A DNA stretch of 64,000 nt from Neoroseomonas marina. GTDB taxonomy: Bacteria > Pseudomonadota > Alphaproteobacteria > Acetobacterales > Acetobacteraceae. The DNA is taken from positions 620,001 through 684,000 of the forward strand of contig NZ_JABBKX010000001.1 in the NCBI RefSeq assembly GCF_012927745.1. Direction: 5' to 3'. The notes beneath the pieces are model-generated. The model made no database searches. It was not told where the DNA came from and was given only the letters and a program-made list of their open reading frames with translations. The position numbers were made by a program, and so were the translations under genes. This document shows positions 1-64,000 of the stretch, piece by piece; within the stretch, counting starts at the first letter, position 1; every line of letters begins with the position of its first letter.

Positions 1-972
1 GACCAGCCGTTCGGCCACCGCGACGCGATAATGCTGCTGGTCCCAGTAATTGGTGTCCTCGCGCGTGATGGCGCTCGGGATCATGAAATCGGCCAGCACC
101 GCGCCGGGGCGGCCGCGGACGGTCTCGGCGATCGCGTCCTTGCAGGCGGCCCATTGCTGCTCACTGATGGTCCCGGGCTGGGCCTGCCGCGACCAGTGAT
201 ACGGCGCGAGGTAGACCAGAACCTCGGTTTCGCGCGGCGGCAGCGCCAGGGCGTCCCGCAGCAGCGCGTGCGGCGCGAACGCGAAGTGCGGGGGCGGCTG
301 CTGCGCCGGCTCCGACGACAGCGGCACCAGCGTCGGCAGGATGCGCGCCGCGTCGTAGAGCGAATCATCCGGCAGGAAGTTCGTGTAGCCGTCCCGCCCG
401 TAGCGCGCCCGCCCGAAGCCGAGCATCGCCATGGCCTGCTTGCCCGCTTCCTCGGCGGCGTAGAGGTTCAGGATCTCGCCATAGCCGCGCCAGGGATTGC
501 GGCCATACATCCAGTCCGGGAAGGGGCGCGGCGTGACGCGGCGGAGCGGCCCCGTCTCGCACCACACCTCGTCCAGCCCGAGGATGATGCGCCGCGGAGC
601 CGGGTGGCTGCGCAGGAACTGCGCGAGCAGCTGCGACTGCTCCCACGCCGTGCCGGCGTTGATCGACAGGTTCACGAAGCGCCCGCCGAAGGCGGCGTCG
701 AGCACCTGCGGCCGCAACAGGCGCGAGGTGGAGGTGCCGATCACCGCGGAATCGAAACGCGCATCGCGGGCCAGCATGACGTAGGAAAATCGCTGGTTGG
801 TCGAGATCGGCACGCGGTCCCCCGGCAGCGACAGCGGCAGCACGCCCCAGGGATCGACCAGGGCGATGAAGGCATAGGCCAGCGCCACCGGCACGGCGGC
901 GAAGCCGACCAGCGCGCGCAGGAAGCGCGCCCAGCGGGCCGGATCCTCAGAACTGGAAGTAGATGAACTCAT
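1..972 (-). CDS. SGNH/AlgX-like acyl-transfer partner of the MBOAT protein (3' end outside window)
   Basis: This leftward reading frame stays open to the window edge (324 codons present), so the C-terminus is missing. The ATG at 972 overlaps the end of the MBOAT gene by 26 bases. Residues about 15-36 form one hydrophobic segment, followed by a periplasmic-looking domain. It contains a GTSTSRL segment like the nucleophile block of SGNH hydrolases and, near the visible end, a DTNYWDQQHY segment like the Asp-x-x-His block of DltD/AlgX/AlgJ proteins. In alginate and other exopolysaccharide acetylation systems such a protein accepts the acyl group from the MBOAT membrane protein and transfers it to an extracytoplasmic substrate. 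The substrate cannot be told here. The gene identity is firm; the precise role is inferred from motifs and its neighbour. Confidence 0.8.
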   Translation of the reverse strand, partial: MSSSTSSSEDPARWARFLRALVGFAAVPVALAYAFIALVDPWGVLPLSLPGDRVPISTNQRFSYVMLARDARFDSAVIGTSTSRLLRPQVLDAAFGGRFVNLSINAGTAWEQSQLLAQFLRSHPAPRRIILGLDEVWCETGPLRRVTPRPFPDWMYGRNPWRGYGEILNLYAAEEAGKQAMAMLGFGRARYGRDGYTNFLPDDSLYDAARILPTLVPLSSEPAQQPPPHFAFAPHALLRDALALPPRETEVLVYLAPYHWSRQAQPGTISEQQWAACKDAIAETVRGRPGAVLADFMIPSAITREDTNYWDQQHYRVAVAERLV

Positions 973-2326
973 TGGGGATCCGTCCACCGATCACCAGCAG
1001 CATGAGGAAGAGCACGACGCCCACCGTGGCGCCGACCCAGGGCCGCGGGCGCAGCCGCTCGAGCGCGGCGCCTTGCGAGGTCGGCCCAAGCAGCGCGACG
1101 ACGATGCCGACGCCGAGCGCGACCTTCTGCGTGATGCCCGCCTCGATGGCGGTCCGCAGCGGCAACCCGGCCATCGCCTCCAGCACCCGCGCGGCGGTCG
1201 CGAAATCGGGGGCGCGGAACAGCACCCAGCCGACGATGACGAACAACATCGTCAGCGCCCAGCCGACCACCCAGGGCATACGCAACCCGGCGCGGTTCCA
1301 CGCGCCATTGATGGCGAGGGCGATGCCATGCATCCCACCCCAGACCACGAAGGTCCAGGCCGCGCCGTGCCACAGCCCGCCGAGCAGCATGGTGACGATG
1401 ACGTTCACCGCCTGGCGCGCCGCGCCCGACCGGTTCCCGCCCAGCGGCACATAGAGGTAGTCGCGCAGGAAGCGCGACAGCGTCATGTGCCACCGGCGCC
1501 AGAACTCGCGGATCGAGGCCGCGCGGTAGGGCGCGTCGAAGTTCATCGGCAGGCGCAGTCCGAACATCAGCGCGAGCCCGATCGCCATGTCCGAATACCC
1601 GGAGAAGTCGAAGTAGATCTGCAGCGTGTAGGCGATCGCCCCGAGCCAGGCATCGCCGGCGCCGAAGGCCTCCGCACCCGCCGCGCGGGCGAAGGCGGCA
1701 TCGGCCACCGGCGCGATGGTGTCCGCGATGCCCACCTTCTTCACCACGCCGATCGTGAACAGCACCAGGCCGCGGGCCAGGTTCTCCGCCATCTCCGGCC
1801 GCCGTGGGTCGAGCGCGAACTGCCAGATCACCTCGTTGTGGCGGACCAGCGGCCCGGCAACGAGCTGCGGGAAGAAGGTGACGAAGAGGAAGAAGTCCGA
1901 CAGCGGATAGGTCTTGGCGTGGCCGCGCTTGAGGTCGACCAGGTAGGAGACCTTCTGGAAGACGTAGAAGGACACGCCGAGGGGCAGGATGATGTTCCAT
2001 GCCTCGTGCCGCCCGCCGAGGATCCAGGCGACGTTGTCGGCGACGAAGTTGGCGTACTTCACCCAGCCCAGCACGGCGAGGTTCAGGACGATGCCGAGAT
2101 CCGCCCACCAGCCGCGCGGGTTGGCCGCATGGGCGCGCGCGACGACCCAGTTGACCAGCGTCAGGCCGACCAGCACCGGCACGAAACGCACGTCCCAGAA
2201 GGCATAGAAGGCCAGCGAGGCGACGACGACCCACCATTGCCGCGCCGGCCGGCTGGGCGCGAGGTACCAGCCGAGCAAGGCGAGCGGCAGCAGGCCGAGG
2301 ATGAGCGCCTGGGAATTGAACAGCAT
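947..2326 (-). CDS. MBOAT family membrane-bound O-acyltransferase (AlgI/DltB-like)
   Basis: The 459-residue polytopic membrane protein has the length and features of the AlgI/DltB branch of MBOAT proteins, which move acyl groups across the inner membrane for O-acylation of cell-surface polymers. Many hydrophobic segments run through the protein. The hallmark region FSGYSDMAIGLALM is followed by REFWRRWHMTLSRFLRDY and by GGLWHGAAWTF, which holds the conserved catalytic histidine. The downstream SGNH-like gene overlaps it by 26 bases and is its likely partner. AsmA-like and AMP-ligase genes lie upstream in the same direction. No alginate or cellulose synthase genes are visible, so the acylated polymer is unknown. 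Confidence 0.92.
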   Translation of the reverse strand: MLFNSQALILGLLPLALLGWYLAPSRPARQWWVVVASLAFYAFWDVRFVPVLVGLTLVNWVVARAHAANPRGWWADLGIVLNLAVLGWVKYANFVADNVAWILGGRHEAWNIILPLGVSFYVFQKVSYLVDLKRGHAKTYPLSDFFLFVTFFPQLVAGPLVRHNEVIWQFALDPRRPEMAENLARGLVLFTIGVVKKVGIADTIAPVADAAFARAAGAEAFGAGDAWLGAIAYTLQIYFDFSGYSDMAIGLALMFGLRLPMNFDAPYRAASIREFWRRWHMTLSRFLRDYLYVPLGGNRSGAARQAVNVIVTMLLGGLWHGAAWTFVVWGGMHGIALAINGAWNRAGLRMPWVVGWALTMLFVIVGWVLFRAPDFATAARVLEAMAGLPLRTAIEAGITQKVALGVGIVVALLGPTSQGAALERLRPRPWVGATVGVVLFLMLLVIGGRIPNEFIYFQF

Positions 2327-2329
2327 GGC

Positions 2330-4183
2330 TCAGCGCCGGAAGCTGCGCCCGGCGTAGCAGGGGTTGCGCCGCGCGATCTCCATCAGGTTCGGCGGCAGCG
2401 GAGCCATGCCGCCACGTTCCAGACGCGCACGCCCTTCGCGCGACCAGCGCGCCGGCTCGATGCTCGGATCCGAGAAGGACCCGCTGACGCGCACCGGGAT
2501 GTCCAGGGCGAAGAAGTCGGTCGAGGCGCGCTCGCTGCCGATGATGAGGTCGAGCCGCTTGCGGTTCAGGTCGAAGGTGGCGAGCCCGGCGATGGTCCCG
2601 GTCCCGGCGCGGATGCGCAGCGGCGCCGCCTCGCCCCGCCCGCCATTCACGTCGACCGCGGCCAGCAGGCAGGTGACGCGCGTCATCCCCTGCGAGGTGC
2701 GGAACAAGGCGCGGACGTCGGTCGAGGCCATCTCGATCACTTCGCGCGAGATGCTGCCGTCGACGATGCTGGCGACGGCCGACAGCCGCGCATTGCGCCG
2801 CGCCGCGGCGAGCGTCGCGGCCTCGAGCGTCAGGGCGGCGTCGACCGACATGCGCCCGGCCACCGGCACGGAGTGCACGCCGAAGGCACGGCGGAGCCCG
2901 TCGATGTCGGCGTCGCGCAGCTCGATGTCGGCGGCGAGGCGCGCGCCATCGCCGGCCGGCACCGCTTCCCCGGCCGCGCTCAGCCGGGCGCCGAAGGAGG
3001 TGACGAAATGCGTCTCGAGACCGATGCGCGAGGGGGCGACGTCCACCTTCACCGACGCTTCGGTGCCCGAGATGTCCGGATGCACGAACTGCCGGGCCGT
3101 GATCTCGGCGCGGACCAGCGGATCGGGTCGCGCCGGCACGGCGAGCGGCGTGTCGGCATCCCCCTCCCCGCCTCCCTGGTCGCCGAGCAGGCGCCCGAGG
3201 TCGAGCCGTGCGAACGCCATCCGCGCGACCACCGCATCGGGCTGCCCGGCATTGCCTTCGGTCAGTTCCAGCCGTGGCGCCGTGAAATCCCCGCCGTCAA
3301 GCTTCCCCTCCCCATCCAGGAGCCGCCAGACATCCCCCTGACGCGTGAAGCGTCCCGCGACCTCGATCGGAACGGCGGGCCCGCCTTCCGCGCCGGCCAT
3401 CGCCAGGATCGCCCGTGGGCTGCTGGCCGTCAGCGCCAGGCGGCCATCCATGCCGTCGAAATTCAACGGATCGGTGGATGTCCCGTTGAAGCGCAACTCG
3501 GTGGCGTCCGCCGTCGCGTTGAGCGTCATCGGGAAGGGGGTGGCGGCATCGCGCAGCGCCGCCACGCTTCCGAGCACGCCATCCAGGCGCAGCGGCACGG
3601 CGTTGTAGCTGCCCGCCGCCCGCAGCGCGGTCGGCTGGTCCACGGCCGGCGAGGTGAGCGTCACCTCGTCCAACGCGGTGCGCAGTTCATTGCCGCTCGT
3701 GGTCCGGAACACCACTTCGCTGCGCGTCATCCGCACCGCGTGGAACATCGGAAAGCCGCTGCGGTCCTGCGGGGCGGCGGCCGCTGGCGGAGGCCGCTCA
3801 CCGAAGCGCCAATTGGCGCGACGCCCCGGCGCGCGTTCGAGGTAGAGCACGAAGCCGTCGGCCGTCGCATCGCGCAGCACGACCTGCCCGCGGAGCAGCG
3901 GCAGCAGGTCGATCGTGGCGTCGAGGCTCGCGACCTCGGCCATGGTCGGACGCGTCCCGCCTTCGATGTTCGACAGCCGCGCGCCCCGCAGTGCGAGGGC
4001 GGTCGTCAGGCCGGGCGAGACGCGCAGGCTCGCAACCGTCACCTCGCGGCCCAGCGCGGCGGTCGCGCGTGCCGCCACGGCCGGGCCGAGCTCGATCCGC
4101 GGCACCACGAGGATGGCCGCCAGCACGGCGAGCACCGGCAGGCCGACCAGGATACCGAGAATGATCTTGCTGCGGCGGCTCAT
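2330..4183 (-). CDS. AsmA family protein
   Basis: The 617-residue protein starts with a basic stretch and a single hydrophobic helix (about residues 6-28, IILGILVGLPVLAVLA). A long beta-rich region without further membrane spans follows, the usual layout of AsmA-like inner-membrane-anchored proteins that project into the periplasm. AsmA/TamB/YhdP relatives are associated with phospholipid transport to the outer membrane and outer membrane integrity. The C-terminal part (about 440-590), containing SREVIEMASTDVRALF and FDLNRKRLDLIIG, matches the conserved AsmA C-terminal region. It stops 3 bases before the MBOAT start, so the two genes are probably cotranscribed. Confidence 0.85.
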   Translation of the reverse strand: MSRRSKIILGILVGLPVLAVLAAILVVPRIELGPAVAARATAALGREVTVASLRVSPGLTTALALRGARLSNIEGGTRPTMAEVASLDATIDLLPLLRGQVVLRDATADGFVLYLERAPGRRANWRFGERPPPAAAAPQDRSGFPMFHAVRMTRSEVVFRTTSGNELRTALDEVTLTSPAVDQPTALRAAGSYNAVPLRLDGVLGSVAALRDAATPFPMTLNATADATELRFNGTSTDPLNFDGMDGRLALTASSPRAILAMAGAEGGPAVPIEVAGRFTRQGDVWRLLDGEGKLDGGDFTAPRLELTEGNAGQPDAVVARMAFARLDLGRLLGDQGGGEGDADTPLAVPARPDPLVRAEITARQFVHPDISGTEASVKVDVAPSRIGLETHFVTSFGARLSAAGEAVPAGDGARLAADIELRDADIDGLRRAFGVHSVPVAGRMSVDAALTLEAATLAAARRNARLSAVASIVDGSISREVIEMASTDVRALFRTSQGMTRVTCLLAAVDVNGGRGEAAPLRIRAGTGTIAGLATFDLNRKRLDLIIGSERASTDFFALDIPVRVSGSFSDPSIEPARWSREGRARLERGGMAPLPPNLMEIARRNPCYAGRSFRR

Positions 4184-4251
4184 TTGTCCCTGCGTCCGTC
4201 CATGCGGCCCGGCTTACACCAGCGCGGGTCGGCAGGCGAAGGGGCAAGGCC

Positions 4252-6900
4252 TCAGCCGGGCGGAGCCAGCGCGGCGACCCGTGCCTGTAGCGTCTCGGCC
4301 ACGGCCTCGGCGCGACGCCGCGGGTCGGGCTCCTCCGGCGTGATGGTACCGACCGCGACAGCCTCTCCGAAGGTGATCCGCACCGGATGGCGACGCGGCA
4401 GATGGGCATCGCGGGGCAGCGCCTCGAAGGCGCCGGCGATATGGGCGGGGATCACCCGCACATCGGGCAGGCCGTCCAGCACGAAGCCGATGCCGGGCAG
4501 GAAGCGCTGCAGCCGGCCGTCCGGGGACCGCCAGGATTCCGGGAACCAGACGAGGCCCTGCCCGCGGTCCAGCACCGCGCGCGCCATGGTCACCGCCTGG
4601 CCCGGCTGGCGCTCATCCACCGGGAAGACCTGGAAGGTGTGGGAGAAGCCGCGGCTGACCGGATTGCCGAACAGGCGCTCCACCGCCCCGCTCCACCACA
4701 GGCGTCGGGCGCCGGCGAAGGGCAGGGCCGCGGCGATCAGGCCGGGGTCGAGGTCGCTCACGTGATTGGCGACGATGACGAAGGGGCCCTCGCGCGGGAT
4801 GGCCTCGGCGCCGGTCGCGCGCAGGTCGAACATCACCCGCCCGATCCCGCGCGCCAGGCCCCAGCCGGCCCAGCGCAGCGGCAGCAGGGCCGGGGATCGC
4901 GGCGCGGTGGCGCGCGCGACGGCGGCGGCGATCTCCTCGGCACTGCGCCGGGGCGGCGGGGTGCCGCCGCCGGCGGCCGCGGCGCGTTCCAGCAGGGCGC
5001 GCACGCTCGCCATCTCCGCCATCTCCTCCTCGGTCAGGCGGAGGCCGATGCGGTTCTCGATCTCGAGCGCGAGGGAGACCCATTCGAGGCTGTCGATGCC
5101 GAGGTCGAGCGACGGACTGGCTGAGGGCGACAGCGGCTTGCCCGCATAACGGGCCTCGAGGATCGCCCAGACCTCCGCGGCACCAGGCGTGGCGATCAGC
5201 GCCGCCTCCTCCTCGGTGATCGGCGCGGCCTCGCGCGGGCCGCGCCCGGCGAGCAGGTCCTCGTAGAGCTTCGGCAGGTGGAAGCGCTGGATCTTGCCCA
5301 GCCGCGTCCGCGGCACGGGCTCCCGCGCCAGCACATAGCCGGCGAGGCGCTGGTAGGACGGCAGCGTCTGCGCCACCTCGGCCAGCGCGACGCGGACCAC
5401 GTCCTCGACCCGCGTGCTGCCGGTCGCGCGGACGGCAACCAGGTCCGGCAGCACGATGGCGACGAGCGCGCCCTCGCGCTCCAGCACCGCGACTTCCTTG
5501 ATGACCGGATTGACGCCGTAGGCGGCCTCGACCTCCTCCGGCATCACGTTCTTGCCGCCGCCGAGGACGATCAGTTCCTTGCTGCGCCCCGTGACGTAGA
5601 GGAAGCCGTCCGCGTCCAGGCGCCCGAGGTCGCCGGTGCGGAACCAGCCATCCTCGGTGAAGGCCGCCGCATTGGCCTCGGGGTTGTTGCGGTAGCCGGC
5701 GAAGACGTTGGGCCCGCGCAGCAGGATCTCGCCGATGCCGAGCGCGTCAGGATCGGCGATGCGGATCGAGGTGCCGGCGGCGATCGGCCGGCCTTCCGAT
5801 CCGATGCGCTGCGCGTCGGGCGTGTTGCCCGTGAAGAGCGAGGCGGTCTCGGCGAGGCCGTAGCCCGAGGCGACCTTCCAGCCGAGCGCCTCCAGCATCC
5901 AGGTCGCGTCGGGATCGAGCTTGGCGCCGCCCGAGACCATCAGCCGCAGGTCGGGCGCCATCTGCGCGTGCAGCGATCCGAACAGCCGCCGCCCGATGTC
6001 GATGCCGCCCTTGCGCAGGCTGGTCGCGAGTTCGAGCAGCCCGCCGAACACCATCGACGGGATGCGCCCACGCGACGCGACGCGCGCCTGCAGCCCGCCC
6101 AGCAGCGCGACATAGAGCCGCGGCACGCCGATCATGATGGTCGCCCGGCCGGCCTTCAGCGCCTGGACGATCTGCGGGCCGGTCACCGCCTCGGGCAGGA
6201 TGATGGTCGCGCCGGCGGCGAAGGGCGTCATCAGCCCGACCAGGAAGGGATAGACGTGGTGCAGCGGCAGCGGGACCATCATCCGGTCCCCCGCCCCGAT
6301 CAGCCCCTGCGCCAGCACGCCCTCGAGATTCGCGGTCAGCATCCCATGCGTCAGCGCGAACAGCTTCGGCGCGCCCGTGGTGCCGGAGGTCGCGACGATC
6401 AGCGCCTCCTCCTCCGCCGCGAGGTCGGGCAGCGGCGCCGGGGCCTCGGCCCGCAGCGCGTGCCAGCCATCGGGCGCGTCGGGCCGGTCGACCAGGACCA
6501 CGCGCAGCCCCTCGGGCATCGACAGGTTCGCGGCATGGGCGGCGGAGGTGAAAAGCCAGCGGCACCGCGCCTCGGCCACGATGCCTTCGGCGAGGTGCGT
6601 CTCGGTCAGGTCGTCGATGGCGAGCGGCAACGCCCCGGCGGCGCCGAGGGCCAGGCGCACGACGATCCAGTCCGGGGAATTCGGCGCATGAATCGCCACC
6701 ACCTCCCCACGGCCGATCCCGGCGGCCATCAATCCGGCAGCGAGCCGTTCCGTTTGCCGTGCCAGTTCCGCGGCCGGCCAGGGGGTCGGCGCGCCCTCCC
6801 GCATCGTGACCACGGCCGGCGCATCGCCTCGCGCCGCAAGGGCCGCGATCAGCCGCGCCGGCGTCCAGAGCCCGCCCCCGGTCCCGACCGTCGCCGCCAT
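4252..6900 (-). CDS. AMP-dependent acyl ligase / acyl carrier / PlsC acyltransferase fusion protein
   Basis: This is a three-module protein of 882 residues. The N-terminal 550 or so residues are an AMP-binding acyl ligase with the phosphate-binding loop LIVATSGTTGAPK (around residue 167) and the GWFRTGDLG signature. A carrier-type segment follows with LGIDSLEW, whose serine (around 603) is the expected phosphopantetheine site. The C-terminal module is a 1-acylglycerol-phosphate acyltransferase-type domain with NHVSDLDPG (H-x4-D, around 712) and FPESWRSPDG. The combination suggests activation of a fatty acid, loading on the carrier and transfer to a lipid acceptor, as in Aas-like proteins. I chose the ATG at 6900 because GGAGG lies 7 bases upstream; a longer frame to 6990 lacks this. 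It precedes the AsmA and MBOAT genes in the same direction. Confidence 0.88.
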   Translation of the reverse strand: MAATVGTGGGLWTPARLIAALAARGDAPAVVTMREGAPTPWPAAELARQTERLAAGLMAAGIGRGEVVAIHAPNSPDWIVVRLALGAAGALPLAIDDLTETHLAEGIVAEARCRWLFTSAAHAANLSMPEGLRVVLVDRPDAPDGWHALRAEAPAPLPDLAAEEEALIVATSGTTGAPKLFALTHGMLTANLEGVLAQGLIGAGDRMMVPLPLHHVYPFLVGLMTPFAAGATIILPEAVTGPQIVQALKAGRATIMIGVPRLYVALLGGLQARVASRGRIPSMVFGGLLELATSLRKGGIDIGRRLFGSLHAQMAPDLRLMVSGGAKLDPDATWMLEALGWKVASGYGLAETASLFTGNTPDAQRIGSEGRPIAAGTSIRIADPDALGIGEILLRGPNVFAGYRNNPEANAAAFTEDGWFRTGDLGRLDADGFLYVTGRSKELIVLGGGKNVMPEEVEAAYGVNPVIKEVAVLEREGALVAIVLPDLVAVRATGSTRVEDVVRVALAEVAQTLPSYQRLAGYVLAREPVPRTRLGKIQRFHLPKLYEDLLAGRGPREAAPITEEEAALIATPGAAEVWAILEARYAGKPLSPSASPSLDLGIDSLEWVSLALEIENRIGLRLTEEEMAEMASVRALLERAAAAGGGTPPPRRSAEEIAAAVARATAPRSPALLPLRWAGWGLARGIGRVMFDLRATGAEAIPREGPFVIVANHVSDLDPGLIAAALPFAGARRLWWSGAVERLFGNPVSRGFSHTFQVFPVDERQPGQAVTMARAVLDRGQGLVWFPESWRSPDGRLQRFLPGIGFVLDGLPDVRVIPAHIAGAFEALPRDAHLPRRHPVRITFGEAVAVGTITPEEPDPRRRAEAVAETLQARVAALAPPG

Positions 6901-7337
6901 CGCCTGCCTCCGCGTACCCATGCCGAGGAAATCTCGTGGTCGTCCGTGGCAGAGTCCATATCCGGCGGCCTTTTCCGGCCGCGCCGACACGTCACGGCTT
7001 CCATTTCCGCCCGCGGCGCCCTATGTATCGCCCGTCAGGTCCGCCCGGTCCTGCTGCGCGTTTCGTTGCGCCCCCCAGATGGAGCCCTCGAACCCGCCGC
7101 CCGTCCCCGCACAGGATGATCCGACGCACGACGATGCCCGCGGTGGCGGCCCATGTCCGAAAGGCGACAAGACCTCTTCGACCCAGAACCGGGCCCGTGG
7201 CGTATCGCCCGGGCCCGACCCCAGCAGGGCCACGACGCCCTGCCCCACAGGCCCGCGATCAACGCGGGCCCCGTCCGCAAGGACGCATGCAGCGCCATCC
7301 CAAGGACCGGCGCTGCCAAGCAAGAACGAGAACCGTG
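6901..7337. other. Stretch without a convincing gene
   Basis: Several overlapping open frames run on both strands here, but none has a ribosome site, recognisable motif or family resemblance. The composition is typical high-GC chromosome. It lies between the divergent AMP-ligase gene and a small rightward gene and probably holds both promoters; I could not pick convincing -35/-10 boxes. Confidence 0.4.
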
Positions 7338-7481
7338 ATGCGACTCATCTCCGAACCCCGCACCGAGCGCCCGGCGCCGGTACGACCCCTCATCAGCGCG
7401 CAGGCCGCCCAGGCCCAGCGCCCTTCCACGGGCCTCACCCAGGCCGAGATCCGGCAGATCGTCCTCGACATCCTCGGATGA
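7338..7481 (+). CDS. Small hypothetical protein (47 residues)
   Basis: A short frame starting ATGCGACTCATC encodes a 47-residue peptide with a Pro/Arg-rich first half and an ordered-looking end, LTQAEIRQIVLDILG, which could form an amphipathic helix. I do not recognise a family. It reads in the same direction as the DUF6481 gene 55 bases downstream and could be cotranscribed with it. The upstream purine-rich stretch is a weak ribosome site, so expression is uncertain. Confidence 0.4.
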   Translation: MRLISEPRTERPAPVRPLISAQAAQAQRPSTGLTQAEIRQIVLDILG

Positions 7482-7536
7482 GGCGACGGCCGGCACAGTC
7501 ATCAACCCCAACCCCGCAGGACAACAGAAAGCCAAG

Positions 7537-7992
7537 ATGCAAGGTCTGAAGCGCGACGACTTCAATTCCCGCCGCCAAGCCGCGGAAGACGCCAAGAAGG
7601 CCATGATGGAGCGGTTCCGCGCGCAGCCGCGCCCGGACGATCCCGTGGTGCAGGAGCGCCTGGCCCAGCAGCGGGCGGTCGCCGAGGCCCGTGAGGCGCG
7701 CCGCGCGCAGCGCGAGGCCGAACGCGCCGCCGCCGCCGAGGCTGCCGCCGCCGAGGCAGCCCGCCTGGCGGAGGAGGAAGCGGCGCGTGCCGCCGCCGCC
7801 GCCGCGGAAGCCGCCGCGCAGGCCCGTCGCGATGCCGAAGCCGCCCGCGCCGCCGCCGAGGCGGCGATGGAACAGGAACAGCGCGCCGCGCTGATCGAAG
7901 CCGAGAAGAAGGCGCGGGCGCTCGCGCTCGCCGCCGAACAGAAGGCGCTGCGCGACGCGCGCTACGCCGCCCGGAAGGCGCGCCGCAAGTAA
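7537..7992 (+). CDS. DUF6481 family protein, Ala/Glu/Arg-rich coiled coil
   Basis: The 151-residue protein is almost entirely a charged alpha-helical coiled coil made of Ala, Glu and Arg runs between residues 45 and 130. It has an N-terminal FNSRRQAAEDAKKA block and a basic C-terminus DARYAARKARRK. These ends match what I know of the DUF6481 family in Acetobacteraceae and other alphaproteobacteria. No biochemical role is established for that family to my knowledge. It has no signal peptide or membrane span, so it should be cytoplasmic; the basic tail would be compatible with nucleic-acid binding, which is only a guess. A second small gene follows after 37 bases. Confidence 0.75.
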   Translation: MQGLKRDDFNSRRQAAEDAKKAMMERFRAQPRPDDPVVQERLAQQRAVAEAREARRAQREAERAAAAEAAAAEAARLAEEEAARAAAAAAEAAAQARRDAEAARAAAEAAMEQEQRAALIEAEKKARALALAAEQKALRDARYAARKARRK

Positions 7993-8029
7993 GGCGCGCC
8001 ACCCCCCTCCCGCGAGAAAGGACCCGTCC

Positions 8030-8215
8030 ATGAGCTACCAGGACGCTGAGACCGCCAGCCCGAAGGCGGAGACGAACATCGAGGACGAGATCGCCTACCT
8101 CGCGAAGCGGCATCGCATCTCGCCCGCCATCGTGCGCGAGATCGTCCGCCGCTCCGGCGCGACCGAGCGCAGCTCGATCGAGCGTGAGATCGCGAAGGGC
8201 AAGGCGCGCCGCTGA
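8030..8215 (+). CDS. Small DUF3606-like protein
   Basis: A 61-residue protein with a good ribosome site (GAAAGGA upstream of the ATG at 8030). The core IEDEIAYLAKRHRISPAIVREIVRRSG resembles the short helix-turn-helix-like DUF3606 family, in which an EVxYxxKxxGxSxxxLxxAVxxxG pattern is usual. Its N-terminal 15 residues look disordered. The gene ends just before a strong hairpin at 8233-8300, so it is probably the last gene of a small transcription unit with the DUF6481 gene. The function is unknown and the family assignment is tentative. Confidence 0.65.
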   Translation: MSYQDAETASPKAETNIEDEIAYLAKRHRISPAIVREIVRRSGATERSSIEREIAKGKARR

Positions 8216-8232
8216 CGCGCGGTCCGATCGGG

Positions 8233-8300
8233 CGGCACCGGCCCGCACCCCCACCCGGCAGGCCCTTGGCTGGCCGGATGAGGGGTGCGGGCCGGTGTCG
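8233..8300. terminator. Long hairpin, probable terminator
   Basis: A 19-bp inverted repeat with one G-U wobble (8233-8251 against 8282-8300) encloses a 30-base loop that can itself fold. It is followed on the + strand by TTTC. The position, 18 bases after the DUF3606-like stop, fits a transcription terminator. A repetitive extragenic palindrome is an alternative. Confidence 0.5.
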
Positions 8301-8390
8301 TTTCGGGCCTCCGCGGGCTTCCCTGCCCGGCACCCAGCCTCGTCGCGCCGCCGCGACCATGCCATCCTCCGGCGAGACCGGAGGACCGCC

Positions 8391-9410
8391 ATGGCCGAAA
8401 CCAACCTGCAGATCCTGCTGAAGCGCCGTCCCGTCGGCGCGCCCCTGGAAGCGGATTTCGACATCGTCGAAACCCCGGTGCCCGAGCCCGGCGACGGGCA
8501 GGTGCTGGTGCGCGCCCGCTACCTCTCGCTCGATCCCTACATGCGCGGGCGGATGGCGGATGCGAAATCCTACGCCAAGCCCGTCGCGCTCGGCGCGGTG
8601 ATGGAAGGCCAGACGGCCGGCGAGGTCGTCGCCTCCCGCCACCCCGGCTTCAAGCCGGGCGACATCGTGCTCGGCGGCTATGGCTGGCAGCGCTTCTCGG
8701 TCGTCGGGCCGGAGCGGCTGTTCAAGGTGCCCGAGGCCGATCCGCCGCTGTCGAGCAGCCTCGGCGTCCTCGGCATGCCCGGCCTGACCGCCTGGACCGG
8801 ACTGGAAGACATCGGCCAACCCAAGGCGGGCGAGACGGTCGTGGTCTCCGCCGCCTCGGGCGCCGTCGGCCAGGTGGTCGGGCAGATCGCGAAGATCCGC
8901 GGCTGCAAGGTCGTCGGCGTCGCCGGCGGGGCGAAGAAGTGCGACTTCGTCGTCAAGGAACTTGGCTTCGACGCCTGTCTCGACCACCACGGGGACCTCG
9001 AAGCGCAGCTCGACGCCGCGGCACCCGAGGGCATCGACGTCTACTGGGAGAATGTCGGCGGCAAGACGCAGGCCGCGGTGTTCCCGCGCTTCCGCGACTT
9101 CGGCCGCATGGTGATGTGCGGCATGATCGCCCAGTACAACGAGGCGCCGGGCGCCGATGCCTCGGGCGCGCCGCCGGGCCCGAACCTCGGCCCCGTGGTG
9201 CGCAAGCGCCTGCGCATCCAGGGCTTCATCGTCAGCGACAGCGGCTGGTCGCGCTACGCCACCTTCCGGTCCGAGATGGAAGGCTGGATCCGGGCCGGCC
9301 GGCTCCGCTGGCGAGAGGACGTGGTCGAAGACCTGCGCAACGCCCCCCGAGCCTTCATCGGCCTGCTGAAGGGCGAGAACTTCGGCAAGCTCGTCGTCAG
9401 GATCGATTGA
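8391..9410 (+). CDS. NADP-dependent oxidoreductase, MDR superfamily (CurA/leukotriene B4 dehydrogenase-like)
   Basis: A 339-residue cytosolic enzyme of the zinc-independent medium-chain dehydrogenase/reductase group that includes curcumin reductase CurA and prostaglandin/leukotriene reductases. These reduce the C=C bond of alpha,beta-unsaturated carbonyls with NADPH. The N-terminal GroES-like part carries YLSLDPYMRGRM. The nucleotide-binding fold has VVVSAASGAVGQVVGQ followed by GCKVVGVAGG. The usual substrate-loop segment EGIDVYWENVGG and the C-terminal GENFGKLVVRI ending are both present. The ATG at 8391 was chosen because GGAGG precedes it by about 6 bases; longer frames have no ribosome site. 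The in vivo substrate is unknown; a role in detoxifying reactive enones is usual for the family. Confidence 0.9.
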   Translation: MAETNLQILLKRRPVGAPLEADFDIVETPVPEPGDGQVLVRARYLSLDPYMRGRMADAKSYAKPVALGAVMEGQTAGEVVASRHPGFKPGDIVLGGYGWQRFSVVGPERLFKVPEADPPLSSSLGVLGMPGLTAWTGLEDIGQPKAGETVVVSAASGAVGQVVGQIAKIRGCKVVGVAGGAKKCDFVVKELGFDACLDHHGDLEAQLDAAAPEGIDVYWENVGGKTQAAVFPRFRDFGRMVMCGMIAQYNEAPGADASGAPPGPNLGPVVRKRLRIQGFIVSDSGWSRYATFRSEMEGWIRAGRLRWREDVVEDLRNAPRAFIGLLKGENFGKLVVRID

Positions 9411-9475
9411 ACGCCGTGCCGAGGAAGTAACTGGACAGCGGTGGAGCCGGTCGGGATACCTCGGCAGGCTCCACG

Positions 9476-11518
9476 ATGGATCAGCTCGCACCGAAGACGC
9501 GCCTGGACGCGACACTGCTGGAACCGAGCCGCCACGCGCTCCCGCCGTGGCGCAGCCGGCGGCCCTTGCTGTTGCTCGCGGCCGTCCTGCTGGTGCCGGC
9601 GCTGATCCTCGGCGCCGCTTGCCGCAGCGCCTGGCACGCTGCCTGGGCCGAGGCCGATCGCGAGCTGGCCGTCAGCGCGGAAGCCGCCCGCGAATTCGCC
9701 CTCCGCGTCGTCGAGGGCCAGGCCCGGCTGTCGGCGCGCGTCGCCGACGCCATCGCCGGCCTCGACGATGCCGCCCTGCAACAGCGCGAGCCGGTCCTGC
9801 GCGACAGGATCGCGCGGATGATCTCGGGCATCCCGCTCGTACGTGCCGTGATCGTTACCGGCGAGGCGGACGACGTGCTGCTCATGGCCGCCCCTTCCGG
9901 CGAGCCGCCGGTGCCCGTGCCATCACTTCCTCGCGATGAACTCGTCGCCATCGGGACCCATCTGTCGATGAGCCCGGCCTTCGCACCGGCGTCGGGACGC
10001 GCTCCGCTCGTGATGCTCGCGCAGGAACGCCTCGCGGCGCCGGGCATGGTCGTGGTGCTGCTCGACGCGAACCGCCTGGGCACCGGGCTGGGGCGCGCCC
10101 GCGCGGACGCGGCGGACTCCGCCGCCCTGATCCGGACCGACGGGCAGATCATCGCCCGCCAGCCGCCGATGCCCGCCCCTGCGCCGCGGCTCGGGCCCTC
10201 GCAACCGCTGGTCGCCGCCTTCGCCGCGGGGCTGACGGAAGGGCGCGTGGACGGCGTCACCCCGCGGGACGGGCACCCGGTGCTGGTCCGTTTCGCCGTG
10301 CTCGGCAGCCATCCTTCGCTCGCGGTCGCGGTCGAGCGTCCGCGCGCCGCCATCATCGACCGCTGGTGGCGGGCCGCGACCCCGCTGCTGCTGATCGGCG
10401 TGCCGGCGATCCTCGCCCTCGGCGCCTTCGGGTGGGTGGTGCGGCGCCAGCAATTCGCGCTCGAGGACACGCTGGCCGGGCTCGAGGAGCGCGTGGCCGA
10501 GCGCACCGCCTCCGTCCGCGAGGGCGAGGAGCGGCTGCGCATGGCGATCGACGCCGGCCGCTTCGGCACCTGGGAGACGAACCTCAAGACCGGCCAGACG
10601 ACGCGTTCGGCGCGCACGGTCGAGATCCTCGCCCTCGACCCCAACCAGACGACGAGCCCCTTCGAGGACTGGGTTGCGCGCATCCATCCCGCCGATCGCG
10701 GCCGCGTGCTCGAGGCCTGGAACCGGGCCGCGACCGGGCGCGGGACCGGGTATCGCGAGGAGTACCGCTACACGGGCGCCGATGGCCGCTGGCGTTGGCT
10801 CGAGAGCAGCGGCGCGGTGGTCGGCGTGGAACCCCTCACCGGCATGCCGGAGCGCATCTCCGGCATGGTGCGGGACATCACGGCCCGGCGCGAAGCGGAT
10901 GAACGCCGGCAGATCCTGATGCAGGAGGTCAATCATCGTGCACGCAACTCGCTCGCGATCGTCCAGGCGATCCTGCGTCTGTCGCGGGCCGAGGATGCGG
11001 CGACCTATGCCCGGGTGGTGGAAGGGCGCGTCGCCGCGCTCGCGCGGGCGCAGTCGCTGCTGGCCGCGGAACGCTGGACGGGGGCGCCGCTGCAGGCGGT
11101 GATCGCGGAGGAACTGGCGCCCTATGGCGGCATGCAGCCTGCGAAGGGCGACATCAGCCCCCGCTTCGTCCTGACCGGCGGGCCCGTGCGCCTGCGGGCG
11201 CAGGCGGTCCAGCCGCTCAGCATCGTCTTCCACGAGCTCGCGACCAATGCGGCCAAGCACGGCGCGCTGTCGGCGCCCGAGGGGCGCGTCGCGGTGTCGT
11301 GGCACGTCGACGAACATGCCGGCCTTCTGTCGATCCGCTGGGTGGAAAGCGGCGGGCCGGTGCCTGGGCTGCCGTCGCGTCGCGGCGTCGGGTCGCGCGT
11401 CATGGAAGCGACCATCGCCGGCCAGCTCGCCGGGTCGCTCGACCGCCGCTGGCCCGATGGCGGGCTGGTCTGCGAAATCCGGGTGCCGCTGTCGCGCGTG
11501 CGCGCGGGACCGACTTAG
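9476..11518 (+). CDS. HWE-family sensor histidine kinase with periplasmic sensor and PAS domain
   Basis: A 680-residue membrane sensor kinase. Helix 1 lies at about residues 31-50, a periplasmic Cache-like region spans about 55-295, and helix 2 lies at about 300-322. A short coiled coil (GLEERVAERTASVREGEERL) leads into a PAS/PAC domain (about 355-470) ending in GMVRDITARREADERR. The phosphoacceptor region MQEVNHRARNSLAIVQ and the HELATNAAKHGALS nucleotide-binding box are those of the HWE subfamily common in alphaproteobacteria. Some members of this group act in light or general stress signalling. No response regulator or EcfG/PhyR genes are adjacent, so the partner is unknown. An 8-bp inverted repeat ends 2 bases before the start codon (see findings). 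Confidence 0.9.
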   Translation: MDQLAPKTRLDATLLEPSRHALPPWRSRRPLLLLAAVLLVPALILGAACRSAWHAAWAEADRELAVSAEAAREFALRVVEGQARLSARVADAIAGLDDAALQQREPVLRDRIARMISGIPLVRAVIVTGEADDVLLMAAPSGEPPVPVPSLPRDELVAIGTHLSMSPAFAPASGRAPLVMLAQERLAAPGMVVVLLDANRLGTGLGRARADAADSAALIRTDGQIIARQPPMPAPAPRLGPSQPLVAAFAAGLTEGRVDGVTPRDGHPVLVRFAVLGSHPSLAVAVERPRAAIIDRWWRAATPLLLIGVPAILALGAFGWVVRRQQFALEDTLAGLEERVAERTASVREGEERLRMAIDAGRFGTWETNLKTGQTTRSARTVEILALDPNQTTSPFEDWVARIHPADRGRVLEAWNRAATGRGTGYREEYRYTGADGRWRWLESSGAVVGVEPLTGMPERISGMVRDITARREADERRQILMQEVNHRARNSLAIVQAILRLSRAEDAATYARVVEGRVAALARAQSLLAAERWTGAPLQAVIAEELAPYGGMQPAKGDISPRFVLTGGPVRLRAQAVQPLSIVFHELATNAAKHGALSAPEGRVAVSWHVDEHAGLLSIRWVESGGPVPGLPSRRGVGSRVMEATIAGQLAGSLDRRWPDGGLVCEIRVPLSRVRAGPT

Positions 11519-11595
11519 GACACCCGCCGATCAGGCCGCGCTACCTGGCCCGGCATGGTGCGGTCATCGCGGGCGTCGGGCGAACGCCCCGACCG

Positions 11596-12663
11596 TCATT
11601 CGGCCGCGGCCGATACCGCCGGGGCCGCGAAACGCGGCGCGACCTCTTCCATGAACAGGCGGATCGACGCCGCAGCCGTCGCGGCCGGCATGGGCCCGAG
11701 CCGGAAGGAACAGATGACGCCGCCGACGCCCGCCGCCTCGATCTCGGCCATCTTCGCCGCGACCGTCGCGGGCGATCCGGCGATCAGCGCATGGCTCGGG
11801 TTCACGCGCGCGGGCGGCACCTCCTCCTTCTTCATGATGATGCCCTGCTCGGCATAGATGCGTTCGCGCAGCGCCTTGCGGTGTTCCTGCATCGCCTCGA
11901 AGGCGGGGATGCCGATGCGCTCGGCTTCGGCATCGGTCTCGGCGACGACGACGTTCCGCCACACCCAGGATTCGTCGAGGCAGCGCGCGATGTGCGCCGC
12001 ATCGAAGCCCGCTTCGGCCATTGCGGCGCGATAGAGCGCGAGGCGCTTCGCGGTCGTCTCGTTCGACTGCACGTTCATCAGGAAGGGCACGCCGCGACGC
12101 GCCAGGTGCAGCGCGCCGGCCTCGGAGGACGCCGCGCGGATCAGGTAGGGATGCGGCTGGGTGAAGGGCTGCGGGCGCAGCCGCGGCACCTTCAGCGTCC
12201 AATGCTTGCCCACGTGGCTGAAGCCCTCGGGGCTGGTCCAGGCCTTGAGCATGATGCCCTCGGCCTCCTCGTAGCGCTCGAGCGCTTCCTCGTGCGGGAT
12301 GCCATAGCCCTGGTATTCGTAGACATTGTAGGCGGTGCCGCGGCCGAGACCGACGATCACCCGCCCGCGGCCGAGGTTGTCGAGCAGCGACATCTGCTCC
12401 GCGAGCCGCATCGGATGGTGCAGCGACACCTGCGCGACCGCGAAGCCGACCTTGATGCGCTTCGTCGCGGCAAGAACGGCGGCGGCGAAGGTCACCGGGT
12501 CGACATAGGCGCAATTGCCGTCGAAGTGGTGCTCGGCGAGCCAGAGCACCTCGACGCCGAGCTCGTCGCAGAGCTTCGCCTCGGCGATGCAGTCGGCGAT
12601 GACATCCGCGTCGCGGCCGGGGTCGCGGCTCTCGGGAAAGAGGAAATTGCTGAAGCGCAGCAT
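11596..12663 (-). CDS. LLM class flavin-dependent oxidoreductase (luciferase-like monooxygenase)
   Basis: A 355-residue bacterial luciferase-like flavoprotein. The LGVEVLWLAEHHFDGN segment near residue 50 is the classic HHF motif of the family; later landmarks are RIKVGFAVAQVSLHHPMRLAEQMSLLD and GLGRGTAYNVYEYQGYGI. Such proteins use reduced FMN or F420 to oxidise various organic substrates. The C-terminal ALIAGSPATVAAKMAEIEAAGV segment is the usual GSPxxV cofactor-linked ending. I took the ATG at 12663 because GGAGAGG precedes it; an in-frame ATG at 12738 lacks this and would add a non-conserved stretch. It is divergent from the Bug gene at 12784 and faces the HWE kinase gene. The substrate is unknown. 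Confidence 0.88.
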   Translation of the reverse strand: MLRFSNFLFPESRDPGRDADVIADCIAEAKLCDELGVEVLWLAEHHFDGNCAYVDPVTFAAAVLAATKRIKVGFAVAQVSLHHPMRLAEQMSLLDNLGRGRVIVGLGRGTAYNVYEYQGYGIPHEEALERYEEAEGIMLKAWTSPEGFSHVGKHWTLKVPRLRPQPFTQPHPYLIRAASSEAGALHLARRGVPFLMNVQSNETTAKRLALYRAAMAEAGFDAAHIARCLDESWVWRNVVVAETDAEAERIGIPAFEAMQEHRKALRERIYAEQGIIMKKEEVPPARVNPSHALIAGSPATVAAKMAEIEAAGVGGVICSFRLGPMPAATAAASIRLFMEEVAPRFAAPAVSAAAE

Positions 12664-12783
12664 CCGGACCTCTCCGCGGGGATGCAGAAAGCCTATCCGA
12701 ACGGCGCGGGCACGCAACCTTCGCGCTTGCGGCGGCAATTCGCCGCGCTAGGCTTCCTGCGTCAGAATGGGGATCGGCCGCCG

Positions 12784-13731
12784 GTGAGCACGCGTCGCAT
12801 CCTGATCGCCGCAGGCCTCGCCCTGCCCGCGCTGCGCGCCCGCGCGCAGGACCGTCCGGTGCAGATCCAGGTCGGCTTCGCGCCGGGCGGCAACATCGAT
12901 CTCGCCGCGCGCATGGCGGCGCCCTTCCTCGAGAAGCATCTCGGCGGCACGCCGATCATCGTGGTGAACAAGCCCGGCGCGGGCGGGATGCTGATGCTGA
13001 ACGATGTCGCGGCCGCCGCGCCGGACGGGCGCAACGTGGCGCTGGTCTCCTTCCCGGCGCTCGTCACGGCGCTCTACGACAACACGCCGCGCTACCGCGT
13101 CGATTCCTTCGCCTATGCCGGACTGCTGACCGACGAGCCCTACACCGTCTTCGTCGGCACCGGCACGCCCTTCCGAACGCTGCGCGACCTTGTCGCGGCT
13201 GCGCGCGACGCGCCGGAGACGATCACCATCGCGGGTGCGGGCGTGGGCAGCGCGCCGCACCTCGCGCTCATGGCGATCGAGCGCGCCGCCGGCGTGCGCT
13301 TCACCTGGGTGCCGACGCAGGGCGCGGGCCAGGCGATGCAGCTCGTCCAGGGCGGGCATGTGGCGGGGTCGATCTCGACCGTCAGCCTGACGGTGCGCGC
13401 GCATATCCAGGGCGCGCTGCGCGTCGTCGCGATCCTCGAACGCGACCGCTGGGACAAGGCGCCCGACCTGCCGACGGGCTTCGAGCAGGGCGTGCCGGTC
13501 GCCGCCGGTTCCGCGCGCGGCTTCGCGCTGCCCGCGGCGACGCCCGAGCCGATCGTCGCGCGGTGGCAGGAAGCGATCCGCCGCACGGCGAACGATCCCG
13601 AATTCACCGCGCTCGCCGAGCGCGACTTCCTGATCGTGCGCCACTTGGACCGCCCGACGATGACGCGCTTCGTCGAGGAACAGGCCCGCGAATACGGCGA
13701 ACTGTGGCGAACGACGCCCTGGCGCCGCTGA
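12784..13731 (+). CDS. Tripartite tricarboxylate-type (Bug/TctC) solute-binding protein
   Basis: A 315-residue exported protein starting with GTG at 12784. The N-terminus STRRILIAAGLALPALRARA looks like a twin-arginine or Sec signal peptide with cleavage near residue 20. The mature part shows the Bug pattern VGFAPGGNIDLAAR, then VVNKPGAGGMLMLNDVAAAAPDG and GSAPHLALMAIERAAGVRFTWVP. Bug proteins bind carboxylates and other small solutes in the periplasm, usually for TctAB membrane subunits. None are encoded nearby, as is common for the many orphan Bug proteins of this group. The stop codon abuts the rppH stop with no spacer. Confidence 0.88.
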   Translation: MSTRRILIAAGLALPALRARAQDRPVQIQVGFAPGGNIDLAARMAAPFLEKHLGGTPIIVVNKPGAGGMLMLNDVAAAAPDGRNVALVSFPALVTALYDNTPRYRVDSFAYAGLLTDEPYTVFVGTGTPFRTLRDLVAAARDAPETITIAGAGVGSAPHLALMAIERAAGVRFTWVPTQGAGQAMQLVQGGHVAGSISTVSLTVRAHIQGALRVVAILERDRWDKAPDLPTGFEQGVPVAAGSARGFALPAATPEPIVARWQEAIRRTANDPEFTALAERDFLIVRHLDRPTMTRFVEEQAREYGELWRTTPWRR

Positions 13732-14214
13732 TCAGCGCGCGAAGCGCGCGAATTCCCGCGCGAGGTCCTCGTAGATCGCGCGCTTGAACGCGACGGCGAG
13801 CGCCGGAAGGTCCGCGAGCGGCGCCCAGCGCCACGCGTCGAATTCCGGATGCGGGTCCAGGTCGAGCCGGATGTCGGCCTCGGCGCCGGTGAAGCGCAGC
13901 GCGAACCATTTCTGCCGCTGCCCGCGATACTTCCCGCCCAGCGCCTTGCCGATCAGGTCCGACGGCAGGTCATAGGTCAGCCAGCGCGGATGCTCGGCGA
14001 GGATCTCGGCGCGCGCGGTGCCGATCTCCTCCTCCAGTTCGCGGAAGACGGCGACGGCCGGGTCCTCGCCCTTGTCCATGCCGCCCTGCGGCAATTGCCA
14101 GCCGCCCGGCGCGCCTTCGGCGTTGGGCAGGTCGGCGCGGCGCGCGACCAGCACCAGGCCGGCGTGGTTGAACAGCACCGCGCCGACATTGTCGCGGTAG
14201 GGCAGGTCCTTCAT
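13732..14214 (-). CDS. rppH: RNA pyrophosphohydrolase (Nudix)
   Basis: A 160-residue Nudix enzyme that removes pyrophosphate from the 5' end of triphosphorylated RNA and so starts 5'-end-dependent decay. The Nudix box runs from GGMDKGEDPAVAVFREL to EEEIG, with the conserved Gly, Glu, Arg-Glu and Glu-Glu residues in place. The start YRDNVGAVLFN and the RGQRQKWFALRF segment are typical of RppH rather than of general Nudix proteins. The ATG overlaps the stop of the upstream deacetylase gene (ATGA), so translation is probably coupled. The order envC-ctpA-deacetylase-rppH is widely conserved in alphaproteobacteria and supports the assignment. Confidence 0.95.
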   Translation of the reverse strand: MKDLPYRDNVGAVLFNHAGLVLVARRADLPNAEGAPGGWQLPQGGMDKGEDPAVAVFRELEEEIGTARAEILAEHPRWLTYDLPSDLIGKALGGKYRGQRQKWFALRFTGAEADIRLDLDPHPEFDAWRWAPLADLPALAVAFKRAIYEDLAREFARFAR

Positions 14215-15359
14215 GGGGCGCTCGCGGGACGGAGGGGCGAGGAGTCGGAGGCGCTGCCCTCCGGCCGCCGGATCATGGCCGAGACGGGGGCGAGCACCAG
14301 CCCCCGCGCATCGAGCCCCTGCGCCCAGGCGGCGATGCGCTCGACGACGACGGGGCTGGCGGATCCCGACAGGCCCAGCGCGGCGCCGCGCTCGCGCGCG
14401 AGGCCCTCGAGTTCCGCCAGGCGCCGGTCGATCTCCCCGCGCGTGCCGCCCGGTTCGTCCAGCACGAGGTCGACGCTGCGGCCCCAGGCACGCGCGGGTG
14501 ATGCAGCACCAGGCCGCGGGTCGACATAGAGCACGCCACGGCGGAACAGCACCTCCTGCACCGCGCCGATGGCATCCGGCAGCGCGGCGAAGCGTTCCCC
14601 GCGCATGCCGCCGATCGCCCCGATGGCGCCGACATAGCCCTGGGCCCGCGACAGGGACCAGTCGAGCAGGTCGAGGTTCTCTGCCATCGGCCGCCCGGTC
14701 AGCAGGGCGCGGTCGCCAGGGTCATTCGTCGGATATCCGGCGGGTTCCATCGGGATGGCGATCAGCGTCTCCATCCCGCGTTCCCGCGCGCGTTCGGCCG
14801 CCTGGCCGGGGCGCACGGCATAGGGTGACAGCGCCAGGGCAACGGCGGGAGGCAGGCGGCGGATCGCGTCGTCGGTCTGGGTGGCGGACAGGCCGATGTC
14901 CGAGACGATGATGCCGATGCGCGGGCGGGTGTCGCGCCGGTCGAACTCCCGCGCATAGGCGCGGATGGAGGTCCGGCCATCGGCGCCGATGCGCGGCAGC
15001 GCGCCGTGGCGCCCGGTCTCGAGCAGGGCCGGGTCGGGCGCCGGGATGGGCCGGCCGGCGGCCGAGGCGGGCGCGGGCGCTGCCGCGAGGGGCGGCGGTT
15101 CGGGCGCGGCGGGCATCGGTGCCGGCGCCGCGGGTCGCGCTTCGGCGGCGGGAGGCTCCGGCACCGCGGCTGGGGGCGCCGCCGGCGACGCTTCCGCGAC
15201 GGCTGGCGAAGGGTCGGACGACGGCGTCTGCGGCTGGCCCGAGGCCTCGGCCGGCGGCTCCGGCGGCCCGAGCTGATGCAGCCGCCATGCGGTGCCGGCC
15301 CCGCCGAGCGCGACCACCGCCCAGAACACGCCGAGCCACCGCCAGCCTGGCACGCGCAT
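14211..15359 (-). CDS. Divergent polysaccharide deacetylase family protein (YibQ/DUF610-like)
   Basis: A 382-residue protein with one N-terminal membrane helix (about residues 8-24), a Pro/Ala-rich linker (about 30-130) and a C-terminal NodB-like barrel of the divergent polysaccharide deacetylase group. The RPRIGIIVSDIGLSATQTDDAI segment (core GIIVSDIGLSA), the METLIAIPMEP strand and the VLYVDPRPG strand mark the domain. Family members lie next to envC and ctpA in many Gram-negative genomes and are thought to work on the cell envelope; no activity has been settled for them to my knowledge. The gene lies 23 bases after ctpA and overlaps rppH by 4 bases. Confidence 0.88.
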   Translation of the reverse strand: MRVPGWRWLGVFWAVVALGGAGTAWRLHQLGPPEPPAEASGQPQTPSSDPSPAVAEASPAAPPAAVPEPPAAEARPAAPAPMPAAPEPPPLAAAPAPASAAGRPIPAPDPALLETGRHGALPRIGADGRTSIRAYAREFDRRDTRPRIGIIVSDIGLSATQTDDAIRRLPPAVALALSPYAVRPGQAAERARERGMETLIAIPMEPAGYPTNDPGDRALLTGRPMAENLDLLDWSLSRAQGYVGAIGAIGGMRGERFAALPDAIGAVQEVLFRRGVLYVDPRPGAASPARAWGRSVDLVLDEPGGTRGEIDRRLAELEGLARERGAALGLSGSASPVVVERIAAWAQGLDARGLVLAPVSAMIRRPEGSASDSSPLRPASAP

Positions 15360-15382
15360 CCCGCCGCGCGTCCCGTGGGCCG

Positions 15383-16771
15383 TCAGCGTACCGAGGCGCG
15401 ACGCTGCGGATTCGGCGCCGCCGCGATGCCGCGCAGCAGTTGCAGCGCCTGTTGCAGCTGGTGGTCGGTCTCGGGCTTGGTCGGGTCGAAGGTCGGCGCG
15501 CCCTCGGCAGGGTCGCGCTGCACGCGCTCGACCAGGCCGGCGGGCAGGTTCAGCGGCGGCAGCGGCGGGGCGGCCTGCTGCTGGCCGCCATTGTCGTTGC
15601 GCAGCGCGCGGCGCAGGTCGGCCTCGCGGTCGCGTCGCGCCGCGGCGGCCTGGTTGCCTTCCTCGCGCGTCGCCCGCACCTCGACGTCCGGCTCGATGCC
15701 GGTCGCCTGGATGGAACGGCCGGACGGCGTGTAGTAGCGCGCCGTGGTCAGGCGGATCGCGCCATTGCCCGGGATGGGCATGACGGTCTGGACGCTGCCC
15801 TTGCCGAAGGATTTGGTGCCGAGAACGATCGCGCGGCGGTGGTCCTGCAGCGCGCCGGCGACGATCTCGCTGGCGCTGGCCGAGCCGCCGTTGATCAGCA
15901 CGATGATCGGCAGCCCTTGCGCGATGTCGCCCGAACGCGCGTTCCAGCGCTGCGAATCCTCGGCGCGGCGGGCGCGGGTCGACACGATCTCCCCCTGGTC
16001 GAGGAAGTCGTCCGAGACCTGCACCGCCTGGTCGAGCAACCCGCCGGGGTTGTTGCGCAGGTCGAGCACGATGCCCTTGAGGTTGTTCCCCGCCTGCTGG
16101 CGGATCTGCTGCATGGCGCGGCGCAGCCCAACCTCGGTCTGCTCGTTGAAGGAGGTCAGGCGGATGTAGCCGACGTCGCCGCCCTCGACGCGGAAGCGCA
16201 CCACCTGGGGCCGGATCACGTCGCGCGTCAGGGTCAGCTCGACCGGCCGGTCCGAGCCTTCGCGCCGGATGGTCAGGCGGATCGAGGTGCCGCGCTCGCC
16301 GCGCATCTGTTCGACCGCTTCCTGCAGCGTCAGCCCCTGGACGGAATTGCCATTGAGGTGGGTGATGAGGTCGCCCGGCTTCACGCCGGCGCGTGCGGCG
16401 GGCGTCTCGTCGATCGGCGAGATGACCTTGATGTACCCGCCTTCCTGCGTGACCTCGATGCCGAGCCCGCCGAACTCGCCGCGGGTCTGCACCTGCATGT
16501 CGCGGTACATGCGCGCGTTCATGTAGGAGGAATGGGGATCGAGGCCCGTCAACATGCCGTTGATGGCGTTCTCGATGGCATCGCGGTCGTTGACCGGCTC
16601 GACATACTCGGCGCGGATGCGTTCGAAGACGTCGCCGAACAGGTTGAGCAGCCTGTAGGTCTCCGCCCGGTTGCCGCCGTCCTGGGCCCAGGCCGCCACG
16701 AGCGGGCCCGCCACGAAGCCAGCCGCAAAAGCCGCCCCGATCGCCGCGTAGGTGCCGGTCCTGCGCCGCAT
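15383..16771 (-). CDS. ctpA: S41 family C-terminal processing peptidase
   Basis: A 462-residue periplasmic serine protease of the tail-specific (Ctp) family. A signal peptide or anchor covers about residues 5-30 and ends in VAAWAQ. A PDZ domain follows with GGLGIEVTQEGGYIKV and AGVKPGDLITHLNG. The catalytic core has LRNNPGGLLDQAV, the serine in NGGSASASEIVAGAL and the lysine in GTKSFGKGSVQT. The C-terminal 80 residues are Gln/Arg/Pro-rich. Family members process or degrade envelope proteins, including peptidoglycan hydrolases, which fits its place directly after envC. The start at 16771 was preferred over one 16 codons upstream because AAGGAA lies just before it. Confidence 0.92.
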   Translation of the reverse strand: MRRRTGTYAAIGAAFAAGFVAGPLVAAWAQDGGNRAETYRLLNLFGDVFERIRAEYVEPVNDRDAIENAINGMLTGLDPHSSYMNARMYRDMQVQTRGEFGGLGIEVTQEGGYIKVISPIDETPAARAGVKPGDLITHLNGNSVQGLTLQEAVEQMRGERGTSIRLTIRREGSDRPVELTLTRDVIRPQVVRFRVEGGDVGYIRLTSFNEQTEVGLRRAMQQIRQQAGNNLKGIVLDLRNNPGGLLDQAVQVSDDFLDQGEIVSTRARRAEDSQRWNARSGDIAQGLPIIVLINGGSASASEIVAGALQDHRRAIVLGTKSFGKGSVQTVMPIPGNGAIRLTTARYYTPSGRSIQATGIEPDVEVRATREEGNQAAAARRDREADLRRALRNDNGGQQQAAPPLPPLNLPAGLVERVQRDPAEGAPTFDPTKPETDHQLQQALQLLRGIAAAPNPQRRASVR

Positions 16772-16897
16772 GCCAATTCCTTCCGTTCCTGCCGGCCGGC
16801 CGATGGTCGCCGGCGGCAATGTTGCATCCTACCGCGCAACCGGGCGCCGAGGCAGCCCGAAACCACGTCGATACACCACCGTTACCTCCGCCCCGGC

Positions 16898-18235
16898 CTA
16901 GCCGGCGCCCGGCCGCGCCGGCCCGAGCCAGGGCTGCGGGTCCACGGGCCGGCCATCGCGCCGCAGCTCCAGGTAGAGCCGCGCGCGGCCGCCCTCCCCT
17001 TCCGCCATGACGCCGACCGGCTCGCCCGCCAGCACCCGGGTCCCGGTCGCGGCGTCGAGCCGGCCCAGGCCGGCGAGCACCACATGGTGACCGTCGTTGC
17101 ACTCGACAATCAGCAGCAGGCCATAACTTCGGAAAGGGCCACTGAACACGGCGCGCCCCGCGCAGGGGCTCACGACTCGCGCGCCGGGCGGCGCCGCGAC
17201 CGTCAGGCCCCGCGCCGGGCCGCCCTCGACGGCGTCCCCGAAGGCCCGAACGACCCTGCCGGCCACCGGCTGGGCCCGCGGGCCGGGTGCCGCGGCGACC
17301 GCGGCGGATTCGGCGGCCGGCGGCGCGGCCGGGGGCGGTTCGGGCACGGGCCGGCCGGCCCGGCGGGCCGCGCGCTCCTCCCGGGCGCGGGCAGCGGCCT
17401 CGGCCCTGTCGCGCGCCGCCGCGGCAGCGGCCTCGCGGGCGCGTTCCCGTTCGAGTCGCGTTAGCATGTCGGCAAGGTCCGAAGCGCGCGCCAGCGCTTC
17501 CTGGGCCCGGCGGCCGGCCTCGCGCTCCGCCTGGCGGGCCTCCGCCTCCCGCATGCGGGCGGCGGCGATCTCGGCATCGAGGGCGCGGGCGGAGGAGAGC
17601 GCCTCTTCGCGCGCCGCGGCCACGAGGGCGGCTTCGGCCGCGGCGACCCGCATACGGCGAGCGGCCTCCTCATCCGCCGCGCGCAGGGCGTCGACGTCCC
17701 GCCGGATCTGCCGCGCGACGCCTTGGAGCACGAGCACGCCGCGCAAGGCCTCCTCGGGCGGCTGGGGAATCGCGAGCAGGGTTTCCGCCGGCCAAAGCGA
17801 CAGCCGGCGCATGACGGGCATCAGCGGCGCCAGCGCGGCCGCGCGGCGCTCGACCTCGGCCCGAGCGGCAAGGGCGGCCTCGGCCGCGGCGCGTTCGCGC
17901 TCCTGCGCGGCTTCCAGGACCGTCTCGGCGCGCTGGACACGTTCCGCCATGGCGACACGCTGCCGGGCCAGGCCGCGCTCAAGCTCGGCCGCTTCCTGCG
18001 CCAGGCGCGCGGCCTCGGCCGCCGCGGCCCGTTCGGCCTCGGCAGTCCGGCGCGCGTCCTGGAGGGCCTCACGCGTCGGCTGCGCGAGGCCCGTTGCCGG
18101 CAGGCCGAGGCCAGCCAGCACCAAGGCGACAATGAAATGCGGCGGTCTGATCGCGCCGGGCCTCCGTTTCCGCCGCCACGGCGGCAGGCGGCGGGCACCC
18201 CAGGAAAGCAGCCGCAACCGCGCCGCCGCAACCAA
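16898..18235 (-). CDS. envC: EnvC-like murein hydrolase activator (coiled coil plus degenerate LytM/M23 domain)
   Basis: A protein of about 445 residues with a hydrophobic export signal (about 32-52, ending in GLAQ) and a very long Ala/Glu/Arg coiled coil (about 55-310). The C-terminal domain of the M23/LytM fold runs from RVVRAFGDAVEGG to PVDPQPWLG. The zinc ligands are degenerate, as expected for EnvC proteins that activate amidases rather than cut peptidoglycan. The segment HHVVLAGLGRLDAATG is typical of alphaproteobacterial EnvC. It lies between gpmI and ctpA in the usual alphaproteobacterial order, but a Bug gene has entered between it and gpmI. The exact start is uncertain: the chosen codon gives an unusually long basic leader before the signal peptide. 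Confidence 0.85.
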   Translation of the reverse strand: MVAAARLRLLSWGARRLPPWRRKRRPGAIRPPHFIVALVLAGLGLPATGLAQPTREALQDARRTAEAERAAAAEAARLAQEAAELERGLARQRVAMAERVQRAETVLEAAQERERAAAEAALAARAEVERRAAALAPLMPVMRRLSLWPAETLLAIPQPPEEALRGVLVLQGVARQIRRDVDALRAADEEAARRMRVAAAEAALVAAAREEALSSARALDAEIAAARMREAEARQAEREAGRRAQEALARASDLADMLTRLERERAREAAAAAARDRAEAAARAREERAARRAGRPVPEPPPAAPPAAESAAVAAAPGPRAQPVAGRVVRAFGDAVEGGPARGLTVAAPPGARVVSPCAGRAVFSGPFRSYGLLLIVECNDGHHVVLAGLGRLDAATGTRVLAGEPVGVMAEGEGGRARLYLELRRDGRPVDPQPWLGPARPGAG

Positions 18236-18256
18236 TGGCGCCGCGCGGCGCCGCCG

Positions 18257-19249
18257 TCACTGCACGCGGATGTTCCGCGCCCGCACGATGTCCCGCCACT
18301 TGGCGTTCTCGGCCGCGAAATAGGTCGGCCAGGCATCCGGGCCGGTCACCATCGGCACCACCGCAAGCGCGGCGAGGCGCTGGCGAGTCTCCTGCGCTTC
18401 CATCGCCGCGCGGGCGACGTCGTTGGCGCGGCGGACGATTTCGGGCGGCAGGCCGGCGGGGGCCTGCAGGGCGATATGCTCCTCCACCACCACGCCGGGG
18501 AAGCCCTGCTCGGCGAAGGTCGGGATCTCCGGCGCCAGCGGGCTGCGTTCGCGCGAAGCGACGGCAAGTGCGCGCAGCGTGCCGGCCTGGATCTGCGGCA
18601 GGATGCCGGAGGCCGCCTGGAAGACCATCGGCGTCTCGTTGGCGATGACGCCCTGCACCGCCGGTCCGCCGCCGCGATAGCCGACATCGGGAATGGTCAG
18701 CCGCGCTTCCTGCAGGAAGAGCTCGGTGGCGAGATGCGTCGAGGAGCCGATGCCCGAATTCGCATAGGTGATGCGGTGGTCGGGGCGGCGCGCCATCTCG
18801 ACGAACTCCGCCAGGCTCCGCGCCGGGAAGTCCTTGTTCACCACCATGATGATCGGCATGGCGGCGAGCAGGCCGATGCCGATCAGGTCGCGTTCGTTGT
18901 CATAGGGCAGCTGATAGAGCCACGGCGCCATCGCATAGGTGCTGACGGTGCTGACCAGCAGCGTATAGCCGTCGGGCCGGGCCCGCGCGACCGAGGCGAA
19001 GCCGATCGTGCCGTTCGCGCCGGTGCGGTTGTCCACCACGAAGGACCGGCCGGTGTCCTGCGACAGCCGCTGGGCGACGATGCGCGCCACCGCGTCGGTC
19101 GACCCGCCGGCCGCCCAGGGGACGACGAGCGTCACGGGGCGGCTCGGCCAGGCGTCCTGGGCCGTCGCGGCGCGCGCGAAACCGATGGCGCCGGCCGCGG
19201 CAAGGGTCGAGCGTCGGGTGATCAAGCGTTCCTCCATCCCCGTTGTCAT
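18257..19249 (-). CDS. Tripartite tricarboxylate-type (Bug/TctC) solute-binding protein
   Basis: A 330-residue exported protein with a signal sequence containing TRRSTLAAAGAIGFARA and an Ala-x-Ala-like cleavage region before QDAWPSRPVTL. The pattern VVPWAAGGSTDAVAR, then VDNRTGANGTIGFASVA and YANSGIGSSTHLATELF is that of Bug proteins, which present small carboxylates to membrane transporters. No TctA or TctB gene is near. It sits between gpmI and envC, genes that are normally adjacent in this lineage, so it looks like an insertion into an older cluster. An alternative start lies 4 codons downstream at 19237. Confidence 0.88.
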   Translation of the reverse strand: MTTGMEERLITRRSTLAAAGAIGFARAATAQDAWPSRPVTLVVPWAAGGSTDAVARIVAQRLSQDTGRSFVVDNRTGANGTIGFASVARARPDGYTLLVSTVSTYAMAPWLYQLPYDNERDLIGIGLLAAMPIIMVVNKDFPARSLAEFVEMARRPDHRITYANSGIGSSTHLATELFLQEARLTIPDVGYRGGGPAVQGVIANETPMVFQAASGILPQIQAGTLRALAVASRERSPLAPEIPTFAEQGFPGVVVEEHIALQAPAGLPPEIVRRANDVARAAMEAQETRQRLAALAVVPMVTGPDAWPTYFAAENAKWRDIVRARNIRVQ

Positions 19250-19422
19250 GGGCGTCCCGCCTTTTATCGCGTGACAGGCGCCACGCAACGCGGGGTCTGC
19301 GGCAGCGCGTGCAGCACGATCCGCAGGGACGGGTGCGCAAGGGTGGCGACGGATCGCGCCGTCCCGGGGGTGGCCGCGGACCGGTGGGCTGCCACGCCCA
19401 CCGACGTCCGTCCGCTGGGTCC

Positions 19423-20961
19423 TTACCGGGGCCCGATCAGGGAATGCCCCGTCATCGCCGCCGGCTGCGCAACCCCCAGCAGCGCCAGCAGCGTCGGCGC
19501 GATATCCGCGAGCCGCCCATCGGCCAGGCGCGCCCCGGCCGGCCCGCCCATCAGCATCGCCGGCACCGGGTTCGTCGTGTGGGCCGTGTGCGGGCCGCCC
19601 GTCGCCGGGTCGCGCATCAGTTCGGCATTGCCGTGGTCCGCGGTGACGAACAGCGCCCCGCCGGCGGCGCGCACCGCATCCGCAATCCGCCCGAGACCCG
19701 CATCCACCGCCTCGACCGCCTTCGTCGCGGCCTCGAGGCTGCCGGTGTGGCCGACCATGTCGGCATTGGCGAAGTTCAGCACGATCAGGTCGTAGGTGCC
19801 CGAACCGATCGCGGCGACGGCCTTGTCGGTCAGTTCCGGCGCCGACATCTCGGGCTGCAGGTCATAGGTCGCGACCTTGGGGGAAGCGACGAGGATGCGC
19901 TCCTCTCCCGCGAAAGGAGTCTCCTCCCCGCCGTTCAGGAAGTAGGTGACGTGCGGGTACTTCTCGGTCTCCGCCATGCGGAGCTGCTTGAGCCCGGCCT
20001 TGGCGACCACCGCGCCGAGGATGTCGTCCATCGACTGCGGCGCGAACAGCGTCGCGAGGAAGGGGTTCAGCGCCTCGCTGTACTCGGTCATGCCCGCCGC
20101 GGCGGCGAAGCGCACCACGCGCTTGCGCGCGAAGCCGGCAAAGCCCGGATCGAGGAAGGCGGCGAGGAGCTGCCGCACCCGGTCGGCGCGGAAGTTGAAG
20201 CACAGGATCCCGTCGCCATCCCGCATCCCGGCATAGTCGCCGATGACGGTCGCGGGGATGAACTCGTCGGTCTTGCCGGCGTCGTGGGCGGCGGCGATGG
20301 CGGCCTGGGCGGTCGCGGCATGCGCGCCCTCCCCCACCGTCATCGCGTCATAGGCCTGGCTCACGCGTTCCCAGCGATTGTCGCGGTCCATCGCGAAATA
20401 GCGGCCGATGACGGTGGCGACGGAGACGCCGGGCAGGGCCGCGATGTCGGCCTCGAACTTCGCGAGGAAATCGGGCGCGGCCTTGGGCGCGGTATCGCGC
20501 CCGTCGGTCAGGGCATGGATGGCAACCTTCACGCCCGCGCCGGACAACACGCGCGCCAGGGCCACCGCATGGTCCTGGTGGGCATGCACCCCGCCCGGGG
20601 AGAGCAGCCCGACCAGATGGCAGGTGCCACCCGAGGCCTTGAGCGCCGCGATCAGCCCCGTCAGCGCCGGAAGCTGCGCCATGGACCCATCCGCGATGGC
20701 GTTGCCGATGCGCGGCAGGTCCTGCACCACCACGCGCCCGGCGCCGATGTTGAGGTGCCCGACCTCGGAATTGCCCATCTGCCCGTCCGGCAGCCCGACA
20801 TCGGCACCGGAGGTGCGCAGGAAGGCGTGCGGGCAGTCGGCCCAGAGCCGGTCGAAGGCGGGCGTGCGTGCCTGCCGCACGGCGTTGTCGGCGCGGTCCT
20901 CACGCCATCCCCAGCCATCGAGGATGACGAGCATCACGGGGCGCGGGCGGGTGGCGGTCAT
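19423..20961 (-). CDS. gpmI: 2,3-bisphosphoglycerate-independent phosphoglycerate mutase
   Basis: A 512-residue glycolytic enzyme that interconverts 3- and 2-phosphoglycerate using two manganese ions and a phosphoserine intermediate. The N-terminal metal motif VILDGWGWRED is near residue 12. The catalytic serine is Ser65 in GQMGNSEVGHLN. The C-terminal metal-binding segments NFANADMVGHTG and VTADHGNAE are intact. The length is normal for the family. It follows the marR/nnrU/rlmH group on the same strand and would be the first gene of the gpmI-envC-ctpA block. Confidence 0.96.
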   Translation of the reverse strand: MTATRPRPVMLVILDGWGWREDRADNAVRQARTPAFDRLWADCPHAFLRTSGADVGLPDGQMGNSEVGHLNIGAGRVVVQDLPRIGNAIADGSMAQLPALTGLIAALKASGGTCHLVGLLSPGGVHAHQDHAVALARVLSGAGVKVAIHALTDGRDTAPKAAPDFLAKFEADIAALPGVSVATVIGRYFAMDRDNRWERVSQAYDAMTVGEGAHAATAQAAIAAAHDAGKTDEFIPATVIGDYAGMRDGDGILCFNFRADRVRQLLAAFLDPGFAGFARKRVVRFAAAAGMTEYSEALNPFLATLFAPQSMDDILGAVVAKAGLKQLRMAETEKYPHVTYFLNGGEETPFAGEERILVASPKVATYDLQPEMSAPELTDKAVAAIGSGTYDLIVLNFANADMVGHTGSLEAATKAVEAVDAGLGRIADAVRAAGGALFVTADHGNAELMRDPATGGPHTAHTTNPVPAMLMGGPAGARLADGRLADIAPTLLALLGVAQPAAMTGHSLIGPR

Positions 20962-21024
20962 GGCAGGATCCTCAACTCGCGGGGGGCTTAACCCCGGCCG
21001 CGGCCGCCCGGCAAGGCCAGGGGG

Positions 21025-21426
21025 TCATTGCGGAAACTGCTCGACATGGGTTTCGGCGGTGCGGCCGGAATAGACCGCACGCCGGCCGGGGAAGGACACG
21101 ACGTAGCCGACGCAGCCCGCCGCCATCGCCTTGGCGCAGAAGCCGCCATAGGTGTAGCCGGGCACCTGCTGCTGCGCTTCGCGGATCGCGGCGCGGAGCG
21201 CGCCGACGTCGAAGGGACCGCCGATCGCGATGGCATGGCGCGGCGTGGACAGCACGACGCTGTCGCCATCGGGCAGGTAGTAGGTCGCGGTCGAGCGCCG
21301 GTAGTCGATGGCGTAGCTCTCGAAGCCGGCCTCGATCAGTCGCCCGACGATCTGCGGGAAGCTGGCGGCGCCGGTCTCGGCGTCGTCGAGGCATCGGGCG
21401 GCGATCGCCGCGAGACGTTCGTCCAT
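21025..21426 (-). CDS. DUF1398 family protein
   Basis: A 133-residue protein matching the small DUF1398 family, seen next to MarR-type regulators in many proteobacteria. Visible features are SFPQIVGRLIEAGFESYAIDYR, the YYLPDGDSVVL strand and a Cys/aromatic-rich C-terminal half with VPGYTYGGFCAKAMAAGCVGY. There is no signal peptide, so it should be cytoplasmic. It starts 11 bases after the marR stop on the same strand, so the two genes almost certainly form one transcription unit controlled by the palindrome upstream of marR. The molecular function of the family is unknown. Confidence 0.85.
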   Translation of the reverse strand: MDERLAAIAARCLDDAETGAASFPQIVGRLIEAGFESYAIDYRRSTATYYLPDGDSVVLSTPRHAIAIGGPFDVGALRAAIREAQQQVPGYTYGGFCAKAMAAGCVGYVVSFPGRRAVYSGRTAETHVEQFPQ

Positions 21427-21437
21427 TGGGTCCTCTC

Positions 21438-21893
21438 CTAGTCGATGGCGACGGCGGTCGCCCCGAGCCGGGCCGCCGTGTCCTTGAGGATCCGGTCGAG
21501 CGCAGCGCGATCCGCCGGCGCGAGGTGCGCGAAGCAGGCCGCGTCGTTGGCATCGGCCAGGGCGGCCAGGCGCGGGACGAGATCGCGCGCCGGCGCGGTC
21601 AGGACGAGGGTCTGCGCGCGCCCGTCCTCCGCGCTCGCCTCCCGCAGCAGGAGGCCCTTGGCGACGAGCCGGTCGGCCAGCCTGGTCACCGCGCCGCGTG
21701 TCAGGCCCATGCGGTCGGCGAGCCGGCTCGGCGCCATCGGCGCCTCGTCGAACATCACCCGCATCACGGCCCATTCCGCCACGGTCACGCCCTGGTCGGC
21801 GAGCCGCCGGGCGAAGGCCTGCGAGACATGGTTCGACACCTGGCGCAGCCAGAAGCCGAGATGGTCGGTGAGGTCGGAAACGCTGGCGGTCAT
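21438..21893 (-). CDS. MarR family transcriptional regulator
   Basis: A 151-residue winged helix-turn-helix regulator. The recognition part SRLADRMGLTRGAVTRLADRLVAKGLL and the wing ASAEDGRAQTLVLT are typical of MarR, which binds as a dimer to palindromic operators. The helical ends form the dimer interface. A 16-bp perfect inverted repeat lies 10-56 bases upstream of its start codon and covers the likely promoter, so the protein is predicted to repress itself and the DUF1398 gene behind it. The inducer is unknown. Confidence 0.92.
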   Translation of the reverse strand: MTASVSDLTDHLGFWLRQVSNHVSQAFARRLADQGVTVAEWAVMRVMFDEAPMAPSRLADRMGLTRGAVTRLADRLVAKGLLLREASAEDGRAQTLVLTAPARDLVPRLAALADANDAACFAHLAPADRAALDRILKDTAARLGATAVAID

Positions 21894-21902
21894 GGCGGAC
21901 CC

Positions 21903-21949
21903 TTTGATTGACTAGGAAACTACACGATCTGGCTTCCTAGTCAATCAAA
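21903..21949. promoter_or_regulatory. Perfect inverted repeat, probable MarR operator
   Basis: Arms of 16 bases (21903-21918 and 21934-21949, reading TTTGATTGACTAGGAA and its exact complement) flank a 15-base spacer. The repeat is strikingly AT-rich for this genome. It lies between the nnrU stop and the marR start, which is the expected place for an autoregulatory operator. The absence of a T-tract argues against a terminator. Confidence 0.75.
21917..21944 (-). promoter_or_regulatory. Candidate marR promoter
   Basis: Reading leftward, TTGACT (21944-21939) and TAGTTT (21922-21917) are separated by 16 bases. The -35 box is good and the -10 box weak. Both boxes lie inside the inverted repeat, so bound MarR would block polymerase. 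Confidence 0.5.
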
Positions 21950-21959
21950 TCGCCCTGCA

Positions 21960-22637
21960 TCAGCCGAAGATCAGCACCGGCACCCCGAACAGCCTGGCAT
22001 GGGCGTGCAACACCCCGGCCCAGAGCAGCACCCCCACCGCCGGCGCCAGCCAGCCGATCTCGCCGGGCACGAAGCGGTTGCGTCCCGCCAGGATGGCGCC
22101 GAAGGGCAGGATCGAGGTCGCCGCGGCGAAGCCTGGCCAGGCCTCGGCGTGCCGCCGCGCCATCTTGGCGTCGATCGAGGGCATGCCGGCGAGCGCGGTG
22201 ACCAGGAAGGCCCCGAAGAAGACGATCGCCGCCGTGTCGCCGTTGCCGAGGATGTGCACCGCCGCCCAAAGCGCGAAGGCGCAGAGCATCGGATGCCGTG
22301 TCACCCGCTGGATGCCCCGCGGACCCCGGGCAATCAGCCCAGCGCCGCCCATCGCCGTCGGGTTGCCGATCAGCGAGCAGGCGAACAACACGAAGCCCGG
22401 CAGCATCAGCAGCGCCAGGATCCAGCGCAGCCATCCCGGCGCGAACCAAAGCGGCGTCGTTGCCGCCCCCTGCCAGGCGGACACCAGCAGCCCGATCGAC
22501 GCGACCGAGGCGATGGAGAATGCGATCGTGAAGCTTCCCTCCCCCAGCACCGCCACGCAGCGGTCCCGCAGGGAGGTGCCGGACACGCCGACATGGACGA
22601 AGACCCAGAGCACGGCGGCGAGGATCAGCAGGATCAT
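21960..22637 (-). CDS. NnrU family membrane protein
   Basis: A 225-residue polytopic inner-membrane protein with about six hydrophobic segments. The GPRGIQRVTRHPMLCAFALWAAVHILGNGD region carries the RxxRHP core of NnrU and isoprenylcysteine methyltransferase-like proteins. The C-terminal part has PFGAILAGRNRF. NnrU was first linked to nitrite/nitric oxide metabolism in Rhodobacter, but many members lie outside denitrification loci and no such genes are visible here. It lies between rlmH and marR on the same strand. Confidence 0.88.
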   Translation of the reverse strand: MILLILAAVLWVFVHVGVSGTSLRDRCVAVLGEGSFTIAFSIASVASIGLLVSAWQGAATTPLWFAPGWLRWILALLMLPGFVLFACSLIGNPTAMGGAGLIARGPRGIQRVTRHPMLCAFALWAAVHILGNGDTAAIVFFGAFLVTALAGMPSIDAKMARRHAEAWPGFAAATSILPFGAILAGRNRFVPGEIGWLAPAVGVLLWAGVLHAHARLFGVPVLIFG

Positions 22638-22676
22638 CGGGAGATCATCTGGCGGCGCTGGGGGCGCCGTCCAGGG

Positions 22677-23108
22677 TCACGGCCGCCAGGCGCGGTGATA
22701 GGGGTGGTTCTGTCGGATCGCCTGGGCGCGGTAGAGCTGTTCCGCCAGCATCCCGCGCACGAGGAAATGCGGCCAGGTCATCGGCCCGAGCGCGATGCGG
22801 TGTTCCGCCCGCGCGGTCACCGCGGGGTCGAGGCCCTCCGCCCCGCCGATCAGGAAGCAGACGCTGCGTCCGCTTTCCTCCCAGCGGGCGAGCAGGGCGG
22901 CGAAGCGCTCGCTGTCCGGCGCCTCGCCACCCAGGTCGAGGGCGACGGCCAGCGCGTCGGCCGGCAACGCGGCGATCAGGGCCGCGCCCTCGCGCTTCCG
23001 CACCTCGCCCGCGGAGCCACGGGCTTCGGGGATCTCGGCGACCTCGGGCGGCGGGCGGAGGCGCGCGGCGTAATGCGCGTAGAGCGCGGCCTCCGGCCCC
23101 GCCTTCAT
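22677..23108 (-). CDS. rlmH: 23S rRNA (pseudouridine1915-N3)-methyltransferase RlmH
   Basis: A SPOUT-fold methyltransferase that methylates pseudouridine 1915 in helix 69 of 23S rRNA using S-adenosylmethionine. The cofactor knot region [14 protein letters not shown], the [19 protein letters not shown] helix and the C-terminal NHPYHRA are all present. The listed ATG leaves out the first beta strand. In the same frame, eight codons upstream to 23132 read VRILAVGR, the normal RlmH N-terminus, but the codon there is GTT and no ATG, GTG or TTG lies upstream before the frame becomes unrelated. The true start is therefore unusual or altered by mutation. It follows rsfS, as in most bacteria. Confidence 0.88.
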
Positions 23109-23127
23109 CCGCCCGACGGCGAGGATC

Positions 23128-23940
23128 CTAACCGGGCGTGGCGTCGGCCGCCCCCGGGCTCTCGGGACCCCACATGCGCTCGATGCGGTAGAGCTCGCGG
23201 GCCTCGGGGCGGAAGAGGTGGATCACCAGGTCGCCCGCGTCGATGAGCACCCAGTCCGGCGAGGCCTGGATGGAACTCCGCTTGAGGCTCAGCCCGGCCT
23301 TGCCCAGTGCCTCATCGAGGTGGGTCGCCATCGCCTGGAGCTGCCGCTCGACCATGCCGGTCGCGATGATCAGCCGGTCCGCGTAGTCGGCGCGGCCCGT
23401 GACGTCGAGCAGGACGATGTTCTCGGCCTTGTCGTCCTCGAGACTCTTGATCGCCGCGGCGACGAGGAGGGAGAGGCGGTCGGGCGAGAGCTTCTCCCGC
23501 TTGCGGTTGCGCGGGGGACGGGGGGCGGCGGGCGCGGCCTTGGCGGCGGGTGTCGCCTTCGCCTTGGCCTTGGTCGCCGGAGCGGCCTTCGCCTTCGCAG
23601 CCGGGACGGTCTTGGCGGCGGTCTTCGGCGCAGCCTTCGCGGCCGATTTCGCCGGCGCCTTCGTCACGGCCTTCGCCGGCGCCTTCGTCACGGCCTTCGC
23701 CGGCGCCTTCGTGACGGCCTTCGCCGGCGCCTTCGTCGCGGCCTTCGGCTTGGCCGGCGCCTTCGGCTTCGCGGCGGCCTTGGTGGCAGACGCCTTCGGC
23801 TTCGCCGCGGCCTTCGCGGGCGCCGCGGGCTTGCGCGCAGCCGTCTTCGGCGCGGCAGCCTTGGCCTTCGCGGCCGGCTTCGCTGCCGCCGTCGCCTTCG
23901 GCGCGGCCTCGGTCTCGGTGGTCTTCGGCGTGCGGGCTAT
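23128..23940 (-). CDS. rsfS: Ribosomal silencing factor RsfS with long Lys/Ala/Pro-rich N-terminal extension
   Basis: The C-terminal 110 residues are RsfS, which binds ribosomal protein L14 and blocks subunit joining under starvation. Landmarks are [30 protein letters not shown] and [17 protein letters not shown]. The first 150 residues or so are a low-complexity Lys/Ala/Pro tail resembling histone H1-like sequences and containing a four-fold KAPAKAVT repeat. The frame has no ATG, GTG or TTG at the expected place: a good ribosome site (AGGAGG) is followed after 5 bases by ATA and then codons for ARTPKT. I take that ATA (23940) as the likely start; the frame upstream runs inside nadD. The ATA overlaps the nadD stop. 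Confidence 0.85.
23648..23743. repeat. Four tandem 24-bp repeats inside rsfS
   Basis: Four consecutive copies of a 24-bp unit with at most two changes encode KAPAKAVT-like octapeptides in the RsfS extension. The unit length keeps the frame, so copy number can vary without breaking the gene. Confidence 0.9.
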
Positions 23941-24578
23941 GGCCCCCTCCTCTCGCCCAACTCGTGCTGTTCCGCCCGCGCCGCCCGGATGGCGGTCGCG
24001 GAGGCGGCGTGCTCCCGGGCCGGAACCAAGCACCAAGGCGCGTGCGGCGCAAAGGATTCCGTCAGCAGCGCCCCCGGCGCCTGCCGGTGGCGCGCCAGGA
24101 CATGCGCCGCGCGGCCGGCCAGCGCCTTGCGCGTCCAGCCCGGCCTCGGCAGCACCGCGATCGCCGTGTCGCGCGCCATCTCCCGCCAGCGACGCCAGCG
24201 CGGCAGCTGCACGAGGTTGTCCGCGCCGATCACCAGCACGAAGCGGGCGCGCGGAAAGCGACGGCGCAACACGCGCAGCGTGTCGGCGGTGAAACGCGTG
24301 CCGAGGTCGCGCTCGATATCGGTGGCAATGAGGCGCCGTCCATCCGCGATGCGACGTGCCGAGGCCAGCCGTTCCGGCAGCGGCGCCATGCCCGCCACCG
24401 GCTTCAGCGGATTGCCGGGCGAGACCATCAGCCACACCTCGTCCAGCCGCAGCGCACGCCGCGCCATGTCGGCCACATGCCGGTGCCCCGCATGCGCCGG
24501 GTTGAAGGACCCGCCGAGCAGCCCGATGCGCCGCGCCCGGGAATCGCCGAACCGCGCCGGCGTCACCGCGCGTGGCAC
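23937..24578 (-). CDS. nadD: Nicotinate-nucleotide adenylyltransferase
   Basis: A 213-residue enzyme of NAD biosynthesis that adenylates nicotinate mononucleotide. The nucleotidyl-transferase signature GLLGGSFNPAHAGHRHV lies near residue 18, LMVSPGNPLKP follows, and the second signature region FVLVIGADNLVQLPRW is intact. Its stop codon overlaps the presumed ATA start of rsfS by 2 bases. The gene lies between a secreted hydratase-like gene and rsfS; proA-nadD-rsfS-rlmH is the usual order in alphaproteobacteria. Confidence 0.95.
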   Translation of the reverse strand: MPRAVTPARFGDSRARRIGLLGGSFNPAHAGHRHVADMARRALRLDEVWLMVSPGNPLKPVAGMAPLPERLASARRIADGRRLIATDIERDLGTRFTADTLRVLRRRFPRARFVLVIGADNLVQLPRWRRWREMARDTAIAVLPRPGWTRKALAGRAAHVLARHRQAPGALLTESFAPHAPWCLVPAREHAASATAIRAARAEQHELGERRGP

Positions 24579-24651
24579 CCCGTTGGGCGATGTCTCGGCA
24601 TGGGCGGCATCGGGTGGTTCCTCCGGTGCCGGAGTCTAGCGGCGGCGCCGG

Positions 24652-25407
24652 TCAGCGGAAATCCACCCGCACCACGCCGAGGCCCGGCACCGCGAGGCGC
24701 CAGGATTCCCCCGGCCGCGGCACGATCGGCGCCGGGGCGGCGAGCAGCGCGACATGCTCGCCGGCGCGCAGCGGCCGGCCTTCCGCGGCCAGGTCGCGCG
24801 CCAGTGCCGCCAGCAGCGCGTCCGGCGGCGCGGCGAGGCCCAGCCCCGCCAGGCTCGCCACCACCGACCCATCCGCCTGCAGCACCGCATCGGTCGCGAG
24901 CGTCGCGACATCGCCGACCGGCACGGCCGTGCCCGTCACGCCGAGCCGCAGGCCGAGATTGCCCGCGATGCGCGCCTCGGTTCCCGCCAACGGCGTGGCG
25001 GCGAGGTCGAGCAGCGCGAGGTAGGGGCTCGCCGCCTCGGCGCGCCCGCCTTCCCCGATCCGCAGCAGGACGCCTGGCGCGATGGCGGGGCGGGCGCCGT
25101 AGCCGGCCTCGATCACCGCGCCGGACTCCGCGCGGAGGTTGGCGAAGAACAGCGCGCCCTGCAGCGGCGGGGTCGCCTCCGCCGCCAGCGCGACGCCGCC
25201 GACATCGCCCCAGGGCTGGGCGAGGATCGAGACCAGCCGGGCCTGCGCGCAGCGCGCATCGGCTGCCGTCAGGTCGGGGAACGGCGCCGGCACCCGGCGT
25301 TCCAGCAGCGCCTGCGCGAAGCGGGCGACGGTCGCGGTGTCCGGGCAGGCCGCAGCGGCCGGCGCGGCGGCCAGCAGGGCGATGGCGACGAGGGCCGCGC
25401 GCCTCAC
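24652..25407 (-). CDS. Exported protein resembling 2-keto-4-pentenoate hydratases
   Basis: A 251-residue protein beginning with GTG that overlaps the proA stop (GTGA). A clear signal peptide ([19 protein letters not shown]) points to export. The mature part has the general layout of the fumarylacetoacetase/hydratase fold (MhpD-like), with [24 protein letters not shown] and [22 protein letters not shown]. Related enzymes are cytosolic and hydrate 2-hydroxypentadienoate in aromatic breakdown, so a periplasmic version is odd. I cannot confirm the catalytic acidic residues, so the function should be treated as unknown. It sits between proA and nadD, which are normally neighbours. Confidence 0.65.
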
Positions 25408-26669
25408 GGCCGCGTCTGGCCGGTCCCGATGACGTGGTAGCGATAGGTGCAGAGCTGCTCCACGCCCACGGGACCCCGCGCATGCAGCCGGCCGGTGGCG
25501 ATGCCGATCTCGGCGCCGAAGCCGAACTCGCCGCCGTCGCAGAACTGCGTCGAGGCATTCCACAGCCCGACCGCGGAATCGATGCCGTCGAGGAAGGCGC
25601 GCGCCGCGGCCTCGTCCTGCGTGACGATCGCTTCCGTGTGCTCCGAGCCGAAGCGGCGGATATGCGCGAGCGCCGCGTCGATCCCGTCGACCACCTTCAC
25701 CGCCAGGATGGCGTCGAGCCATTCGGTCGCGAAATCCTGATCGGTCGCCGCCGTCAGGCCCGGCACGATCGTCCGCGCGCGGTCATCGGCGCGGAAGTCG
25801 CAGCCGAGGGCGCGCAGGTCCTCGATCAGCAGCGGCAGCAGCGTGGGCGCGATGGCGGCATCGATCAGCAGCGTCTCGGTCGCACCGCAGACGCCGGTGC
25901 GGCGCATCTTCGCGTTCGCCAGGATGCTGCGCGCCATCGCCGGGTCGGCCGCGGCGTGGATGTAGGTGTGGCAGAGCCCCTCGGCATGGGCGAGGACCGG
26001 CACACGCGCTTCCTCGAGCACGCGCGTCACCAGCCCCTTGCCGCCGCGCGGCACGATCAGGTCGATCAAGCCGGAGGCGCGCAGCATGGCGCCGACGAAG
26101 GCACGGTCGGCGGTCGGCGCGACCTGCACCGCGGCCTCGGGCAGGCCGGCGGCGCGCAGGCCCTCGACCATGCAGGCGTGGATGGCGGTGGCGGAGCGGA
26201 GGCTCTCGGACCCGCCGCGCAGGATCACCGCATTGCCCGACTTCAGGCAGAGCGCGGCGGCATCGGCCGTCACGTTCGGGCGGCTTTCGAAGATCATGCC
26301 GATCACGCCGAGCGGCTGGGCGATGCGGCGGATCACGAGCCCGTTCGGACGCGTCCATTCGGACAGCACGCGACCCACGGGATCGGGCAACGCCGCGACC
26401 TCCTCGAGGCCCTTGGCCATCGCCTCGATGCGGGCGGGCGTCAGGGTCAGCCGGTCGCGGAAGGCGTCGGTCAGGCCGGGCGCGGCCTCGAGGTCCGCGG
26501 CATTGGCGGCGAGCAGCGCCTCGGTCCGCGCGCGCAGGGCGGCGGCGGCGGCATGCAGGGCGGCGGTCTTCACCGGGGCCGGGGCGCGCGCGACCGTGCC
26601 GGCCGCCTCGCGCGCGGCGCGGGCAGCGGTGTCGAGAAGGCGGGCGGCGTCCTGGGCGATGGCGTTCAC
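25404..26669 (-). CDS. proA: Glutamate-5-semialdehyde dehydrogenase (gamma-glutamyl phosphate reductase)
   Basis: A 421-residue NADPH-dependent enzyme, second step of proline biosynthesis. Landmarks are [35 protein letters not shown], here cited by its core [13 protein letters not shown], the catalytic cysteine in [16 protein letters not shown] and the C-terminal [18 protein letters not shown]. Its usual partner proB is about 2.9 kb upstream on the same strand, separated by two solute-binding protein genes. The GTGA overlap with the hydratase-like gene behind it suggests coupled translation. Confidence 0.96.
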
Positions 26670-26766
26670 GGCAATCCTGCTCCTGCCCGCAACCGGTCGC
26701 GGGCGGCATGGTCATAGGACAAGGCTGCCGACGAACATAGTGCGCCGGCGGGCCTGGCGCAGGGGC

Positions 26767-28251
26767 CTAGCGCGCGGGCAGGCGCAGGCCGGCGAAGCGG
26801 ATGATCCCGTCGGGCGCGGGCTGGAAGCCCTCGATCCCGGCCCGCAGGCCCCAGAACCAGCGGTGGTGGTAGAGGATCAGGTGGGGCCGGTCGGCCATCC
26901 AGCGTTCCGCCGCCGCGTGGTATTGCGCGCGCCGCACCGCCGGATCGGTGCTGCGGCGGGCGGCGGCCAGCGCCGCGTCCACCTCGGGGCTCGCATACTT
27001 GCCCCAGTTCAGGAATCCGTCGCTCGCCATCCAGATCGCGACATTGCCGTCCGGGTCCGGCCGCCCGGACCAGATGACGATCGCGGCATCGTAGTCGCCG
27101 CGCTGGGTGGCGGCGACCATGGTGCTCGCCTCCAGCGTCTCGATGCGGATGTCGAAGCCACCCTCGGCCGCCATGGCCTGGACGATCTGCGCGACCTGCG
27201 CCTCGACCGGGTTGTTCGCGACCTTGAGCGTGAAGGCGAAGCGGTCGTGCCCCGCCTGGCGCAGCAGCGCCCGCGCGCGCGCCGGGTCGCGCGGCGGCGC
27301 GGCGAGATCGGCGAAGTGATAGGGCGTGCCCGGCGCCTCGGGCTGGTTCGACGGGACGAAGAGGCCCTCGAGCGCCACCTGGTTGATGATCGCGCGGTCG
27401 ATGCTGCGCTCGAAGGCCTCCCGCACGCGCGGATCGCGCAGCGCGCCGGTCGCGGTGTTGATCGAGATGGTCTGGTAGGCGATCGCCGTCGCCTCGGCGA
27501 GCTGCAGCCGCCGGTCGCGCCGCACTTCCCCGACGTCGGAGGGCGACAGGCGCTCGATGATGTCGAGCTGCCCGGCGCGCAGGTTCAGCAGCCGCACCGT
27601 GCCGTCCGGGATGGGCAGGAAGACCAGGCGCTCGGCGTTGATGTTCGCGGCGTTCCAGTGGCCGGCGAAGCGTTCCAGCTCGATGCGGTCCTGCGGGATG
27701 CGGCGGGTCAGGCGGAAGGGGCCGGAGCAGACCGGCTCGTCGCGGATGCGCTCGCCGAGGCGCGCGAGCGCGGCGGGCGACATGATCATCCCCGCGCGGT
27801 CCGACAGCACCGAGAGCAGCGGCGCATAGGGCTCGGACAGCCGGATCACCACCGTGGTGGGGTCCGGCGCCTCCACCGCGCTGACCGGGCGGAGTTCGGT
27901 ACGGCGGCGGGATTCGCGGGCGCTGCGGTAGCGCTCGAGGTTGACGCGCACCGCCTCGGCATCGAGCGGCGTGCCGTCATGGAAGCGCGCATCGCCGCGG
28001 ATGGTCAGGGTCAGCGACAGCCCGTCCGGCGCCCATGCCCAGCGCGTCGCGAGTTCCGGCCGGAAGGCGAGGTCCGGACCGACATCGAGCAGCTTGTCGC
28101 ACAGCGCCGAGAAGACCGTGCGTTCCACGAAGGACCCGCTGACAGCGGGGTCGAGCACGTTCGGGTCGGAGCTGATGCCGATGCGCAGGGTCTGCGCGCC
28201 CGCCGGCGCCGCGATCAGGACCGAGAGCAGCAGGGCGGCGATGCGGCGCAT
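26767..28251 (-). CDS. ABC transporter substrate-binding protein, SBP_bac_5 (peptide/nickel) family
   Basis: A 494-residue exported protein of the DppA/OppA type. The signal peptide MRRIAALLLSVLIAAPAGAQ starts at 28251, chosen because AAGGA lies about 10 bases upstream; an in-frame ATG 8 codons earlier is possible. The mature protein has LRIGISSDPNVLDPA, FHDGTPLDAEAVRVNLERY and DYDAAIVIWSGRPDPDGN, all typical of the family that captures peptides or other solutes in the periplasm. No permease or ATPase genes are adjacent. It has been placed between proB and proA. Confidence 0.9.
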   Translation of the reverse strand: MRRIAALLLSVLIAAPAGAQTLRIGISSDPNVLDPAVSGSFVERTVFSALCDKLLDVGPDLAFRPELATRWAWAPDGLSLTLTIRGDARFHDGTPLDAEAVRVNLERYRSARESRRRTELRPVSAVEAPDPTTVVIRLSEPYAPLLSVLSDRAGMIMSPAALARLGERIRDEPVCSGPFRLTRRIPQDRIELERFAGHWNAANINAERLVFLPIPDGTVRLLNLRAGQLDIIERLSPSDVGEVRRDRRLQLAEATAIAYQTISINTATGALRDPRVREAFERSIDRAIINQVALEGLFVPSNQPEAPGTPYHFADLAAPPRDPARARALLRQAGHDRFAFTLKVANNPVEAQVAQIVQAMAAEGGFDIRIETLEASTMVAATQRGDYDAAIVIWSGRPDPDGNVAIWMASDGFLNWGKYASPEVDAALAAARRSTDPAVRRAQYHAAAERWMADRPHLILYHHRWFWGLRAGIEGFQPAPDGIIRFAGLRLPAR

Positions 28252-28495
28252 GAGCAGCTTCCTTCTCAGCGCCATGATGCTGGTCCGCGCGCGGCACGGG
28301 CGCAAGCCGCCGGCCGTGATGCCCTTCAGCGTGGCGCGCCGGGGGCCATCCGCGCTGCCGGGCGCGGCCGACGATCACGGGCAGGGCCCGGGCATGGCAC
28401 GTCGCGCGCGCGGCGTCTCAGGCAGCCCGCCATCGCGGAATGACGGTGCATCTCCATCCCACCACGGCAACGCCCGGCAGTGCGCGTCCGGACGC

Positions 28496-29470
28496 CTATT
28501 CGATGCGGATGCCGCTGTCCCGAATGATCGGTTCCCACTTCACGCGTTCGGCCTCCCAGGCGGCGGCGAACTGCGTCGCCGTGGTCGGCATGGGCTCGAG
28601 CCCGTTGCGGTTCAGCGTCGCCGTCACCTCCGCGTCCTCGAGCGCCGCGCGCATCGCGGCGTTGAGCCGCGCGATGGCGGGTTCGGGCGTGCCGCGCGGG
28701 GCGACGACCGCGTACCACCCCGGCACGTCGAAGCCCGGGACGCCGGACTCCGCGACGGTCGGGACGTCCGGCAGCAGGCGGGACCGCTGGATCGTCGGCA
28801 CGGCCAGCGCGCGGAGCCGACCCGACTGCACATGGGGCAGGACGGACGGCGCGGTGGCGAAGGAGAAGTCGATGCGCCCCGACAGCAGGTCCGTCGCGAT
28901 CAGCGCGCCGCCGCGGTAGTGCACCGGCACCGTCTCGATTCCCGCCATGCGGTCGAACAGCACGCCGGCGAGGTGCGGGCTGCCGGCGATGCCGCTGGTG
29001 CCATAGGACAGCCGCCCTGGCGCGGCCTTGGCCGCCGCGATCAGCTCCGCGGTGCTGCGCCAGGGCCGGTCGGCCGGCACCACCAGGATGTTGAACAGGT
29101 CGACCGCGATCGAGACCGGCACCAGGTCGCGCTGCGGATCGAAGGCGAGGCGCATCACCATCGGGCTGACCACCAGCGCGCCGAGAGTCGCGAGCAGCAG
29201 GGTGTGGCCATCGGCCGGGCTGCGCGCGGCGGCCTCGGTCGCGATGTTGGACCCGGCGCCGGGGCGATTGTCGACGATCACGGGCTGCCCGAGCGCATCG
29301 CCCATCTTCGGGGTGAAGCTGCGCGCCGCGATGTCGACGGCGCCGCCCGGCGTGAAGCCCACCAGCATGCGCAGCGGACGGTTGGGGAAGGCGTCCTGCG
29401 CCAGCGCGGGGCAGGCGAGCGGCAGGGTGGCGGCGGCGATCAGCGCGCGGCGCGGCAGGCGAAGGGTCAT
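28496..29470 (-). CDS. Tripartite tricarboxylate-type (Bug/TctC) solute-binding protein
   Basis: A 324-residue exported protein with the signal sequence LPRRALIAAATLPLACPALA starting at ATG 29470. The Bug pattern is clear: LVGFTPGGAVDIAARSF, then VDNRPGAGSNIATEAAARSPADG and YGTSGIAGSPHLAGVLF. The conserved C-terminal GWYAVVAPRGTPEPAIARLN is present. It is an orphan like the other two Bug proteins in this window and lies between proB and the SBP_bac_5 gene on the same strand. The ligand is unknown. Confidence 0.9.
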   Translation of the reverse strand: MTLRLPRRALIAAATLPLACPALAQDAFPNRPLRMLVGFTPGGAVDIAARSFTPKMGDALGQPVIVDNRPGAGSNIATEAAARSPADGHTLLLATLGALVVSPMVMRLAFDPQRDLVPVSIAVDLFNILVVPADRPWRSTAELIAAAKAAPGRLSYGTSGIAGSPHLAGVLFDRMAGIETVPVHYRGGALIATDLLSGRIDFSFATAPSVLPHVQSGRLRALAVPTIQRSRLLPDVPTVAESGVPGFDVPGWYAVVAPRGTPEPAIARLNAAMRAALEDAEVTATLNRNGLEPMPTTATQFAAAWEAERVKWEPIIRDSGIRIE

Positions 29471-29525
29471 GTCGTTCCGTCCCGGTTTCGCCCTGTGTCG
29501 CACGGGGCCGGCCGGGGACGGAAGA

Positions 29526-30644
29526 TCAGAGCAGCACGAGGTCGTCGCGGTGGATGATCTCGTCGCGGCCGCGCCAGCCGAGGATGGCTTCGAGTTCCTC
29601 GCTCCGATGCCCCGCGATGCGCCGCGCGGCGTCCGCATCATACGCCGAGAGGCCGCGGGCAAGCTCGTGCCCGGCCTCGTCGCGCACGCTGAGCGGGTCG
29701 CCGCGCTCGAAACTGCCTTCCACGGCGCGCACGCCGGCCGGCAGCAGGGAGGAACCGCGCGACAGGGCCCGCGCCGCGCCCGCGTCGACCGTCAGCACGC
29801 CAAGCGGGGCGATGCTGCCCGCGATCCAGCGCTTGCGCGCGGTGCGGCCTTCGGGGGCCGGCAGGAACCAGGTGCAGCGTGCGCCATCGAGCATGGCGGC
29901 CAGCGGATTGTCCCGCTTGCCCAGCGCGATCGCCATGGCGCAGCCCGCCCCGGTCGCGATGCGCGCGGCGATCAGCTTGGTGCGCATGCCACCCGAGGAA
30001 TAGCCGGGCGGCGGCTCGCCCCCCATGGCCATGATCTCGTCGGTCAGGCGCTCGACCACCGGCAGGTGGGCGGCGGCAGGATCCTTGCGCGGATCGGCGG
30101 TGTAGAGGCCGTCGATGTCCGACAGTAGCACCAGCGCATCGGCACTGATCATCTCCGCGACGCGCGCAGCGAGGCGATCGTTGTCGCCGAAGCGGATCTC
30201 GGCGGTGGCGACGGTGTCGTTCTCGTTGATGACGGGCACGCAGCCGAGGCCGAGCAGCGTCGCGATGGTCGCGCGCGCATTGAGGTAGCGGCGGCGGTCC
30301 TCGGAATCCTCGAGCGTCAGCAGCAGCTGCGCCGCGTTCATGCCGTGGGCCGACAGCGCTTCCTGCCAGGCGCCCGCAAGGCGGATCTGGCCGACGGCGG
30401 CCGCGGCCTGCTTCTCCTCGAGCCGCAGCTTGCGCCGCGTGAGCCCCAGCGCCCGGCGCGCGAGCGCGATGGCGCCGGAGGAGACCAGCACGACCTCCTT
30501 GCCCTGCGCCCGCAGCGCGGCGACGTCGGCCGCGACGGAGGCGAGCCAGCCGCTGTGCGGCGTGGCCGTCTTCTCGTCCACCACCAGGGCGGAGCCGATC
30601 TTGACAACGATGCGCTTCGCGCTGGCGAGGGTGGTCTCGGACAT
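29526..30644 (-). CDS. proB: Glutamate 5-kinase
   Basis: A 372-residue enzyme, first step of proline biosynthesis, made of an amino-acid kinase domain (about 1-255) and a C-terminal PUA domain (about 280-370). Landmarks are [49 protein letters not shown] and [17 protein letters not shown]. The PUA part has [21 protein letters not shown]. The length is typical. It is the last gene of the Obg-proB part before the inserted solute-binding protein genes. Confidence 0.96.
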
Positions 30645-30768
30645 GGTCGGCGGCTGTTAGCATGCGGGACGTCCGGCCTGAAGGCGGGACGGCAGGGCAT
30701 GACATGCCGCTTGCCTCCGGCGCCCCGGAGCCTATCGTCGCGCCGCCTGAACGAATGAGGAGAGGCCC

Positions 30769-32603
<1,835 letters not shown>

Positions 32604-32616
32604 GGTGGGGTGCTCC

Positions 32617-32934
32617 TTACGCCGCGGTGATGGCGGCGATCTTCAGCACCGTCTGGTGCTGGCGATGGCCGTTCTTGCGCCGGCTGTTCTGGCGACGGCG
32701 CTTCTTGAAGATGATGACCTTGTCGCCGCGCGACTGCTCGACGACCGTCGCGGTGACGGAGGCGCCGGGGACGGTCGGCGCGCCGACGGTCAGGCCCGCC
32801 TCGCCGCCCACCAGGAGGACGTCGTGGAAGGTCACGGTCGAGCCCGGCTCGGCCTCGAGCTTCTCGACGGTGAGCACGGCGTCGGGGGTGACGCGGTACT
32901 GCTTGCCGCCGGTGCGGATCACTGCGTAGGTCAT
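32617..32934 (-). CDS. rplU: 50S ribosomal protein L21
   Basis: A 105-residue ribosomal protein. [15 protein letters not shown] at the start and [21 protein letters not shown] near the end are diagnostic of L21, which binds 23S rRNA and L20. It is the first gene of the rplU-rpmA-obgE group, with a promoter at 33027-33056. A GGGC-GAAA-GCCC hairpin lies in its leader (32970-32981). Confidence 0.98.
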
Positions 32935-33026
32935 GGGTCGCCCCGGGACTCTCTAACTGTGTGGTTTCCGGGCTTTCGCCCAAAAACAAAGGCCGGCGGC
33001 ACCGAGGCGCCGCCGTGGGAGCGGGG

Positions 33027-33056
33027 CGTATAGCGCCGGGCCGGGTGGCGCGTCAA
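33027..33056 (-). promoter_or_regulatory. Sigma-70 type promoter of rplU-rpmA
   Basis: Leftward TTGACG (33056-33051), an 18-base spacer and TATACG (33032-33027) form a strong housekeeping promoter about 93 bases before the rplU start. Confidence 0.7.
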
Positions 33057-33069
33057 CGGCCAGGGGGCG

Positions 33070-33098
33070 TTGCGCGCGGCCGAGGGTCCGACTATACG
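33070..33098 (+). promoter_or_regulatory. Promoter of tRNA-Ser
   Basis: TTGCGC (33070-33075), a 17-base spacer and TATACG (33093-33098) lie about 50 bases upstream of the tRNA gene. The -10 sequence equals that of the divergent rplU promoter. Confidence 0.65.
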
Positions 33099-33149
33099 GC
33101 GGGTCCCCTCGACCGGGGGCCTTCGGGCCGGCGCCAGCCGGCCCCGTGC

Positions 33150-33694
<545 letters not shown>

Positions 33695-36283
33695 TCAAAC
33701 CAAATAGTCGGACGCTGCCTCGCTTTCATACAAAGCCTTTATCGACGCCGCGGCCGCCACGGCGGCGCGCGTTGTGGGCTCCTTCAGGTCGAGAACTCGG
33801 AACTTGTCGTCGATCTTCGCTACGACTTCGATCCGTCGATAGTGACCGCCATACTGGTCGGCATACCGCGCCAATCCCTTCAGCTTCGGGATCGCGTCGC
33901 TGAACTGGATTCCGTGAGGGTCGACGATGTCAGCAGCCACCGACCCATCAGGTAGCTGAACGAAAAACACGAAATCCGGCCGCACGATCTTGGGCTCACC
34001 GCCGTCGTCGTAGATGATGCCCAGCGAATCTTGGCTGGATCGCGACGGATTTCGATACCATGCGACTAAGCCCGCCCGCTTCAGCTCAGCCTTGACGACC
34101 TCGCCTTCCCACGAGTTGAAATCCTCGGGGAACAGGCCCTCATCGTCACAGAGAAGGTGCTTTTCGAACCGCGGGAGGGCTGTCTCTGTGCCATTCGCTT
34201 CGCGGATTGTGGTTGGCTGAATCCACGACGTCGGGCGAGCTAGGTCCACATCCATCGGATTCGCGCTCATCTCCCGGATCTGTCGGTAGACCTCCTGGCG
34301 CTCATCAGAGAGGCTCTTGATGTCGACCCGGAATCGAGTGAGCCATTGGGCTGCCAGTTTCTCAGCTTCGGCTTCGAGCATGGTGCGGACGTCGGGGACC
34401 AGGCCCAAAGCTGCCACGGTCGCATGCGCATCGATCAGCGCGCCCTCCCGGTCATCGGGGTCGCCTTCCTTCGCAGCGATGTACTCGCTAAAGGACGTCG
34501 CGAGATCCGGGCTGATCGACCGTGCTGCCCTTCGATAGGCGTCATCGATGACAGCGTAGTCGGCTTCCTCGACGAAATCGTCGAACGACATAGCGCGGCC
34601 TCTCAGGTCGGCCGTTATGCTCTTACCTTCAACAGTTAGAACGGCGCTCCGGGCCGTCGCGATCTCATCCTTGTACCGAGCGCGGGCCCCATCGAGCACC
34701 TTGTGCAACTCCGCGTGGGCCTGTTTGCCAGCGCCCTCCAACAGGCCATCGGCGGCGAGCTCGTGGGCGAGCGAGGTCAGGCGCTTAACCGGCCGAGCGT
34801 GCCGCTTCGGCAAGGTCTGAGAAGGAAGAGAGAGCAGCTTCTCCCAAACCGGCTCAGAAATGGCAGGGTTCGGCTTTAGTTCAACCGGATTGATCAACAC
34901 GCGACGGCCGGGGAGTTCCGCGTCTCCGTCGCCGCCGGACATCAAGGCCCGGGCGACATCCTTGACCGACGACTCGTCGAAGAAGGGCAACAGGCAGTCG
35001 ACGGAATTGAGGCGGTCGTTGCCAGGGATGCGGCGTGCCAGCGGCGTTCGCACCATTCGTCCCAGCAGCTGCGTGATATGCGTCCTGTCCCGAGCCGGCC
35101 GGAACGAGACCATCACCTCAGCTCTCGGACAGTCCCACCCTGTGCTGATGGCGTCCTTGGCAACGACGATCCTGACCCACGTTGATTCCTGCACGCGCTC
35201 GGGTGGGATGTACGGCACAGTGCGATGCCCAAAGGTCTGGGCGGTGTGGTCGCCAAACACATGCGCCACCGAGTCCTCGGGCAGGTCCGGCCACTGCGCA
35301 AAGATGGTGTCGAGCGCCTTGCCGATTTCGTTGGGATCCGGCGCGTTTGGCACTTGCAGGACCATCAGCGGCAGGACGGTGTTCGCGTCACCTTGCTGCT
35401 GGGCATAGGACGCCCATGCCGCCGAGATCTCCTTCAGCTTGTCGGTGCCGCGGCGTACTAGCACCGTATCGAACTGCCCCGCCTCCTTGGGCACGTCCAG
35501 AATGATCGTGTCCTTCAGCAAGCCCGACGCCTGCACCTTCGCCGGATCCACCACCACGTTCGGCAGCGTCGCGCGGCTCTGCATGTCGGCCATTGCCGCG
35601 TTGAACCGCTCGACCGTGGCCGAGATACCCCAGACAACCGGGATGCCGGGAACAGCGCCCGAGCCGTTGATCAGGCGCTTGACGATGGTTGTCTTCTCGC
35701 CAGCACCAGTGGCCGCTCGCATCCCGCGATGCGCCTCATCGAGTACGAGGTAGAGCGTCAGTGCAGGGTCATCGATCGTGTTCTGGATCGTGTCCCAGAT
35801 GGTGAACGAGCGGCTGTCAGGCATAAGCCGCATCTGGCCATCCTTCTCGATCCCTTCGTCGTCGGGATCATGGCCGCGCACCAGCAGGCTCGACTTGCTG
35901 AGCTTCTGGGTGTTCAGGAAGTAGACCTTGCCCGGTTCGAACGTCTCGCGCTGGAAGGTATTCTGAACGACCACAAGGTCGGAGATTGAAAGCCGGTCCG
36001 ATGCCTCGAGCAGCCTGAACCGCGATTGTTCGTTCAGCGAAGGATCGTCGCTGAACCAAATCACCACGGCGCCCGGGTCCGGTTCGATGTCGTAGTTGTC
36101 GTCGCCGTGGAAGAGCGCCTCCAAGGCGGCCGCTGCCATGACGGTCTTACCCGCGCCCGTAGTGGCGGTCAGCGAGAAAGCATGCTTGTCGCCGTCCTCA
36201 CGCCAGCGCCGCGACGCTTTCTTCAGGTTGACCAGGACTTTCTGGACAGCCTCTTCCTGGTAGTCCTTCAGCGTGAACTTCAT
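33695..36283 (-). CDS. res: DEAD/DEAH-box restriction endonuclease subunit (type III Res-like)
   Basis: An 862-residue protein with an SF2 helicase core and a C-terminal nuclease-like region. Motif I is TATTGAGKTVMAA (around residue 40), motif II is LVLDEAHRGM, and the motif VI region is THITQLLGRMVRTPL. Near the C-terminus, VRPDFVFFVQLPDGSVAADIVDPHG resembles the PD-D/ExK-type segment of type III-like R subunits, although the usual lysine is not obvious. Type III enzymes cut DNA after ATP-driven translocation or diffusion when two unmethylated sites face each other. The Mod gene ends 3 bases before this start, so the pair is an operon. Confidence 0.88.
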   Translation of the reverse strand: MKFTLKDYQEEAVQKVLVNLKKASRRWREDGDKHAFSLTATTGAGKTVMAAAALEALFHGDDNYDIEPDPGAVVIWFSDDPSLNEQSRFRLLEASDRLSISDLVVVQNTFQRETFEPGKVYFLNTQKLSKSSLLVRGHDPDDEGIEKDGQMRLMPDSRSFTIWDTIQNTIDDPALTLYLVLDEAHRGMRAATGAGEKTTIVKRLINGSGAVPGIPVVWGISATVERFNAAMADMQSRATLPNVVVDPAKVQASGLLKDTIILDVPKEAGQFDTVLVRRGTDKLKEISAAWASYAQQQGDANTVLPLMVLQVPNAPDPNEIGKALDTIFAQWPDLPEDSVAHVFGDHTAQTFGHRTVPYIPPERVQESTWVRIVVAKDAISTGWDCPRAEVMVSFRPARDRTHITQLLGRMVRTPLARRIPGNDRLNSVDCLLPFFDESSVKDVARALMSGGDGDAELPGRRVLINPVELKPNPAISEPVWEKLLSLPSQTLPKRHARPVKRLTSLAHELAADGLLEGAGKQAHAELHKVLDGARARYKDEIATARSAVLTVEGKSITADLRGRAMSFDDFVEEADYAVIDDAYRRAARSISPDLATSFSEYIAAKEGDPDDREGALIDAHATVAALGLVPDVRTMLEAEAEKLAAQWLTRFRVDIKSLSDERQEVYRQIREMSANPMDVDLARPTSWIQPTTIREANGTETALPRFEKHLLCDDEGLFPEDFNSWEGEVVKAELKRAGLVAWYRNPSRSSQDSLGIIYDDGGEPKIVRPDFVFFVQLPDGSVAADIVDPHGIQFSDAIPKLKGLARYADQYGGHYRRIEVVAKIDDKFRVLDLKEPTTRAAVAAAASIKALYESEAASDYLV

Positions 36284-36286
36284 GGC

Positions 36287-38413
36287 TCAGCGGCCCATCA
36301 CGAAGCGGAAATTGGAGAGGTAGGATTCGTAGAGCCGCACGGGTTCGACGCTGCCCGGCAAGGCTCTGGCCACCGCCTGGAAGCGCCGGTCGTCATCGGT
36401 GACGATGTACGCGATGCGCAAGCCGGCAGCAGCGGCGACCGCGTCGCAGAACGCAGTGGCGCGGTCGAGATCGACAAGCAGGCCGTAGGTGTCGGCGACC
36501 TCCCACCCAGCCGGCGGAAGCTCTTCGATGCGCCTGCCTTCCGCCCCGGCGCGCATCCACAGAAGCGGTGCGATGCGCCTGAAGGCCAGGTTGTGGCTGA
36601 CGGCGACCGGGGTCTCGTAGGTCAGGGTGAAGAACTCGGCATTCTCCTCGAATCCCTCGCTCATCGGGAATTCGTCGGTGAACTTGTAGTCGCCTTCGAT
36701 ATCCTTCCCCTCCGGGGTCGTGCCTGTGATTGCCGCGGCAATGCGGGGTTTTGTGATGTAGTCGCAGATGCCGCACTTTTCCCAATCTGGATCGCCGGGG
36801 CGCAGGCCCGCCTTCCGCAGGGCAGCCTGCTCATCGGCCGCCACCTCGTTGTTGGTGACCGAGATGCACTGACGCTGCCCACCGTCTTGCCGGTTGAGGC
36901 GCATGACCGCGTGCGCGGTGGTGCCGGAGCCTGCAAAGAAGTCCAGTATTGTAGCATCTTTCTTCTTGCCCACCACGAAACGCAGGCAATCTTCGACCGC
37001 GTAGACTGACTTCGGATAGGGAAACCGCCTCCCAGGCACCAAGGACTTCAACATTCCTGCCCCGTGTTCGGAAGCGCTGTGCGCAACTAAATTCCAAATG
37101 GTCGTCGGATTTCGTGTTCCTAAGGAATCGGCGAACTCTAACTCCAGCGCACCTTCGGAGTCCTTCCCAACAGCCACAACTTCCCCACCCTCCAACATTT
37201 GCCGTATGCCAGTCTGCAGATAGGATACTGAGCGGAGGCCGGTCTTCTTATCGCGCTTGCCAAATTTCGCGTGCCCAATCGCAAGATATTCTCGCAGGGA
37301 TGGCGGGCTGAGACGCCACATTAGTTCTTGCCCGCTCTGGTCGATCGGCCAAATTGCCAAAGTGCCCGGCGGCGCAGGTACATCCTCCGGACGTACGTCC
37401 GCTGGTGGCGGCTCCCCTGTTGAGTGATACCTTCCCGTTTTCTCATCAATGTAAATTGGGAAGAACATCGACGGAATGCGCTGGCGTCGACTTCCCTCCC
37501 CGTTTCTCATCAATCCGGCCCAACGAACTTTTCTGGTTTCTCCTTCGATCTCACGCAGCATGTCTGAGCGCCAAGGCGTGACCGCTGCCGCTCCGACAAA
37601 TACGAAAAAAATGTACTCATCAACGCGGCTAAATCTACCAGCCCTCGCCGATCCTTTCGGATTTATCACCGAGCTGACCATCTGGATGGACGCATCTGGG
37701 AAAACTTGTTCAAGCAGCAAACCCAGTCGGAGGTATTCCTTTTCATCAATCGTGATGATCAGTGTAGACGCCGTTGGATTGAGTAGATTTCGTGAGACCA
37801 TGAGGCGTCGCTCGATGAAGGCGAGCCACTTCGAGTGACGATAAAGGTCCTCAGCCTCGACGTAGTCGTTATTATACTTCCAATCCCGTGCGCCAGTGTT
37901 GTAGGGCGGGTCGATGTAGATCACGTCGATCTTCCCGCGGTGCGTGTAGGTCAGCGCCTCAAGTACATGGAAATTCTCGCCATTAATCACCGTGTGAAAC
38001 GGCTTGTCACCGCCGCGTTCCACCTTTCTGGTGCTGACGAGGCCTGGGTAGATGAAGTCGCGGAACTCGGCCACCACCACTAGGTCAGCAACGGATACCT
38101 CGGCCGTTTCGGGCGGGTCCGCGTCGATCAGCGCCACGTGCGCCACCTTCGCCTTGTCCTTCCCCGCGATCCTGGTGACCCGCCAGAGCCGCTGGTCGCC
38201 GCGCTCGACCGCGCCCCGGGGCGGCAGGATCCGCACCTTATCGCCTCGGCGCACAGGCCGGCCGGGGAGTTCGACACTCTCGGGCCGATGCCGCTCGAAG
38301 TTCAGCCCGAAGGCACGGCGCGATGCGAGCGCCTTGAACTCACGCTCAAGCTCGTCTCCAAGGGCGCTATCCTTGGCCTTCGCCCTGGCGATCAGATCTG
38401 TCAGACGCGACAC
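36287..38413 (-). CDS. mod: Site-specific DNA methyltransferase (type III Mod-like)
   Basis: A 708-residue adenine-N6-type methyltransferase. The catalytic motif IV is DVIYIDPPYNTG at about residues 163-174. The S-adenosylmethionine motif I is ILDFFAGSGTTAHAVM around residue 486, so the order is that of type III Mod proteins. The region between, about 300 residues, should hold the target recognition domain. Codon use across the middle of the gene is distinctly A/T-richer than at its ends, compatible with a swapped recognition domain. It is directly followed by Res (3-base spacing) and protects the host site while giving Res its specificity. Confidence 0.9.
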   Translation of the reverse strand: MSRLTDLIARAKAKDSALGDELEREFKALASRRAFGLNFERHRPESVELPGRPVRRGDKVRILPPRGAVERGDQRLWRVTRIAGKDKAKVAHVALIDADPPETAEVSVADLVVVAEFRDFIYPGLVSTRKVERGGDKPFHTVINGENFHVLEALTYTHRGKIDVIYIDPPYNTGARDWKYNNDYVEAEDLYRHSKWLAFIERRLMVSRNLLNPTASTLIITIDEKEYLRLGLLLEQVFPDASIQMVSSVINPKGSARAGRFSRVDEYIFFVFVGAAAVTPWRSDMLREIEGETRKVRWAGLMRNGEGSRRQRIPSMFFPIYIDEKTGRYHSTGEPPPADVRPEDVPAPPGTLAIWPIDQSGQELMWRLSPPSLREYLAIGHAKFGKRDKKTGLRSVSYLQTGIRQMLEGGEVVAVGKDSEGALELEFADSLGTRNPTTIWNLVAHSASEHGAGMLKSLVPGRRFPYPKSVYAVEDCLRFVVGKKKDATILDFFAGSGTTAHAVMRLNRQDGGQRQCISVTNNEVAADEQAALRKAGLRPGDPDWEKCGICDYITKPRIAAAITGTTPEGKDIEGDYKFTDEFPMSEGFEENAEFFTLTYETPVAVSHNLAFRRIAPLLWMRAGAEGRRIEELPPAGWEVADTYGLLVDLDRATAFCDAVAAAAGLRIAYIVTDDDRRFQAVARALPGSVEPVRLYESYLSNFRFVMGR

Positions 38414-38504
38414 AGTACGACCTCTTCATTCCAAGCGGCATCGGCGGAAGTCCGACCATTCTGGGCTGAGCAGTTCAGCTCATGGATCACGCGGGAAAAT
38501 CCAT

Positions 38505-40151
38505 CTAGGCCGCCGCCTGGGGTGAAATGGACCAAATGCGCAAGGCGCGCTCCAGCAGGTCGGTCTGCCGCGCGTGCAACTGGTCCTTCGTCCACTCCTC
38601 GGCCGACAGAATGGGCTTCGTCGTGTCGAAGGAGACGCGGTTGTTCCGCTCTGCGTAGATCTTCTTCTTACGCTCGAAAGGAAAGTACTGGGCCTTGTAG
38701 TTCTTGATCCCGGCCAGCAGTGCCAGGTTGCCGAGCCTGTGCAGCCAGAGGCGGTGCTCGTCATCCGTGAAGCGTTCGCGCCAGGAGGCGTCCTTCAACG
38801 CCTGCGGCAGCACGTGCTCGATGGTGATCTTGCCGCCGAAATCCTTCGAGACTGACTCATCCTGGTCAGCTTCTTCCAACCGCAGGAGAACGGCCTGCGC
38901 GAAGGGGCGGCCGTAGACATCGCCATCCAGCAGCGTGCGGAACTCGTCATCGTTGGCGTTTGCACGGACGATGGCACGGATCTCGTCGGCACTCTTCCCG
39001 GCACGGATCGCCGTGATGAGCTGGAAGTAGGCGGTCAGGCGAGCGGTGAACGCCAGGCGCCGGATCCAATTCTGGTAGGTGATCCGCTCCAGCAGGTCGA
39101 TGAACTCCTCCTCGGGCAGGCCGGCAACAGGCTTATTCAGGTAGGCCAGCAGCGGAGGGATCCATTCCTCAAACGCAACCCGTTGCAGGGAACGCAGCGC
39201 GCGCCGCGCCGCCGGTGCCTCGAAGTCGCATCGGAGAATCCGCAGGTAGTTGCGCGCGGAGGTGTTGAGATCTTCCAGGAATGCGAACGGTGTGGTCGCG
39301 GACTCAATGAGGGGCCCGAACTCCTCGTGGAGGGATTTCCGGGCCTTCGTCGCGACTGCCGAGCTCCGGTGGTGCGCCAGGAACTGATCCAGCCGTTCAA
39401 TGCCGATCTGCTCTTCAAGCTCCAGCCACGCTTCGTCCAACTCGCCGCTGCGCGTGGATTCCCCGCCGAGCTCGGCGAAAAGCAAGTTTTTGATGAGGTC
39501 GGCATTCGTAAGCGCCATGCCGCGCGCGTTCAGCACGTTGAATAGGCGATACGCGGATTGCCAGGATGCGGTGGTGACGAACACCACGTAGACCTTGCTG
39601 AGGAGATAGTTGGCAAAGAGCTTCAGCGTCGTCTGGTCGTGCTGCGCGATGAAGGCGTCGATGGTTTCCAGGTTCTCGACGATTCGCTGCTTCGGGGCGT
39701 CCTGCTCCTTGGCGATGTCCTTGCGAACCGCCTCGGGCACGACCTCTCCGGCGAGCACATACTTCCGGAAGAAGGTCTGGTCCCGCTGACGGAGAGTGAG
39801 GCGCGGCGTCTCCTCCTCGCCGGTCAGCGCGTTGCGCGGCAGGACGCGTCGGCCAAGTTCGGACTTCGCGGGCTCGTCCACCGCATCCCGCAGCCGAGAG
39901 AAGATCAGATTGAGGGTGGTCAGCCGCTGCTGCCCGTCCACCACGTCGTAAAGACGGCCTTTCTCCTGCTCGATGGTGATGAGCGAGCCGATGAAATACT
40001 CTGCGTCCTTCGCCTCGTAGGAATCCCAAACGTCGTCAAGAAGCTGCTCGACGTTCGTCTTTTCCCACGAATAAGGCCGCTGGTAGGCCGGAATATTGTA
40101 GCGAATTTGCTCGGTGAGAATTTGGCTTATCGTTCTCTCAGCGGCTTCCAT
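38505..40151 (-). CDS. DUF262/DUF1524 protein (GmrSD-like, possible type IV restriction)
   Basis: A 548-residue cytosolic protein. The N-terminal DUF262 domain has the ParB-like signatures RPYSWE (about 25-30) and VDGQQRLTTLN (about 71-81). The C-terminal DUF1524 domain has the His-Asn nuclease pattern ITIEHVLPQALKD, then LHRLGNLALLAGIKNYKAQ and FERKKKIY. This is the architecture of fused GmrS-GmrD proteins, which cleave glucosylated or otherwise modified phage DNA, and of related anti-phage proteins such as BrxU. The start at 40151 begins with the conserved region; the frame extends 36 codons further without family resemblance. It lies 91 bases upstream of mod on the same strand. Confidence 0.88.
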   Translation of the reverse strand: MEAAERTISQILTEQIRYNIPAYQRPYSWEKTNVEQLLDDVWDSYEAKDAEYFIGSLITIEQEKGRLYDVVDGQQRLTTLNLIFSRLRDAVDEPAKSELGRRVLPRNALTGEEETPRLTLRQRDQTFFRKYVLAGEVVPEAVRKDIAKEQDAPKQRIVENLETIDAFIAQHDQTTLKLFANYLLSKVYVVFVTTASWQSAYRLFNVLNARGMALTNADLIKNLLFAELGGESTRSGELDEAWLELEEQIGIERLDQFLAHHRSSAVATKARKSLHEEFGPLIESATTPFAFLEDLNTSARNYLRILRCDFEAPAARRALRSLQRVAFEEWIPPLLAYLNKPVAGLPEEEFIDLLERITYQNWIRRLAFTARLTAYFQLITAIRAGKSADEIRAIVRANANDDEFRTLLDGDVYGRPFAQAVLLRLEEADQDESVSKDFGGKITIEHVLPQALKDASWRERFTDDEHRLWLHRLGNLALLAGIKNYKAQYFPFERKKKIYAERNNRVSFDTTKPILSAEEWTKDQLHARQTDLLERALRIWSISPQAAA

Positions 40152-40269
40152 GGTCGTCCCGATCTCTGAGGGCAACGGTCCGGACGAGGCTCCGGCCCGA
40201 TATTGGCCCCGCTGCCGAATCTTCACTACAGAGTAGGGGCTGGCAGAGCTGAGTGACAAGCGGAGCTAC

Positions 40270-40500
40270 CTCGGCTGGGTAACGAATTCCAGCCGCTGCA
40301 CCTGCCGCGCCCACTACTCGTCGAATTGCTTCATCAGCCCGGGCAGGGTCATCCCCTCCGGTTGCCGCCCGTCCAGGATCGCCTCGACTATGTCTTGCGC
40401 AAGCCGCGTCAGCCGCAGCACGCGCGAGACGCAGGAAAATTGATCTTCTCGGCCGCGGCCACCTCGTTGATGGCGGCGTCGGGATCAAGCTTTACAGGCC
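40270..40500 (-). pseudogene. 3' remnant of a serine recombinase
   Basis: Leftward frames read PVKLDPDAAINEVAAAEKIN, then after a frameshift near 40430 VSRVLRLTRLAQDIVEAILDG and RQPEGMTLPGLMKQF, followed by a stop. This is the usual C-terminal end of large serine recombinases in alphaproteobacterial phages and islands. It begins directly after the stop codon of the subtilase fragment, whose other side abuts the 5' recombinase piece at 41455-41904. Confidence 0.75.
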
Positions 40501-40501
40501 G

Positions 40502-41460
40502 CTAAGGTTCGATGGCGATGGCCACGCCGACCTGCTGCGCGACTGGTGTCCAGATGTCCGTCTCGACGCCCGGCGTCTCAATGGAGACAACGAGCGCGTA
40601 TCGCGCGCCCAGGTCGCTGCGATCGCGCGCCGGCTGGTCCTTCCACCAGCCACTCACCGGATAAACAGCGATGACTCCTCGTTCGGCGACATCGGCAGCG
40701 TTGCAGGTGAGGATGTCCGAGTGGAGGGAACCTCGGTTGCGGGCCTGCTCCCCAAGATACCACTCCGACGCGGCGCCGCCGGTCACCGGCTTGGCCTCGT
40801 CCTCATCAAGCGCCTTCTTGTTCAAACGCTTCTGAAACTCCTCAACCGCCTCCGTCGGACCTTTCACTTCAAAGCGCAGACCGTGCGACGCGTAGCGGTG
40901 GCGCTTTCTCCAGCCGCGTCGACCGGGGTTCGGCTCGATGAAGTACGAGAGCGTGATACGCAGGCGCACCGGCGTCGCGCCAAGTTCTGCGAGTACCTCA
41001 CGCGGCCAAGGAAGCTCGAAGAAGTGCAGTTCGCGCATCTTGCCCTTCGCGAACGGGCGGATGCTGCTCTGTGCCACTAGGGTGAGCGCGTCATTTGCGC
41101 TCCGCAGGGCACGTTCGGCGCTAGGCACACCGAAGCCATAGCGCTGGACGAGCTTCGCACGTGCGCGCTTGCCGCTCGCGTCGCGCAGATGAGTCTGCAT
41201 CTGAGCCGACCATTCCGCCGAATGCACCACGAGGGCGCGCAGCGTCTCGGGCCAGTAGCTCGGGTACTCGGCCGAGATGAGGGCAGCAAGGCGCGCGGCC
41301 TGCGCCGTCGCCGCACTGGTCGCCCAGCTGAGCACGAAGGATTTGTCGGCAGGCTTGAAGTACGTCGCGAGAAGGGAGAGGTCAGGGCACGGGAAGTCGA
41401 TCTCACCCTTGGCGTTCTTCACGACGTTGCCGCCCTCGAAGACTACGTCGGGCTTTATAC
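40502..41460 (-). pseudogene. C-terminal half of an IetS/IteS-type S8 (subtilisin-like) anti-phage peptidase
   Basis: About 320 codons homologous to the end of the subtilase partner of the AAA ATPase-S8 peptidase defence pair (IetAS/IteAS). RIKPDVVFEGGN starts the homology. The segment WATSAATAQAARLAALI holds the catalytic serine region, YWPETLRALVVHSAEW follows, and the end has SLHSDILTCNAADVAERGVIAVYPVSG, cited here by its core DVAERGVIAVYPVSGWW. The N-terminal half with the Asp and His of the triad is missing, and no AAA ATPase gene is present, so the system is dead. Upstream, the frame runs on to 41653 through recombinase sequence in the wrong frame. The fragment lies exactly between the two recombinase pieces. 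Confidence 0.8.
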
Positions 41461-41904
41461 GTCGCTCTTCGTCAGCATGCGGCCCCGCTTCGTCGTGGCG
41501 CCCTCGGCGCGCAGTGCCTGCACCAGCCGCGTGCAGGACTCGGTTTCCACGAAACCCTGGAAGATCCGCCGCACCAACCCGGCCTCGGCGTCGTTCACCA
41601 CCAGCTTCCGTTCGCGCACGTCGTAGCCGAGCGGCACGAAGCCGCCCATCCACATGCCGCGCTTGCGCGACGCCGCCACCTTGTCGCGGATGCGCTCGCC
41701 GATGACCTCGCGTTCGAACTGAGCAAAGCTCAGCAGGATGTTGAGCGTCAGCCGCCCCATGCTGGTGGTGGTGTTGAACGACTGCGTCACCGAAACAAAC
41801 GTGACGTTGTTCGCGTCGAACACCTCGACCAGCTTGGTGAAGTCGACCAGCGAGCGGGAGAGGCGGTCACCCGCGCCGGCGACCTTTGGCGCTGCGGCGA
41901 CCAC
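41455..41904 (-). pseudogene. Serine recombinase, internal piece (both ends lost)
   Basis: The homology begins at GDRLSRSLVDFTKLVEVF, runs through FNTTTSMGRLTLNILLSFAQFERE, cited by its core SMGRLTLNILLSFAQ, and GMWMGGFVPLGYDVRER, and stops at GRMLTKSDV where the subtilase fragment takes over. The N-terminal 65 residues or so with the catalytic serine are missing, as is the DNA-binding middle part. The remaining C-terminal tail is at 40270-40500. It cannot be active. At the other end it abuts the 5'-truncated methyltransferase gene head to head. Confidence 0.85.
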
Positions 41905-41940
41905 CGCCTGCTCTGCGGCGACGCCACCAAGCTCGACGAC

Positions 41941-42666
41941 GTGCAGCGCGCCCTCGGCGCTGATCGGCTGGCCGACATGGCCCTCACGGATCCGCCCTAC
42001 AACGTCGCCTACCAGGGCGGCACCGCGGCCAGGATGACCATCGCCAACGACGCGCTGGGCCAGGGCTTCCTGGACTTCCTCCGCCCGGCGCTAGCGAACC
42101 TGCTCTCGGTGACGAAGGGCGCCTGCTACGTCTGCATGTCGTCGTCGGAATGGCCGACGCTGCACCGCGCATGGCAGGAGGCCGGCGGGAAGTGGTCGAG
42201 CACTATCATCTGGGCGAAGAACACCTTCGCGCTCGGTCGCGCCGACTACCACCAGCAGTTCGAGGCCATGCTGTACGGCTGGCGCCAGGGCAGCCAGCAT
42301 TATTGGTGCGGCGCCCGCGACCAGGGAAATGTCTGGCATTTCGACAAGCCGGCGCGAAACGACCTGCATCCGACCATGAAGCCGGTCGCGCTGGTCGAGC
42401 GCGCCATCCGCAACAGCAGCAAGCCGCGCGACACGGTGCTGGACTGCTTCGGCGGGTCGGGCACCACCATGATCGCGGCGGAGCGCACCGGGCGGCGCGC
42501 CGTCCTGCTGGAGATCGATCCGGCCTATGCCGACGTCATCGTGCGGCGCTGGCAGGAGGTGACAGGCGAGGCGGCCGTGCTGGAAGGTGATGATCGCATC
42601 TTTGCCGATGTCGCCGCGGCACGCGACGACAACGCCAGGCCATTCTGTGGTCCTGGATCAGGGTAG
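41941..42666 (+). CDS. DNA methyltransferase, N-terminally truncated (ParB-methyltransferase type)
   Basis: The encoded 241 residues contain a complete-looking adenine methyltransferase module: MALTDPPYNVAYQGG near residue 18 and VLDCFGGSGTTMIAAERTG near 162, separated by DLHPTMKPVALVERAI. Homology continues upstream of the GTG at 41941 in the same frame (DHRLLCGDATKLDD, from about 41896) and then breaks off at the junction with the recombinase fragment. In intact relatives a ParB-like nuclease domain of about 150-200 residues precedes this module. Such enzymes are typical of prophages and islands. Whether the truncated form is made or active is unknown. Confidence 0.7.
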   Translation: MQRALGADRLADMALTDPPYNVAYQGGTAARMTIANDALGQGFLDFLRPALANLLSVTKGACYVCMSSSEWPTLHRAWQEAGGKWSSTIIWAKNTFALGRADYHQQFEAMLYGWRQGSQHYWCGARDQGNVWHFDKPARNDLHPTMKPVALVERAIRNSSKPRDTVLDCFGGSGTTMIAAERTGRRAVLLEIDPAYADVIVRRWQEVTGEAAVLEGDDRIFADVAAARDDNARPFCGPGSG

Positions 42667-42674
42667 ACCAGGAG

Positions 42675-43004
42675 CTACAGCCCTTCGGGCTCCTGCATCC
42701 AGGCTGGAATGTCGCGCTGCGCATGCAGCACGCGCCAGACGTCGAGGTGGTCCTCGCGCTCCACGTAGAACACCAAATACGGGTAGCGCCGCAGCGGCCA
42801 GGCGCGGAGGCCTTCCAGCCGCAGCTCGAAGGCAAAGCGCGGCGAGCCCACCGCCGGATGCTGAGCGATCCGCCGGAAGGCCCGCTCCAGCGCGTCAATG
42901 AAGGCCAACGCGACCGGCTCGCCCGCCTCCGCCGCGTAGTGGGCGATGGCTTGGTCGATGTCCCGCTGCGCCGCCTCCCGCGGAATGACCGGCTTGGCGG
43001 TCAC
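42675..43004 (-). CDS. parE: ParE/RelE-type toxin
   Basis: A 109-residue toxin of the ParE/RelE superfamily. The conserved pattern is EAAQRDIDQAIAHYAAEAG, then ALERAFRRIAQHPAVGSPR, then LRAWPLRRYPYLVFYVERED with DVWRVLHAQRDIP at the end. ParE proteins inhibit DNA gyrase; RelE relatives cut mRNA; the sequence favours ParE because of the ParD-like partner. It starts with GTG overlapping the antitoxin stop (GTGA), so translation is coupled. The last residues are unusually extended. Confidence 0.9.
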   Translation of the reverse strand: MTAKPVIPREAAQRDIDQAIAHYAAEAGEPVALAFIDALERAFRRIAQHPAVGSPRFAFELRLEGLRAWPLRRYPYLVFYVEREDHLDVWRVLHAQRDIPAWMQEPEGL

Positions 43005-43237
43005 GCCTGCGGTTGGCGGGCGCGGCGGCGGAGCGTGTCGAAATAGGCGTCATCCGCTGGCGCCGTCGGAGCCGAGGCCGCGCCGTCCAGCAGCAGGCCG
43101 CGCAGGCGCTCGCGTTCCTGGTCCTTGCGGATCAGTTCGCGGACATACTCGCTGCTGGTGCTGTAGCCGCGCGTGGCGACCTGCTCATCCACGAAGGATT
43201 TCAGCCCATCCGGCAGGGAAACGTTCATGGTGGTCAT
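43001..43237 (-). CDS. parD: ParD-type antitoxin
   Basis: A 78-residue antitoxin with an N-terminal ribbon-helix-helix (TTMNVSLPDGLKSFVDEQV, then YSTSSEYVRELIRKDQERERL) and a C-terminal tail (DDAYFDTLRRRARQ) expected to wrap around the toxin. It should neutralise ParE and repress its own operon. ATG at 43237 was chosen; a second in-frame ATG lies three codons later. It precedes parE in one operon. Confidence 0.9.
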   Translation of the reverse strand: MTTMNVSLPDGLKSFVDEQVATRGYSTSSEYVRELIRKDQERERLRGLLLDGAASAPTAPADDAYFDTLRRRARQPQA

Positions 43238-43459
43238 GGCCGAGACAATACCCTGTCTTGGCAAAAATTGGCAAGAATCGTGTGCGCCGGAAGGCGATCC
43301 GAGCAGGCGGGCGGCCCGCCGATCAGCACGATCATGATGTGATTCAGACCGCCGAAACATAGCAATCTCGCGACGCTGCATCTTGCTTGGCTCGTGCGCG
43401 GCACAGCGCGAATGGTCCGTCACACGCAGGGGATGCCCTGCACCACGACGGAGACGACC

Positions 43460-43974
43460 ATGACCGACCGCACCGCCCGCGCCGCCCGCAATCAGGAACG
43501 CAGCCTCGAAGCCTTCCTCGCCGAGAAGGCGCGCTTCGACGCGATGGTCGCCGAGCTTCAGCAGATGAGCGCGGACCACTTCGGCGCGGATCCCGACACG
43601 GTGCTCTGGGGCGCGCACGCCAGCCTGCAGCACTGGAACAGCCTGCTGGCGCGGGTGCCCGAGGCGGCGCCGGCGCTGCTTTGCGGCACGCCAACCCTGC
43701 TGGTCGGGCAGCGGGAGTTCGCGGCAGAGACGGCCTGGGACCTGCCATCGCTGGCACCTGGGGCGACCAGCCTGCTCGACGTCACTGTCCCCGGCGCGCG
43801 GCAGGGCGATCTCGCCCATGCTGCGCTGGCCTCGTCGACGCGGTTCATAAGCTCGACGCCACAGCCTGGTCCAACAACACGTTGCGCGTCATGGCCAGGA
43901 ACATTTCGCCCGCAACCTTCGACCTGGGATTGGCAACGCTGTCAGTGCAGGTGACGAAGCGGCGGGCAGCGTGA
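43460..43974 (+). pseudogene. Frameshifted phage-type protein
   Basis: The first frame reads RNQERSLEAFLAEKARFDAM, then HFGADPDTVLWGAHASL and ends its homology at SSTRFI near 43850. The continuation, HKLDATAWSNNTLRVMARN and ISPATFDLGLATLSVQVTKRR, is in another frame and ends at 43974. Joined, they give a protein of about 170 residues of the kind found among structural genes of alphaproteobacterial prophages. The frameshift makes it a likely relic; its exact function is unknown to me. Confidence 0.65.
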
Positions 43975-44264
43975 TCGTCCGCTTCCCACGAATGGAATTT
44001 TCCCGATCAGACCGGACCACCGGCGTGGGCGGCGTCTTGTGACAGTGGTCAGCGTGCAGTCAAGCGAGTTGCGATCGAAGGAAGGGTACGGTGGCTTCGT
44101 TTTTGCCTCGCTCGCAGTAGGATTGACTTTGAGCTCGGCTGTCATGTGTGGATCAAGAACAGCGTGCCCGTACCGGCGCGGAATGTAAGCGCCCCGACGG
44201 TCCGTCTCGCCGCGGCGGCTCAAACAGCGCGGCACAAAATCGATCTCCACAATCTTCACAATAT
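43975..44264. other. Spacer without a convincing gene
   Basis: A 290-base region between the phage relic and the protease cluster. A minus-strand frame of 105 codons covers it but has no ribosome site or family resemblance. The end near 44250-44290 is AT-rich and could hold a terminator for the protease genes; no clean stem is visible. Confidence 0.45.
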
Positions 44265-45638
44265 TTATTGTCTGGCTAAGTAAATCTTTAACATATCCAG
44301 CTCTCTACTCAAATCAAGCACTAGTGGCTGGTATCGTTCGATCCAAGATCTCATTGCATTTGATGAGATTGGAGTCGCAGCACTTGTCAGCTCCGCCAAG
44401 AGTAGAGCACGACCGAGAAGTAGGCCGTGCAGCACCGGCGCGCGCCGAGGCAACTCGCGCTCCAGCTCGGGTGCAGCTGCTTGGGCAGAGACGATGACTG
44501 CATTCAGCGCACTCTCGGTCCTGCGTGCCTCGTTCTGCAACAAGCGCCACTTCGCCTCGGTTGGGTCATTTGCGTAATGCACCGCAAGCGGAAGCAGATA
44601 GTACCTTTGGCCTAAGACAAGTTCTTCCGCACCCGAACGGAAGAGCTCCGATCGTACCAGTTCTACATTTGCGATTGCCAACTGTCTCGCGTCCAACTCA
44701 GAACCATGTTGGCAGCGCTGTACAACTTCGAACGCCCCTGCATCTGCTCCTAGACTGGGATTGAAAGGCGCTCCCGCATTTGGGCGTAGTTCTGGAATGA
44801 GCCGGCCTCCGACGCAGGCTGTGCTCTCCGCGCCACCGCTGCAGTTCTGCTGTATTGTGGCGACGTCTGCGATGAAGTTTCGCGCGACGCGGAGAGGTAA
44901 GATGACATTCTGGCCCTGGATATCGCGCTCTCGGAAACCGCCAAGCACGATGCCGACCACGCTCCCGGCAAGCGACAGTGCTGGCCCGCCCGAGTTTCCC
45001 GGATTGACGTCGGCGCCTGTGAGCCACGCCTCTCCGAAACTCACCGTGGTTGTCCGTATCGTGCCATCGGTCTGGTCGTAATCCTGACCGCGGGGGAAGC
45101 CGAGCGCCACGATCCGCTCACCGGTACGCCGCGGCTGGTCGAAACACAGTGGCAGGGCGCGATGGGCGAGCGAGGGGTCCGCCGCCGTAAGCATAGCTAC
45201 GTCAAACTCAGGGTGTAGCCGCAGGGCGCCAGCAGGCAGCGGGAAGCTACGACCCTGGTGCGTACCAATTTGACCGAGCACCGCAATCTGAGTGAGCGGG
45301 CGCTGGTCCGAGCCCAGGAACAAGTGCTTTGCGGTGAGAAGCCGCCGATCTTCCGAGATAAAGAACCCGCTTCCAGTCCTGTTTTCCACCCGCAAACCCG
45401 TCGCCGGGTCCACCCCACTCACCGTGAGATGAACCACACCCAGCTGATAACGGGTCCTGAAATCCGGAACTCCATTCTGCGCGCGTAGCTGAGCTGGCGC
45501 TAACAGCGTGAGCGCAACAGGAAGGAGGATCGCAAGTGAGCGGGATCGAGCGCCCAACTGCGACCTCAGCTGCAACGCCCTAAGGATTGGCACGTGCCAG
45601 CGCTGGCGCTGGAAGCGCTTGAAAAGGAAGATCCGCAC
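44265..45638 (-). CDS. Exported trypsin-like serine protease with helical C-terminal region
   Basis: A 457-residue protein. Residues about 30-54 (LAILLPVALTLLAPAQLRAQ) form a signal peptide, although the GTG start at 45638 gives a long n-region; a TTG about 27 codons later with a TGAGG site is a good alternative. The S1/V8-like protease domain (about 58-270) has a complete triad: His105 in TAKHLFLG, Asp146 in PEFDVAML and Ser216 in PGNSGGPAL. The last 180 residues are mainly helical, Leu/Arg/Glu-rich and of no known family. Bases 44826-45471 appear identical to part of the next gene, from which it differs only in its signal peptide and C-terminal region. Substrate and partner are unknown. Confidence 0.88.
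   Translation of the reverse strand: MRIFLFKRFQRQRWHVPILRALQLRSQLGARSRSLAILLPVALTLLAPAQLRAQNGVPDFRTRYQLGVVHLTVSGVDPATGLRVENRTGSGFFISEDRRLLTAKHLFLGSDQRPLTQIAVLGQIGTHQGRSFPLPAGALRLHPEFDVAMLTAADPSLAHRALPLCFDQPRRTGERIVALGFPRGQDYDQTDGTIRTTTVSFGEAWLTGADVNPGNSGGPALSLAGSVVGIVLGGFRERDIQGQNVILPLRVARNFIADVATIQQNCSGGAESTACVGGRLIPELRPNAGAPFNPSLGADAGAFEVVQRCQHGSELDARQLAIANVELVRSELFRSGAEELVLGQRYYLLPLAVHYANDPTEAKWRLLQNEARRTESALNAVIVSAQAAAPELERELPRRAPVLHGLLLGRALLLAELTSAATPISSNAMRSWIERYQPLVLDLSRELDMLKIYLARQ
44826..45471 (-). repeat. 646-bp direct repeat, copy 1
   Basis: The segment encoding the mature N-terminus and the whole serine protease domain appears identical, base for base by eye, to 46892-47537. The flanking sequences on both sides are unrelated. 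There are no terminal inverted repeats or transposase, so this looks like a recent duplication or gene conversion of the protease module. Confidence 0.9.
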
Positions 45639-45691
45639 AGCTAACCACCCCCCTCAAGACTTGGTTGCTCTGAGCCGGAGTTGCTGCAGCA

Positions 45692-47650
45692 TCATCGGCT
45701 CCCTGCAAGGACGCCAACTAAGCGATCACGCGCGGCGGAGTGCAGCCAGACGAAGACTCTATCGCCTTCGAGGCTCGCCCTAGCGGCGTCAAGCTGCGGC
45801 ACCGTCGCAGCCTCGCGAGCGTGCCCGAGCATCAATATGGCGTTGTCCACGTCGCCATCTATTTGGCGACCGGCAACTAGCGCACCCAGGACTGCCCTCA
45901 GAGCGTATAGGCGTGCGAGATCATAGGCCGTGTCAAAGCCATATGCGCGCGCCAAGTCGGTATTTCGGACCAGCCCCCAGGCTTCGCGCTGGGAGGGGAG
46001 TCCGACCTCATCAATCGTCGCGATCATGCGGCTTGCCTGAGCAGTTCGCTCGTCCGGCCCCAACAATGCCAACTGATAAACCACTGCATCGAGCGTCAGT
46101 GTCGCCAGGATATTCAACGGCGGGATTCGTTCAGCCGGGCTCGCTAGTCCCTGCTCTTGAGCATTCCAAGCCGAGAGCAAGCGCTGCTGCGTCGCCCAAA
46201 GAGCCTGGGACCACGAGTCAGTTGGGGTCGCGATTGTAGCTTTCGCTCGCCGCTGCAGTACCCTGGCCTTTTGATTTAGGTTGCGCAGGGAGGCCGGTTC
46301 GCGACGAAGCGCCTCATCGATGCGCCTGTCGGCTAGGGCTAGAAATTCATCGCTCCATGGATCCGACAGCCTTCCAGTGCTGGGCCGCGCGAGGTTGTAG
46401 TAAAAGCGACTCCATAGCCGAAGGAGCTCTGGCTTCTGATCGTCTTCGGCGATCGCAAAACAGTCCTGCATCAGTTTATCGCCGTCACGTGCGATCCTAT
46501 CAAAGCGTGCGCGATCAGTGTGGTGAATCTGCGAGATCTCAAGATACGTGGCTGCTTTCTCAAGCATGGCCTCCGCAAGATCTCGGCGGCTGGAGATCTC
46601 GCGGAAGAAGCCGATCATCTCATCTGCCCAGCGAAGTGCGTTAGCTTGTTCGGGGCTTCCGTACTCCTGCAGACGGTAGGACCTGATCGTCAACGACAGC
46701 GCCCTGCGAAGGCGTTGCGGAGCCACCCCGCGGCGAACTGCAATACCAGCGTTCTGCCATTCGTGCTCGAAGATCGCACGACTGGATGTGAGTCCAACAG
46801 GGAGCGGCTGACCAGGTATGAGCGCACCCGCCGAACGGGCTTGTTCAGCCGAAGCAATCCACCGGTCCGCAGCAGCCCCGAGAGGCTCTTGCTCCGCGCC
46901 ACCGCTGCAGTTCTGCTGTATTGTGGCGACGTCTGCGATGAAGTTTCGCGCGACGCGGAGAGGTAAGATGACATTCTGGCCCTGGATATCGCGCTCTCGG
47001 AAACCGCCAAGCACGATGCCGACCACGCTCCCGGCAAGCGACAGTGCTGGCCCGCCCGAGTTTCCCGGATTGACGTCGGCGCCTGTGAGCCACGCCTCTC
47101 CGAAACTCACCGTGGTTGTCCGTATCGTGCCATCGGTCTGGTCGTAATCCTGACCGCGGGGGAAGCCGAGCGCCACGATCCGCTCACCGGTACGCCGCGG
47201 CTGGTCGAAACACAGTGGCAGGGCGCGATGGGCGAGCGAGGGGTCCGCCGCCGTAAGCATAGCTACGTCAAACTCAGGGTGTAGCCGCAGGGCGCCAGCA
47301 GGCAGCGGGAAGCTACGACCCTGGTGCGTACCAATTTGACCGAGCACCGCAATCTGAGTGAGCGGGCGCTGGTCCGAGCCCAGGAACAAGTGCTTTGCGG
47401 TGAGAAGCCGCCGATCTTCCGAGATAAAGAACCCGCTTCCAGTCCTGTTTTCCACCCGCAAACCCGTCGCCGGGTCCACCCCACTCACCGTGAGATGAAC
47501 CACACCCAGCTGATAACGGGTCCTGAAATCCGGAACTTCCTGAGCCGGCGACGAAACTGGCGAAACCAAAGCGAGGAAGAGAGAAGCTCCGAATGCGCCG
47601 AAGGAGTGTATCGTCATCGATGCCGACCGGATTGCACGCAAGACCCTCAT
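45692..47650 (-). CDS. Exported trypsin-like serine protease with TPR-like C-terminal region
   Basis: A 652-residue protein. A signal peptide (FGAFGASLFLALVSPVSSPAQ, about 17-37) precedes a protease domain identical to that of the following gene: His87, Asp128 and Ser198 form the triad. The C-terminal 400 residues are helical and end with repeats that resemble TPR units, for instance DLARLYALRAVLGALVAG and LGHAREAATVPQLDAARAS. Such a region could bind a partner or substrate. The gene starts 11 bases after the upstream lipoprotein stop and ends 53 bases before the shorter protease, so the three are probably one operon. I do not recognise a named family for the C-terminal part. Confidence 0.88.
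   Translation of the reverse strand: MRVLRAIRSASMTIHSFGAFGASLFLALVSPVSSPAQEVPDFRTRYQLGVVHLTVSGVDPATGLRVENRTGSGFFISEDRRLLTAKHLFLGSDQRPLTQIAVLGQIGTHQGRSFPLPAGALRLHPEFDVAMLTAADPSLAHRALPLCFDQPRRTGERIVALGFPRGQDYDQTDGTIRTTTVSFGEAWLTGADVNPGNSGGPALSLAGSVVGIVLGGFRERDIQGQNVILPLRVARNFIADVATIQQNCSGGAEQEPLGAAADRWIASAEQARSAGALIPGQPLPVGLTSSRAIFEHEWQNAGIAVRRGVAPQRLRRALSLTIRSYRLQEYGSPEQANALRWADEMIGFFREISSRRDLAEAMLEKAATYLEISQIHHTDRARFDRIARDGDKLMQDCFAIAEDDQKPELLRLWSRFYYNLARPSTGRLSDPWSDEFLALADRRIDEALRREPASLRNLNQKARVLQRRAKATIATPTDSWSQALWATQQRLLSAWNAQEQGLASPAERIPPLNILATLTLDAVVYQLALLGPDERTAQASRMIATIDEVGLPSQREAWGLVRNTDLARAYGFDTAYDLARLYALRAVLGALVAGRQIDGDVDNAILMLGHAREAATVPQLDAARASLEGDRVFVWLHSAARDRLVGVLAGSR
46892..47537 (-). 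repeat. 646-bp direct repeat, copy 2
   Basis: This is the partner of 44826-45471 at a constant offset of 2066 bases. The repeat ends abruptly within codons on both sides, at the signal peptide border and just after the protease domain. Confidence 0.9.
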
Positions 47651-47661
47651 CTCCCCAAGCG

Positions 47662-48483
47662 TTACCAGTTAGCTGGTGCCAGTCGGGTGGGCGGAAGAGG
47701 GGATACTTCAAATACGCGCTGAAACTGATCACCCCCACCCAACGCGGTTGCACTCGGCGCGCCAGCAACGCCCGGGGGCGCGGTCACTGCCACGTCGACA
47801 AGACGTTCTCGCGTTATGCATACGAACAGCGGCGTGGAGAAATCACTCGTAAGGCGATACGTCGCGCCTCGCGTCAATGACACGTTTGCTCGTCCGCTCG
47901 CCGCGCGCTCCAAGACTGCATCCAAACCGAGGCTGCTTACCTGCTGGGCGCTCAATTCCATAGTCATGCTCCGCGCACTCAGCGCGTCTCTAATCAGAAA
48001 ATAGTCGCTCCCGGGCACCCGCGACGCGGTTTGCATCCATGCGAGCGCGGCTCGGTGCATCGGATCATCGTACGTTCGATGCTCATCCACGCCAGTGTAT
48101 GTGACGGACCCCGCCCATTGCCCTTGTGCCTCGCCGACAATATTTGCGCTAAAGCCAGGAAGCAGTTGCTGAAGCAAACCCATGGTGAGGCTCGCGGCCT
48201 CAGCGCCCGTGCGTGTAGCCGCTGCCGTCTGCACGTTCTGGGCTGTGTAAACAGCATTCCGCAGAGCAGCGTCGCCCAGGAGATTGTACACGAGGAACAG
48301 GTTGCCAGCGCCATCTCGGCGCATGATTGTACCAGGCCCCTCAAAGCCGCTCGGCACCTGAAGGCAGCTGTACTGGCCGATGGCAGGAGGTGCTGGAGGA
48401 TCCGTAGTGCCGCATGCGGTAAGGGCGGCAATTAGCAAGAGCAACAATGAAGTCCTGCTTGGCTTCCTTGCAGGCCACATCAC
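47662..48483 (-). CDS. Predicted lipoprotein of unknown function
   Basis: A 273-residue protein with a lipoprotein signal (SLLLLLIAALTAC, lipobox LTAC, cysteine near residue 24) followed by a Pro-rich tether (TTDPPAPPAIG). The mature part has no family I recognise; visible features are FLVYNLLGDAALRNAVYTA, a central helical stretch and the C-terminal strand TYRLTSDFSTPLFVCITRERL. It is the first gene of the leftward protease operon, 11 bases before the 652-residue protease, and diverges from the metalloprotease gene. It may anchor or inhibit the proteases, which is only inference from context. Confidence 0.8.
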   Translation of the reverse strand: MMWPARKPSRTSLLLLLIAALTACGTTDPPAPPAIGQYSCLQVPSGFEGPGTIMRRDGAGNLFLVYNLLGDAALRNAVYTAQNVQTAAATRTGAEAASLTMGLLQQLLPGFSANIVGEAQGQWAGSVTYTGVDEHRTYDDPMHRAALAWMQTASRVPGSDYFLIRDALSARSMTMELSAQQVSSLGLDAVLERAASGRANVSLTRGATYRLTSDFSTPLFVCITRERLVDVAVTAPPGVAGAPSATALGGGDQFQRVFEVSPLPPTRLAPANW

Positions 48484-48791
48484 ACTCCATCCTCCTTCAC
48501 AAACTCGAGTTCGGGCTCATTCAGACGCGATGATGGCTGCCCGCATGCGCACGCCCAGCCTTAACTCATCAATATGCTCCCGGCCCCTCCGTCCTTCCCA
48601 CTTTAGCCTCAGCCAATTGCGGCCAGCCGCCTGCATCAGTAACCGGCAGAAAAATACTGCAAACTTGCCCGCACCCAGCACGTAGCGGAGGGCAGAGCCT
48701 TGGGCCTCGGAACGCGTACACGCCAGTTTCCTATTTGCGAGTGGTAAAGCACGTCGCAAAATACTATAGCGAAACAAAACGAGGCTGAGCA
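48484..48791. other. Divergent intergenic region of the protease cluster
   Basis: 308 bases separate two divergent operons of exported proteins. The right end is AT-rich (ACTATAG-like sequences at 48763-48769, then GAGG before the metalloprotease ATG) and probably contains that promoter, but no well-spaced -35 box stands out. The left end has a purine-poor stretch upstream of the lipoprotein gene. Overlapping minus-strand frames here look spurious. Confidence 0.45.
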
Positions 48792-49667
48792 ATGCGAATT
48801 CGAAGGCGTCGTTTGCTCGGGGCAGGATGTACCTTTCTCGGATGTTGCGCGGTTCGCGCAGGGCCAGCGCAAACTGTGTCCTCACCGCTCTGCGTGGCCG
48901 TACCACCGCCCCCTCGCGCGGCAGGTTCGGCAGGTTACCGACCCTTCGCTGGTCCTCCGGCCACTGATGTAGCCGAATTCTCCCCATTCATGAGCGACCG
49001 CCTAGTCCGCGAGTTTGCTTTCACGCCGTTCGGCCTCAGCATGGCGGAAGACCGCTGGACACCTAGGGATGGGTCGACGCCGGGCGGCAAGGTGACACTT
49101 GGCGTGCATTTTCTGTCCGCTAGTGCGGACGAACGCGCTGCCTGCGAACGAGCTGCTTCGGCTTGGCTTCGCGATGGCGTAGAGCACTACCTCGCCTTCG
49201 AGATGGATGTTTCGGCGGCGCGCGCACACATTCGCGTTCGCTTTGGACCGGGGGGCAATTGGTCGCTGATTGGGCGCCATGCGAGAGCGGAGCGTAACCT
49301 CTCCGCACCTACGATGAACATCATACCCGGCCAGCCCGACTACATCATCATGCACGAGTTTGGGCACGCGCTCGGTCTTCGCCACGAACACCAGCATCCG
49401 GATGCCGGCATTCAGTGGCGTGAGGACGTGGTGATTGCTGCAATGGCCGGTAATGGACCGGCGTGGACGCCGGCTTACATCCGCGCGAACGTGCTCCAGC
49501 CTCTGAGCAATACCGCGCGCTGCGTCGGTGACCCAACCCCTAATGTCAACTCGGTAATGATGTACGATTTCCCCGAGGAATGGACCTGGAACCGTGTGCG
49601 CGGCGAGATGGGACGAAGCATCACCGATGGGGACCGACGCTGTGTTCGCGGGATATACTCGCTATGA
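48792..49667 (+). CDS. Exported zinc metalloprotease (metzincin type)
   Basis: A 291-residue protein beginning with MRIRRRRLLGAGCTFLG, a possible twin-arginine signal. The zinc site is IIMHEFGHALGLRHEHQH with His188, Glu189, His192 and His198, the HExxHxxGxxH pattern of metzincins. A Met-turn candidate, SVMMYDFPEEW, follows around residue 255. The overall layout is closest to astacin/matrixin-like bacterial proteases. The ribosome site GAGG precedes the ATG, and the stop overlaps the next start (ATGA). It shares its operon with an OmpA-like lipoprotein and a serine protease, which suggests that they act together outside the cytoplasm. Confidence 0.88.
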   Translation: MRIRRRRLLGAGCTFLGCCAVRAGPAQTVSSPLCVAVPPPPRAAGSAGYRPFAGPPATDVAEFSPFMSDRLVREFAFTPFGLSMAEDRWTPRDGSTPGGKVTLGVHFLSASADERAACERAASAWLRDGVEHYLAFEMDVSAARAHIRVRFGPGGNWSLIGRHARAERNLSAPTMNIIPGQPDYIIMHEFGHALGLRHEHQHPDAGIQWREDVVIAAMAGNGPAWTPAYIRANVLQPLSNTARCVGDPTPNVNSVMMYDFPEEWTWNRVRGEMGRSITDGDRRCVRGIYSL

Positions 49668-50038
49668 AGAATGCGCGGAGACGGTTAGTGACGTTAGTGG
49701 CGCTCAATTTGTTGGCCGCCTGTAGTACCGACGCACCGGTGCAAAGGGTTGTTTTTCTTGACTCGGGAGTTTCTCTCAATCCGCCCGCGCGGACCGTCGT
49801 ATCACAGGCTGCTCGCGAAGCATCTGAGCGGCCGCAGACGAACGTGCTCATTATTTGGTTCGCTACGCCTGATAGCGAATTTGTCGGTGCCGCTTTCGCT
49901 CGTGCGACTGCAGTCCGCGCCGCGCTCGTTGCCGAGGGTGTAGCAGAAAGGCGCATTTCGACCGTACAACGCACGCCACGCGCAGGGATCGACGCCAGCG
50001 TCGAGGCGCGTCGAGTGCTTATAGAGATTGGAGTTTAG
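49664..50038 (+). CDS. Small OmpA-like lipoprotein
   Basis: A 124-residue protein with a lipoprotein signal (RLVTLVALNLLAAC, lipobox LAAC). The mature part resembles a short OmpA C-terminal domain: strand VVFLDSGVSLNPPAR, helix, strand NVLIIWFATP, then FARATAVRAALVAEGVAERRI and a final SVEARRVLIEI. In OmpA-like proteins this fold binds peptidoglycan; the usual Asp and Arg ligands are only partly matched. Its start overlaps the metalloprotease stop and its stop lies 2 bases before the next start, so the three genes are tightly coupled. Confidence 0.75.
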   Translation: MKNARRRLVTLVALNLLAACSTDAPVQRVVFLDSGVSLNPPARTVVSQAAREASERPQTNVLIIWFATPDSEFVGAAFARATAVRAALVAEGVAERRISTVQRTPRAGIDASVEARRVLIEIGV

Positions 50039-50040
50039 CG

Positions 50041-51561
50041 ATGTTGAGGGCGCTCGTGCTGTCAACTATTCTATTCGCACCAGTCTTCCCGAATGCTCAG
50101 AATCTCCCGAATTTTCGAGATCAGCATGTTCTCGGAATATTGCATCTAACAGTGACCGGTACAGATCCTGATACAGGCCGGCCTGTTGCTCCACGTACCG
50201 GCACCGCGTTCTTTATTGGAGATGGGCAGCGCGTTCTTACGGCTGCGCATCTTTTCAAGACCACGGGAAGCCGACCTTTGACAGAAGTAACGGTGACCGC
50301 TCGGTTAGGAAGTGACCGCGGCCAACAGATCGGTCTCATCGAGAATTCCCTGCGCATGCACCGCGAGTTCGACGCTGCGATGTTGCGGGCCGACACTCCA
50401 GGCCTCAGGGAGACGCCGTTGCCAATCTGTTTCCGTGAACCGCTCCAGGTCGGGAACACCGCCGTTGCGCTCGGCTTTCCGCTTGGACGCAGCTACGATC
50501 AGGTGCGCGTCACCGTGCGCTCACGCCAGGCAAGCTTTCCTGGCTTTCCCGCAGAGGCACTCGTCGTTGATGGTGACCTGAACGAGGGCAATTCGGGCGG
50601 ACCGGCGATTTCCCTTCGCGGCAGTGTCGCCGCGATCGTGCTGGGCGGGTTACGAGGAGAGGGAGCGCAAGGCCTTAATGCGGTGTTGCCGCTACACGTA
50701 GTTGAGCCTTGGATTCGAGAAGTCGCGAGGATCACTGAGCATTGTAATCCAACGCTGCCGGCAGCAACCGAGCCAATTCGGAGCCGGCCGGCTCGCCGCG
50801 AGTATTCAGGAGAAGTGTTGCTTGCAGGTGACCGGGAGATCGCCGCCGACGAACTGGTCGCAGCGGGCGCTATCCTTCGCGGCGTACCGCTCACGCGTGC
50901 TCCCGGGGGCATGCCTGGGAGCCCGGGAGCGCCTGGCGGTACCGGAAATGGAAGCGGTGCGAACGGCCTTCCTGGTAGTGATGGTGGAGGTGGGCAGTCT
51001 GGTCAGGCTGGAGCGACTGCTCCCGAAATCGTAGTCCGCGCGCGCACGCTCATCGGTCAGCTAACCGTAGACAACAGTGGTCAGGCGGGTGGCGACGGTG
51101 GCCGGGGTGGCGACGGCGGCGCAGGAGGGCCGGGCGCACGTGGCTCATCCGCCGTTGCCGGGATCGTCGATTGCAGCTCCGGGCCAGGGCGCGGCGGCGA
51201 CGGCGGCCGGGGCGGAGCAGCGGGCTCAGGCGGGGCAGCGGGCTCAGGCGGTAATGCTGGACGGATCGTCGTTGCGCTGGATGAGTGGACACCAGGCGCA
51301 TCTCTCGACTTGGTCGCGAGAGGTGGTCAGGCAGGAACGCACGGCAGAGCGGGGGCGCCTGGCGGCCCAGGAGCTCGCGGACCTCAAGGGGCGACACCTG
51401 GGATTTGTGGTCTAGGCGGATTTGGACGGGATGGATCGCCTGGCGTTTCGGGCGCGCCCGGTCGGGATGGTGCTGGCGCTTCGCCAGGCCAAGACGCAGA
51501 AGTGGTTCTCATTATTGGCGGGCAAGAGCGGCGCGCAACTGGCCGACTTCAGCATCGCTAG
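50041..51561 (+). CDS. Exported trypsin-like serine protease with Gly-rich collagen-like tail
   Basis: A 506-residue protein with signal peptide MLRALVLSTILFAPVFPNAQ and a protease domain clearly related to, but diverged from, the two leftward proteases. The triad is His70 in LTAAHLFK, Asp111 in REFDAAML and Ser185 in EGNSGGPAI. After a short linker the residues from about 290 to 490 are Gly-rich with collagen-like Gly-x-y runs (GGMPGSPGAPGGTGNG, GRAGAPGGPGARGPQG), interrupted by two short ordered segments (APEIVVRARTLIGQLTVDN and GRIVVALDEWTPGASLDLV) and ending with VVLIIGGQERRATGRL. The tail could act as a stalk or adhesive surface. Base composition is mixed: the Gly-rich part is more GC-rich than the protease part. 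Confidence 0.88.
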   Translation: MLRALVLSTILFAPVFPNAQNLPNFRDQHVLGILHLTVTGTDPDTGRPVAPRTGTAFFIGDGQRVLTAAHLFKTTGSRPLTEVTVTARLGSDRGQQIGLIENSLRMHREFDAAMLRADTPGLRETPLPICFREPLQVGNTAVALGFPLGRSYDQVRVTVRSRQASFPGFPAEALVVDGDLNEGNSGGPAISLRGSVAAIVLGGLRGEGAQGLNAVLPLHVVEPWIREVARITEHCNPTLPAATEPIRSRPARREYSGEVLLAGDREIAADELVAAGAILRGVPLTRAPGGMPGSPGAPGGTGNGSGANGLPGSDGGGGQSGQAGATAPEIVVRARTLIGQLTVDNSGQAGGDGGRGGDGGAGGPGARGSSAVAGIVDCSSGPGRGGDGGRGGAAGSGGAAGSGGNAGRIVVALDEWTPGASLDLVARGGQAGTHGRAGAPGGPGARGPQGATPGICGLGGFGRDGSPGVSGAPGRDGAGASPGQDAEVVLIIGGQERRATGRLQHR

Positions 51562-52312
51562 ATGTTTGGTCCCGGGCTTTGATGGTGCAGTCTTCTCCCC
51601 GGCATGTAGGGATGCGCTATGGGCAAGGTTCTTCGCGGATCCTCCACAAAGGCCGAGGCGATCCAATTTCGTCCGGCCGGCCGGCGGCTATCCTTTAGAC
51701 GGCTCACGAAGCAGTTGTGCAGTGCGAAGCGCCGCCGATGACACTTTGCTGGGCATGGCGGCTGCTCTTGGTCGGAGTGTCCCGAGTCGGCGGCGCGGTC
51801 TGAGACGTCCTGCCGGATCAGGCCGCTGCAGTACGCAACAGAGTTTTGTCGTTTGAATCTGGCCGGCGGCTCCAGTCCCTCAGTCGACGCGAGCGTTACA
51901 CCAAGCGACGGTTCGAATCCGGTCGCACTCCCTCCGCCATACACACACAGACCCCAGACAAGTCCAGGCACACAAGCCAGGCTTGGCGCTTCGCGACGAC
52001 CTCGCCCCACCGAACGACCACACATCGGGGGATGGGGGACGCGGCGAAAGAGCCATGCCTGAAGGGGCGGAAGCACCGCCAGGTAAACTGGGGCGCGAGA
52101 GGTCGTGTCCCGGACTATCTTCGCAGCGCGAAGATGGCCCCCAGGACGATCCCGGACCAGTCGAAGCGCGTCTTGGCGCAGGGGGGGCCATCCGGTCCGA
52201 TCGGCCGTCCGATGAAGGAGAATTAAGCCGGCAGCACCGGGTCCTGCAAAAGTTCCTACTTATGTTCCGGCCGTTCCGCGCCACGCGCACCGACCGGAAA
52301 GGCCACTGCCCG
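51562..52312. other. Island right border without a convincing gene
   Basis: 751 bases with several short frames on both strands but no family resemblance. It contains a tRNA-like stretch (51880-51939), an 8-bp perfect hairpin at 52117-52135 (ATCTTCGC, AGC loop) and then the GC-rich upstream region of speD. A 30-codon frame beginning at 52134 has no ribosome site. Composition changes from island-like to chromosome-like across this stretch. Confidence 0.5.
51910..51939 (+). other. Candidate right attachment site / tRNA relic
   Basis: GGTTCGAATCC (51910-51920) and CTCCGCCA (51932-51939) match the T loop and 3' end of the tRNA-Ser (33215-33225 and 33232-33239) but are spaced 5 bases further apart. 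The preceding bases, including GTTACACC, also look tRNA-like but cannot fold into a full tRNA. It may be the remnant of the right attachment repeat. Confidence 0.35.
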
Positions 52313-52741
52313 ATGAACACCGCCGCGCCCGTCTCGATGCTCGAGGAGGCGATGCCCACGAGTTCCGAATGCCTCGTTGGGCAACAGATTGTCCTCGACC
52401 TCTACGGTTGCGACGATACGCTGATCGACGACATCGACCATGTGCGGGAGGCTATGCTCGGCGCCGCCCGCGCCGCCCGCGCGACCATCGTGCAGGAGGT
52501 CTTCCACCGCTTCGCGCCCTGGGGCGTCTCGGGCGTCGTGGTCATCGCGGAATCGCACCTCGCCATCCACACCTGGCCCGAGCGCGGCTACGCCGCGGTC
52601 GACGTCTTCACCTGTGGCACCGAGCTCGGCCTGAGGGCGGCGGTGGCGCATCTGCAGGCCGCCTTCCGCAGCTCGGACCCGCGCCTCGTGCGCCTGCGCC
52701 GCGGCGATTCCCGCGTACCGCTGGCCTTCGAGCAGGAGTGA
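52313..52741 (+). CDS. speD: S-adenosylmethionine decarboxylase proenzyme
   Basis: A 142-residue class 1b proenzyme that cleaves itself and forms a pyruvoyl group used to decarboxylate S-adenosylmethionine, giving the aminopropyl donor for polyamine synthesis. The self-cleavage site is Glu80-Ser81 in VVIAESHLAIHTWPE, and the FTCGTE segment with the catalytic cysteine follows. The start at 52313 gives a short non-conserved leader of about 15 residues. speE starts 4 bases after its stop. It marks the return of GC-rich chromosome after the island. Confidence 0.95.
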   Translation: MNTAAPVSMLEEAMPTSSECLVGQQIVLDLYGCDDTLIDDIDHVREAMLGAARAARATIVQEVFHRFAPWGVSGVVVIAESHLAIHTWPERGYAAVDVFTCGTELGLRAAVAHLQAAFRSSDPRLVRLRRGDSRVPLAFEQE

Positions 52742-52745
52742 GTTC

Positions 52746-53843
52746 GTGACCACCAACTACACCCTGCCCGGCGACCCCGAGACGATCCGCGACCGCCCCT
52801 ACCCGCTGCCGCCGCTGCGCCGGAACGAGTTCTGGATGGAGCCGCTCGACCCGGCGAAGCTCGGCCATGGGCCGATCTACTCGGTCGAGGATTCCGATCC
52901 CTTCGACCTCTATTCCTACCGGGTGCTCTCGGTCGCCCATGCGTCGCAGACCGCCTTCCAGCGCGTCGTGGTCGCCGATACCTGCAACTACGGCCGCGCG
53001 CTTTTCATGGATGGCAGCATCCAGAGCGCGCAGGAGGACGAGGCGCTCTACCACGAGCTGCTCGTGCAGCCCGGGATGCTGTGCCACCACGCGCCGCGCG
53101 ACGTGCTGATCATCGGCGGCGGCGAAGGCGCCACGCTGCGCGAGGTGCTCGCCCATGCCTCGGTCCGCTCGGCCGTGATGGTCGACATCGACGCCGAGGC
53201 GGTGGAGATCTGCCGCAAGCACATGGTCCACGCCCATCAGGGTGCCTTCGACGACCCCCGCGCGCGCCTGGTCTTCCAGGACGGCCGGCGCTTCGTGGAG
53301 GAGACGGACCTGCTGTTCGACGTCGTCATCATCGACGTCGTGGACAACCTCGACAACGGTCCCGCCCAGGCGCTCTACACCCGCCAGTTCTACCAGTTGC
53401 TGCGGCGCCGCCTGCGGCCCGAGGGGATCATCATGATCCAGGGCCTGGAATTCTCCTTCCAGGACTACAAGGAGCATGCGGCGCTGGTCCGTACCCTGCG
53501 CACCGTCTTCGCCGAGGTGCACAGCTACAACGCGACAGTCCCCTCCTTCCTCGGCTCCTGGGGCTTCATCATGGCCTCGGACTGGCTCGATCCCTCGACG
53601 CTGCGGGCCGACGCGATCGACCGGCAGATCGAGCGGCGCCTCGGCCACGACTGGCTGCGTCACCTCAACGGCGCCTTCCTGCTGTCGGCCTTCGCGCTGT
53701 GCAAGGAAACGCGCTACGTCCTCGCCCTGCCCGGCCCGATCCTCGAGGACGGCGTGCCCTTCCTGCCGCCGCCGGATGTCGGCGAGGCGGTGGTCGAGCA
53801 GGTCCGCCTGCCCGTTCTGGACGAACGCGCATGGACACGGTGA
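52746..53843 (+). CDS. speE: Spermidine synthase-like aminopropyltransferase
   Basis: A 365-residue enzyme starting with GTG that transfers an aminopropyl group from decarboxylated S-adenosylmethionine to a polyamine. VLIIGGGEGATLREVL binds the nucleotide, and VMVDIDAEAVEICRKH follows. The polyamine-site region reads VVIIDVVDNLDNGPAQALYT; the NGPAxxLYT form is nearer to thermospermine-type and other branched aminopropyltransferases than to the DPxGPAxxLF of classic SpeE. The product could therefore be thermospermine or another polyamine. The 65-residue C-terminal tail is longer than in E. coli SpeE. speD is directly upstream, and the next gene overlaps by 13 bases. Confidence 0.9.
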   Translation: MTTNYTLPGDPETIRDRPYPLPPLRRNEFWMEPLDPAKLGHGPIYSVEDSDPFDLYSYRVLSVAHASQTAFQRVVVADTCNYGRALFMDGSIQSAQEDEALYHELLVQPGMLCHHAPRDVLIIGGGEGATLREVLAHASVRSAVMVDIDAEAVEICRKHMVHAHQGAFDDPRARLVFQDGRRFVEETDLLFDVVIIDVVDNLDNGPAQALYTRQFYQLLRRRLRPEGIIMIQGLEFSFQDYKEHAALVRTLRTVFAEVHSYNATVPSFLGSWGFIMASDWLDPSTLRADAIDRQIERRLGHDWLRHLNGAFLLSAFALCKETRYVLALPGPILEDGVPFLPPPDVGEAVVEQVRLPVLDERAWTR

Positions 53844-54655
53844 ACGACCGCCTGGCGCCGCCGGGGCCGATCGCCTGGCGCGTCGACCTGCGCGACGACG
53901 CGGCGCCCGCGGCCGGGACCACGCTGCGCCGCCCTTTCACCGCCCAGGCCCTGCGCCTGCCCGCCCATGTCGCGGAGGTGCTGCGCGAAACGCCCGACGG
54001 GGGCGGCTTCGTCGTCCTGCAGCTGCCGTCCGGCCAGGCCACACCCTATGAGCTGCAGGCCGAGGCCGAGGCCTGGGCCTCCGCCGACGGCATCGCCGCG
54101 GCCGAGGTGCTGGTCCGCAGCGTGCGGGTGCTGTGGCGCCCCGGCCGGGCGGTCTGCACCGGCCCCGCCGCGGACAGCGAGGAGGTGATCGCCGGCCTCG
54201 TCCATTTCACCCGCGTCGAGCGTGCGCTCGCCGCGCTGGAGGCGGAGATCGACGGGCAATGGGCCGCCTGGCAGGACGACCTCCCCCTCACCCACGGCGT
54301 CGGCCGGCGCGACCTCTCCCGGCAGCGCCACGTCAACGCGATGACCGCGGCGGCCCATGGCTACCGGATGCGCTTCGTGCGGCTCGAGGCCGCGCTGGAA
54401 AGCCCGAGCGCGGACCTCCCGCCGCTGGGCCGGCGCGTGTTCAGCGAGCTGGTGCTGCTGGCCGATGCGTTGTCGCGCCTGCGCGCGCTCGATGACGCGA
54501 TCGAGATCGGCCAGGACCTCTACGACACGGCGAATGACCGGCTGCTCGAATACAGCTATTTTCGCCGGGAGTACGTCATCGAGATCTTCATCCTGGCGGT
54601 GCTGATGGTCGAACTCGCAGCCACGGCCGTGCAGATCGGCCTCGGCCTCCCGTGA
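53831..54655 (+). CDS. RMD1/DUF155-like protein with C-terminal membrane helix
   Basis: A 274-residue protein whose ATG lies inside the last codons of speE. The N-terminal 110 residues are a mixed alpha/beta region rich in Ala and Arg. A central helical region (about 115-250, AGLVHFTRVERALAALEAEI and LYDTANDRLLEYSYFRREY) leads to one C-terminal membrane helix (about 252-270, FILAVLMVELAATAVQIG). This layout resembles the RMD1/DUF155 family of tail-anchored proteins known from mitochondria and some bacteria; the assignment is tentative. Overlap with speE suggests a link with polyamine metabolism, which has not been shown to my knowledge. Confidence 0.7.
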   Translation: MDTVNDRLAPPGPIAWRVDLRDDAAPAAGTTLRRPFTAQALRLPAHVAEVLRETPDGGGFVVLQLPSGQATPYELQAEAEAWASADGIAAAEVLVRSVRVLWRPGRAVCTGPAADSEEVIAGLVHFTRVERALAALEAEIDGQWAAWQDDLPLTHGVGRRDLSRQRHVNAMTAAAHGYRMRFVRLEAALESPSADLPPLGRRVFSELVLLADALSRLRALDDAIEIGQDLYDTANDRLLEYSYFRREYVIEIFILAVLMVELAATAVQIGLGLP

Positions 54656-54668
54656 CGGCGGTGCGCCC

Positions 54669-55172
54669 ATGATGCGACGGCACCTGCTGCTGCACGCCTT
54701 GCCTGTCCTGCTCATCGGCTGCGGGACCGCGCAGCATGCGGCGACCTCCGAGCCCCTGCCGCCGCCGGCCGGCGCGCCAGGGTTGATGGAGGCCATGCGG
54801 CGCGCCAGCACGGCCCATGGCGGCCTGGTCTGGGAAGCCGCGCTCGACGGCGCGAATGGCAGGGCGTGGGTTGAACTCCTGAGCGGATCGACCTCTCGCC
54901 GCATCACCGTCGGTCCCGGCGGCCGGGTCTCGGCCGAGGCGCCCGAACCCATTACGGCGGACGAGGCGGCGGAAGCGCGCCTCGTGCAGGATGCGCGCAC
55001 CACCGCCCTCGAAGGGGCCGCGGCAGCCGAGGCGGCGACCGGCGGCCGCGCCGTCAAGGTCGAGGTCGACGAGGAGGACCACGCCTGGGAGGTCCGGGTG
55101 ATCGTCAACGGCGGACTGGCCACGGTGCGGGTCGACATGGGCAGCGGCCGCGTGACGCGGGCCGGCGGATGA
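54669..55172 (+). CDS. PepSY-like lipoprotein
   Basis: A 167-residue lipoprotein precursor with signal MMRRHLLLHALPVLLIGC and the lipid-carrying cysteine near residue 18. A Pro-rich linker follows. The C-terminal half has two PepSY-like repeats: residues about 100-125 (ITADEAAEARLVQDARTTAL) and about 130-167 with KVEVDEEDHAWEVRVIVNGG and TVRVDMGSGRVTRAGG. PepSY proteins often accompany two-component systems and metal or envelope stress responses. The response regulator gene starts 4 bases downstream. Confidence 0.75.
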   Translation: MMRRHLLLHALPVLLIGCGTAQHAATSEPLPPPAGAPGLMEAMRRASTAHGGLVWEAALDGANGRAWVELLSGSTSRRITVGPGGRVSAEAPEPITADEAAEARLVQDARTTALEGAAAAEAATGGRAVKVEVDEEDHAWEVRVIVNGGLATVRVDMGSGRVTRAGG

Positions 55173-55176
55173 GACG

Positions 55177-55866
55177 ATGAAGATACTGGTGATCGAGGAC
55201 GACCGCGCCACCGCCGCCTGGATCGCTGCGGGCCTTGCTGAGAGCGGGCACACGGTGGACCACGCCGAGACCGGGCGCGACGGGCTGTTCCTGGCCGGGA
55301 GCGAACCCTACGACGCCATCATCGCCGACCGGATGCTCCCTGGGATGGACGGCATCGGCATCGTGCGGACGCTGCGCTCGACCGGCGTGACGACGCCGAT
55401 CCTGATGCTGACCGCGCTCGGTGAACTCGACCACCGCATCGAGGGGCTCGAGGCCGGGGCGGACGACTACCTGGCCAAGCCTTTCTCCTTCCGGGAGCTC
55501 CGCGCGCGCCTTTCAGCGATCGTGCGCCGCGGCGAGCGCAGCGTGCCCGACCAGACCTTCCGCGCCGCGGGGCTCGAGCTCGACCCGGCGAACCGGAGCG
55601 TCCGCAGCGGGCCCCATCGCGTCGCCCTGCGGCCCACCGAGTTCCGCATCCTCGACGTCCTGATGCGGCACGCGGGCAGCGTGGTGACGCGCGACATGCT
55701 GTTGCAGCGCGTCTGGAACTATCACTTCGACCCGACCACCAATGTCGTCGACCCGCACATCACGCGCCTGCGCCGCAAGCTCGAGACCGGGGGCATCGCG
55801 GTGCATCTGCGCAACGTACGCGGGCTCGGCTTCCTCCTCGAGGCAGCGGCTTCCCCGCTTGCCTGA
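55177..55866 (+). CDS. OmpR/PhoB-type response regulator
   Basis: A 229-residue regulator with an N-terminal receiver domain (about 1-115) and a C-terminal winged-helix DNA-binding domain (about 130-225). The acidic pair is in VIEDDRA, the phosphoacceptor is Asp51 in IIADRMLPGMDG, and the conserved lysine is in LAKPFSFRELRARL. The DNA-binding part has LRPTEFRILDVLMRHAGSVVTR and TNVVDPHITRLRRKLE. It is encoded with its cognate kinase, whose presumed TTG start overlaps its stop, and with the MipA-like outer membrane protein, a likely target. Confidence 0.95.
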   Translation: MKILVIEDDRATAAWIAAGLAESGHTVDHAETGRDGLFLAGSEPYDAIIADRMLPGMDGIGIVRTLRSTGVTTPILMLTALGELDHRIEGLEAGADDYLAKPFSFRELRARLSAIVRRGERSVPDQTFRAAGLELDPANRSVRSGPHRVALRPTEFRILDVLMRHAGSVVTRDMLLQRVWNYHFDPTTNVVDPHITRLRRKLETGGIAVHLRNVRGLGFLLEAAASPLA

Positions 55867-57280
55867 ACCGGACGCCCCCCCGCCCGCGGCGGAGACGGCA
55901 GAGTTCCCGCTGTCGACTCCGTCGCGGTACCGGGCGGGCTTCGTCTTCCGCGTCGCGCTGCTCGCGAGCGCGGTCTTCATGTCCGTCGCCCTTGTCTTCT
56001 CGGCGCTGGTGTGGTGGCGCCTTGGCGACTTCGTCGCAGCGCGCACCGACCAGGAGATCGAGCAGGAGGTCATCGAGCAGCGGGCGAACTTCGCCGCCGG
56101 CGGCGTGGAGCGCGTCGCCGAACAGGCCCGCGTTCTCGAGGATTCCGGGGAGCGGGCGCGCCTGCTGATCCAGCTGCGCGAGCGCGACGGTACGTTGATC
56201 GCCGGGCCGCGGCTGAACTTCGGCTCGCCGCCCCCGCCCGGATGGTCGGAGGCGGCCGCGCGCCCTCCCTGGGCGCATGGCCGCATCCCTTTCCGCATTC
56301 TGACGGCGCGGCTTCCTGACGGGCGGCGGCTGGTCGTCGCCCGCGACGTGCGGGAGGACCGCAACATCGTGGCGGCGTTGTCGCGGGACGTCATGCTGGG
56401 CGGGCTGCTGGCCGCGGCACTCTCGCTCGCGGCCGGATGGTTCGTCAGCCGCCGGATCGCCCGGCGCCTCGCGGCGGTGAATACCGCCGTCGTGCAGGTG
56501 ATGGAAGGCGACCTCAGCGGCCGTCTGCCGCTCTCCGGCTCGGGGGACGAGCTCGACCGGCTGCTCCGCCTCATCAACGCCATGCTCGAACGGCTGGAAT
56601 CGCTCATGGTGGGGCTGCGCCGCGTCAGCGACGACATCGCCCACGACCTGCGCACGCCCCTGACGCGCCTGCGCCAGCGGACCGAGGCGGCGCTGGAACG
56701 GCCGCGTGACCAGACGCTCGACCGCAAGGAATTCGAGGGCATCGCGCTGGAGGCCGACACCATCCTCGAAACCTTCGCCGCGCTGCTGCGCATCGGCCAG
56801 GTCGAGGCCGGGGCGCGCATGGCGGCCTTCCAGCGGTTCGACCTGTCCGCCGCCCTGGCCGAGACGTGCGACACATACGAACCGATCCTCGCCGATGCCG
56901 GCGGCCTGCTCGAGACGCGCATCGCGCCCGGGCTCGAACTGTTCGGCGACCGCCTGCTCGTCGAACAATGCGTCGTCAACCTCTTCGAGAACGCGCTGCG
57001 GCATGGCGGGCCGTCCCCGCACGTCGAACTCTCGGCGCATCGGCGCGATGGCGTCGTCGAGGTGGTCGTGCGGGACCACGGTCCGGGCATTCCCCGCGAG
57101 GAACTCAGTCGGGTCTTCGAGCGGTTCTACCGGCTCGACCGGAGCCGGTCCTCGCATGGCAGCGGCCTCGGTCTGAGCCTCGCGGCCGCGGTGATGCGCC
57201 TGCACGGAGGGCGGATCATGCTCGACAACGCGCAGCCCGGATTGCAGGCGGTGCTGACGTTTCCGGCCGCGCGGCAATGA
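55859..57280 (+). CDS. Two-component sensor histidine kinase
   Basis: A 473-residue membrane kinase. Helix 1 is near residues 25-50 (VALLASAVFMSVALVFSAL), a short periplasmic sensor region spans about 55-175, and helix 2 is near 180-200. A HAMP domain follows, and the dimerisation/phosphoacceptor helix has SDDIAHDLRTPLTRLRQ. The ATPase domain has NLFENALRHGG, VRDHGPGIP, FERFYRLDRSRS and GSGLGLSLAAAV. No ATG or GTG fits the start; I propose TTG at 55859, overlapping the regulator stop. An ATG at 55979 would cut into helix 1. Confidence 0.92.
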   Translation: MPEPDAPPPAAETAEFPLSTPSRYRAGFVFRVALLASAVFMSVALVFSALVWWRLGDFVAARTDQEIEQEVIEQRANFAAGGVERVAEQARVLEDSGERARLLIQLRERDGTLIAGPRLNFGSPPPPGWSEAAARPPWAHGRIPFRILTARLPDGRRLVVARDVREDRNIVAALSRDVMLGGLLAAALSLAAGWFVSRRIARRLAAVNTAVVQVMEGDLSGRLPLSGSGDELDRLLRLINAMLERLESLMVGLRRVSDDIAHDLRTPLTRLRQRTEAALERPRDQTLDRKEFEGIALEADTILETFAALLRIGQVEAGARMAAFQRFDLSAALAETCDTYEPILADAGGLLETRIAPGLELFGDRLLVEQCVVNLFENALRHGGPSPHVELSAHRRDGVVEVVVRDHGPGIPREELSRVFERFYRLDRSRSSHGSGLGLSLAAAVMRLHGGRIMLDNAQPGLQAVLTFPAARQ

Positions 57281-58080
57281 CCCGCGACCTTCGGTGCCGG
57301 GCTGCCGGTTTCGCCTTGCTGCTGCTCGCATCCGGCGCCGGCGCGCAGGTCACGCCCGACGACGCCGATGGACCGGCATCGCGCGTGGAACTCAATCTCG
57401 GCGTCGGTCCGCTGCTGTTCCCGGCCTATCCCGGCAGCCACACCTATCGGGTGGAGCCGTTGCCGTACCTCAGCGGCCATCTCGGCGACCGCATCGAGTT
57501 CGAGACCTTCGACGGGCTGCGCATCACCGCCTGGGAGGATGACGGGTTCTCCTTCGGTGCCGCCGCGATCTACCGTTTCGGCCGGCGCACCTCGGACGAC
57601 CGGGCGCATCTGACAGGGCTCCGCAGCTTCTCGGACACGGTCGAACTCGGCGGCTTCGTCTCCTACGAGACCGGGCCCTTCCTGCTGGATGCCACGCTGA
57701 CGCAGGATCCGGCGCGGTCGCATGGCGGGGCGGTGCTCGAATTCCGCGCGCTCTGGAACGGCCAGCTCGGTCCGCTGTCGTTGGAGGCAGGGCCCGAGGT
57801 CCGCCTGGTCAGCCGCGCTTTCGCCCAGTCCTATTTCGGCATCGACGCCCGGCGCGCGATCGCCTCGGCGCGGCCCGCCTACGATGCCTCGGCGGGCTTC
57901 GAGCGGGTCGGCATCTATGCGCAGAGCGAGTTGCCGCTCGGCGGGGGCTTTGCGCTGCGTGGCCTCGCGGAGTACGGGCGGCTGGTCGGCAGCGCAGCCG
58001 GATCGCCGATCGTGACGGGACCCGGGGGTTCGCCGAACGAGGTCTATCTCGGCGCCTTCCTGACCTGGCGCTTCTTCTGA
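57277..58080 (+). CDS. MipA/OmpV family outer membrane protein
   Basis: A 267-residue protein whose ATG overlaps the kinase stop (ATGA). A signal peptide (AAGFALLLLASGAGAQ) precedes a beta-barrel with repeated amphipathic strands. LNLGVGPLLFPAYPGSHTYR near the start and the terminal EVYLGAFLTWRFF with a final Phe are family hallmarks. MipA was described as a scaffold for a murein synthase-hydrolase complex; OmpV is a related porin-like antigen. Genes of this family often lie with a two-component pair, as here, and are probably regulated by it. Confidence 0.88.
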   Translation: MTRDLRCRAAGFALLLLASGAGAQVTPDDADGPASRVELNLGVGPLLFPAYPGSHTYRVEPLPYLSGHLGDRIEFETFDGLRITAWEDDGFSFGAAAIYRFGRRTSDDRAHLTGLRSFSDTVELGGFVSYETGPFLLDATLTQDPARSHGGAVLEFRALWNGQLGPLSLEAGPEVRLVSRAFAQSYFGIDARRAIASARPAYDASAGFERVGIYAQSELPLGGGFALRGLAEYGRLVGSAAGSPIVTGPGGSPNEVYLGAFLTWRFF

Positions 58081-58268
58081 GCCTGCGGCCAGCCCGATGG
58101 GCAACACGGGGATCGATGCGTCTGGGGACCCCCGGATTCACATCCCCATGCCGGGCCGCCACCCCCCGTGGATCGCATCATCAAGCGCCGTTGCCATTCC
58201 CGCCCAGGCTGCTAATCGGAACCAGGGCATCCGCGGCAGCGCCGCGGTTGCAGCGGGAGGAGCCGGTC

Positions 58269-58607
58269 ATGGCGCTCAAGCGCATGGTTCTCGAACTCGG
58301 CATGGGGACCGACATTCGTGGAACCGACTACACCAAGGCCGCGGTCCGGGCCCTGCGCGACGCGCTGTGGCACAACTCGCTCACGATCGGCGCCGCCGTC
58401 GGCCAACCCGTCGATGCGATGCAGGTCGAGGTCCTGATCGGCGTCCCCAAGCCCGACGCGGTGGACAAGGACGCGGTCCTCGCGATCCTCCCGCACGGCA
58501 CCGGCACCGTCACGCTCGTCGAAGGGGGCCTCGAGATCCCGAACGACGAGGGGACCAGCACCACCGTCATCGCCAATTGCTGCGCCATCGTGCGCCTGGA
58601 TGTCTGA
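58269..58607 (+). CDS. Lin0512 family protein, first paralogue
   Basis: A 112-residue cytosolic protein with a strong ribosome site (GGGAGGA upstream). The family signature is KRMVLELGMGTDIRGTDYTKAA, cited by its core GMGTDIRGTDYTK, with MQVEVLIGVPKPDAVDKDAV in the middle and IANCCAIVRLDV at the end. The family is small, conserved and without an assigned biochemical role as far as I know. Its neighbour downstream is a diverged copy whose start is 13 bases after this stop, so the two proteins are probably made together and may form a heteromer. Confidence 0.88.
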   Translation: MALKRMVLELGMGTDIRGTDYTKAAVRALRDALWHNSLTIGAAVGQPVDAMQVEVLIGVPKPDAVDKDAVLAILPHGTGTVTLVEGGLEIPNDEGTSTTVIANCCAIVRLDV

Positions 58608-58620
58608 GGAGCGCCACGGC

Positions 58621-58962
58621 ATGCCCCTGAAGCGCATCATCCTGGAAATGGGCACCGGCAACGATCTGCACGGCGGCGACTACACCAAGGCCGCGCTGCG
58701 CGCGGTGCAGGACGCGCTGCATCACTCGTCGCTGTCGTTCGTCCGCACCCTGGGCCTGGACATCAAGACCATGCAGGTCGAGGTCACGATCGGAACGCAA
58801 CGCCCCGACCGGGTCGACGTCGAAGCCGTTCGCAGGTCGCTCCCCTACGGCGTCGTGACCGTCAGGACCGTGAAGGGCGGGCTGGATGTGCCGGCCGAGG
58901 ACAATCACGACATGGCCGTGATCGCCGCTGCGGCGATCGCGGTGCGCTTCGACCTGCCCTGA
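58621..58962 (+). CDS. Lin0512 family protein, second paralogue
   Basis: A 113-residue paralogue of the preceding protein. KRIILEMGTGNDLHGGDYTKAAL, cited by its core MGTGNDLHGGDYTK, corresponds to the first signature. The middle is MQVEVTIGTQRPDRVDVEAV and the end is AAAIAVRFDLP. A GAGGAG ribosome site lies upstream of the chosen ATG; an alternative start at 58600 overlaps the first gene. The Cys-Cys pair present at the end of the first copy is absent here. No function is known. Confidence 0.88.
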   Translation: MPLKRIILEMGTGNDLHGGDYTKAALRAVQDALHHSSLSFVRTLGLDIKTMQVEVTIGTQRPDRVDVEAVRRSLPYGVVTVRTVKGGLDVPAEDNHDMAVIAAAAIAVRFDLP

Positions 58963-59053
58963 CGCTCCGCCGCAAATCCGTCCCCGGCCCGTGCCATCCG
59001 GTTCGCCCGCGACCGGAGTGGACAACACCCGCGCCGCCTCGCATCTGTCGCTG

Positions 59054-59692
59054 ATGCTCAAGCTCGACCACCTGACCGTCATCGCCCCCACCCTGGCGGA
59101 AGGTGTGGCCCATGTGCGTGCCTGCCTCGACCTCGACGTCCCCTTCGGCCAGCGGCACGACGACATGGGCAGCTGGAACCATCTCCTGCAGCTCGGGGGC
59201 TCGACGTATCTCGAGATCGTCGCGCTCGACCCCGACGGCGCGGCGCCGGCGCGGCGTCGCTGGTTCGGTCTCGACGACCAGGCCCGGGTCCGGCGCGACT
59301 GGGATGCCGGACGACGCCTGCGCGGATGGGTGGCACGGACGGACGACATCGCGGGCCTTCTCGCCGCTCACGGCCGGATCTTCGGGCGGGCGGTCGCGCT
59401 GCCGATGGCGAACCCGGCCTTCGATTTCGCGATTCCCGACGACGGGTCCCTGCCCCTGGACGGCGCCGCCCCATTGATCATCGACCGGCGGGGCAAGGCC
59501 CGCTCGATGGCGTCCATGGCCGATCTCGGCGCACGCCTGGTAGGCTTCTCGCTGGAGCACCCCGACGCCGAGGGGATCGCATCGCTCCTGCGGGACCTGG
59601 CCGTCGACCGCCCGCCGACCGTGATCCCGGGCAACGTTCTGCGCTATCGCGCACGGATCGACACGGGGGCCGGTCGCCGGGAACTCTCCTGA
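59054..59692 (+). CDS. VOC family (glyoxalase-like) protein
   Basis: A 212-residue protein starting at the ATG before LKLDHLTVIAPTLAEGVAHV, the usual first strand and helix of glyoxalase-like domains. GTWNHLL-like (MGSWNHLLQLGGSTYLEIVA) and a second module with VGFSLEHPDAEGIASLLRDL follow. The length and spacing fit the Glyoxalase_3 group, in which metal ligands and substrates vary. I see His at the start (LDHLT) and Glu in YLEIVALD as candidate metal ligands. The substrate is unknown. It is followed by a sulfurtransferase gene on the same strand. Confidence 0.82.
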   Translation: MLKLDHLTVIAPTLAEGVAHVRACLDLDVPFGQRHDDMGSWNHLLQLGGSTYLEIVALDPDGAAPARRRWFGLDDQARVRRDWDAGRRLRGWVARTDDIAGLLAAHGRIFGRAVALPMANPAFDFAIPDDGSLPLDGAAPLIIDRRGKARSMASMADLGARLVGFSLEHPDAEGIASLLRDLAVDRPPTVIPGNVLRYRARIDTGAGRRELS

Positions 59693-59786
59693 CCGCGTGA
59701 CCGGGACTTCCGGCGGCGATCGCCCTACGATCCTTCCGCGGGACCGCTTGGCCGCGGCCAGGCGCAACATCCATGGAGGAACGCCG

Positions 59787-60671
59787 GTGACCAGCGAAGC
59801 GCGCTACGTGCATCCCGAAGCCATCGTCTCGACGGAGTGGCTCGCGCAGAATCTGGGCGACCCCGCGCTGCGGGTCTTCGACTGCACGACCTACCTGCTC
59901 TACGAAACCGGGACCGGCAGGCCGTACACCGTCGGCAGCGGACGACCGGACTACGAAGCGGCGCATATTCCCGGCTCCGCCTTCCTCGACCTGCAGGGGG
60001 AACTCTCCGACAGCGCGAGTCCCTTCAACTTCACCATGCCGGCGGCCGACGATCTCGCGGCCCGGGTGGCGGCGAAGGGCATCGGCACGGGCACGCGCGT
60101 CGTGCTGTATGCGCGCAAGAACATGCAGTGGGCGACGCGGGTCTGGTGGATGCTGCGGGCCATCGGCTTCGACGACGCCGCGATCCTCGACGGAGGCTTC
60201 GACAAGTGGGCGGCGGAAGGCCGCCCGACCGAGGCCGGCGAAACGCGCTACGCACCAGCGCAACTGGCCGCCCGCCCGCGCCCTGGCCTGTTCGTCGGGA
60301 AGGCCGATGTCCGGGCCGCCATCGGCGACAGCGCGACCTGCACGATCAACGCCCTCGCGCCGGATCTGCATAGCGGGGAGAATCCGCGCTACGGCAGGCC
60401 GGGCCGCATTCCTGGCAGCGTCAACGTCCCCGTCGCGTCGCTGGTCGATCCGGCGTCCATGACCTTCCGCGGGCCGGAGGAGGTGGCGGCCCGCTTCGCC
60501 GCCGTCGGTGCGGACCCTGGCAAGCGCATCCTGCTCTATTGCGGCGGCGGCATCGCGGCGACGCTCGATGCGTTTCTCCTGCACCAGCTCGGCTACCGCG
60601 ACCTCGCGGTCTACGACGCCTCGATGACCGAATGGGCGAAGGACGAGGCGCTGCCGATCGAGCGCGGCTGA
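59787..60671 (+). CDS. Sulfurtransferase with two rhodanese domains
   Basis: A 294-residue protein starting with GTG and preceded by GGAGGA. It consists of an inactive N-terminal rhodanese domain (about 15-140, no cysteine in its LYARKNMQW loop) and a catalytic C-terminal domain with the loop LLYCGGGIAATLDAF, whose cysteine carries the persulfide. The GGFDKWAAEGRPTE and GRIPGSVNVPVASL segments are usual. Such enzymes (SseA/thiosulfate sulfurtransferase group) transfer sulfur from thiosulfate or mercaptopyruvate to cyanide or thiols. The CGGGIA loop is nearer to thiosulfate sulfurtransferases than to the CGSGVT of mercaptopyruvate enzymes. Confidence 0.92.
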   Translation: MTSEARYVHPEAIVSTEWLAQNLGDPALRVFDCTTYLLYETGTGRPYTVGSGRPDYEAAHIPGSAFLDLQGELSDSASPFNFTMPAADDLAARVAAKGIGTGTRVVLYARKNMQWATRVWWMLRAIGFDDAAILDGGFDKWAAEGRPTEAGETRYAPAQLAARPRPGLFVGKADVRAAIGDSATCTINALAPDLHSGENPRYGRPGRIPGSVNVPVASLVDPASMTFRGPEEVAARFAAVGADPGKRILLYCGGGIAATLDAFLLHQLGYRDLAVYDASMTEWAKDEALPIERG

Positions 60672-60811
60672 TCCCGCCCCCCGATCCTGCCAATTCCGGA
60701 TAAGGGTTTGCGCCGCGCCGTCCGCGAACGGCGTTGGCGAGGCCCGTCCGGCGGCGTAAGGATCGCAAGGTGCTCGCGGCGGCGAGCCGATCGTCCTTTG
60801 GGGAGACGCGC

Positions 60812-61666
60812 ATGGATTTCCGACGGATGCTCATGGCCACCGCGGCCGCCGGGCTTCTTGCCGTTGCCGGCGCCATGCCGGCCCATGCCCAGGGGGCCGA
60901 CCAGCGCAGCGGCTGGGCCTTCCAGGTCGCGCTCTATGCCTGGCTGCCGACCTTCAACGGCACCTTCAACTACCAGCTGCCCACCGGCCTCGGCGGCAAT
61001 GCCACCGTGCGGGCGGATTCCAACGACTACCTGAGCGACCTCAACTTCGCCGCCATGATTGCGGGCGAGGCGCGCTACGACCGCTTCTCGGTCATCACGG
61101 ACCTCATGTACGTCGACCTCGGCGCCGGTTCGAGCCGCATCGATTCCATCAACCAGGCGGCCCTGCCGGCCAATCCGATCGGCACGACGGTGACGGGCAG
61201 TTCCGACACCTCGATGAACGCGACGATCTGGACGCTCGGCGCCGGGTACACGGTGGCGCGCGGCGACTGGGGGAATGTCGACCTGTTCGGCGGATTCCGG
61301 CTCCTCTCGCTCAACGCCGAGACGAACTACACGCTCAGCGCGGACATCACCGATCGCCGCGGCGGCGGCATCGTCCTCGGGCGCGCCGGCCGGCTATCGG
61401 GCAACGAGGCGATCTGGAACGGCATCATCGGCGTGCGCGGGCGCATCACGCTCGGGAACAGCGGCTTCTTCGTGCCCTACTACCTCGATGTCGGCGCGGG
61501 CGATTCGAACCTCACCTGGCAGGGCTTCACCGGCGTCGGCTACCAGACCGGCTGGGCGGGCGTGATCGCGGGCTACCGCTACCTGTCCTTCGACCAGGGC
61601 GGCAGCGACTTGGTGAACAAGCTGTCGATGGGCGGCGCCTTCCTCGCGGTGAACTTCACCTTCTGA
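60812..61666 (+). CDS. Outer membrane beta-barrel protein
   Basis: A 284-residue exported protein. The signal peptide (MATAAAGLLAVAGAMPAHAQ) starts from an ATG preceded by GGGGAG. The mature part consists of alternating amphipathic strands such as FQVALYAWLPTFNGTFNYQ and YYLDVGAGDSNLTWQGFTGV. It ends with GGAFLAVNFTF, a terminal Phe as expected for proteins assembled by the BAM complex. It is probably an eight- to twelve-strand barrel of unknown ligand. It stands alone between the sulfurtransferase and the MFS gene. Confidence 0.85.
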   Translation: MDFRRMLMATAAAGLLAVAGAMPAHAQGADQRSGWAFQVALYAWLPTFNGTFNYQLPTGLGGNATVRADSNDYLSDLNFAAMIAGEARYDRFSVITDLMYVDLGAGSSRIDSINQAALPANPIGTTVTGSSDTSMNATIWTLGAGYTVARGDWGNVDLFGGFRLLSLNAETNYTLSADITDRRGGGIVLGRAGRLSGNEAIWNGIIGVRGRITLGNSGFFVPYYLDVGAGDSNLTWQGFTGVGYQTGWAGVIAGYRYLSFDQGGSDLVNKLSMGGAFLAVNFTF

Positions 61667-61730
61667 TCCCGCCCGCCCTGGACGGGCGCGACCGGCTCGC
61701 GGAGACTTCCCCGCCAGGGGAAGGAAACGC

Positions 61731-62939
61731 ATGCCGGGCGCCAGTATCGAGACGCGCCAATCCTGGATCGTCGCCATCGCTGCCGTGACCATGCTCGCCC
61801 TCGCGCAGGGCGGGCCGCTGACGGTCGTCATCGGACTCGTCCCGATCGCCGAGACCCTCGGCGGCGGACGGTCGCTGCCGGCGATGGCGACGTCGCTCGC
61901 CTATCTCGGCTCCGGCGTCGGCGGGGTGATCTGCGGGCTGCTCGCCGCGCGCATCGGGCAGCGGCTGGTCGCGATGATGGGCGGGGCTTCGGTGCTGGCG
62001 GGGCTGTGGCTCGCCTCGCTGGGCGAAGGCTGGTCGCTGCTCGCGGGGATCGGGCTTGGCGTCGGGCTGTTCGGCAACGGGGCGCTGTTCGCGCCGATGG
62101 TCGCCTATGTCTCCCTGTGGTTCGACCGCCGGCGCGGCACCGCGCTCGCGCTCGTCTCCTCGGGGCAATATGTCGCGGGCTTCCTCTGGCCGTCGGTCTT
62201 CGAGCGCACCATCGCCGCCTTCGGCTGGCAGGCGACGATGCGGACCTACGGCACCATCGCGGCGGCGGTGATCGTCGCGCTCGGCGCGACCGTCATCGCG
62301 CCGGCGCCGGTGCCCACGGGCGGGCCGTCGCTGCGCCTGGCGGGCAGCGAGCGACGCGTGCTCGGCATGCGGCCGAATGCGGCGCTCGCCCTGCTCTCGG
62401 CCTGTTCCTTCCTGTGCTGCATCCCGATGGCGATGCCCGCGGCGCATCTCGTGGCCTTCTGCGGGGATCTCGGCATCGCGGCATCGCGTGGGGCGGCGAT
62501 GCTGTCGGTGCTGCTGCTCGCGGCCTTCCTGTCGCGGCAGTTCTGGGGCTGGCTGTCGGACCGGATCGGCGGGCTGTGGACGGTGATGGCGGGGTCGGCG
62601 GCGCAGGTCGTGGGGATGCTCGGCTTCCTCGCGACGCAGGACGAGGCCGGGCTGTTCTTCGTCGCCGCGGCCTACGGACTCGGCTTCGGCGGCATCATCC
62701 CCGCCTACGTCCTGGCGGTGCGGCAGTACTTCCCCGCCGCGGAGGCCGCGTGGCGGGTGCCGGCGCTGCTCTTCGTCAGCGCCTCGGGCATGGGGGCCGG
62801 CGCCTGGCTCGCCGGGACCATCTACGACCGCGTCGGCTATTACGCGGCCGCGTGGTGGGTCGGCATCGCGGCCAACCTGGTGCAGCTCGCGCTGGTCGGC
62901 CTCCTGCTCAGCCGCCAGCGCCGCTATGCCCCGGCCTAG
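61731..62939 (+). CDS. Major facilitator superfamily transporter
   Basis: A 402-residue inner-membrane protein with about twelve hydrophobic segments. The MFS loop 2-3 motif is weak (GLLAARIGQRLVAMMGG), the second half has a corresponding GWLSDRIGGLWTVMAG, and LVSSGQYVAGFLWPSVFERT lies in helix 5. The sequence type resembles monocarboxylate/oxalate-type MFS carriers found near catabolic genes, but no substrate can be fixed. Its stop is directly followed by the convergent cydB stop with no spacer. Confidence 0.9.
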   Translation: MPGASIETRQSWIVAIAAVTMLALAQGGPLTVVIGLVPIAETLGGGRSLPAMATSLAYLGSGVGGVICGLLAARIGQRLVAMMGGASVLAGLWLASLGEGWSLLAGIGLGVGLFGNGALFAPMVAYVSLWFDRRRGTALALVSSGQYVAGFLWPSVFERTIAAFGWQATMRTYGTIAAAVIVALGATVIAPAPVPTGGPSLRLAGSERRVLGMRPNAALALLSACSFLCCIPMAMPAAHLVAFCGDLGIAASRGAAMLSVLLLAAFLSRQFWGWLSDRIGGLWTVMAGSAAQVVGMLGFLATQDEAGLFFVAAAYGLGFGGIIPAYVLAVRQYFPAAEAAWRVPALLFVSASGMGAGAWLAGTIYDRVGYYAAAWWVGIAANLVQLALVGLLLSRQRRYAPA

Positions 62940-63953
62940 CTAGTAGTAGGTCAGGTCGCGCGCCTTGCCGCCGAAGACGCGCCACGCGAGCACCGTGTAG
63001 GCGAGGATCACGGGCAACACGAACAGCGCCCCGGCGAGGATGATCGACAGGCTCTCCGGCGCGCTCGCCGCCTGCCAGATGGTCAGCCGGTCCGGCACCA
63101 CGAAGGGGAAGAAGGACCAGGCGAGGCCGGCGAAGAACAGCGCGAAGAGCGCGACCGCGCCCCAGAAAGGCAGGCGCCGCAGTGCGTCGTCCGGCAGCGG
63201 CATGTGCTTCAGCAGGCTCGCGATGCCGAGGAGCAATGCCGCCGTGGCGACCGGCAGCGGCGCGAGCAGCAGCATGTCCGGCAGGGCGAACCAGCGTTCG
63301 AAGATGCGCGTGCTGACGAGCGGCGTCACCGCCGAGACGAGCAGGATGCCGAGCCCCATCGGCCAGATCGCCTGCCGTGCCCAGCCGATCGCGCGGCGCT
63401 GCAGGTCGCCTTCCGTGCGCCAGACCAGCCAGGCCGCGCCGATGAACGCATAGGCGATGGCGAGACCGCCCGCGGCCATGGCGGCGAAGGCGAGCGCGGC
63501 CGGTCCTTCCGCGAAGCCCAGGATGTAGCGGCCGAGCATCCAGCCCTGCGACAGCGCGGCGAGCAGCGAGCCGGCGACGAAGGCGTGGTCCCAGCGGCGC
63601 TTTTCCTTCAGGTCGCCGGCCTTGGCGCGGAACTCGAAGGCCACGCCACGCAGGATCAGCCCGGCGAGCATCAGCGCCACCGCCAGGTACAGCTGCGTCA
63701 GGATCAGCCCATGCGCCATGGGGAAGGCGACCAGGAGCAGCCCGATCCCCAGGACAAGCCAGGTCTCGTTCGCGTCCCAGAAGGGCCCGATCGCGGCGAT
63801 CATGCGATCGCGCTCGGCTTCCCCGTCCGCGCGCGGCAGCAACAGGCCGACGCCGAGGTCGAACCCGTCCAGCACCACGTAGAGCAGGATGCTGAGCGCC
63901 ATCAGCGCCGCGAAGACGACAGGCAGCCATTCGGCGGGAATGAACGGGGTCAT
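62940..63953 (-). CDS. cydB: Cytochrome bd-type ubiquinol oxidase subunit II
   Basis: A 337-residue membrane protein with eight or nine hydrophobic segments. The N-terminal LYVVLDGFDLGVGLLLP and the ANETWLVLGIGLLLVAFP segment are hallmarks of CydB/CioB. The enzyme reduces oxygen to water with quinol electrons and works at low oxygen or under cyanide or nitric oxide stress. The absence of a very long quinol loop cannot be judged because subunit I is almost wholly outside the window. It overlaps the cydA stop by 4 bases (ATGA). Confidence 0.95.
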   Translation of the reverse strand: MTPFIPAEWLPVVFAALMALSILLYVVLDGFDLGVGLLLPRADGEAERDRMIAAIGPFWDANETWLVLGIGLLLVAFPMAHGLILTQLYLAVALMLAGLILRGVAFEFRAKAGDLKEKRRWDHAFVAGSLLAALSQGWMLGRYILGFAEGPAALAFAAMAAGGLAIAYAFIGAAWLVWRTEGDLQRRAIGWARQAIWPMGLGILLVSAVTPLVSTRIFERWFALPDMLLLAPLPVATAALLLGIASLLKHMPLPDDALRRLPFWGAVALFALFFAGLAWSFFPFVVPDRLTIWQAASAPESLSIILAGALFVLPVILAYTVLAWRVFGGKARDLTYY

Positions 63954-64000
63954 GGCGTGGCCACCTTCGAGACCGGCATGGCGGTGCCGGGTACCGCTTC
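63950..64000 (-). CDS. cydA: Cytochrome bd-type ubiquinol oxidase subunit I, C-terminal end only
   Basis: Only the last 16 codons are in the window, reading EAVPGTAMPVSKVATP before a TGA that overlaps the cydB ATG. The identity rests on the gene order cydA-cydB and the translational overlap, not on recognisable domains. Confidence 0.7.
   Translation of the reverse strand, partial: EAVPGTAMPVSKVATP

Follow-up and report, generated by a model that had tools for sequence, protein, structure and literature searches.

The locus described here raises the question of what a cell might do with six adjacent genes whose products all appear to be exported, three of them trypsin-like proteases. The cluster spans positions 44265 to 51561 of the window (the whole 64,000-nucleotide stretch of Neoroseomonas marina DNA that was analysed) and is arranged as two divergent operons. 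On the minus strand, lipoprotein 1 (47662..48483; 273 aa, lipobox LTAC) is followed after 11 bases by protease B (45692..47650) and after a further 53 bases by protease A (44265..45638). On the plus strand, an exported, astacin-like metzincin (48792..49667) overlaps by 4 bases with the OmpA-like lipoprotein 2 (49664..50038; lipobox LAAC), which lies 2 bases ahead of protease C (50041..51561). The 308-bp region between the operons (48484..48791) presumably holds their promoters; a consensus promoter scan of this region and the cluster found no sigma-70-like site. All six ORFs were found where the preliminary description had placed them, each with a signal-like N-terminus by inspection and hydropathy count, and the tight spacing fits the co-expression it had proposed. 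The signal of the metzincin is the weakest of the six (1.80) and looks Tat-like by eye, while the hydrophobic stretch of protease A lies at residues 35-46, so that its true start may be further in.

The three proteases exceed the cut-off of the Pfam Trypsin_2 family by a wide margin (A 4.5e-19, B 1.7e-19) and have the His, Asp and Ser triad motifs, as previously claimed. That one protease module is combined with different tails is now better founded, as a stretch of 646 bp in protease A recurs without a single difference in protease B, at an offset of 2066, a feature that had been overlooked. This block (44826..45471 in A and 46892..47537 in B, both minus strand) corresponds to the catalytic module; its flanks are unrelated, with different signal peptides and tails (186 aa in A, 397 aa and helical-looking in B) that have no mutual similarity. 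A mis-join in the assembly is unlikely to have produced the repeat, because two direct copies are present on one contig and the reading frames stay open across the junctions. The identical module shows that recombination has given these proteases new signals and tails. In protease C, the module is 47-48% identical to that of A and B and is followed by a Gly-rich tail.

The tails of A and B have no PADLOC match at E<=10, and no Pfam repeat family was found at E<=1 for the tail earlier called TPR-like. The AlphaFold model of protease B is mostly helical past residue 231, with a mean pLDDT of 45.7 and tail blocks reaching at most 82; the two protease models are of low confidence (45.7 and 59.3), and the listed fold matches of both are chymotrypsin-like proteases. 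With a protease profile, only the genome of origin was recovered among 385 genomes of the class at E<=1e-14, with at most seven candidates scored per genome. Pattern scans for the module gave 28 matches in genome contigs and 50 in viral contigs, none of which was confirmed; both scans are weak tests, the second having missed a distant relative on the phage contig L123 discussed below. Against phage records, protease B has one distant match (34.9%).

It is the product of lipoprotein 1 that suggests a function for the left operon. Gasdermins are pore formers of immunity that break cells open, and the PADLOC model for bacterial gasdermins (bGSDM) matches it with an E-value of 1.4e-5 (22.7 bits; residues 68-220 on model positions 47-207), and the mature protein, without its signal peptide, scores 1e-5, while five shuffled versions and one reversed version were unmatched. 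The C-terminal half alone gives 5.2e-5 and the N-terminal half alone gives no bGSDM score. The NCBIfam model NF051890 also matches (E-value 0.0011), at 18.8 bits far under its cut-off of 100; the two models are presumably not independent, and the similarity ranges from 18.8 to 23.1 bits over both of them with the full and mature protein. In six-frame searches, the lipoprotein 1 gene was the single best-scoring site for NF051890 across 142 genomes (19.0 bits, the next 16.1) and for PDLC02986 across 60 genomes (20.1 bits, the next 16.4), these being overlapping sets from the same class. The lead over background is small, and control genomes also gave matches under the cut-off (one of 14 with NF051890; three of 14 with PDLC02986 at E<=10). 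No Pfam family was found for the protein at E<=1, and a phmmer search of the PDB returned no gasdermin at E<=10, though the PDB should hold bGSDM chains, the structure 7N50 being cited in PMC9950537.

The mature protein has 250 residues compared to 257 in the model, its residue 44 aligns with model position 46, and by ungapped extrapolation the lipobox Cys24 falls at about model position 3. In a Bradyrhizobium gasdermin it is Cys3 that is palmitoylated (PMC9079055). According to PMC9612521, bGSDMs are cleaved after Leu or Arg some 20 residues from the C-terminus, often with adjoining proteases; lipoprotein 1 has an Arg 17 residues from its end and is directly adjoined by protease B, then A. 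Lipoprotein 1 is thus likely to be a relative of the gasdermins, the relationship being a statistical one.

As in the bGSDM operons of Lysobacter enzymogenes and Runella, then, a candidate gasdermin with a predicted lipid-bearing N-terminal Cys, a mature length of 250 residues and an Arg near its C-terminus stands beside trypsin-like proteases, and the four-gene Lysobacter operon also includes a "second trypsin-like protease" (PMC9079055). The preliminary description knew of no described system with this gene set, a statement that needs amending for the left operon, though here the parts carry lipoprotein and Sec-type signals. The cluster further differs from those operons in the weakness of the similarity and in its partners: Pfam recognised no ATPase or sensor in the six proteins, including any CARD-like or NLR-like family, and PADLOC matched none in the tails of A and B, a result that a divergent CARD could escape. 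The NucA-trypsin "System 3" of Kaur et al. (2020; PMC7159879) likewise has trypsin paralogues in one operon and a proposed proteolytic cascade. It is set apart from the present cluster by its NucA nuclease, of which Pfam found none in the six proteins at E<=1, and by the export signals on all products here.

In the right operon, the metzincin has the HExxHxxGxxH motif (HEFGHALGLRH) and the Met-turn (VMMY) of the astacins (M12A), and scores just over the cut-off of Pfam Astacin (4.1e-5; 23.8 vs 22.5 bits). Lipoprotein 2 matches Pfam OmpA under the cut-off (0.0011; 19.7 vs 27.2 bits). The Gly-rich tail domain of protease C is also found in one exported protein that has no protease domain, and it is 44% identical to the tail of a protease on L123. 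A scan of viral contigs for this tail confirmed none and was uninformative, since L123, which carries it, was likewise unconfirmed owing to low complexity.

The phage contig L123 has a tight cassette of a lipoprotein, an exported metzincin and an exported trypsin-like protease with a Gly-rich tail as in C. Structural genes of the phage lie on both sides, those for capsid, portal and tail tube being among the neighbours; the GC content of the cassette, 0.58-0.61 vs 0.70-0.71, is that of a phage moron, which holds for this contig only. The same three genes, again closely spaced, occur in all eight Bradyrhizobium plasmid records that have the protease, and Sinorhizobium terangae has a metzincin and trypsin pair. 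Co-occurrence of the genes elsewhere, which the preliminary description had made decisive, is therefore borne out for this part, but the full six-gene set was found nowhere else in the genomes, plasmids and viral contigs searched. The metzincins of the L123 and Bradyrhizobium cassettes are distantly related to that of the window, while their lipoproteins are dissimilar; the lipoproteins of the other cassettes have no gasdermin match and no similarity to lipoprotein 1, for which a search of viral contigs also gave none. The L123 protease found its own contig alone, with no match in phage or plasmid records, and the L123 metzincin had no match in phage records.

A metzincin scan of genome contigs confirmed at least 239 of at least 581 stretches, of which the best 80 were kept. 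The first trypsin motif expression found three of these 80 (L054, L058, L074) but was too strict, missing L120 and L123. A broader one, applied within 3 kb of the metzincin, also found three of the best 80 (L058, L074 and L109, the last two within 200 bp), and among loci with exported-type metzincins four of 15 (L027, L120 and L123 adjacent, L121 at 2.7 kb), leaving 12 of the 15 with no adjacent trypsin motif. Trypsin pairing is thus uncommon for the metzincin type of the window, which speaks against the six genes forming a fixed system. Metzincins of the exported type are themselves rare (2 of 385 genomes of the class, 2 of 9 of one order, 3 of 398 of the phylum).

The cluster adjoins defence genes, as had been noted: between 33695 and 43004 lie type III Res and Mod, a GmrSD/HEC-06-like protein, fragments of IetS (its C-terminal part) and a resolvase, a DNA methylase and ParE. 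The claim of a tRNA-linked island fared less well. A tRNA-Ser gene (33150-33239) and a drop in GC from 0.73 to about 0.61 are present, but no exact 14-mer is common to 33150-33400 and the window beyond 33.5 kb. The neighbouring speE is found in only three of 34 other genomes of the genus at E<=1e-60 (45-46% identity), a conservation too poor for it to serve in an empty-site test, and blastn of the whole cluster against plasmids gave no match.

Taken as a whole, the cluster may be a mobile, envelope-located, protease-activated pore system, a reading to which we give not quite an even chance and whose role would probably be in conflict or defence. Lipoprotein 1 would be a relative of the gasdermins to which a lipoprotein signal has been added; it would be exported, lipidated on its first Cys and kept inactive by its C-terminal segment. 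Exported B and A could then cleave this segment off, one possible site being directly after the Arg that lies 17 residues before the C-terminus, and so release a pore former in the envelope. The metzincin, lipoprotein 2 (probably peptidoglycan-binding) and protease C (with its adhesive-looking Gly-rich tail) might sense, anchor or activate, acting as a zymogen cascade. We infer the cleavage, the cascade, pore formation and use against phages or competitors. More specifically, and quite tentatively, the cluster can be read as an exported gasdermin. On this view a module of the pyroptosis type would have been transferred in its entirety to the envelope, comprising a lipoprotein pore former, two Sec-exported trypsin-like activators whose shared catalytic cassette would be a recent copy, and a linked metzincin, trypsin and peptidoglycan-binding branch; phage attachment, envelope damage or some other extracytoplasmic signal would set off the killing. 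It is part of this same tentative reading that exported metzincin-trypsin cassettes form a wider, undescribed class on phages and plasmids.

The proteases and metzincin could instead be a secreted cassette for antagonism or predation, attacking neighbouring cells or phages outside; lipoprotein 1 would then be either a pore toxin on the surface or some unrelated lipoprotein. CDCL toxins are exported. They are antibacterial pore formers that need proteolytic activation, according to PMC11952106, and so offer a model for such action in place of self-killing defence; the likeness is an analogy only, the Pfam and NCBIfam scans having found no CDC/MACPF-type family. The signal-like N-termini of all products and the adhesive-looking tail of protease C would suit antagonism, yet Pfam recognised no secretion system or immunity gene in the cluster, the lipoboxes suggest retention and the adjoining genes are those of defence, making it unlikely. 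Alternatively, exported proteases of phage or plasmid origin could strip or mask receptors and exclude other phages, with no pore involved. The moron-like cassette amid the structural genes of L123 and its plasmid counterparts argue for this envelope modification, but Pfam recognised no phage structural gene among the 14 window proteins scanned (33.7-51.6 kb), and lipoprotein 1 and the two proteases with an identical module are left unexplained; we regard it as decidedly unlikely.

Least likely are housekeeping paralogues of the HtrA kind, serving general quality control of envelope proteins or proteolysis for nutrition. The protease domains do resemble those of HtrA/DegP, DegS and MarP (Rv3671c) in fold and in weak family matches, but the tails differ, no PDZ domain was found by Pfam at E<=1 and the curated HtrA-family cut-offs are missed (protease A reaches 36.7 bits with TIGR02037, HtrA/DegP, against a cut-off of 416.2), while the best match of protease B among 193 other genomes, 34 of them of the same genus, is only 39.6 bits.

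Should the exported gasdermin reading be true, a known bacterial cell-death device would have been relocated to the cell exterior, so that killing by protease-gated pores could also answer signals from outside the cytoplasm, and lipid anchoring through the lipoprotein pathway would replace palmitoylation. The terms "periplasm" and "lipoprotein" do not occur in the main texts of PMC9612521 and PMC13236601, nor is gasdermin export raised in PMC9079055. Recurring as they do on phage and plasmid DNA, the cassettes of exported metzincin, trypsin and lipoprotein make up a set of mobile envelope systems that can be tested.

The six genes of the divergent cluster lie where the preliminary description placed them, and signal-like N-termini were identified on 6/6 of their products by simple criteria. 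The minus strand carries trypsin-like proteases A (44265-45638, Pfam Trypsin_2, 4.5e-19) and B (45692-47650, Trypsin_2, 1.7e-19) and lipoprotein 1 (47662-48483), while on the plus strand are a metzincin (48792-49667, Pfam Astacin, 4.1e-5), lipoprotein 2 (49664-50038, with a Pfam OmpA match of 0.0011, below cut-off) and trypsin-like protease C (50041-51561, Trypsin_2, 9.2e-14). The divergent starts of the two operons are separated by 308 bp. The tight spacing claimed previously, including an ATGA overlap, was borne out, with gaps of 11, 53 and 2 bp and one 4-bp overlap. The catalytic triad motifs of the proteases and the metzincin motifs are all intact.

Lipoprotein 1 matches no Pfam family at E<=1 and a PDB search with it gave no gasdermin at E<=10. 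Its NCBIfam matches are to the prokaryotic gasdermin model (E=0.0011, far under the family cut-off) and, in its signal region, to LptM (0.0064). The PADLOC bGSDM model matches residues 68-220 at 1.4e-5, mostly from the C-terminal half, and at 1e-5 with the signal peptide removed; five shuffles and a reversal of the protein gave no match at E<=10. In six-frame searches with NF051890 (142 genomes) and PDLC02986 (60 genomes), the gasdermin profiles of NCBIfam and PADLOC, the lipoprotein 1 gene took top place with a modest lead over the next, and control genomes also gave weak matches. Known gasdermins are described as being cleaved some 20 residues before the C-terminus, with proteases as frequent neighbours (PMC9612521), and the protease context of lipoprotein 1 agrees with this. 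The Lysobacter gasdermin operon, which protects E. coli from phages, includes a second trypsin-like protease (PMC9079055). We lean slightly towards lipoprotein 1 being related to gasdermins.

The genes of proteases A and B share exactly 646 identical bp (offset 2066); the block begins close to the mature N-terminus, stops where the catalytic domain ends, and has flanks without similarity. Either duplication or homogenisation has therefore placed the same module in two genes whose signals and tails differ. Protease C is 47-48% identical to A/B in this region. As direct repeats, the 646-bp copies could recombine with each other, which would leave B's start fused to A's tail. Within the genomes searched, this protease family is rare. 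Protease B has some match in 183 of 194 genomes (own included), the strongest outside its own being 39.6 bits, and with the module profile at 1e-14 only the own genome passed among 385 genomes of the class (<=7 candidates scored per genome). Trypsin_2 is matched 15 times in the own genome, three of these matches being the proteases of the cluster.

A weak plasmid match led to a Bradyrhizobium cassette in which a lipoprotein, an exported metzincin and an exported trypsin-like protease are accompanied by a DUF900 alpha/beta-hydrolase whose N-terminus resembles a lipobox. Metzincin and protease matches are 14 bases apart in 8/8 plasmid records with this protease, as taken from match coordinates, two of the eight being examined as sequence. 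Among relatives of this metzincin, that of S. terangae has as neighbours a protease of trypsin type (Trypsin_2, 7.7e-10) as well as an exported propeller/PG-binding protein, that of S. sojae is preceded by a subtilase and DUF1353, and that of R. leguminosarum has an M23 protein. By motif, a trypsin-like ORF is adjacent in 3/15 lineages of this exported type and within 3 kb in 4/15 (Bradyrhizobium as one, L116-L121, L123-L128, L138 and L139; Caballeronia and Deinococcus plasmid records left out). For relatives of the window's own metzincin the motif-based counts are 2/80 (<=200 bp) and 3/80 (<=3 kb) in the best 80 of at least 239 confirmed loci. Metzincin-trypsin pairing thus recurs, yet is not the rule. 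Lipoprotein, metzincin and trypsin-like protease occur together in the Bradyrhizobium plasmids and a viral contig (L123), but most metzincin loci have no trypsin neighbour by motif.

Other arrangements were also observed. In Nocardia (L109, 6448-7860) a 470-aa ORF with the trypsin-like motif GSSGSP (motif only) directly precedes a metzincin with a 4-base overlap. A caspase-like gene directly follows the window-type metzincin in nine of the best 80 of at least 239 loci by regex (L040, L046, L049, L050, L054, L055, L057, L067, L099), and seven of these nine metzincins lack a signal peptide by a crude rule. E-values for Pfam Peptidase_C14 are <=4.2e-4 in all nine caspase-like ORFs and in that of L029, with L040 narrowly short of the cut-off, and the L067 ORF also matches VMAP-C. 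By annotation, L033 has a metzincin, then a caspase, then a trypsin-like gene.

In viral contig L123 the lipoprotein, metzincin and protease genes, with a 4-bp overlap, lie 3′ of a DUF6441 gene and 5′ of tail genes; genes for capsid, portal and tail tube are close by. The L123 protease aligns with protease C over its full length; their Gly-rich tails are 44% identical, which composition may partly explain (1e-5 by BLASTP with composition adjustment). The GC content of this cassette, 0.58-0.61, is lower than that of the phage (0.70-0.71); the window cluster has 0.61, compared with 0.71-0.73 for its host. The tail is found a third time in the region 1397-6659 of L140, in an exported-looking 351-aa protein that lacks a protease module and lies 3′ of an ORF with a TIR-like start and a nucleotidyltransferase-like ORF, as judged by eye. 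Metzincin genes also sit beside phage-like genes in IMG/VR contigs L129, L130, L131, L132, L133 and L134 (reading of ORFs), and one ORF of L129 looks, by eye, like a caspase/CHAT peptidase.

The adjoining defence genes reported earlier are indeed present, with a type III RM pair, a GmrSD/HEC-06-like protein, a DNA methylase and ParE to the left of the cluster. At 40502-41904 the island contains a defence gene that is broken, the C-terminal part of an IetS-type subtilase, beside a serine resolvase fragment. On one Bradyrhizobium plasmid (L122) the cassette is near HigB and HipA-type genes and, at 1-1535, an ATP-binding protein and S8 peptidase, overlapping by annotation, which we read as IetAS-like. 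A defence role drawn from either set of neighbours is guilt by association. Trypsin and caspase conflict systems have been described (Kaur 2020, PMC7159879; 2021 sequel, PMC8195603), in whose main texts the term "signal peptide" occurs 0 times, and no title on an exported bacterial gasdermin was found within the open-access literature searched, the extent to which novelty is claimed. On the best reading the cluster would be an exported and mobile system, gated by proteases, whose pore protein is likely of the gasdermin type.
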